32,952 nucleotides of DNA, taken from Candidatus Kerfeldbacteria bacterium. Its GTDB lineage: Bacteria; Patescibacteriota; Patescibacteriia; SBBC01; CAIJZX01. The stretch covers positions 1 through 32,952 of the forward strand of contig CAIJZX010000027.1 in the NCBI GenBank assembly GCA_903825245.1. The letters are read 5' to 3'. Shown piece by piece: positions 1-32,952 of this stretch. Numbering within the stretch: position 1 is the first letter of the stretch; the number at the start of each line of letters is the position of its first letter. The notes beneath the pieces were generated by a model. It was not told the origin of the DNA and did not search any database. It saw only the letters and a list, made by a program, of their open reading frames with translations. The translations under genes and the position numbers were made by a program.

Positions 1-719
1 ACCAGAGTTTCACGAGCTTTTTTTACTTGTTCGGCGTTCCCACCAGACGTCAACATCATGATGCCGCCCCAAATAAACATCAAGGTGGCGATAATCGCGA
101 TCGTGCCGAGGATGTAGCGAATCACTTGACTAATAAGACAGGTAGCGTCGCCACAGGTAATCGGATTGAGGAGGGTGACACTCGCAGTGGCCTGAGCGCT
201 CGCTGCAGGTGTTGCGCCCGGAGTAGCGGCTGCGGTGGTGGCTGCGGTGGCGCCCGGAGTAGCGGCTGCGGTGGCGATGAGAATTGTGGTGGTCGAAGTA
301 CCAACGTCGGTTACGCCAGGAGACTCAGTGACGGTGGCAGTGGCACGATATGTACCAAGCGAAGTGCCGGCGCTAAGCGCCGCGGTTGAAGCAGTAAAAG
401 CACCAAACACATCTGTGGTCACGGTGCCCACCGTAATTGTGGATACCGGAGGAGCAACCTTAACTAGCGCCACATCAACACGTAAACCAATAACCTGACC
501 CCCAACTAAATTCGTTACAGTTCCACTAACCTTAACTATGCCGCCAACCATATACGACGACGAATCTGTTGTGACTGTGACCGCATAATTTGCCGCGTGC
601 GTAGGTGTAGGATGAAGGAGGGTTACTAGGATAATTGGTATCGCAATAAACAAAAAACGGGTAAAAAAAGAAACGGATAAGAAGTTTTTAGGAACAACGC
701 GTAAGAGTTTCATATGCAT
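1..719 (-). CDS. Secreted T4SS-pilin-like protein with Ig-like region (3' end runs off the window)
   Basis: Open minus frame MHMKLLRVVPKNFLSVSFFTRFLFIAIPIIL... (signal peptide), Ala/Thr/Pro linker, then ITCGDATCLISQVIRYILGTIAIIATLMFIWGGIMMLTSGGNAEQVKKARETLV, typical of T4SS pilin-like proteins in Patescibacteria. Absent from the ORF track because no stop is reached. TATACT-N6-ATG upstream. Confidence 0.75.
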   Translation of the reverse strand, partial: MHMKLLRVVPKNFLSVSFFTRFLFIAIPIILVTLLHPTPTHAANYAVTVTTDSSSYMVGGIVKVSGTVTNLVGGQVIGLRVDVALVKVAPPVSTITVGTVTTDVFGAFTASTAALSAGTSLGTYRATATVTESPGVTDVGTSTTTILIATAAATPGATAATTAAATPGATPAASAQATASVTLLNPITCGDATCLISQVIRYILGTIAIIATLMFIWGGIMMLTSGGNAEQVKKARETL

Positions 720-737
720 GACAATAGTATAGCGCAT

Positions 738-2105
738 CTATTCATTCGGCGTAATAGTGTTGGTGCACATGCCATTACAGGCTGGTGCACCATTGCAGAG
801 CCCGGTGTTAAAGAAAGTGTCGTAGGTGTCACCACTACTGCCCACAAGCGGAGAAATAACGTTTGTGCACCAATATTCGGAGACCTGCTGGTTGCAAAAA
901 AATCCGGACGTGGTCACCGGAGCAACTTTACAATAACCGCAGCGCGTTGAGGTTGGCATTGAGCTTGAGTTGCACGTATTGCTCGTGCTGCCGCCATTCG
1001 AGTAAAAATCGTTACTCTCTCCTAGCCCGATACAGGCACGATAGGGGATATTATCGAGACAATAATAATCGTTTGTTGTGCTTTTGACGACGCAACAGCC
1101 GGTATCACTTTTTGCCGCATCTTCTGCGCTGAGGTCGGCGGCAGCAGGAAGTGTGCCTGCCACGGCGGCGGCGATATCAACACCGCCACTCAAAACGAGA
1201 GTGCAGCTACTACCACCCGCAATAATTTTTGCCCTGGTGCTCGAATCGATCATCCCAGATGGCGGTAGTTTGTTTGCTATTTGAAACCTTCGAACCGCGT
1301 CGATTGTTTGTGCACCGAAACAACCATCGACATCTATTTTTGGACAACCAAGATCATTAAGGTCTTTTTGCATGACCTTAATATCGCTCGATCCGCCGTC
1401 GACCGGATCGGCACAATGGCTATAGAGATTACCCGGAGTGCAGGTCTTATCCCAGTCGCTTGTAGCATCGGCACAGCCAGTCGTTGAACCAGCCGGGGGA
1501 GTAGTAGTTGTAGAGGTGCCCGTCTTGGTCTTTGGGCCGCTGAACGCTTGTTCATAATTTGTTTGTTTTTGAATCGTTCCGGAAACGTTACCAAACACCG
1601 AGCCGATTACACCGAAGGGATTTTGCGAAGTTACTTTGTAGCCGGTGATAGCCGTGACGGTGGTGTTGATCAGCACATACGCCGTTAAGGCGATCGTCAC
1701 CCCAATAATTGTGCCGGTGATTACCCGTTTACCTTCGTCAACTTTCGACGACCGACCGGCGGCCGTGACGAATTGAAATCCACCGTAGACCATCATTAAC
1801 ACCGACAAGAACGCTAGAACGCTCATGCCCCACTTTGATAAGTAGATGAATAGGTTAATAAAATCATTGACCTGGCACGGGCGATTGACGGACAGTTGGG
1901 TTGTTGTGCCCGCAGGATCTGTCGTTTTTGTTGTTCTCAGACACGTTTGGTCGCAACCGAGTTGCTCAACAATCGATTTGCCGTTTGGGGTCAACGAGGC
2001 TTCGTTATCGGGGCATGCCGGAACATCGTCGGCGTATACGCGCGAGGGTAGCCAGGTGGTAACCAGAATCGCCAGAAACGCGATAACGACGAGTTTCATT
2101 TTCAT
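738..2105 (-). CDS. Secreted T4SS-pilin-like membrane protein with a peptidoglycan-binding-like domain and Cys-rich C-terminus
   Basis: Signal peptide MKMKLVVIAFLAILVTTWLPSRVYA; two TM segments (WGMSVLAFLSVLMMVYGGFQFVTAAG, VITGTIIGVTIALTAYVLINTTV); PG_binding_1-like DIKVMQKDLNDLGCPKIDVDGCFGAQTIDAVRRFQIANKLPPSGMIDSSTRAKI. Confidence 0.8.
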   Translation of the reverse strand: MKMKLVVIAFLAILVTTWLPSRVYADDVPACPDNEASLTPNGKSIVEQLGCDQTCLRTTKTTDPAGTTTQLSVNRPCQVNDFINLFIYLSKWGMSVLAFLSVLMMVYGGFQFVTAAGRSSKVDEGKRVITGTIIGVTIALTAYVLINTTVTAITGYKVTSQNPFGVIGSVFGNVSGTIQKQTNYEQAFSGPKTKTGTSTTTTPPAGSTTGCADATSDWDKTCTPGNLYSHCADPVDGGSSDIKVMQKDLNDLGCPKIDVDGCFGAQTIDAVRRFQIANKLPPSGMIDSSTRAKIIAGGSSCTLVLSGGVDIAAAVAGTLPAAADLSAEDAAKSDTGCCVVKSTTNDYYCLDNIPYRACIGLGESNDFYSNGGSTSNTCNSSSMPTSTRCGYCKVAPVTTSGFFCNQQVSEYWCTNVISPLVGSSGDTYDTFFNTGLCNGAPACNGMCTNTITPNE

Positions 2106-3475
2106 AGCGTTGATTGAATTTGGGTGTTGGCGAGGTCAAGTAATTTAGTCAAGTCCGTTTTCGCCGCTAATCCGCCGGTGATTAATTGTTGCATATACCC
2201 ATCAACCGCGGTTCCGTCATGGCCGTTGTACCACGTTTTTGCGGTCAGGAGCTGTTTCGCAAAGACGCCGAGGTCGGGATCGTTTTGTACTTGGGCGAGA
2301 ATCGCGCGTTGAGCCGAGAGTTGATTGGATGACTGAAGGTATGATGTGACGTTCGCTGCTTGGGTGATATACTCGATAAAATTCCACGCATATACGGCGC
2401 GACCACTCGTCGCACTAAACTTGGAAACCATCGGTACCTGGTATTCAGCGGCGTCAATATATCGCTCGGTGCCGGTAGCGCCATCATTATCACCACTGCT
2501 CCGGACGTGTAGCATCGGCGAAACACCCCAGTTCAAGGCGCTCGCCACAATCGTTGGACGGTCGGCAAGTGTGCCGAAGTAATACCCAACCTTGCCCTGG
2601 AGGAAGGCGTCGCGGGCGTTTGTTTGTTGTTCATTCCAGCTGTAGTTGCTCTTTTCTGATTGGGCAAAACTTAGGTAAAATTGGAGCGCCTGCAATCCGT
2701 CCGCATCGTTGAGATGCGCCTGGCGGTCGGCGGTCGTCATGAGCGAGCCGTTTTGCATCATGAGCAGGGCAAGCAGATCAACGCCATACGGCAGGTTAAT
2801 CGTCGTGCCGAGTGCTACGCCAGATTGGACAATCTCGCCCTTCTGGTTAATCATCGTTAAATGATTAGCTGAGACCTGTGATTGGAGGTCGGACCAGGTT
2901 GCCGCTGGTTCAAAAATCTTGGCATTATTCAGTAAATCCTTATTGTAGTATTCAACGATGGTGTCCATGCTGAGCGGCAGCCCCCAAACCTGTCCATCAC
3001 GAATAACGTTGTCCGTAACCGCTCCAACAAATTCATTTTTCAGCGCGGCGGTCGTGGGCGCAGGTTTTGCGCTCGTGACGACACTGGACGTTGTTCCAAA
3101 CAACCCCTTCGAAGCGACTACTTGAGGAATAGTCAGGTTTGGTGGCATCGCGACCGCATAATCAGTCATTTGTCCGATAGTGGTTGAGGGGACGAAAAAA
3201 ATATCTGGCCCCGTGCCTTGAGCCCAAGCACTAATGAGTTGCTGAGTGTAATCTTCGGGTCGAACCTGGGTATAACTGATATTGATATACGGTCGGGAAT
3301 TTCGGTATTTAGCAATGACGCCGGCGAGGTTACCCGCGTCCTCGGCGGTTCCCCAAACGGTCAGGGTTACCGGAGCAACGGTTTTTGGTTTGCTTTTCAA
3401 TATTCCAGTTACAACCAGCACGATCGGCACAGCTGGTAAGAGGCAGATAGCAAGAATGATGAAAACGCGGCGCAT
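2102..3475 (-). CDS. Extracellular solute-binding protein, family 1 (sugar ABC transporter-type lipoprotein/SBP)
   Basis: N-terminal TM/signal then VTLTVWGTAEDAGNLAGVIAKYRNSRPYINISYTQVRPEDYTQQLISAWAQGTGPDIFFVPST, typical SBP_bac_1; 4-nt overlap with the downstream gene. Confidence 0.85.
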   Translation of the reverse strand: MRRVFIILAICLLPAVPIVLVVTGILKSKPKTVAPVTLTVWGTAEDAGNLAGVIAKYRNSRPYINISYTQVRPEDYTQQLISAWAQGTGPDIFFVPSTTIGQMTDYAVAMPPNLTIPQVVASKGLFGTTSSVVTSAKPAPTTAALKNEFVGAVTDNVIRDGQVWGLPLSMDTIVEYYNKDLLNNAKIFEPAATWSDLQSQVSANHLTMINQKGEIVQSGVALGTTINLPYGVDLLALLMMQNGSLMTTADRQAHLNDADGLQALQFYLSFAQSEKSNYSWNEQQTNARDAFLQGKVGYYFGTLADRPTIVASALNWGVSPMLHVRSSGDNDGATGTERYIDAAEYQVPMVSKFSATSGRAVYAWNFIEYITQAANVTSYLQSSNQLSAQRAILAQVQNDPDLGVFAKQLLTAKTWYNGHDGTAVDGYMQQLITGGLAAKTDLTKLLDLANTQIQSTL

Positions 3476-3481
3476 ACGTTT

Positions 3482-4366
3482 TTAGTGTTGTTGTTTGATA
3501 AATTCGCGAATAGAATCTTTCAACTCTTTGTGTTGCAAGGCAAAGTGGATATTGGCTTTAATATATTCGGCTTTATTTCCTGAGTCCCACCAGCGGCCAG
3601 TAAGTTGGTGGGCGTGAACTTTTTCGTGTTTTGTTAAAATATTGACACCATCAACATAATAAATCTCGCCCTGGAGTGAAGGTTTTGCATGTTCCAAGGA
3701 ACGGAAAATTTCTGGTGTGAATATCGCGCCGCCCATCATGGCATACTTTGAAGGCGACTTAGCTTGTTCGGGTTTTTCAACGATGCCACTGATGCGAAAC
3801 GTTTTACTCTCAATTTTTCCGGTCGGCTTCATCATTCCGTATTTGCTGAACTTTTCTTCCGGAACAGGCATCACCCCAATAATGCTTGTGCCATAGTGAT
3901 TATAGGTCTCGACAAGTTGTGTAGCTGGCGAGATCTTTGCCTCGATGAATTCATCGCCCCAGCACATCAGGAATGGTTCGTCGCCAACCACCTCTTTGGC
4001 CATCAGAATCGCGTGACCATTGCCGAGCATTTTGTTTTGGCGGACGAAAACAAACTTTGCTAATTGCGAAATGCGGTGGACTTCGTGGAGCTGATCAAGT
4101 TTATTGTTTTCGCGCAAAAGCTGCTCGAGTTCGCCTGAGTAGTCGAAATGATCCTCAATAGCACGCTTATTTCGCCCAGTGATAAATATAATTTCCTCGA
4201 TGCCGGCCTTGGCGATTTGTTCGACGATGATTTGGATGACCGGCTTATCAACGATCGGCATCATTTCCTTTGGCATAGCGATGGTCATGGGTAAAAATCG
4301 CGTACCAAAGCCGGCTACCGGAATGACAGCCTTACGTATTTTTTGTCTGGTTTGTCGTTTTGTCAT
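3482..4366 (-). CDS. galU: UTP--glucose-1-phosphate uridylyltransferase
   Basis: KAVIPVAGFGTRFLPMTIAMPKEMMPIVDKPVIQIIVEQIAKAGIEEIIFITGRNKRAIEDHFD is a GalU signature. Start set to MTKRQ (4366), downstream of the track's 4402 start, from homology and TATGGT-N6-ATG. Confidence 0.92.
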   Translation of the reverse strand: MTKRQTRQKIRKAVIPVAGFGTRFLPMTIAMPKEMMPIVDKPVIQIIVEQIAKAGIEEIIFITGRNKRAIEDHFDYSGELEQLLRENNKLDQLHEVHRISQLAKFVFVRQNKMLGNGHAILMAKEVVGDEPFLMCWGDEFIEAKISPATQLVETYNHYGTSIIGVMPVPEEKFSKYGMMKPTGKIESKTFRISGIVEKPEQAKSPSKYAMMGGAIFTPEIFRSLEHAKPSLQGEIYYVDGVNILTKHEKVHAHQLTGRWWDSGNKAEYIKANIHFALQHKELKDSIREFIKQQH

Positions 4367-4488
4367 GTCCGTACCATACCACAAATACACACCGATGTCC
4401 ACTTACTTATTTTTTAGCATTGTTATCGATGGTGGGCCAATGAAGCGAAGGGCGCCGAAGCAGATAGCACAAGAAGGGTTTCCTTTTA

Positions 4489-4517
4489 TTGCTATCGGAA
4501 GTAGTGCTGGGTATACT
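4489..4517 (+). promoter_or_regulatory. Promoter of the PMT-like gene, near-identical to the 11813-11841 promoter
   Basis: TTGCTATCGGAAGTAGTGCTGGGTATACT, 6 nt before ATG. Confidence 0.75.
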
Positions 4518-4523
4518 GAGCGC

Positions 4524-5747
4524 ATGACAAAAGCTCGTTGGTTCTTGTTGGTCCCCGGGATTGGGTTCATGATGGCGCTTGGGTTACACCTTTGGCACAT
4601 CGGAACGCCGAACGTGCTGGTGAGCGACGAGATATCATTTGTGAACGACGGCTGGAGTTATGTTACCCATCAGCCATATTTTGATCCGCATCCACCGCTG
4701 GGAAAACTTATGCTCGGCGTGGTGATGAAACTCTTTGGTTATGCGCCAGACGTCTGGCGATCAGTAAATGCGATCGAAGGTGCGCTGTTGATTCCGTTGT
4801 TGTGGTGGATTGTGCGGCGACTAACGAAGTCAAACGCCAGCGCGAACATTGCTGTGGTTCTAGGGTTGGTTGACGGCTTAGTCTTGGCGGACTCTCGTCT
4901 CGGCATGATCAATATTCCATTTGTGTTATTCTCGATAGCGGGATTTGCGGCGATTTTGACGGCGCTATCGTCGCCACGACCACGGCGGTGGCTATTCCTG
5001 GCCGGCTTGGTCATGGGTTTGGCGGTGTCCACAAAATGGCTCGCGGCGCTGGTAATAATTCCAGCGATCCTGGTTTGGATCTGGCCGAAATTTTTTGGCC
5101 AACAAAGAACAGTTGCATGGACAGGCACTTTGAAAATATTTTCACTTCTTGTACTCGTCGTGTGGCCGATGATTCTTTATAGTCTGGTGTTTGTTGTGCA
5201 TTTTGCTTGGCTGCATCTTCCAAACACCTTTTGGTCGCTTAATGCACACATGTTGCGTTACCATTTGAGTGTGCCAGCAACCGGCGATCCGAACGCCCAG
5301 CCGTGGTGGGGTTGGCTGCTCGCGTGGCGTCCATTCCCTTACTGGGCCTCCGTTCAGGGAACGACCGTGAGTACTATTCGATCACTACCAAACGTGTGGG
5401 TATGGTGGACCGGCTCATTGTTGGTACTGTGGAATTTGGTTCGTGGTTGGAAAAATCGGTTGCAACGACTATTGAATGTTTTAATTCTTTTCGTTTGGAT
5501 TCCGTTTGCCGTTATTCAGCGGGTGATGTATAGCTATCACGCACTCTTATTTGATGTGGTGATGATAATAATGTTGAGTGTATGGTTGGGGAAACTATGG
5601 AGCAATCATCGTCGCATGGTGTTCGTGTATCTTGGCATGAGTATCGTTACATTTATTTTTTTCGCACCGTGGTGGCTCAATATTCCGTTGTCGACACAAC
5701 AAAACAACCTGCGAACGTGGTTACCAAGTTGGAGTATTACCCGATAG
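4524..5747 (+). CDS. PMT-like dolichyl-phosphate-mannose protein mannosyltransferase (GT39-type integral membrane glycosyltransferase)
   Basis: Multi-TM protein; VSDEISFVNDGWSYVTHQPYFDPHPPLGKLMLGVVMKLFG resembles PMT family loop 1. Start at MTKARWF preceded by TATACT-N6-ATG; track start at 4179 overlaps galU. Confidence 0.8.
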   Translation: MTKARWFLLVPGIGFMMALGLHLWHIGTPNVLVSDEISFVNDGWSYVTHQPYFDPHPPLGKLMLGVVMKLFGYAPDVWRSVNAIEGALLIPLLWWIVRRLTKSNASANIAVVLGLVDGLVLADSRLGMINIPFVLFSIAGFAAILTALSSPRPRRWLFLAGLVMGLAVSTKWLAALVIIPAILVWIWPKFFGQQRTVAWTGTLKIFSLLVLVVWPMILYSLVFVVHFAWLHLPNTFWSLNAHMLRYHLSVPATGDPNAQPWWGWLLAWRPFPYWASVQGTTVSTIRSLPNVWVWWTGSLLVLWNLVRGWKNRLQRLLNVLILFVWIPFAVIQRVMYSYHALLFDVVMIIMLSVWLGKLWSNHRRMVFVYLGMSIVTFIFFAPWWLNIPLSTQQNNLRTWLPSWSITR

Positions 5748-7322
5748 CTATCGCTCGGTGTCGAGCAGTGTCTGTAGTTCGGTAATGGCATCGCTCGGTG
5801 TCGAGGAGGCCTTGATTATTTCACGTACCTCATCACGGGTTTTTCCAATCACGCGTAATTCTTCTGCGAGTCGAAGCACCTCGCCAATATCTTTGCCTTG
5901 TTTCCAGCCGCGGTCGCCAAAACCTTCAATCAGTTCGCGACCACTGATGAGTGGTTCCGGTTGATCAGCAAGCGACAACCGCTCAATGTGGTGAACCCAC
6001 CAGGTGTGATAGCCAGAGGTGTCGGGAAATTTTTTCTCACCTAAGGGCGAGGTAAACGGCCCGCGGCCGCGATGATCCGCTTCACCAAGTAGAACGAGAC
6101 TGAGAAGTTGTGACGGACCAACATCGCGTGCGAGTTTTCGCAAGGCGCGATCAGTGATGGCGTCGCGTTCGCGGTAGAGCGCAGGTGGTCGCATGTGGTA
6201 CTCAACGAGCTTGGCAATGCGAGTGATGCTGGTTTCAGGAATCCCAATCGTGCGTAAAAACGATTCCGCCGGTTTCACTCCAGCGGCTTCGTGCCCAAGC
6301 GCCGTAATGTGATCGTTAGTTGCCACGGTCGTCGATGGTTTTCCCAAATCATGGGATAAGGAGCCGAAGAGAAGCTCGGCGCGTTGTTGCGGGTCGAGTT
6401 GCTCACTTCGCGCGAGTTCCGCCGCCGCATCGACAACCATTTCTGTATGGACACCGGCGTTGCCTTCAGGATGATAGGATGGATCTTGTTCGGTTTGCCA
6501 TAACTTGGCTACTTCCGGATGCAGGTGTTCAATTACACCAACGTCACGCAAGAGTTCGATGCCGATAGATGGTTTTTTTGATTCTGTCAGCATGCGTGTC
6601 CACTCCTCGCGCAAGCGTTCTTTCGCTAGCAATCCAACCTCAGGCACCATGGCCTGCATTTTTTCGACCGTGGCCGGTTCGACTGTCAATCCAAATCTGG
6701 CAGCGAATCGGGCGCCACGCAAGACGCGTAACGGATCCTCGCCAAACGTTTTTTCATCGACCATCCGCAACGTCTTAGTATCAAGATCTTCAATACCGTG
6801 GAACGGGTCAAAAATTTCTCCGGTCAAAACATCTTTGGAAATTGCCCCGATCGTAAAATCCCGCCGTCGTGCAGCCTCGGTAATACCGAATTCGGGATGA
6901 GCGGTTACGTCAAACGCATTGTGTTTGTTGCCGGTTCGCACCTCTGTGCGAGGAAGTGCAATCTGTATTTCTGATTGTCCAACACGGAACTTGTACGTCG
7001 CAAAACTTTTACCGGTCGCCTCAGCGACGCCGAATGGTGCAAGCAACGGCGCGAGTTCTTCAGGGTTGAGTCCGTGTACCTCAAGATCAAGGTCGTGCGG
7101 CGCTTCGTTCAATAATTCATCACGCACGGCACCACCGACAAGGTAGACGCGTCCGGCGTGCTCGCTAACACTCTTGGAAAAATCAACTACGGCCTCAAAC
7201 GCACCAACCAAATCGCGCGTTTCATCGTGGCGACGTAATTGTTCGATTGTTTCAGTCGGAGACCAGCCTTGTTGAGCCGGAGCTGCATCCCTTGCTTGTT
7301 GTTCCATGAATTCACTACTCAT
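5748..7322 (-). CDS. CCA tRNA nucleotidyltransferase / poly(A) polymerase family with HD domain
   Basis: VYLVGGAVRDELLNEAPHDLDLEVHG nucleotidyltransferase motif, RRRDFTIGAI, FGEDPLRVLRGARFAARFG, and HD motif LFGSLSHDLGKPSTT. Confidence 0.9.
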   Translation of the reverse strand: MSSEFMEQQARDAAPAQQGWSPTETIEQLRRHDETRDLVGAFEAVVDFSKSVSEHAGRVYLVGGAVRDELLNEAPHDLDLEVHGLNPEELAPLLAPFGVAEATGKSFATYKFRVGQSEIQIALPRTEVRTGNKHNAFDVTAHPEFGITEAARRRDFTIGAISKDVLTGEIFDPFHGIEDLDTKTLRMVDEKTFGEDPLRVLRGARFAARFGLTVEPATVEKMQAMVPEVGLLAKERLREEWTRMLTESKKPSIGIELLRDVGVIEHLHPEVAKLWQTEQDPSYHPEGNAGVHTEMVVDAAAELARSEQLDPQQRAELLFGSLSHDLGKPSTTVATNDHITALGHEAAGVKPAESFLRTIGIPETSITRIAKLVEYHMRPPALYRERDAITDRALRKLARDVGPSQLLSLVLLGEADHRGRGPFTSPLGEKKFPDTSGYHTWWVHHIERLSLADQPEPLISGRELIEGFGDRGWKQGKDIGEVLRLAEELRVIGKTRDEVREIIKASSTPSDAITELQTLLDTER

Positions 7323-7388
7323 ACAATGAGATTACCACGTAATCACCATACCACAAATACCTATTTTTGTTTGCCAAAAGCCTGCACT

Positions 7389-7478
7389 TGGCGGAGGCGG
7401 AAGGATTCGAACCTTCGATACCCTTGCGGGTATACTGGTTTTCGAAACCAGCGCGTTCGACCACTCTGCCACGCCTCC
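7389..7478 (-). tRNA. tRNA-Ser(CGA), CCA encoded
   Basis: Minus: GGAGGCGTGGCAGAGTGGTCGAACGCGCTGGTTTCGAAAACCAGTATACCCGCAAGGGTATCGAAGGTTCGAATCCTTCCGCCTCCGCCA; long variable arm, 7-bp acceptor stem, loop TTCGAAA. Confidence 0.96.
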
Positions 7479-7562
7479 ATCAAGCGAAGACCAAGACAAT
7501 TGACGGCCCCTTTAGAGCCGTGCGGATTGTACACAATTCTTTGGAAAATATCAAGCCCGCTG

Positions 7563-8102
7563 CTACTTCTGATATAACTGGATCTTACTACCATGACCGG
7601 TTTTTGGATTGGCGATTTCCTTGGTTGGCGTCCAATCAGGAATAGCAAAACCAAAAGAAATTATTTGCACGCCAGCGCGAAGTTTCTGTTCCAGCAACTT
7701 GGCCACCTTGGGCATGAAATTAGTAATATAGAAACCGTAGATGACGGTAGCGGACGATAAATCTTCTTTCAAAAAATCACCGGAGCGAATACGTACATTC
7801 GCTAACCTTCTCGTCCGCCATTTCGCGAGAAGAAATGGCCACCATTGAATTTCGATGCCGATGAATTTTGCTGCTGGAAATTTTCTTCCCAACGCTACCA
7901 GTAACGGCGCACTCCCGCAGCCGAGTTCGTACACTACATCATGCTCTGTGAGTTGAAGATTGTCTCGTAGCCAGGTAATTGCCCAGCGCGGTGTACTAAC
8001 GAATGGCAAACCGAAACGGAGGGTATCCACCAGGGCGTTTAAACAAAAAACGACGGCTATGATGCAACCGAGAAGAAAGAGCAAGAGAAACACGAGTAAC
8101 AT
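7563..8102 (-). CDS. SAM-dependent class I methyltransferase, membrane-anchored
   Basis: N-terminal TM MLLVFLLLFLLGCIIAVVF then VVYELGCGSAPLLVALGRKFPAAKFIGIEI (motif I). Start trimmed from 8315 to MLLVF. Confidence 0.78.
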   Translation of the reverse strand: MLLVFLLLFLLGCIIAVVFCLNALVDTLRFGLPFVSTPRWAITWLRDNLQLTEHDVVYELGCGSAPLLVALGRKFPAAKFIGIEIQWWPFLLAKWRTRRLANVRIRSGDFLKEDLSSATVIYGFYITNFMPKVAKLLEQKLRAGVQIISFGFAIPDWTPTKEIANPKTGHGSKIQLYQK

Positions 8103-8186
8103 AGAACAACAGTGTACCCTAAAGTTGAAGAAAGAACCAGTAAAAACTTGATTTTTTGTTGAAAATATGCTACACTTATCTTCGGA

Positions 8187-9608
8187 ATGAAAAAAGAAAA
8201 AAACAAAAAACACCACCATCGTATCGTTCCAGTTGCACTGATTGCACTCGGGATACCGGTCGCCCTGGTAACCATTTTTTTGATAAGCGCGAATTTGTTG
8301 TTTCACGACGAGCAACCGCCGAATGATTCGTCGCTATTGTTACCAAACGTAACCGTCGCAGACGAAGACAACGCGTATACTGATATCCAGAAACTGGATA
8401 CGGACGAACAGGCAGTCGACCTGAACAATGATCAGCCATCCAACGACAAGTCCATTGACACGATGCTCAACGGCGGAACATGGGACGATGCGCACGTGAC
8501 AACACTGCTGACGAAGTATGCCACGGTTATCTCCGATTTTCATGCTGCGGCGAAGAAGTTGCAGTACCAGGACCCATATGCCGCTCATCCGAGTACGTTG
8601 ACGATGTATAGTCCGCTACCCGACGTTGGCACCCCCAGATCGGTTGGTCGTTTAGTGGCGCTAGAAAGCATTCGTAAGGCAAAGAACGGCGATATCGCTG
8701 GCGGATTGTCAGAAGCAACAGAAGTGGTGAAGCTTGGGGACATGATTGAATCGGGACAAGGAACGCTTATTCAATGGTTGGTTGGTAGCGCCACGAAACT
8801 AATTGGTCTCACTGCCTTACGACAAATTGGACTTCAAACAACACTGACTGCCGATCAAGCAAAGACGACGAATCAAGCTATTGAAACATATCGAGATTCG
8901 CAAGTCGGCCTCGTGAAGGCCATGAAGTCGGAATATGCGTATTCGATATTGTTCTACCAACAACAGCGAGATTTCGGACAGGCATACGATAGTTATTTTT
9001 TGTCGACTGACAGTAACGGACAGCAACTCTATCGATCGACGACCGGAAAAATTCTTTCGGCCCTTGATGCAATGGGGCTATTTCGTTTTTATTACTGGCC
9101 AAATCAGAACCTACGGTTCATGGTTGAAGCTCGGGAACAGCTGGTCGATGTTGCAAAAACAAATTGTGCGACCGGTAATCTGGGTGAAATTTATCCGCCA
9201 CAGCGGAGCCAACGAAGTGGTTTTGGACGCTTACTCGAACCGAACGCCATCGGCAAATTGTTGGCGGACATCGGCCGGATCTCCTACGGCGGCATCGTGC
9301 CGAAGCGCTGCAACGAAAGCCTCGCCGTTTCAGCGACGCAAGCAACGTTTGCTATCAGCGCCTACCAACACGACAATGGAAAACCTCCAGTAATGCTCAA
9401 TGAGCTGGTGCCGAAATATCTTGCCAACGTTCCGCTCGATCCATACAGTGGAAAAGTGCTCAACTATGATGCGGCTAAGAAGATCGTCTATTCGGTTGGA
9501 CAAGACCGAAAAGATGAACACGGCAATACGAAAAAAATGACAGACTACACGACCCTCGGCGGCGATTGGCAAAACATGCTTGATCCGACGTTTGTGGTGG
9601 GAAAATAA
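8187..9608 (+). CDS. Hypothetical membrane-anchored extracytoplasmic protein
   Basis: Lys-rich N-terminus plus one TM (IVPVALIALGIPVALVTIFLISANLLF); long soluble region; C-term NGKPPVMLNELVPKYLANVPLDPYSGKVLNY resembles pseudopilin/T2SS G-like tails. Confidence 0.65.
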   Translation: MKKEKNKKHHHRIVPVALIALGIPVALVTIFLISANLLFHDEQPPNDSSLLLPNVTVADEDNAYTDIQKLDTDEQAVDLNNDQPSNDKSIDTMLNGGTWDDAHVTTLLTKYATVISDFHAAAKKLQYQDPYAAHPSTLTMYSPLPDVGTPRSVGRLVALESIRKAKNGDIAGGLSEATEVVKLGDMIESGQGTLIQWLVGSATKLIGLTALRQIGLQTTLTADQAKTTNQAIETYRDSQVGLVKAMKSEYAYSILFYQQQRDFGQAYDSYFLSTDSNGQQLYRSTTGKILSALDAMGLFRFYYWPNQNLRFMVEAREQLVDVAKTNCATGNLGEIYPPQRSQRSGFGRLLEPNAIGKLLADIGRISYGGIVPKRCNESLAVSATQATFAISAYQHDNGKPPVMLNELVPKYLANVPLDPYSGKVLNYDAAKKIVYSVGQDRKDEHGNTKKMTDYTTLGGDWQNMLDPTFVVGK

Positions 9609-9673
9609 TCTTTGTAAGAAAATACTAGTCGAGTTATACTACAATTAATCAGAAAACTAATTCACACAAAATT

Positions 9674-10669
9674 ATGGAACAGCAGACGCAGATTCAAGAA
9701 AAAACCCGAACGCACATCTCGCAAGCGGTCGGTATTGCGCTGATTACCGCCGCTGGTGCGTTTGGTGCGGCGGCATTTTTACTATTTGGTGCGGTAAAAC
9801 AACCGGTCAGCACAACCCAAGTAACGACTGCAAAAGAGTCGGCCATCGCAATAGCGCCGGATCTGAGTAAAGATGCCCTACCAACAAAAGAAATGTTGGT
9901 CACCGGTGCGATGCCGGCGACGGTAACGAGCAGCACTGTGTCAGTTGTCATCACTTCGCCGAAAGAAGGCGCAGCAGTGAACGGTGATGCGTCGTTGAGC
10001 GTTAGTCTGAACGATCCAAATCATGAAACCACCGCCGTTCGCGTTTTACTCTATGGTGACCTGTTACCGGCCTATATGCAAGGCGTCTCGATGGGCATTA
10101 AAACAACGGCCCCGTACACATTCAGCTCGAACTTAGGTATGTACAAGAGCGGTGAGTATCGCTATGTGGCTCAAGCTGTTAAGCCAAACACCGACCCGAA
10201 CCGAACGGATGATTGGACTGTAGTAGCTTCGACCGATACCATGGTGACGTGGGTGCGTAGCTGTTACTGGCTTGCCTATCAGGGCATGACACTCACCGCG
10301 CCAACGTCTTCGGTTACAGCCGGTACGACATTCACGGTAACCGGAACTCTAACGAACCCAAACCGAGGTAGTTGTCCGCACATCTACGACCTTTCGACAA
10401 CGAACCCCATCGGTTTAACCTCATGGTTGCCAAGCGGTTGGATCGCTACGGTCACGCCATCACAAATGACTATGGGCATTAACGAGACGAAGACGTACTC
10501 CATGACCGTTACGGTTCCAGCAAACACACCTGCCGGCAAATACGGCATCGGCGTTTCGTCCACACTGGAATCCACCGGATTTATCGCGTCACCACAGGCA
10601 ACCGTCACGGTTGTTGCACCAGGCGGCGGTGGCGGCAAACGAGAAATTCCTGTTGGGGGGACACAATAA
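9674..10669 (+). CDS. Hypothetical single-TM surface protein with Ig-like domains
   Basis: N-terminal TM, VVITSPKEGAAVNGDASLSVSLNDPNHETTAVRVLLYGD (Ig-like), LTAPTSSVTAGTTFTVTGTLTNPNRGSCPH; followed at once by a terminator. Confidence 0.7.
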   Translation: MEQQTQIQEKTRTHISQAVGIALITAAGAFGAAAFLLFGAVKQPVSTTQVTTAKESAIAIAPDLSKDALPTKEMLVTGAMPATVTSSTVSVVITSPKEGAAVNGDASLSVSLNDPNHETTAVRVLLYGDLLPAYMQGVSMGIKTTAPYTFSSNLGMYKSGEYRYVAQAVKPNTDPNRTDDWTVVASTDTMVTWVRSCYWLAYQGMTLTAPTSSVTAGTTFTVTGTLTNPNRGSCPHIYDLSTTNPIGLTSWLPSGWIATVTPSQMTMGINETKTYSMTVTVPANTPAGKYGIGVSSTLESTGFIASPQATVTVVAPGGGGGKREIPVGGTQ

Positions 10670-10677
10670 GTAAGAAT

Positions 10678-10714
10678 GTAATAAACTACCGCCCAAAGAG
10701 CGGTAGTTTATTAC
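10678..10714 (+). terminator. Perfect 15-bp inverted repeat, likely terminator
   Basis: gtaataaactaccgc-ccaaaga-gcggtagtttattac directly after the stop codon at 10669. Confidence 0.75.
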
Positions 10715-10997
10715 ACCCACGTTTCCCGATACGGGAAAAAATAAAGCTACGTTTTCGGTTGTCCAAATTTCTTAACTTTTGTTACTTAGTATTGTTGTGT
10801 GATTCACACACACTACAACGCCGGCGATTTGCGGAATATATTGGATCCATCGCTCGTGGTGGGTAGGGGTGTTCAGAGGCCAACAAAGCAGAACATATAT
10901 TGCAAGTTTTTATCGTAGGTATATACTCTTTCTGTCCCTGGAAATGACATAGGGACGCTTTGCAAGGGGCGCGAGCGCCCCGTCAATCGGAGGGTGT

Positions 10998-11105
10998 ATG
11001 CACCGGAACAAGGGTAGTTCTTTCGAAGCTATCGTGACGATCGCGGCTTCCCATCGCCTGGGCGACAGCGAAGGGATCACGAACAAGGACTACGACGTCA
11101 TCTAA
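10998..11105 (+). CDS. Putative 35-aa small protein (MHRNKGSSFEAIVTIAASHRLGDSEGITNKDYDVI)
   Basis: SD cggaggg upstream of ATG; TTGCAA-N16-TATACT promoter at 10900-10927; terminator at 11147-11176. Confidence 0.45.
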   Translation: MHRNKGSSFEAIVTIAASHRLGDSEGITNKDYDVI

Positions 11106-11146
11106 GGGCAATGGACGCGGGTCTGGCCCTCCCGGCGGTTGATTCA

Positions 11147-11176
11147 TGGGGATTGCTAACGCAATTCCCATTTTTT
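11147..11176 (+). terminator. Rho-independent terminator
   Basis: tggggattgc-taac-gcaattccca followed by TTTTTT. Confidence 0.7.
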
Positions 11177-11806
11177 CTATATCCAGTTTTCCCGATGCGG
11201 AAAATAATCCGGCTGCTTTTTTGGGTACAGTTTTTTGAAGTCAATAAAACGTTTTCTCCATAACGCCACAACGGTTTTTGGCGTAATAATTTTTGTGTGT
11301 TTGATGTTCCGCAGTTTTTCTTCAATGTACCAGACATTTCTTGTTGATGTTCGCCACGATCGATTCTTGAGCGTTCGCAAATCCAGCACGCCAAATGACG
11401 TGATGTGAGCCTTCGCATCAATGTATGGAATAACATAACTTTTTGCCAGAGTATCAATAGTTTTGAATACTGGTTTTCTTCCATCAAGTCCGATGTCCCG
11501 CGACTTGCCGACCGCACCCCACTTGCCGTGTCGCTGAAAAACAAACAACGTGTGATCAAGAAGATCGGTTGATTCAAGATCGAGAATGAGCGGCGGGTAA
11601 CCGTGGTGTTCTAATATCGCGGCCGCGCTCAGACTTCCCTCGAGACAATGTGCGCGGCCGCGACGAACCACCATCGGCAAACCGTACATTGTTTGTTCTG
11701 TATTATAGTTAAGCGACGTCAGCCACCGCTGTACTTTTACCGGGGTGTTCAAATGACGAAGTAGTTGTTGGGTGAAGAAGGAATAACGAGTCCGTGCGAC
11801 AGTCAT
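11177..11806 (-). CDS. Transglutaminase-like cysteine protease superfamily protein (lasso-maturase B2-like fold)
   Basis: RGRAHCLEGSLSAAAILEHHGYPPLILDLES...DHTLFVFQRHGKWGAVGKSRD: Cys/His arrangement of transglutaminase-like domains. Start MTVARTRY at 11806 by TATACT-N6-ATG. Confidence 0.65.
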   Translation of the reverse strand: MTVARTRYSFFTQQLLRHLNTPVKVQRWLTSLNYNTEQTMYGLPMVVRRGRAHCLEGSLSAAAILEHHGYPPLILDLESTDLLDHTLFVFQRHGKWGAVGKSRDIGLDGRKPVFKTIDTLAKSYVIPYIDAKAHITSFGVLDLRTLKNRSWRTSTRNVWYIEEKLRNIKHTKIITPKTVVALWRKRFIDFKKLYPKKQPDYFPHRENWI

Positions 11807-11812
11807 GTACAA

Positions 11813-11841
11813 AGTATACCCAGCTCCACTTCGGATAGCAA
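11813..11841 (-). promoter_or_regulatory. Promoter of the transglutaminase-like gene
   Basis: TTGCTATCCGAAGTGGAGCTGGGTATACT, 6 nt before ATG. Confidence 0.75.
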
Positions 11842-11962
11842 TGTAAGTCAAATATTTAGGTCGAACCCCTTCTATCTTGATGTACATATACTCATTTATT
11901 ATCGGAAGCGTGGCTGGGCATAGCAGTTTGAAAAAAATACAGCACGAGAGTACAATAGCACC

Positions 11963-12265
11963 ATGAGCCTCATGGAAGATCATCTGCACGAACAACAAGA
12001 AGTCATGGAGGAGCACCTGGAAATAGACGCCGAAAATAATCGAAAGATTTTAGCGTTTCTCAAAACACGCGTGAAGGATGAGAAAAGCTTGGAGTTGGTT
12101 AAGAGAGCTCTACAATCCGGCGGCGACCATACATTTGATTTTGGCGACATGAAAGTGGCCCTCGGTTTTGACGGCCTCTACCACATCCTTCAAAGTGGTG
12201 AGGACGGAAAGTTTCACCAGATTGAGTTACCCGAAGTAACCGAAGATATCCAGCGGGCGGCGTAA
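11963..12265 (+). CDS. Hypothetical protein, 100 aa
   Basis: Divergent from the transglutaminase gene; TTGAAA-N17-TACAAT-N6-ATG promoter/start. Confidence 0.65.
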   Translation: MSLMEDHLHEQQEVMEEHLEIDAENNRKILAFLKTRVKDEKSLELVKRALQSGGDHTFDFGDMKVALGFDGLYHILQSGEDGKFHQIELPEVTEDIQRAA

Positions 12266-12310
12266 ACAGAAAAACGAAGCAATCGCTGTTTGCTGGCAAG
12301 AAATTTTTTG

Positions 12311-12652
12311 CTATTCGGAACTTTTGGTCGCCGGAATCTCGAGGTTATTCCATTTCGCCACTTGGGAAAAATAATCTTGGTGGTACAGCGGTTTTCCGCC
12401 CGGAACAATTTTTCCGCTCAGGATCATTCGACCATCGTGCCGCAGTCCCATATAGTGCCAGTCGTCTTCCACTTCTCCTGATGTGCGGCGGATCGTAATT
12501 CGATCATACAACTTCAATACTTGGTCACGCGGATTGACGTTTGGTACATTCGGTTCGCCAAGCTGAGCCCGCAATTCGGCGATGTTCTCTCCGGCATTAT
12601 TGGTAATTCGTTCAGCCGCTTCTGGTGGCGGTAACCCTCGTTCGTTGCCCAT
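12311..12652 (-). CDS. Hypothetical protein, 113 aa
   Basis: ORF with TATACT-N6-ATG. Confidence 0.65.
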   Translation of the reverse strand: MGNERGLPPPEAAERITNNAGENIAELRAQLGEPNVPNVNPRDQVLKLYDRITIRRTSGEVEDDWHYMGLRHDGRMILSGKIVPGGKPLYHQDYFSQVAKWNNLEIPATKSSE

Positions 12653-12658
12653 GTGATT

Positions 12659-12687
12659 AGTATACCCGAGAGTCTCCCGATAGGCAA
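12659..12687 (-). promoter_or_regulatory. Promoter of the 12311-12652 gene
   Basis: TTGCCTATCGGGAGACTCTCGGGTATACT, 6 nt before ATG. Confidence 0.65.
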
Positions 12688-12709
12688 AACAACCGCCTGA
12701 TTAGGCGGA
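12686..12709 (-). terminator. Terminator of the 12742-13191 gene
   Basis: Minus: ccgcctaatcaggcgg followed by ttgtttt. Confidence 0.6.
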
Positions 12710-12741
12710 TTGATTTAAAATTTGAAGAGTAAAATCTTACT

Positions 12742-13191
12742 CTACCAGGATCGGCGCCGCTCTTCTGGTTTTGGTTCTTGGGTCTCTGCCTTTTTCCAAT
12801 TCCTTAACTCATAATATTGCTCAACCGCGCTGGCGGGTAGCACCTCAGTTGAAGTTGGTTTTATTTCCGGCACATCGATAATGGCAATCTGGCGCTCATC
12901 AATCTCATGAAGGCTTCCTTCGGGTAAGTTGTTGGTGTCTATCGCGTACAGATAAATTTCTTTTTCGGGGTCGAACATTTCCGGGTGTTCGAACTCAATT
13001 GTTCTTGTGGTATCGTCCATATTAGTCATGCCCTCTGGTCGAGCGGCCATGGCGATGGCGAAGCCGCGGTCAGGCGTCAAATATATTGCATTGAGCAACT
13101 CGCCTTCGGGGACGTTTATGCCTTCGCCAGCAGTAGCTTGCCGGGCGCGAAGTGTTTCAAGCTTGTGCGGTGAGCCGTGATAGAGAATCAT
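12742..13191 (-). CDS. Hypothetical protein, possible ADP-ribosyltransferase-like fold
   Basis: MILYHGSPHKLETLRARQA...NAIYLTPDRGFAIAMAA: YHGSP plus Y-T/S-D..A.A pattern seen in ART-like families. Confidence 0.6.
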   Translation of the reverse strand: MILYHGSPHKLETLRARQATAGEGINVPEGELLNAIYLTPDRGFAIAMAARPEGMTNMDDTTRTIEFEHPEMFDPEKEIYLYAIDTNNLPEGSLHEIDERQIAIIDVPEIKPTSTEVLPASAVEQYYELRNWKKAETQEPKPEERRRSW

Positions 13192-13284
13192 GCCCTCAAA
13201 CTATCATGATGTGCCGGTTATGTAAATACAAAAAACCTTGGTATTTGGCGGTTGGTTTGTGTTATGAAAGTATTGAGGTCAAAC

Positions 13285-13764
13285 CTATGCGACTTTTTTA
13301 CTCTCAAGTTCGTTGACCAGCTCCATCCAAACATTTTCGAACGTCAGTTCTTTCGGAGCGTTTACTTTCTTCTGCCGGAATGTGCGGAAATTTTCAACCG
13401 CCTTGCCAGCCCTGGCTAAGAGTTTTACGTGTTGTCGATCGTTTGGATCTTGATTGCCTGGTTCAGTTGAATGTTCTTGTTCGTATCGAATGAGCTCCTG
13501 CATTTTTCTGACGGCGTCGTCCTTTTTCGAGTCAAACGTGTTATTTAATCGGTTCGCCTCACCAGCCGCCTCTTTCACTACGCCACCCCTCGCTCCTTCA
13601 GCGAAATATGCTCCGAACTCCTCACCCTCTTCCTTAAAATCATCCAGCGCGGCTTGCGCCTCCGCAAAGCGGTATCGTAAATGATTATAGTCTACTTCTT
13701 TTCCGGCCTCCCAATCTGCTATGTCTTGCGTCCAAGGTTTTTGCAGTTCTTCGAATCGACCCAT
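13285..13764 (-). CDS. Hypothetical charged/helical protein, 159 aa
   Basis: ORF MGRFEELQKPWTQDIADWEAGKEV... with plausible composition; TACACT 11 nt upstream of ATG. Confidence 0.6.
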   Translation of the reverse strand: MGRFEELQKPWTQDIADWEAGKEVDYNHLRYRFAEAQAALDDFKEEGEEFGAYFAEGARGGVVKEAAGEANRLNNTFDSKKDDAVRKMQELIRYEQEHSTEPGNQDPNDRQHVKLLARAGKAVENFRTFRQKKVNAPKELTFENVWMELVNELESKKVA

Positions 13765-13906
13765 AAAATTGAAATAGTGTATCAGTCAACTTAGGATAGC
13801 GCGATGTAATCGAGAGTGCAAATTATTGAACAAAAAAATATTTTTTCAGATAGACGTCCATGAAGGTTTTGTGATCCCCGCTACCAGCTCGTCCTGGGTC
13901 TACATA

Positions 13907-14359
13907 TTAAACACCAAGAACTTGGAGTACTACTTCGCGCTTCCGCGGACTGCATAACTCGATTAAAAAGACACGCTGCCATCGGCCGAGCGCCATTTTC
14001 CCCTCGACGATCGGAATGGTTTCCGATGTGCCGAGAAAGAAATGATTGAGGTGACTATGGCCGTTCTTGTCGCAGCGATTGTCGTCGCAGTCGAGGTTCT
14101 CGGTTCGCACGCCCATATCATTGTGACGATAGTATTCGAACGGCGGATAGATCTTTTTCACATGTTCACGAAAATCGTGTTTAATACCGGCTTCGCTTTC
14201 ATTGATTCTGATAGCCGCCGTGGTGTGCTTCGAATAGACCAAGACGGTGCCGTTTTGAATCCCGCTGCTTTTCACCGCTTTTTCCGTTTCGTCCGTAAGG
14301 TCAATAAAATCAGGAGCTCCGGTGGTAGTGAACTTGAGAATGGTTGTGCGGACGATCAT
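13907..14359 (-). CDS. YjbQ family (UPF0047) protein
   Basis: VLVYSKHTTAAIRINESEAGIKHDF...HSHLNHFFLGTSETIPIVEGKMALGRWQRVFLIEL signature. Confidence 0.92.
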   Translation of the reverse strand: MIVRTTILKFTTTGAPDFIDLTDETEKAVKSSGIQNGTVLVYSKHTTAAIRINESEAGIKHDFREHVKKIYPPFEYYRHNDMGVRTENLDCDDNRCDKNGHSHLNHFFLGTSETIPIVEGKMALGRWQRVFLIELCSPRKREVVLQVLGV

Positions 14360-14410
14360 GTGAGGTGGTGTTTAGGTAGCTGCAATAGTATACAGTAAAT
14401 AGCCGGGGAT

Positions 14411-14438
14411 GAAAAAACCGCCTGGTGGGTGGTGCTTT
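14411..14438 (-). terminator. Terminator downstream of the 14527-14847 gene (repeat element copy D)
   Basis: Minus: caccacccaccaggcggttttttc. Confidence 0.6.
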
Positions 14439-14526
14439 GAGAAGAGACACATTGTCCCTGCCTACCGGCAGGCAGACCCACCGCTACTCGTCCCTGGGTT
14501 GCCGCGGATGAACCGCGTTGTTTTCA

Positions 14527-14847
14527 TTACTCCTCAATCTTCAGGCGCCCACTAAGGCTTGGGTATTCTTCGGTATATCTCCGTAAATGTCTTCGTTTGG
14601 TGGAATCAGCATCGCCCTCAACAATTATTCCGCCCTTACCATCGTTGCGAGGATAAAATTGCCTAAAAAAATCCTTGTGCACATCAAAAATTTTACGGTC
14701 TTCATCCGTAGCTGCAAAAGTAATCATGAAATGTTTTGTGTCTAGGGTTTCAGCAACTGGCTCTTGGGCTTCAATTCCCAGTTCTCGGGGATCGATTCCT
14801 TGTTCAGGTCCAAATGGTGTCATAGAAGCACTTTTAATGAATACCAT
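14527..14847 (-). CDS. Hypothetical protein, 106 aa
   Basis: ORF followed by a terminator; start may be MTPFG at 14823. Confidence 0.55.
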   Translation of the reverse strand: MVFIKSASMTPFGPEQGIDPRELGIEAQEPVAETLDTKHFMITFAATDEDRKIFDVHKDFFRQFYPRNDGKGGIIVEGDADSTKRRHLRRYTEEYPSLSGRLKIEE

Positions 14848-14956
14848 TACGTTAGTGCTTCAAGACTCACATGTCAAGAGAGGTGGGATTGCCCACTGTA
14901 TTCCACCGATCACGACCAATTGGTTTCTGCCTGAAAGTAGACTAGTAACTCGTGAT

Positions 14957-14984
14957 AAAAAAGACTGCTCTTGCGAACAGATTT
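14957..14984 (-). terminator. Terminator downstream of the 15049 gene (repeat element copy A)
   Basis: Minus: ctgttc-gcaa-gagcag-tcttttttatc. Confidence 0.7.
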
Positions 14985-15048
14985 TGGAAGAGAAACATGA
15001 TCCCCGCCAGTTACTTGTTTCTCGCGAACGCTGTCCTTTCTATAGTAG

Positions 15049-15846
15049 TTAAAAATTACAAAGTGCTTTAAAATCTGATGTAGAAAATTGATTGCAAAAA
15101 CTGTGTGCGAAGGCAGGATCTCTTTTTACTATGTATAAGCTTGAAAAACGATTGTCTGCTGCGTTTGTTATGATTGACCAAAGGCATTCATCGTGTGCTT
15201 GGGGATCGATTATTTTTTGACAGGCCGACGTAGCTTCTGACATACAGAATTGTCGCTGTGACACATTCTCTTGATACACCGAGGCACCTACCATATTGTC
15301 AGTCAGGCAAGTATTTAATTCCAAAGCAGTTTGTTGGGACGATAAAAAAACTTTATGAACGCATGTTTTCCAATCCCCAGATATTGCCGGGGTGTTTAAT
15401 ATATTACAATCCGTTACGCCATTCGGGTATGTAGTTGCCCTATCCTTCGTCTCATTAAATTGTACTTGCTGTTGATTACGTTCTTTGGTGGAAATTTGCA
15501 GACTATGGATTGCACGATATGTAAGAACTCCAAGGATAAGCACTAAAAGAACGAAGAAGATGGTTGTAACTATTCGTAATGAGCGAAGACGTTGAATGCG
15601 TCGCCGTGGGTCAGGATCTATCGATATGGAGTGGCCAATGTTGTGCATTACCACAATCATACCAAGGCCCAAAACGATACCTATTGGCTCATAAACAAAC
15701 ACCGCCCAGGAATCTGCAAACAGTGGCGCAAGCAGAAAAACCAAAAAAATTATTGTTGCCGGGATTATCCCAATATTTGTACTTTTTTTCTGTTGTGCGT
15801 TGTTCGACTCCATATGATAACAGTTTAACATAGACGCTTTAACCAC
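15049..15846 (-). CDS. Hypothetical membrane protein (about three TM segments, Cys-containing extracytoplasmic domain)
   Basis: TM segments IGIIPATIIFLVFLLAPLFADSWAVFVY, IGIVLGLGMIVVM, IVTTIFFVLLVLILGVLTY. Start uncertain (MLNCYH or MESNN). Confidence 0.6.
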   Translation of the reverse strand: MVKASMLNCYHMESNNAQQKKSTNIGIIPATIIFLVFLLAPLFADSWAVFVYEPIGIVLGLGMIVVMHNIGHSISIDPDPRRRIQRLRSLRIVTTIFFVLLVLILGVLTYRAIHSLQISTKERNQQQVQFNETKDRATTYPNGVTDCNILNTPAISGDWKTCVHKVFLSSQQTALELNTCLTDNMVGASVYQENVSQRQFCMSEATSACQKIIDPQAHDECLWSIITNAADNRFSSLYIVKRDPAFAHSFCNQFSTSDFKALCNF

Positions 15847-15888
15847 CCTAATTCCTGCCCGAAAGTAGGCTAACGCTTTTTTGTAAAA

Positions 15889-15913
15889 ACAAAAACTGTC
15901 CTTTCGGACAGAC
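15889..15913 (-). terminator. Terminator (repeat element copy B)
   Basis: Minus: tctgtcc-gaaa-ggacag-tttttgttttt. Confidence 0.7.
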
Positions 15914-15948
15914 TTTGGAAGAGTAACATTGTCCCCGCGGCCTACACT

Positions 15949-16050
15949 GGATAATTCGGCTCCTCGCGTTGCTGCGGTGCAACGAATTATCCGTCTTCGA
16001 CCGCCGAGAGCAAAGCAGTTTGCTCTCTGACCGCTGGTGCGGTCGCGGTC
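15949..16050. ncRNA. Candidate structured RNA between repeat copies B and C
   Basis: Stems ggataattcg/cgaattatcc, agagcaaa-gcag-tttgctct, gaccgc/gcggtc; no coding ORF; followed by a terminator on the minus strand. Confidence 0.4.
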
Positions 16051-16101
16051 TCGACCCTTCGGAAAGTAGGCCGTCGCTACCTGTGCGGTAGTACAGAAAA
16101 T

Positions 16102-16130
16102 AAAAACGCCACCGTGATGGTGGTGTCTTT
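16102..16130 (-). terminator. 5S rRNA terminator (repeat element copy C)
   Basis: Minus: caccaccatcacggtggcgtttttatttt, about 20 nt after the 5S 3' end. Confidence 0.75.
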
Positions 16131-16147
16131 AGAAGAGTAACATTGTC

Positions 16148-16260
16148 CCCGCGACGGCCTACTTTCCCCCCGACATGCATCGGAGTATCATCGGCGCTAA
16201 CGGGCTTAACGACTGTGTTCGGGATGGGAACAGGTGTGACCCCGCCGCTCGAATCACGGA
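16148..16260 (-). rRNA. 5S ribosomal RNA
   Basis: Minus: ...gcggcggggtcacacctgttcccatcccgaacacagtcgttaagcccgttagcgccgatgatact...gaaagtagg; terminal helix CCGTGAT/GTCGCGG. Confidence 0.95.
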
Positions 16261-16292
16261 GACGATATGACCCTTCTCTGAAGCGAAACTGA

Positions 16293-16409
16293 CTATTTCA
16301 TGACCGCGCTGGTGGCCGGTGAGAGCCAGAAAATGATTCCCACAAATGCGGTAATCATCATCAGCATCATAACCAACCGAAGCTTCGGTGAAGCAATAAA
16401 ACGCGACAT
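16293..16409 (-). CDS. Putative 38-aa single-TM peptide in the 23S-5S spacer (MSRFIASPKLRLVMMLMMITAFVGIIFWLSPATSAVMK)
   Basis: TM-like LVMMLMMITAFVGIIFWL with a basic N-terminus, co-oriented with the rRNAs; start inferred inside the 69-aa track ORF. Confidence 0.35.
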   Translation of the reverse strand: MSRFIASPKLRLVMMLMMITAFVGIIFWLSPATSAVMK

Positions 16410-16780
16410 ACGTAATATCAAGGTAGCACAATTCGCCAGTTCGCGCAAGCCGTTTACCGGTCTTTGGCGCTGGTGGTTCTGGTCCAGTACACTCGTTCCC
16501 AAACAACATATCAGAACTCGACTGATTAGTACGGCTCGGCTACATGCATTACTGCACTTCCACCTGCCGCCTATCGACCAGGTTATCTCCCTGGAGTCTG
16601 ATAATGAAATCTCATCTTGAAGTCGGCTTCACGCTTAGATGCTTTCAGCGTTTATCCATACTAAACGTTGCTACCGGGCGATGCTCCTGGTGGAACAGCC
16701 CGTACACAAGAGGTTTATTCTTTCCGGTCCTCTCGTACTAGGAAAGAGTCTTCTCAGATTTCGACGCCCACAGTAGATAG

Positions 16781-16817
<37 letters not shown>

Positions 16818-16892
16818 ACGTACCGCTTTAATTGGCGAACAGCCAAACCCTTGGGGCCTTCTCCAGTCCCAGGATGCGATGAGCCGACATCG

Positions 16893-17205
16893 TACTTTGA
16901 TCCATATTTTCGTATGGCGTAGACTATATCTTTTTCCTGTCCTCCGTTGTAGCTCTTCGATAAACTCAGAGCATGACGTGAGTGTTAATGACAGGACTCG
17001 GCGTATTACCTTCTCATCAGTAACTTCTTGTGCAGAGAAAGTCTCTTCTTTCGAATCAGTCGTTACGGGGTTATACATATTACTATGTAAACTTCCCACG
17101 GTATTGCCCGCCTATTCTCTATACCACTGAATAGGGTAGGGGTTCACCGTTATAAGCCGATATTTCTTTGGAATGGAATCACTTCCATTGCACCCCAATG
17201 TGTTA
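16893..17205 (-). other. Putative group I intron in 23S at the E. coli U2500 position (L2500), about 313 nt, no evident ORF
   Basis: Splits GGCACCU|CGAUGUCGG; P1 GCACCU/GGGUGC with terminal U.G; possible P10 CGAU/AUUG; S-like element aaaaagatatagtct; P7 partner AACGACT. Confidence 0.8.
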
Positions 17206-17728
17206 AGGTGCCAAACCTCCTCGTCGATGTGGACTCTTGGAGGAGATCAGCCTGTTATCCCCGGAGTAACTTTTGTCCGTTGAGCTTCGACGCGCCTATG
17301 TGCGATCGTCGGATCACTAACTTCGACTTTCGTCCCTGCTCGACTTGTAGGTCTTGCAGTCAAGCCAGCATATGGGTTTGCCCTACCGGTTGGGTTTCCA
17401 TTCCAACCTAGCTGACCTTTGTAAACGCCTCCGTTACATTTTAGGAGGCAACCGCCCCAGTTAAACTACCCACCAGACACTGTCCCCTATACCGGATAAC
17501 GGTACGGGGTTAGCATTCACAATCCATGAAGGTGGTATCTCATATTGCGACTCCATCCCGGCCAGAACCGGAACTTCGAAGTCTCCCACCTATGCTCAGT
17601 ACACGGATCGTGAAGGCAATGCCAAGTTATAGTAAAGCTTCACGGGGTCTTTTCGTCTAACTGTGGGTAACGAGCATCTTTACTCGTCTTGTAATTTCGC
17701 CGAGTCCCTCGTTGAGAGAGTCGTCAAC

Positions 17729-17778
<50 letters not shown>

Positions 17779-18388
17779 CATTGTGCTGGGCGAGACAACC
17801 TACGGTTTTCTCGTCCCACGCCACTCTTTCCCTTTCTTGTGTCGCCACTGGTCGCTGCAGCGAAAGTAAATTTCGCTTCGCGCCTGCGTGCTCGACCCGT
17901 CTTTGCTTTGTGCGGCGCTGGCTATCGCTGTGCGCCGCTTGGGGGAGTGTACAATTGGACTATATCTTCACCCGATATTTCTATTGAGGGTGCTTGGCGT
18001 GTAGTCTCTACGGGGTCAGATCGAAACTGGGAGAAGGGGAGAACCGATATTTTGGTTCTCCGGAAAGAGCGGAGGGGTGGGACGATGTTTTGTCCGTACA
18101 GTCGTGCTGGTAACACGAGCTATAACCGACGTTGCGGGCGTCAGTGGCGTCTCTGGAAAAATTCACAGGACTGCCTCACCCCCTCCTTCTCTCAGTTTCG
18201 ATCGACTTCCCTCGGTGTTGACGCTGTTCAGCGGTTTCACCGATATAGCCGAGTATTATTTTTGAGGACCATCATCACATTACTGTGATACGAGGCAGTT
18301 ACTATTCCTTACTGCACTCTCTATATCAACCTCTGACTTGCTACAACCGTCTCTAGTCCTTCGCCACACGACATGTGTCATGTGGCAA
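17779..18388 (-). other. Putative group I intron in 23S at the E. coli U1931 position (L1931), about 610 nt, no recognisable homing endonuclease
   Basis: Splits CCUAAGGU|AGCGAAAUUCC; R element gtagagactacacgcc; S element gaagatatagtcc; ends in G. Confidence 0.88.
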
Positions 18389-19168
18389 ACCTTAGGACGG
18401 TTATAGTTACCGCCGGCGTTCATCAGCGCTTCAGATCAAGGCTTTCACCTCTCCCTTTAACGTTCTGACACTGGCCAGGCATCAGCCCCTATACATCAGC
18501 TTGCGCTTTCGCAGGGACCTAAGTTTTTGGTAAACAGTCGGTTGACGTCATTTATTGCAGCCCATCTTGCGATGGGCAGGCCATGTACCGAAGGTACGGC
18601 CACTGTTTTGCCGAGTTCCTAAACGAGGGTTCTCTCGTACGCCTTGGCAGATTTGCTGCCCATCCACCTGTGTCGGTTTACGGTACGGGGACGCCATGAC
18701 GTGAACTTGAAGCTTTTCTCGGCCCACTCTTTTCCTACATTGGTTCGCCCTTGCGGGTTTACCTGCGCCTTGCGGCTGGTTCATAACCAAAGAACCAGTA
18801 GAATCCGAGCATGCGTCACTTCAAGGATAATCATGTCGTCGTGCAGGAATATTAACCTGCTGTCCATCAGCTACGCCTTTCGGCCTCACCTTAGGCCCGA
18901 CTCACCCTGGGTCGATCTGCGTTGCCCAGGAAACCTTGGATTTACGGCGAGCGGGGTTCTCACCCGCTGTTGTGCTACTTATACCTACATTCTCACGTCC
19001 GTACGCTCCACGATGAGTCGCCTCTGTCGCTTCTGCGCATACGGAACGCTCCGCTACCACTCATGAGTCATCGCTGACTCACAAATCCTCAGCTTCGGTA
19101 CGATGCTTGAGCCCCGATACATTTTCGGCGCCCTGCGACTTGACCAGTGAGCTGTTACGCTTTCTTTA

Positions 19169-19199
<31 letters not shown>

Positions 19200-19817
19200 T
19201 TGTTTGAGTCGCGAGACTGCCTTTAACACTGAGCATCGATTTAGGGACCTTAGCTGGAGGTCTGGGTTCTTCCCCTCACGTCCGGTGGAGCTTAGCCCCC
19301 ACGGACTGACTGCCATACTTAATTCCACGGCATTCGGAGTTTGGTTGGAATTGCTAGTCTTGCGACACGCAGTCCCATTCAGTGCTCTACCACCATGGAG
19401 AAACATATGACGCTAGTCCAAAAACTATTTCGCGGAGAACCAGCTATCGCCGAGTTCGATTGGAATTTCTCCTCTACCCTCAACTCATCCCAGAGCGTTG
19501 CACGACTCACGGGTTCGGACCTCCACGGCATTTTACTGCCGCTTCATCCTGGTCAAGGGTAGCTCACCCGGCTTCGGGTCTGTTCTGGCCCACGGGCTCA
19601 GGCGTGAGTGTGACGACGTCTTTCGACACCGCCAAACTCACACAAGAGCAAGCGCCACTGAAGGCTCGCTTTCACTACGACTCCGGTCTAAGACGACCTT
19701 AGTCTACGTGGGACACAACAACTCGTAGGTTCATTCTTCAATAGGCACGCCGCAACTCTTTCGAGCCGCGACTGCTTGTAAGCGTATGGTTTCAGATACT
19801 ATTTCATTCCCCTCACC

Positions 19818-19860
<43 letters not shown>

Positions 19861-21398
19861 ATCACCAATGATATTTAGTCTTGGGAGGCTAGTCCTCCCG
19901 GCTTCTCACAGGATTTCACGAGTCCCGTGGTACTTGAGGAAAGTAACCAGTAAAGCTTTTGAGGGTCCATTTCGTCTACCGGGCTATCACCGTCTGTGGC
20001 AGGTCTTTCCAGACCGCTTCGACTATGGACTGGTCAAACCACTATCCGACGACCCCACCGTCACCTCCCCTCGAATGAGGGGAGGAGCGGGGAGGGGTAC
20101 GGATAATAATTCAACATGCGCTCTACTCCTAGAATCACAAGCTCTAGACGTTACGATCTCGCAACCCTCACTATATATACGGTCTTGTGAACCTTTCTCC
20201 CTTGCGGAAGAAACAATGTAAGTTTAGACTGTTCCCGTTTCGCTCGCCACTACTCAGGGAATATTGTCACCCTTGCGGGTGACGGACTTTTTTTCTGTTC
20301 CTCGAGCTACTAAGATGTTTCAGTTCGCTCGGTGCACTCCACATGCTCTATATATTCAAGCATGGGTACTATGGAATTTCTGCCATAGTGGGTTACCCCA
20401 TTCGGACATCCCCGGATCACAGGTTGGTTGCCACCTCCCCGAGGCTTTTCGCAGGCTCCGACGTCCTTCATCGCTCATTGGTGTCAAGGCATTCACCATA
20501 CGCCCTTCTTGTTCTCATATATTGTCGAGATATAACTTTGCTTTTAAGGGCAAAATTACAGTTTCGAGTGTCTGTAACCAGAACCATCAACGTCATATTG
20601 TTGATCGGTTCTAATTTCGATTTGATGCGTTACCTTTATTCGGTTGTCAATTTGCGAGATTAACATCACTAGGAGAGGTACGAATTCGAGGTCGTACGCC
20701 TTGATAGTGGAGTCAATGAAATTGAAAGTACAGTTGGTAGCCCGCGTCGAGGGCACATGGTTTGTGGTACTGGCTAGGGTTCCACGGAGGCCCATGTGCA
20801 CACTCGGCGCGGGAATGTAGTACTCCGGAGGGAGCGCCGTAGTCGTATGAAGCACGATGGGCCGGTTACAGCTATTGCCCGCGACATACGAACGCTCCGC
20901 ACCGGAGCTTTTTTCCTGCGCCCCAGACCGAGCGTGCAGTTTTGGGATAGCAGGACAATGGTGGGGATCCCGTGGCGTTTCATCAGGATGTGCCTGATGC
21001 CTTGACGCGCTCGAGTCGGGCACGTATGGATGCGCGCGAGACCCCCGATATAGGTGTGAAGAACAAAGTGGTGAGACAACCCTTCGACAGGCTCAGGATT
21101 ATCTATCCGCTTCGTGCTTCTGATTTTTTGTAAGGTGCAAATGAGACTGAAAAACCGCCCGATCGGCGGCTCCGGAAACGCAGGGCAGTAACGACAGGCC
21201 CTATGAGCCGACGACGATCTCCTTTCTAAGACTGTTCTGCATCAATTTGAGGTAAATGTTGAAGTTATTTTGCCCATTGGTGGGCAGGACGTAGGGTACA
21301 TGAATTCCGAGATAACGTCAAGGGAATGACGGGGACAAGATGGGGAGAGAAAAACATATTGCATAATTATTAAAAAATGTGTTATAATACACATATAT

Positions 21399-23432
21399 AT
21401 GGAGCTTATTGTTAAGAATCCTCTATGGAGGATGGGTGTCGCCGGTTTAGGGTTGTTTTTTGCTTTTTCAGTAACCGCAAGTAGGAACAACACGGTATCG
21501 GCTCAATCGGTGGTGGACATTACCGGGTGTCAAGACATTACGAGCTCTGGATCATATCGCATCGCAAACAATATTTCAGTCACCGATCCGACGGACGGTG
21601 CCTGTCTTATTATAAAAGCAAATAACGTTACGCTGAATGGGAACAATAAGTCGATCACCATCACGAATAAAAATTGGACCTCAATGGCGCTTGATGTTCG
21701 TGATTTGCCGGATAGTAATTGGGTATATAGTAATTGGCACGATATTTCCGTCAGTAATTTTTCTTCTAACGCTGATGTTCGGACATACGGCAACGGCGTG
21801 AATCACGTACTCTTCGACCATCTCACAGTTTCAGCAATCAATGTGTTGGGAAGCGACGATGTCACGATGAGTAACAATACCGTTGGTGAGGGCGGCATAC
21901 AAGTAAACGATAGTGATACGATCGGTTGGAACCCATTTCGTCCTATAATCACCGGCAACACGATTACTGGTGGGGCGACTAATGTTAAAGTATTGATGGA
22001 GATCTGGGGGGATAATATACATCCTTGTCCTCGTTTAGATGCGGTGGTGACAAACAATACGATTACCGACACACGAAATGATGTGCCGCAGGAGGCAAAC
22101 GCTGCGGTCCGCATTCGTTGTGCCACGCATACGACATTCACTGGCAACACCATTCATTCGACGGGGACGACCATTGGACTCTACATGCGTGATGAGTCAG
22201 ATGACGGCGTATATGAGAACAATACTATTTGGTCGCACGACAATGAAACGCACCGCATATCGAGTGGTAATGGTGATAAGACGTGTCCGGCAAGGAATGT
22301 CTTTCGAAATAATATCTTTCGGTCTGATAACGTATCCACCACCTATTTTCAGTGTCTTAGTCAGGGAAATATCTGGACGCAGAATTATTTTTGGGGTGCT
22401 TCCGGCGGGTTAGCATTCATCAGTGGAGCGTTTGGATCAACCTTTGACCATAATACATTTTATGTCTCGAGCACGGGATCATACGTGCAGTTGAGCTATC
22501 GTAACGCTTCGCCACCAGATAGCTGGACCAATAATATTTTTAGCTATACAGGAACGTCGCTTTTCGATTATGACGGTTGGGTGGGGTCACCGTATATTGG
22601 TAACCATAATCTGTTTCAGAATCGAGCGGGCGTCGTCGCGTTTGGAGACCGCGGTGCGTCTTTGTCTGCCTGGAAAACAAATAACGGTCAGGACGCGGCT
22701 TCAATCGAAGCGAATCCGCAATTCACCAATGCGGCGAATGGCGACTTCTCTCTCCAAGCCGGATCACCGGCACTGAACGCCGCAAGCGACGGGACGAATA
22801 TCGGCGCTTGGCAAACAAGCAGCTGCACGAGCGCCTGGACATGTGATGCCTGGCAAACATGCCAAAGCAATAATACTCAAACCAGAACCTGTCACGATGC
22901 TAATACCTGCCAACCACCAACCAATCAACCAGCACTGACCCAAAGTTGTGATGGTACAGCACCGACGGTGAGCATCACTGCTCCAGCCAACGCCGCTACG
23001 GTCTCTGAAACCGTATCCGTCACTGCGACCGCCAGCGATAATATTGGCGTGGTTGGCGTCCAGTTTACACTCGATGGCACAAACCTAGGTAGCGAAGACA
23101 CCGTGGCGCCATATAGTACGAGCTGGAATACGACGACTACGACCAATGCCTCGCACACACTAACGGCGGTGGCGCGAGATGCGGCCGGACAAACAACGAC
23201 AGCAATCACCGTTACCGTAACGGTCAATAATGTTGTCGCGTGCGTAGAAGACTGGATGACGATTCCCTGTAGCGGCTGGTCTGGTTGCGACAAAATCTCA
23301 CACACCCAATCACGAACCTGCACCGATAATCACCACTGCGGCACCTTCGTCAATCAACCAGTGTTGAGTCAGGGGTGTACCGCGCAAGATTCAACAGCGC
23401 CGTCGGCTGTGGGTAACCTACAAGCGAAGTAG
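21399..23432 (+). CDS. Secreted right-handed beta-helix protein with TSP1-like and Ig-like C-terminal modules (paralog 1)
   Basis: N-terminal TM/signal; repeated N-N-T-I/ITGNTI ladder (NosD/PbH1-like); WTCDAWQTCQSNNTQTRTC; PTVSITAPANAATVSETVSVTATASDNIGVVGVQFTLDG. Confidence 0.85.
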   Translation: MELIVKNPLWRMGVAGLGLFFAFSVTASRNNTVSAQSVVDITGCQDITSSGSYRIANNISVTDPTDGACLIIKANNVTLNGNNKSITITNKNWTSMALDVRDLPDSNWVYSNWHDISVSNFSSNADVRTYGNGVNHVLFDHLTVSAINVLGSDDVTMSNNTVGEGGIQVNDSDTIGWNPFRPIITGNTITGGATNVKVLMEIWGDNIHPCPRLDAVVTNNTITDTRNDVPQEANAAVRIRCATHTTFTGNTIHSTGTTIGLYMRDESDDGVYENNTIWSHDNETHRISSGNGDKTCPARNVFRNNIFRSDNVSTTYFQCLSQGNIWTQNYFWGASGGLAFISGAFGSTFDHNTFYVSSTGSYVQLSYRNASPPDSWTNNIFSYTGTSLFDYDGWVGSPYIGNHNLFQNRAGVVAFGDRGASLSAWKTNNGQDAASIEANPQFTNAANGDFSLQAGSPALNAASDGTNIGAWQTSSCTSAWTCDAWQTCQSNNTQTRTCHDANTCQPPTNQPALTQSCDGTAPTVSITAPANAATVSETVSVTATASDNIGVVGVQFTLDGTNLGSEDTVAPYSTSWNTTTTTNASHTLTAVARDAAGQTTTAITVTVTVNNVVACVEDWMTIPCSGWSGCDKISHTQSRTCTDNHHCGTFVNQPVLSQGCTAQDSTAPSAVGNLQAK

Positions 23433-23464
23433 CTGAGGTTTGCAGTGTAGTATGTACTGTCTAT

Positions 23465-25495
23465 ATGAACAAGCGATTTCTTTTTCTTCTAGCAGGCGGA
23501 CTGGTAATAACAACCATTTTTTTTCATCGCCGGGTATCGGCGCAATCCGTGATTGATCTCACGGAATGCCAGCACATCACCACTAGCGGGAGTTACCGTT
23601 TAGCGAAAGATGTTTCAGATCCTTCTACTATTAATACTAACACCCCAAGCATCGGATATTGTTTCTCCATCCGGGCGGGAAATGTTACGTTTGACGGAAA
23701 CGGAAAGACGATTACCTCATCCACCGGGGAGGCTCTGGAGGTAGCGGATTTTTCAAATGATCAAAATGGATTTTCGAACGTTACGGTAAGTAATGTTGTC
23801 TCGAGCGGTGGCGTCCGTGCGTTTGGTGAAAACATCAACCACGTGACTTTCCAAAATTTACAGGTTGGCGGGATTGCGGATTATGGTTCTGATGACGTGA
23901 TCATTCACAACAATACCGTCGGTGAAGGTGGCATTCTTGTTAGTGACGACGATCGTGAATGGACGGCGTTCCGCGCAATCATTACTGGCAATACAGTTGC
24001 TGGGGGCTCAACAGACGTCAAAGTGCTTGTTGAAGTTGTTGGTGGACAAGTGCATCCGTGCCCGGAACTGGATACAATTATAACCGGTAATACGATTACT
24101 GACACCAGAAACGATCCGCCACCCGAGGCTACGGCGGCGGTGCGAGTTCGTTGCGCAACGCACACGACATTTACAAACAACACCATTCATTCCACCGGAT
24201 CTACGCTGGGTCTCTACCTGCGCGATGAATCCGATGATGGCACGTATGAGAATAATACATTTGTTACAAACAGTCGTCCGGCTCTCTGGATCGCGGCTGG
24301 GAATCCAGATAAAACCTACCCCTCTCGAAACACGTTTCGTAACAATGTCTTCCAGACAAACGACACCACTCCCACCGATCCAGACAACGGCTATCTGTAT
24401 TATGGTTTAGGCATCGGCAGCGGGAATATATTTAGCTATAACACGTTCATCTCGAAGAATTATTGGTTACTGGGACACGTTGGAAGTACCGGTGGAAACA
24501 CCTACAACCATAATACGTTCTATGCTTTCGGAAGCGGAATACTACAGAACCTCACCGGCGATACCACCGCTGGTCCACCAAGCGATACCTATACGAATAA
24601 TATCTTTAATTATTCTGGTGCGTCGGTATTCGGATATGATAAATGGCTAGCGTCGCGGTATTCTGGTAACCATAATTTATTTTACAACCGCGCCGGCGCC
24701 TTGTCTTTCGGTTCTTTTGGAACACTAGCGCAATGGCGGACGACAACCGGAAGCGATGCTGGCTCGATCAATATGGATCCAAAAATTACGGATGCTACGA
24801 ATGGTGACTTCTCTCTCCAAGCCGGATCACCGGCACTCAACACCGCCAGCGACGGTACGAATATCGGTGCCTGGCAAACCAGTAGTTGCACGAGTGCCTG
24901 GACGTGCGATCCGTGGCAAACATGCCAAAGTAATAATACCCAAACTAGAACCTGTCACGATGCTAATACCTGCCAACCACCAACAAATCAACCAGCACTG
25001 ACCCAAAGTTGTGACGGCACAGCACCGACGGTAAGTATTACTGCCCCGACAAATAACACTACCGTTTCTGGAACCGTATCCGCCACCGCCACCGCCAGTG
25101 ATAACGTTGGCGTCGTCGGCGTTCAATTCAAGCTTGATGGCACAAATCTGGGCAGTGAAGATACAGTGGTGCCATATAGCACAAGCTGGAACACCACCAC
25201 CGCAACCAATGCCTCGCACACACTAACAGCAGTGGCGCGTGATGCGGCTGGACACACAACCACAGCGTCAACCATCACGGTAACCGTCAACAATACTGTC
25301 GCGTGCGTAGAAGACTGGACGACGATTCCGTGCAGTGACTGGTCTGGCTGTGATAAAACCTCACGCACCCAATCACGAACCTGCACCGATAATCACCACT
25401 GTGGCACCTTCGTTAATCAACCGGTGTTGAGTCAGGGGTGCACCCTGCAAGACTCAACACAGCCATCGGCCGTCAGCGACCTCAAAGCAAAGTAG
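23465..25495 (+). CDS. Secreted right-handed beta-helix protein with TSP1-like and Ig-like C-terminal modules (paralog 2)
   Basis: Same architecture as the preceding gene, with very similar C-terminal third. Confidence 0.85.
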   Translation: MNKRFLFLLAGGLVITTIFFHRRVSAQSVIDLTECQHITTSGSYRLAKDVSDPSTINTNTPSIGYCFSIRAGNVTFDGNGKTITSSTGEALEVADFSNDQNGFSNVTVSNVVSSGGVRAFGENINHVTFQNLQVGGIADYGSDDVIIHNNTVGEGGILVSDDDREWTAFRAIITGNTVAGGSTDVKVLVEVVGGQVHPCPELDTIITGNTITDTRNDPPPEATAAVRVRCATHTTFTNNTIHSTGSTLGLYLRDESDDGTYENNTFVTNSRPALWIAAGNPDKTYPSRNTFRNNVFQTNDTTPTDPDNGYLYYGLGIGSGNIFSYNTFISKNYWLLGHVGSTGGNTYNHNTFYAFGSGILQNLTGDTTAGPPSDTYTNNIFNYSGASVFGYDKWLASRYSGNHNLFYNRAGALSFGSFGTLAQWRTTTGSDAGSINMDPKITDATNGDFSLQAGSPALNTASDGTNIGAWQTSSCTSAWTCDPWQTCQSNNTQTRTCHDANTCQPPTNQPALTQSCDGTAPTVSITAPTNNTTVSGTVSATATASDNVGVVGVQFKLDGTNLGSEDTVVPYSTSWNTTTATNASHTLTAVARDAAGHTTTASTITVTVNNTVACVEDWTTIPCSDWSGCDKTSRTQSRTCTDNHHCGTFVNQPVLSQGCTLQDSTQPSAVSDLKAK

Positions 25496-25527
25496 CTGAG
25501 GTTTGCGGTGTAGTATATACTGTCTGT

Positions 25528-27123
25528 GTGAACATGCGACATCTTTTTCTTCGAGCAGGCGGACTGGCAATCATTGTCAGCATTGTCTTAGTCGGGACGC
25601 ACAACGATACTGCCCGAGCCTTAGTGGTGACCGACCTGACGAGTTGTCGAGCGATCACGACGAATGGCAGTTATCGATTGCTGAACGCGGTGACGAGCGC
25701 TAGTGGTCCCTGTTTTCCCATTCGCAATAGTTCCGTGACGTCGCTGTTGTTTGATGGTAACGGAAAAACAATAACGGTTACGGACGGAAGCGCGGCTGTG
25801 GAGGAGGCAGACGTTGGTTCTGGTGCGCCGAGTAATGTGACCATAACGAACGTTGTCTCAACCGCCGGCATTCGGATCTACGGCGATAATATTAACCATA
25901 GCGTTGTGCAGAACTCAATTGTCGGTAGCATTGCCTCGGTGGGTGGCGACGACATTACTATCAGCGGCAATACCGTCGGCGCGGGTGGTATTCAAGTTAA
26001 CAACAACAACGGCATCTGGACGCCATATCGTACAGCTATATTGAGTAACACAGTTACCGGCGGATCGACGAGCGTTCCGTATCTTCTCGATGTGGTTGGT
26101 GGTGACACACATCCTTGTCCCAAACTTGATACTATTATTTCCGGAAACACATTTACCGACGCGCGCAATGATTCGCCGACTACGTCCACGGCGGCCACGA
26201 ACATCCACTGCGCAACGCACACGATATTTACGAACAACGTCATTCGTTCAACCGGTACCACGATTGGGTTGTCGCTCTTCGATGAGGCGGATAACGGCAC
26301 CTACGAGAATAATGTATTTTGGACGAACGATCACCCGGCACTGTTGATGGTTGCTGGGGGCGCGGATAAAACCTGGCCGTCGAATAACGCGTTTCACGCT
26401 AACGATTTTCGATCAGATGCGGATAATGTTTTTTATCTGTCTGGGATGGGCACCGAAAACACGTTCACCAATAATACGTTTTTTGCCAACAGCGCCTATA
26501 TTACCGGATATTATGGCGGACTATTCGGGAATAGTTGGGATCACAATACGTTTTATAATGCCGGGAGCGGTAGTTATAGTTTTTTCCTCAAAGGCGACTA
26601 TCAGCACGGCCCGCCGGCTGATATTTTCACTAACAATATTTTTAGTTATAGCGGCAACGTTATCTACATTTACGACGGTTGGGACAGTACGCGCTTTGTC
26701 GGAAGTAATAACTTGTATCAAAATCGTGCGGGGGTGGTAAGGTTTGGGTCGTATGGCGACCTTGAAGGATGGAAAAGCGCCAGCGGTCAAGACGACCAAT
26801 CGATCGAAGCGAATCCACTATTTACGAACCCATCACAAGGTGATTTTACTCTTCAGGCAACATCGCCGGCGCGCGATGCCGGTGTGAGTGGTGGAGATAT
26901 TGGAGCGTTTACCTATGGCACTCCGTCCCCGAGTGATTGTACTCCGCTGTGGTCATGTGGTGCCTGGAGCGCCTGTCTCAATGGTCAACAATCACGACGT
27001 TGCACCGATGCCCACTATTGTAAAACGGTGCTCAGCGAACCGGCGCTCATCCAGGTGTGCGGCACTAGCGCGGTCGTGGACACCCTCGCTCCCGCAGCCG
27101 TATCCAATCTTAGCGCGCAATAG
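25528..27123 (+). CDS. Secreted right-handed beta-helix protein (paralog 3, short C-terminus)
   Basis: GTG start: V/M-NMRHLFLRAGGLAII aligns with MNKRFLFLLAGGLVITT of paralog 2, and TATACT-N6-GTG. The track start at 25438 is too long. Confidence 0.85.
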   Translation: MNMRHLFLRAGGLAIIVSIVLVGTHNDTARALVVTDLTSCRAITTNGSYRLLNAVTSASGPCFPIRNSSVTSLLFDGNGKTITVTDGSAAVEEADVGSGAPSNVTITNVVSTAGIRIYGDNINHSVVQNSIVGSIASVGGDDITISGNTVGAGGIQVNNNNGIWTPYRTAILSNTVTGGSTSVPYLLDVVGGDTHPCPKLDTIISGNTFTDARNDSPTTSTAATNIHCATHTIFTNNVIRSTGTTIGLSLFDEADNGTYENNVFWTNDHPALLMVAGGADKTWPSNNAFHANDFRSDADNVFYLSGMGTENTFTNNTFFANSAYITGYYGGLFGNSWDHNTFYNAGSGSYSFFLKGDYQHGPPADIFTNNIFSYSGNVIYIYDGWDSTRFVGSNNLYQNRAGVVRFGSYGDLEGWKSASGQDDQSIEANPLFTNPSQGDFTLQATSPARDAGVSGGDIGAFTYGTPSPSDCTPLWSCGAWSACLNGQQSRRCTDAHYCKTVLSEPALIQVCGTSAVVDTLAPAAVSNLSAQ

Positions 27124-27126
27124 AAA

Positions 27127-27151
27127 AATCCCTACGGTTATTTCGTAGGGA
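27127..27151 (-). terminator. Terminator, minus strand
   Basis: atccctacg-aaataac-cgtagggat followed by TTTTTCT on the minus strand. Confidence 0.7.
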
Positions 27152-27305
27152 TGATGGAGCTTGGTTCTGTGCGTCGGTCACGGAACATCTGACGGGTCAA
27201 TCGCCACCAGAGGAAGCACAGGTGATGGAGCAGTTGTTCCATGAGGCCGAGGATTGCCGGTCGAAACTCAGTGCCAGTTTCGTGCTGGGACTGATTGATG
27301 GCCAT
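27138..27305 (-). CDS. Putative 55-aa small protein (MAINQSQHETGTEFRPAILGLMEQLLHHLCFLWWRLTRQMFRDRRTEPSSIIPTK)
   Basis: SD ctggaggtgctcATG; promoter TTGACC-N17-TAGTGT (27344-27372); stop codon lies in the loop of the following terminator. Confidence 0.5.
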   Translation of the reverse strand: MAINQSQHETGTEFRPAILGLMEQLLHHLCFLWWRLTRQMFRDRRTEPSSIIPTK

Positions 27306-27368
27306 GAGCACCTCCAGAAAGAACGAAAAAAGCGTATGGGTCAACACTACGCGTCTTTGTGGTCGGGG

Positions 27369-28574
27369 TCAAGCCGAGCGCTGGCGGATAATGTCGCGGT
27401 ACGTATAGGCGCTTGGACGGATGGTGCGCTGGAGTGTGGCGTAATCGATGGCGATTAATCCGAATCGCGGCGCAAATCCTTCCCGCCATTCGAAATTATC
27501 AATCAACGACCAATGCAGGTATCCTTGAATGCGAACGCCGCGTTGCAATGCTTTTTCGATTTCGGCGACATGGTCGCGGATGAAGGCGGCACGGAATTGA
27601 TCGGCCGCATCAGCCAAACCGTTTTCGGTAACAATAATCGGCCGATCGTATTTTTTGAGAAAATCAAACAGCTCTCCCAATCCGTGCGGATGAATTTCCC
27701 AGCCCAGATCACTCATCGGTGCGCGGTCTTGCGGTTCCGGCCGCAGGAGATTTTGCAAGCCGCTGATTTTAAACCGGAGCGGGTGGTAGAAGTAATAATT
27801 CAGGCCGATAAAATCCTGGGTTAAATACGTTTGGTCGAGCCACCACTGATTGTGCCAGTATCGACTAAACGTCGCTAACGTGCGGTCGAGATAATTATTG
27901 CGCCGGGCGGGAATGAAGTGATTGAGATTATTGGCCACGCCGACCTTGGCGTTCGGATTGTGGCGGTGAATAATCTGGTAACCAAGCCGGTGGGCGGCAA
28001 CGAAATTCCGGATAACGCTCCAGGCGGTTATCGGATTTTTTCGCTCCGGCGGCCAATAGCTGAAGAGGTATGATGAACTCGAATAAACCGTTGGCTCGTT
28101 GACGGTGATCCAGTAGGTGACTAAATCTCCGAGTTCGCGGACGATCGTCGAAACATACCGGCCGTAGAGATCGATCGTTTGTTTGTTTGTCCAACCGCCG
28201 AGTTGTTGTACCCAAATCGGATTGGTGAAGTGCCACAGCGTGACCATCGGTTCGATGCCGAGCCGTCGCAATTCCAGCAAGACATCGCGATAGTGGGCGA
28301 TTGCTTGTTGGTCAAAAATCCCTGGCCGCGGTTCGATCCGGCTCCACTCAATCGACAATCGATGCATGGTGTGGCCGAGTTCTTTGGCTATGGCAAAATC
28401 CTCGCGGTAGCGGTCGTAGTGTCCAGACGCGAGTCCCGAGTGTTCGCCATGAGCGACGCGGCCGAGTTTTTCCCACTCGGTCCAATCGTTGTGATTATTG
28501 CCTTCGACTTGGTGGGCGCTTGTCGCAGCACCCCAGAAAAAGTGTTTAGGAAATGATTTATTTTGTGTCTCCAT
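27369..28574 (-). CDS. Glycoside hydrolase family 1 (beta-glucosidase-type)
   Basis: FPKHFFWGAATSAHQVEGNNHNDWTEWE, WITVNEP, PIIVTENGLAD, GYLHWSLIDNFEWREGFAPRFGL. Confidence 0.95.
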   Translation of the reverse strand: METQNKSFPKHFFWGAATSAHQVEGNNHNDWTEWEKLGRVAHGEHSGLASGHYDRYREDFAIAKELGHTMHRLSIEWSRIEPRPGIFDQQAIAHYRDVLLELRRLGIEPMVTLWHFTNPIWVQQLGGWTNKQTIDLYGRYVSTIVRELGDLVTYWITVNEPTVYSSSSYLFSYWPPERKNPITAWSVIRNFVAAHRLGYQIIHRHNPNAKVGVANNLNHFIPARRNNYLDRTLATFSRYWHNQWWLDQTYLTQDFIGLNYYFYHPLRFKISGLQNLLRPEPQDRAPMSDLGWEIHPHGLGELFDFLKKYDRPIIVTENGLADAADQFRAAFIRDHVAEIEKALQRGVRIQGYLHWSLIDNFEWREGFAPRFGLIAIDYATLQRTIRPSAYTYRDIIRQRSA

Positions 28575-28733
28575 ACACTCAGTATACTATCGTGTTTTAT
28601 TGGTTCTCACAAGCCGCAGGGATTGACAAAACACGGTATTCGTGCTACTTTGTTCAGCTCAAAAAGTACCCCCACTTTTTGATGAGCACCTTAACATTGT
28701 GTTGGGCAGTTTCACTCTCTCGGGAGGTCGCAC

Positions 28734-29411
28734 ATGAAGAACACATTGGTTATGACGTTCGCGGCTACTCTGTTGGCGGTTCTGACTGTGCCGGCCACGG
28801 CCTACACGCTCCGTTCGCCGCAGGTGGTGTTCAACAGCGCCTCGTTGCAGGGCTACTTCACCGGCATCGGTGAGACGTTCGACGTCAATGCCGCACAGGC
28901 CGATGTCCAGGTCTGGTCGGCCAATTCGATCGGCCCGATCGCAAATTCCGATTTCACCTTGGCGTTGAAGAACGGCGTTCAGGACGAAATCGGCGTGTAC
29001 AACTCGTCGGACCCGACGCTGACAACATACGCGATTTTCTCGTCCAGCGCTGTGAGTGGTTGGCACGCCGATATGCACTTTACGCCGACCGGTCTATCGG
29101 TCTCTCTCTTCGATGAGAGCAACACTTACCAGGGCCAGACGAACTACGCCGGAGTGAACAAGGATTCATTCGGGTTTTACATCCGGAGCGTGAACGGCGT
29201 GTATTACTCGCAGGATTCTCGCAATGGGCGTCCCATGATTCTCGCCTACGCCGGCGCCAAGAATGCCGGCGATTGGTGGATCTGTTTCCAGGATGTTGCT
29301 TATCCTCTGGAGACAAGCACCTTCGACAGCGCAGTGCTGGAGATCCAGTCGGTCAAGCCGACGCCCACGCGCTCCACGACCTGGGGCAAGCTCAAGTCCG
29401 ACTACCGCTAG
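28734..29411 (+). CDS. Secreted protein of unknown function ending in TTWGKLKSDYR
   Basis: Signal peptide MKNTLVMTFAATLLAVLTVPATA; SD gggaggtcgcacATG; promoter TTGACA-N17-TACTTT (28623-28651). Confidence 0.78.
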   Translation: MKNTLVMTFAATLLAVLTVPATAYTLRSPQVVFNSASLQGYFTGIGETFDVNAAQADVQVWSANSIGPIANSDFTLALKNGVQDEIGVYNSSDPTLTTYAIFSSSAVSGWHADMHFTPTGLSVSLFDESNTYQGQTNYAGVNKDSFGFYIRSVNGVYYSQDSRNGRPMILAYAGAKNAGDWWICFQDVAYPLETSTFDSAVLEIQSVKPTPTRSTTWGKLKSDYR

Positions 29412-29453
29412 TTCGGCAGTCGAAGTCCCTCGCTCATTCAGTTTTGTTTCACT

Positions 29454-29482
29454 CCTCGCGGACACACTTCGCGAGGTTTTTC
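29454..29482 (+). terminator. Rho-independent terminator
   Basis: cctcgcg-gacacactt-cgcgagg-tttttctttt. Confidence 0.85.
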
Positions 29483-29577
29483 TTTTACCTGTTTTTTTCA
29501 CTTGACACTTCTTATAAACGGCGTAGAGTGCCGTCATCGCAGTTCCTTGACAACCCTTCCAACCAAAGGAGTGGCTT

Positions 29578-31419
29578 ATGGCAAACACGTCGTACGGCAC
29601 TACCGTTTTGCCACGTGAAGTGACGTGGCAGGCAGTCGTCGGATCATTGCTGATCTCGACCATCCTCGCCTTTAGCTATCCGTACATCGTGCTGAAGCTC
29701 GGACTTGGTCCCAGCATCAGCATTCTGGCGGCGTTGCTCGGCGCGCTGTGGTTCCAGATGACCGCCGGGAAAACTCGCGGTCTCAACTATCTCGGCATCA
29801 ACATCATCCAGACCATGGCCACGGTCGCGGCGGGCATGGCATTCATGTGTGTCGTGTATGCGGCGTTTGGCTATCTCGATATGAACGAGAGCGCCAACAT
29901 CCACATGCACATCAAGCCGTGGCAGGTCGTGATCTGGTTGAGCCTCAATGGCATCATCGGCGTGCTCATTTCGGTGTTGTTCCGGAAGTACTTCCTCGAT
30001 GATCCCGAAATGGTTTTTCCCGACGGCAAAGCCGCGGCGGTGACGATCAAGGTGCTCGATAGTACCGACCCGTCGTCGCGTCAGCAGCTGAGCGCGTTGG
30101 GTATCGGCACGTTCGTCGGCTTTGTAGTGGCGTATCTTCGCGATGGCCTGAGCAAGTTGGCCAACTGGATGCTGATTCCGAAGTTCGGTATCGGCATGGA
30201 GTGGTCGGTGCTTTCGCTCGGAACCGGCATGCTGATCAGTCTCAATGTCGGTCTGTCGATGTTGCTGGGCACGATCGTCGTCGCTGTCTTCGGTCACACG
30301 GTCATGAACATGGCGGCGATGTCTATCGTCAGTCAGTCCGTCGCGCCTGCTCATCTGCAGCAGGTGATGGCCATCGTTCACGCCGGCGTCAAACCCAGTC
30401 CGGCTGATGCGCTGATGATTGCCCAACATGGTGGCATGGCCGCCAAGAATTATTTGGCCGGACGCTACTTCCCGGTGCTGATGATGTGGTTCATGTGGCC
30501 GGCGACAATCATTATGGTTGCCGATTCACTGACTGCGGTTCTGATGCGCTGGGGCAAGATCGCCTCGATGTTCAAGAACCTGTCGATGCCGGCCGAAGCC
30601 ACTGAAGAGCGCGACCTGGCACTCAGCACCGTCTTCGGCGGCGTGCTGGCATTGACGGTACTGCTAGCGATTGTTCAGCAGGCATTCTTCCATCTGCCGC
30701 TGTGGCAGACGGCGTTGTCGGTGGTGATGAGTGGTCCGCTGATTCTCGTCGGCGTGCGCGTGCTCGGCTTGACCAATCAGGGACCGGTGTCCCTGATGGC
30801 CAATTCACTGCAGGCGTTCTTCCGTTTGCTGTCCCGCGACATTGGTCACAACCTCGTCGCGGCCGGCATGGGCGGAACTATCAACGTCATGTCTGAGAAC
30901 ATGATGCAGTGTTTCAAGACCGGTCGGATGCTGAAAGCTACGCCGCGCACCCTGACGCTCCTGTCGATTCCGGGCGCGATCATCGGTTCAGTGGCAGTGG
31001 CGTTCATGTATCCGCTGCTGGTCAGCAAGTTCGGTCTCGGTGAGGGGCTGGCGGCTCCGACGGGACTGAAATTGGCCAACATGGCTGTGCTCCTAAGCAA
31101 GGGATTCTCGGCTCTGCCACCCGGGGCGCTGCCGTGGACGTTGGCGGCTGGCGTGGTTGGTGTCATCCTGGCGATTGCTAAGGAGCGCACCAAGTCGCCG
31201 TGGTTGCCAAACGCTTCCGGATTCGGCTTTGCCTTGATTCTTCCGGGGACGCTGATCATTCCAATTGCCCTCGGATCGTTCATCGGCTGGACCTGGCGCC
31301 GTAACGCGGATCAAAACTACGAACGCTTCAACGCCGTGCTGGCCTCTGGCTTCATCGCCGGCGAAGCATTTATCGCTGGTCTGGTGCTGCCGGTGCTCAG
31401 TTTGTTCGCGAAGCAGTAG
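29578..31419 (+). CDS. OPT-family oligopeptide/metal-chelate transporter
   Basis: About 14-16 TM; PEMVFPDGKAAAVTIKVL and NVMSENMMQCFKTGRMLKATPR match OPT family motifs. SD aaaggagtggcttATG. Confidence 0.85.
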   Translation: MANTSYGTTVLPREVTWQAVVGSLLISTILAFSYPYIVLKLGLGPSISILAALLGALWFQMTAGKTRGLNYLGINIIQTMATVAAGMAFMCVVYAAFGYLDMNESANIHMHIKPWQVVIWLSLNGIIGVLISVLFRKYFLDDPEMVFPDGKAAAVTIKVLDSTDPSSRQQLSALGIGTFVGFVVAYLRDGLSKLANWMLIPKFGIGMEWSVLSLGTGMLISLNVGLSMLLGTIVVAVFGHTVMNMAAMSIVSQSVAPAHLQQVMAIVHAGVKPSPADALMIAQHGGMAAKNYLAGRYFPVLMMWFMWPATIIMVADSLTAVLMRWGKIASMFKNLSMPAEATEERDLALSTVFGGVLALTVLLAIVQQAFFHLPLWQTALSVVMSGPLILVGVRVLGLTNQGPVSLMANSLQAFFRLLSRDIGHNLVAAGMGGTINVMSENMMQCFKTGRMLKATPRTLTLLSIPGAIIGSVAVAFMYPLLVSKFGLGEGLAAPTGLKLANMAVLLSKGFSALPPGALPWTLAAGVVGVILAIAKERTKSPWLPNASGFGFALILPGTLIIPIALGSFIGWTWRRNADQNYERFNAVLASGFIAGEAFIAGLVLPVLSLFAKQ

Positions 31420-31429
31420 TCCAACTTCA

Positions 31430-31459
31430 ACCCAACGACTTGTGTCGATGGGTTTTTTC
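31430..31459 (+). terminator. Rho-independent terminator
   Basis: cccaacgac-ttgt-gtcgatggg-ttttttctt. Confidence 0.8.
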
Positions 31460-31535
31460 TTACTCCAATTTTCTTGACGCCAGGTCAGTGGGTGCTAGGA
31501 TACGGTCAAGCTCTTTCCAGAAGGAGGTTTGTCCT

Positions 31536-31778
31536 ATGTTCACCGTGTTTGTTGCTGGTGGAATTGTGTTGATTGTAATCGGGCTCGTTACTGCCTGGTG
31601 TTTGCATCGCGGAGTAAGCATCTTCGATGAGCGACCGACGTGTATGGTTCCGAATTGCCGCGGCAGAATGAAAAGCTACCGCACCGCCTGCGGAGCAAAC
31701 GGCCAGATGACTGAGTTTCTCGTGTGCCTGAAATGCCGGCGAATCGAAAGCGTAATCTCGCCGAAACTCTTCGTGTAG
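31536..31778 (+). CDS. Small single-TM protein with zinc-ribbon-like cysteines (80 aa)
   Basis: SD agaaggaggtttgtcctATG; MFTVFVAGGIVLIVIGLVTAWCL...CMVPNCRGRM...CLKCRR. Promoter TTGACG-N16-TAGGAT. The track start at 31440 lies in the preceding terminator. Confidence 0.72.
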   Translation: MFTVFVAGGIVLIVIGLVTAWCLHRGVSIFDERPTCMVPNCRGRMKSYRTACGANGQMTEFLVCLKCRRIESVISPKLFV

Positions 31779-31784
31779 CTACAC

Positions 31785-31817
31785 CCAGCCGGAAAATATC
31801 CGACTGGTTTTTTCTTT
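31785..31817 (+). terminator. Rho-independent terminator
   Basis: ccagccgg-aaaatat-ccgactgg-ttttttctttt. Confidence 0.75.
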
Positions 31818-31864
31818 TGAAAAACAAAACACGCGTCTAGTACGACGCGCGTCTCGTGGTGAAT

Positions 31865-32734
31865 TTACTTCAGTAATTCTTCGACGCCGATTTCCTGCAT
31901 TGGTGCACGGTGCTTCATTCGGTCATCGGATCTTTCAATCTCATTACCCTCTTCCCTTCTTGTTTCATAAGGAACACTGCTTTCCAATCTAGCAGCTTCT
32001 TGCCGGGCGACATCGTTCTCCTGAAGCAGTTGCGCTATTTGTTGATCTCGATCAAGGGTCCAATCACTCATTTGCACCTTCAGGCTTTTTTCGTTCGCAG
32101 CGAGTGGTTGGTACTTCTCTAGCAGTGCCCTAGCGGTATCATTGGACAACTCAACGCCGTCGACGGTCCCCTCGTATTTGCTATAAACACGCTTAACGTT
32201 GACTGCTTTTCCGTCAATTGTGCCATACAAGAAGTCACAACAATCCTGCCCACATGTATCGTGTCCGAGCGCCCCACTGTGACCTATTTCTTTCCAAGCC
32301 TCAGTAAACGGTTCTTGTGCAGTTTGACGTATGTCGCTGATGAGCTGCTGTTTTCGCTCGGCAATGAGCCTCAACTTTTCCTCGATTGCGGAACGCAGTT
32401 GTTTGGCTTTTCTTGCCGCTTCGACGAGTCGCGTATCTCCCGATCGTAACATGTCGTTAATATGTTTTGCCTCTTCTGCATCGTCAAGAGCTTTTGCTTC
32501 TTCATGTGTTCGATCAATTTCTTGATTAAGGTCGTGACGGTACCGGTATTCACCTAGTAGTCGCTTAATCGGATTTTTTCCTTCATACTTTTCGATAGTG
32601 TGGACCATTTCACGGACAAAACCATCTTCGGGAACTGCCTTGAAGCGCCTCTGCACGGATTCAGGCATTTCTTTTGGAGACGAAAAATCCTCCGGATTAA
32701 ACCCTTCTTGGTGATTGTTTCCGATGTCAGGCAT
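31865..32734 (-). CDS. Hypothetical coiled-coil-rich protein, 289 aa
   Basis: Charged helical ORF; TTGACT-N17-TATACT promoter about 30 nt upstream (32764-32792). Confidence 0.65.
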   Translation of the reverse strand: MPDIGNNHQEGFNPEDFSSPKEMPESVQRRFKAVPEDGFVREMVHTIEKYEGKNPIKRLLGEYRYRHDLNQEIDRTHEEAKALDDAEEAKHINDMLRSGDTRLVEAARKAKQLRSAIEEKLRLIAERKQQLISDIRQTAQEPFTEAWKEIGHSGALGHDTCGQDCCDFLYGTIDGKAVNVKRVYSKYEGTVDGVELSNDTARALLEKYQPLAANEKSLKVQMSDWTLDRDQQIAQLLQENDVARQEAARLESSVPYETRREEGNEIERSDDRMKHRAPMQEIGVEELLK

Positions 32735-32807
32735 ATGTGTGATATTAACTGCTTAATGGTGGAAGTATACCACAAAAACATGAAACAGTCAAGCAAAAAC
32801 CATAACT

Positions 32808-32906
32808 TTATTGCCGCTGTCCGAAGAAGTAGCCGAACAAAATGCCGGCCACGAGGGCGATACTGGCGATGATAACAATCGCGGTAAATGTTTTGTTGTA
32901 CATCAT
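32808..32906 (-). CDS. Putative 32-aa membrane peptide (MMYNKTFTAIVIIASIALVAGILFGYFFGQRQ)
   Basis: Single TM with polar ends; TACTAT-N6-ATG upstream; shorter than the track cutoff. Confidence 0.5.
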   Translation of the reverse strand: MMYNKTFTAIVIIASIALVAGILFGYFFGQRQ

Positions 32907-32952
32907 CGGGAAATAGTAAATGAACCTTGACGAATGCCATTGCGGATATCAG

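What the first reader, a model, noticed from the sequence alone, without database searches (positions are those of the whole stretch)
14398..16167. Repeated terminator element with a conserved 22-mer and variable hairpin
On the minus strand, GGGGACAATGTTACTCTTCCAAAG (copies B and C), GGGGATCATGTTTCTCTTCCAAAA (A) and AGGGACAATGTGTCTCTTCTCAAAG (D) each precede a terminator whose stem differs in every copy. A-C have outer arms resembling inverted repeats: copy C has ggaaagtaggccgtcgc / gcgacggcctactttcc, perfect over 17 bp, which includes the 3' end of 5S. The 22-mer is conserved while the hairpin drifts, so it is probably the functional part (processing site, antitermination, or mobile unit). 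It follows 5S, two protein genes and the structured region below.
Basis: partly seen in the sequence, partly recalled or inferred. Interest (0 to 1): 0.78.

Follow-up and report, generated by a model that had tools for sequence, protein, structure and literature searches.

The report
5S tail copies around structured element
The repeated 22-letter motif is one arm of the hairpin that encloses the 5S ribosomal RNA gene; it was copied in part downstream, around a previously uncatalogued folded element that recurs beside tRNA genes across a class of tiny bacteria.

Summary
In detail: four related tails (C, B, A, D) lie downstream of 5S, far above chance, and C has a perfect 17-bp inverted repeat. 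The reading changes. In C the 22-mer is the 3' strand of the extended pre-5S helix I, pairing with 16253-16276 (-34.0 kcal/mol against -18.7 +- 3.4 shuffled); about 14 bp of this flanking stem covary in 93 Paceibacteria 5S loci. As a repeat it occurs nowhere else in the genome, so it is not a mobile unit by itself. B, A and D are partial copies of the 5S 3' end plus trailer and terminator, with no significant 5' arm of their own. Partial 5S copies recur in 12-14 of 94 loci. The 'structured region' between C and B (15949-16060) is a copy of an uncatalogued structured element, 'E': 9 copies in this genome, found in 62 of 384 class genomes, strong covariation, absent from Rfam. Eight of nine copies here lie within 90 nt of a tRNA or 5S gene, mostly inside a partial copy of that gene. 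At the 5S locus E is shared with another genus, with 12 double and no broken pair changes. E is probably a non-autonomous mobile structured element; its mobiliser and function are unknown.

The parts
16146..16261 (-). 5S rRNA gene
   Evidence: Rfam RF00001, 81.6 bits
16253..16276 (-). 5' arm of the extended pre-5S helix I (GAAGGGTCATATCGTCTCCGTGAT)
   Evidence: duplex with the C tail -34.0 kcal/mol vs -18.7 +- 3.4 shuffled; class-wide covariation
16127..16150 (-). copy C of the 22-mer: last bases of 5S plus 3' arm of the pre-5S stem
16109..16123 (-). terminator-like hairpin of copy C
16151..16167 (-). left arm of 17-bp inverted repeat = 5S 3' end GGAAAGTAGGCCGTCGC
16061..16077 (-). right arm of the inverted repeat; also left flank of element E, complementary to GTAGGCC at its right flank; CCTACTTTCC conserved in G001 and G003
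15949..16060 (-). element E: three-way junction (P1, hpA, hpB with AA-CUGC-UU loop) plus second hairpin domain
   Evidence: model R1 93.3 bits; covariation; orthologue in G003
15910..15945 (-). copy B: partial 5S 3' end (GTAGGCC..GCGGGGAC) plus trailer
15896..15911 (-). terminator-like hairpin of copy B
15049..15846 (-). ORF of 265 codons between B and A; in 242 class genomes only itself and two weak partial matches
14982..15005 (-). copy A of the 22-mer; arms AGTAACT (15015-15009) / AGTTACT (14950-14944)
14965..14980 (-). terminator-like hairpin of copy A
14527..14847 (-). ORF of 106 codons between A and D, no relative in 242 class genomes
14435..14459 (-). copy D of the 22-mer, followed by a weak CCACC/GGCGG hairpin and T-run

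Best explanation
The 5S gene lies inside a long terminal stem; the 22-mer of copy C is the 3' strand of that stem and is followed by an intrinsic terminator (pairing shown by covariation and energy; its role in processing is inferred). In many Paceibacteria the same stem plus a T-run appears to serve as the terminator itself. Copies B, A and D are partial duplicates of the 5S 3' end, trailer and terminator, each now ending a transcription unit (duplication shown by sequence; terminator function inferred). The B copy is what remains of a decayed 5S copy whose body is replaced by E, a roughly 105-nt structured element. E recurs across the class, mainly inside partial copies of tRNA genes lying beside the intact tRNA. 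The most likely account is that E is a non-autonomous mobile structured element, acting as RNA or as single-stranded DNA. It would settle in hairpin loops of structural RNA genes, with survival depending on an intact copy of the gene being retained next to it (inferred).
For: Pre-5S stem: for 14 positions beyond the 5S ends, 53-89% of 93 loci pair against 37-58% permuted, z 3.4-10; C duplex energy. Partial 5S copies downstream in 12-14 of 94 loci. E: 36 aligned matches (31 distinct), 95.2% of cells paired, 19 of 24 pairs with double changes, covariation 0.554 vs 0.184 +- 0.012 shuffled and at most 0.10 when slid. Nine copies in this genome, eight within 90 nt of a tRNA or 5S gene; the zone within 200 nt of such genes is 2.1% of the genome. 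Flanks of E match the neighbouring tRNA on both sides with adjoining coordinates: Pro t7-19/t17-56, Ile t7-19/t20-46, Gly t34-49/t54-72, Val t29-47/t49-77. 62 of 384 class genomes. Ten copies 91-100 of 102 identical at scattered sites in two genomes of one genus. E at the same 5S-locus site of another genus: 28 stem pairs, 16 same, 12 double, 0 broken.
Against: No transposase, integrase or reverse transcriptase was tied to E. Structure retained in place at the 5S locus would also fit a cis-acting RNA with a function there. B, A and D show no significant 5' arm of their own, so their conserved 22-mer is not explained by pairing. The 22-mer of B is retained in G003 although that genome's own 5S stem has changed. 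E is absent from G001's 5S locus and from most genomes.
Confidence: 0.72

Rival explanations
1. E is a cis-acting RNA of tRNA and 5S transcripts (maturation, stability or attenuation), kept by selection; the partial gene copies are part of its structure, offering alternative pairings to the tRNA or 5S 3' half.
For: Compensatory changes at the same site in two genera; proximity to tRNA and 5S genes; in G090 and G362 the T-arm of the intact tRNA itself reads as the 5' strand of E.
Against: Patchy presence (62 of 384 genomes), copy numbers of 1 to 16, different tRNAs in different genomes, near-identical scattered copies not beside tRNAs in G285.
Confidence: 0.3
2. Plain tandem duplication and decay: the array arose by slippage around hairpins and nothing in it is functional or mobile apart from 5S and its terminators.
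For: 22-mer restricted to this locus; partial 5S copies start at different 5S positions in different genomes; perfect inverted repeats are typical of template switching (own knowledge).
Against: Does not explain E's covariation, its dispersed copies, or its counterpart in another genus without a single broken pair.
Confidence: 0.15
3. A gene-cassette array (integron-like): each ORF followed by a recombination site.
For: Same-strand order 5S-C-E-B-ORF-A-ORF-D with orphan ORFs and inverted arms around each tail.
Against: The attC core motifs GTTRRRY and RYYYAAC occur only once each in 1.8 kb and not in the arms; none of 20 window ORFs scanned with Pfam is an integrase; the arms derive from the 5S 3' end.
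Confidence: 0.03
4. The 22-mer is a boxA/Nus-type antitermination or processing signal.
For: CTCTTCCAAA loosely resembles boxA; it lies in an rRNA operon.
Against: It lies downstream of 5S and is continuous with 5S helix I; relatives change it together with the 5' flank.
Confidence: 0.03

Closest known systems
Extended helix I of pre-5S rRNA (processing stem, for example the RNase M5 substrate of Bacillus; own knowledge)
   Same: 5S flanks pair beyond the mature ends
   Different: In many of the related genomes the stem runs straight into a T-run, so stem and terminator coincide; partial copies of its 3' arm lie downstream
MITE / REP / BIME-type dispersed palindromic repeats
   Same: Short, non-coding, folded, dispersed in several copies, near-identical in some genomes
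   Different: Three-way junction with conserved CUGC loop and strong covariation; mostly inside partial tRNA or 5S copies
[quoted passage not shown] 2025 preprint, cited in PMC12641178; not readable here)
   Same: Structured insertions in tRNA genes of the same phylum
   Different: E is about 105 nt, has no Rfam group I match, sits in partial tRNA copies beside the intact gene, at D-loop and variable-region positions
Integron attC cassettes
   Same: Array of single genes each followed by an inverted-repeat site
   Different: No attC core motifs in the arms and no integrase among the scanned ORFs

Membership tests
pre-5S terminal stem | 5' and 3' flanks of 5S complementary, with compensatory changes | tested here: met
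pre-5S terminal stem | cleaved to give mature 5S ends | not testable with these tools
   needs RNA ends
intrinsic terminator | G+C-rich hairpin followed by a T-run | tested here: met
   A, B and C flagged, D not
mobile/dispersed element (for E) | several similar copies at unrelated sites in one genome | tested here: met
mobile/dispersed element (for E) | empty versus filled site in close relatives | not tested
   no strain pair close enough was examined
mobile/dispersed element (for the 22-mer) | copies outside the 5S locus | tested here: not met
any Rfam family (including group I introns) | match of E to a covariance model of Rfam 15 | tested here: not met
integron cassette array | attC cores GTTRRRY / RYYYAAC at the element ends | tested here: not met
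integron cassette array | integron integrase in the genome | not tested
   only 20 window ORFs were scanned
boxA antitermination | boxA upstream of the RNA it protects, bound by NusB-S10 | not testable with these tools
   position downstream of 5S speaks against it

The most novel reading that the evidence does not exclude
E is a new class of non-autonomous mobile structured element in Paceibacteria that targets loops of tRNA and 5S genes, and whose insertions persist because a partial duplicate of the RNA gene takes the hit while the intact copy remains. The 5S locus of this window would be one such event, structurally maintained across genera.
Probability: 0.4. Interest if true: 0.82.

Novelty: new variant of a known kind. 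Interest (0 to 1): 0.62.

Why it matters
Patescibacteria have few ribonucleases and odd rRNA and tRNA genes. This gives a concrete, searchable structured element (model built, class-wide distribution sampled) tied to tRNA and 5S genes, and shows that about a third of the tRNA genes here stand beside fragments of themselves. It opens tests of how structural RNA genes are invaded, duplicated and processed in the candidate phyla radiation.

Tried and rejected
Rfam at permissive threshold on the locus and on eight E loci: nothing for E but chance-level scores below the curated cut-offs. 22-mer in viral contigs: one hit, in sequence without 5S resemblance. 22-mer pattern in 145 relatives: apart from this genome and G001 the hits lie in sequence without a 5S next to it. 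GTACC hairpin pattern as a class-wide repeat: only two genomes, both downstream of 5S. ORF265 and ORF106 as shared cargo: no convincing relatives. Own 5' arms for B, A, D: energies within about one standard deviation of shuffles. Integron: no cores in the arms. A first ungapped test of extended tRNA stems was too strict; the gapped one gave 12 of 53 against about 1% expected. Literature: eight searches found no description of E; the relevant preprint is not held.

Full report
OBSERVATION. On the minus strand downstream of 5S there are four related tails: C (16150-16127), B (15936-15913), A (15005-14982) and D (14459-14435). No shuffled window produced a comparable 24-mer match. A, B and C are followed by terminator-like hairpins. 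The 17-bp inverted repeat at C is exact. In the 1.30-Mb genome the pattern occurs as a repeat only here. The stems are not random: A and B share the hairpin type of the sister genome's 5S terminator, and C and D share another type that also occurs in the second unit of G001 and in copy B of G003. This mosaic suggests exchange between units.

WHAT THE 22-MER IS. Copy C starts inside 5S: GTCGCGGGGAC is the 3' strand of 5S helix I, and the following AATGTTACTCTTC continues the pairing with GAAGGGTCATATCGTCTCCGTGAT upstream of and into 5S. The duplex energy is -34.0 kcal/mol against -18.7 +- 3.4 for shuffles. I collected 5S genes with flanks from the class. In 93 loci, positions 0 to 13 beyond the 5S 3' end pair with their upstream partners in 53-89% of loci against 37-58% when partners are permuted, with several pair types at each position; pairing stops at position 14. 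In many relatives the extended stem runs directly into a T-run, so stem and terminator coincide. The organism belongs with Candidatus Kerfeldbacteria (record titles of two close relatives). That CPR bacteria keep RNase III, RNase J and PNPase is reported in PMC12641178, so RNase III cleavage of this stem is plausible but not shown.

WHAT COPIES B, A AND D ARE. B carries GTAGGCC..GCGGGGAC plus trailer, that is the 5S 3' end; A and D carry shorter remnants. None has a significant 5' arm. A search for partial copies of the 5S 3' part downstream of 5S flagged 14 of 94 loci, about 12 of them convincingly, starting at different 5S positions and nearly all within about 250 nt. Some are interrupted by hairpins. 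Partial 5S duplication downstream of 5S is therefore recurrent in this class. The two ORFs between B, A and D have no convincing relatives in 242 class genomes.

THE STRUCTURED REGION IS A DISPERSED ELEMENT. A DNA search with 15840-16152 found related stretches elsewhere in this genome and in relatives. They share GGGTCGAG, a stem P1, a variable hairpin hpA, a hairpin hpB with AA-CUGC-UU loop, CGAGACGG and a second hairpin domain. A covariance model found 9 copies in this genome, 16 in G002 and fewer in five other genomes of the order; a scan of all stretches of this genome gave the same nine. In 36 aligned matches (31 distinct rows) 95.2% of cells pair, 19 of 24 pairs show double changes, and the covariation score is 0.554 against 0.184 +- 0.012 shuffled and at most 0.10 when partners are slid. 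That alignment was fitted to the model, which favours the structure, but the RNAalifold fold of the first, MAFFT alignment already had 13 of 24 pairs with double changes. Rfam has no match. An improved model found E in 62 of 384 class genomes across many families.

WHERE E SITS. Eight of the nine copies here lie within 90 nt of a tRNA or 5S gene, while the zone within 200 nt of such genes is only 2.1% of the genome; the ninth is at a contig end. The flanks of E match the neighbouring tRNA with adjoining coordinates, at the D-loop (after about t19) or the variable region (about t47). In other families 16 of 23 loci examined have a tRNA within about 120 nt. Independently of E, about 16 of 52 tRNA genes here have partial copies of themselves beside them that score above every one of the roughly 1500 random windows: upstream copies are 5' pieces and downstream copies mostly 3' pieces, many ending in CCA. 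Twelve of 53 RNA genes have long complementary flanks against about 1% expected. In two genomes of one genus ten E copies are 91-100 of 102 identical at scattered intergenic sites, which points to recent spread.

E AT THE 5S LOCUS. G003, another genus of the family, has E at the same place with the same left flank GGCCTACTTTCCGAAGGGTCG. Between the two copies the four stems examined have 16 identical pairs, 12 double changes and no single or broken change (the helices were chosen by hand). Either selection keeps the structure in place or two different E copies occupied the same site.

MECHANISM, WITH STATUS. Shown: the pre-5S stem pairs; tails are 5S-derived; E is a covarying, dispersed structure beside tRNA and 5S genes. 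Inferred: processing of the stem, termination at the hairpins, mobility of E, preference for hairpin loops, survival of insertions because an intact gene copy remains. Unknown: the mobiliser, whether E is transcribed, and why the 22-mer of B is retained.

VERDICT. The finding as stated resolves into a known kind of feature, the pre-5S stem and its duplicated tail. The part worth pursuing is the neighbouring element E and the general pattern of RNA genes accompanied by fragments of themselves.

Noticed in passing
window 16507-20519: The 23S gene spans 4013 nt against a 2925-position model, so it carries about 1.1 kb of insertions without an Rfam intron match; the only 16S gene found is on another contig, C9.
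   Followed up: no
G000 tRNA genes, e.g. C13:43020-43420, C2:13080-13420: tRNA genes flanked by a 5' fragment upstream and a 3' fragment downstream; at tRNA-Arg(gcg) the outer fragments share a perfect extended stem enclosing the intact tRNA.
   Followed up: partly
L027 (G005), L043 (G195), L124 (G143), L092 (G094): 5S-like fragments downstream of 5S with hairpins of the form GTACC..GGTAC inserted; the exact pattern occurs in only two of 242 genomes, both downstream of 5S.
   Followed up: partly
L068/L289 (G002 contig C3): Several tandem 5S fragments with inserted hairpins, ending at a contig edge.
   Followed up: no
L301 (G162), L311 (G123): E lies directly after what reads as the end of the ribosomal protein L11 gene in two genera (gene named by eye).
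   Followed up: no
L306 (G090), L325 (G362): The T-arm of an intact tRNA appears to serve as the 5' strand of E, offering an alternative fold of the tRNA 3' half.
   Followed up: no
window 9674-10669, 21399-27123: Several large plus-strand proteins with Big_7 and/or DUF5123 domains around the 23S-5S locus.
   Followed up: no
window 21081-21097 and L314, L315, L318, L321: CCTGAGCYTGTCGAAGG palindromic repeat; in G285 E sits inside a pair of such arms.
   Followed up: no
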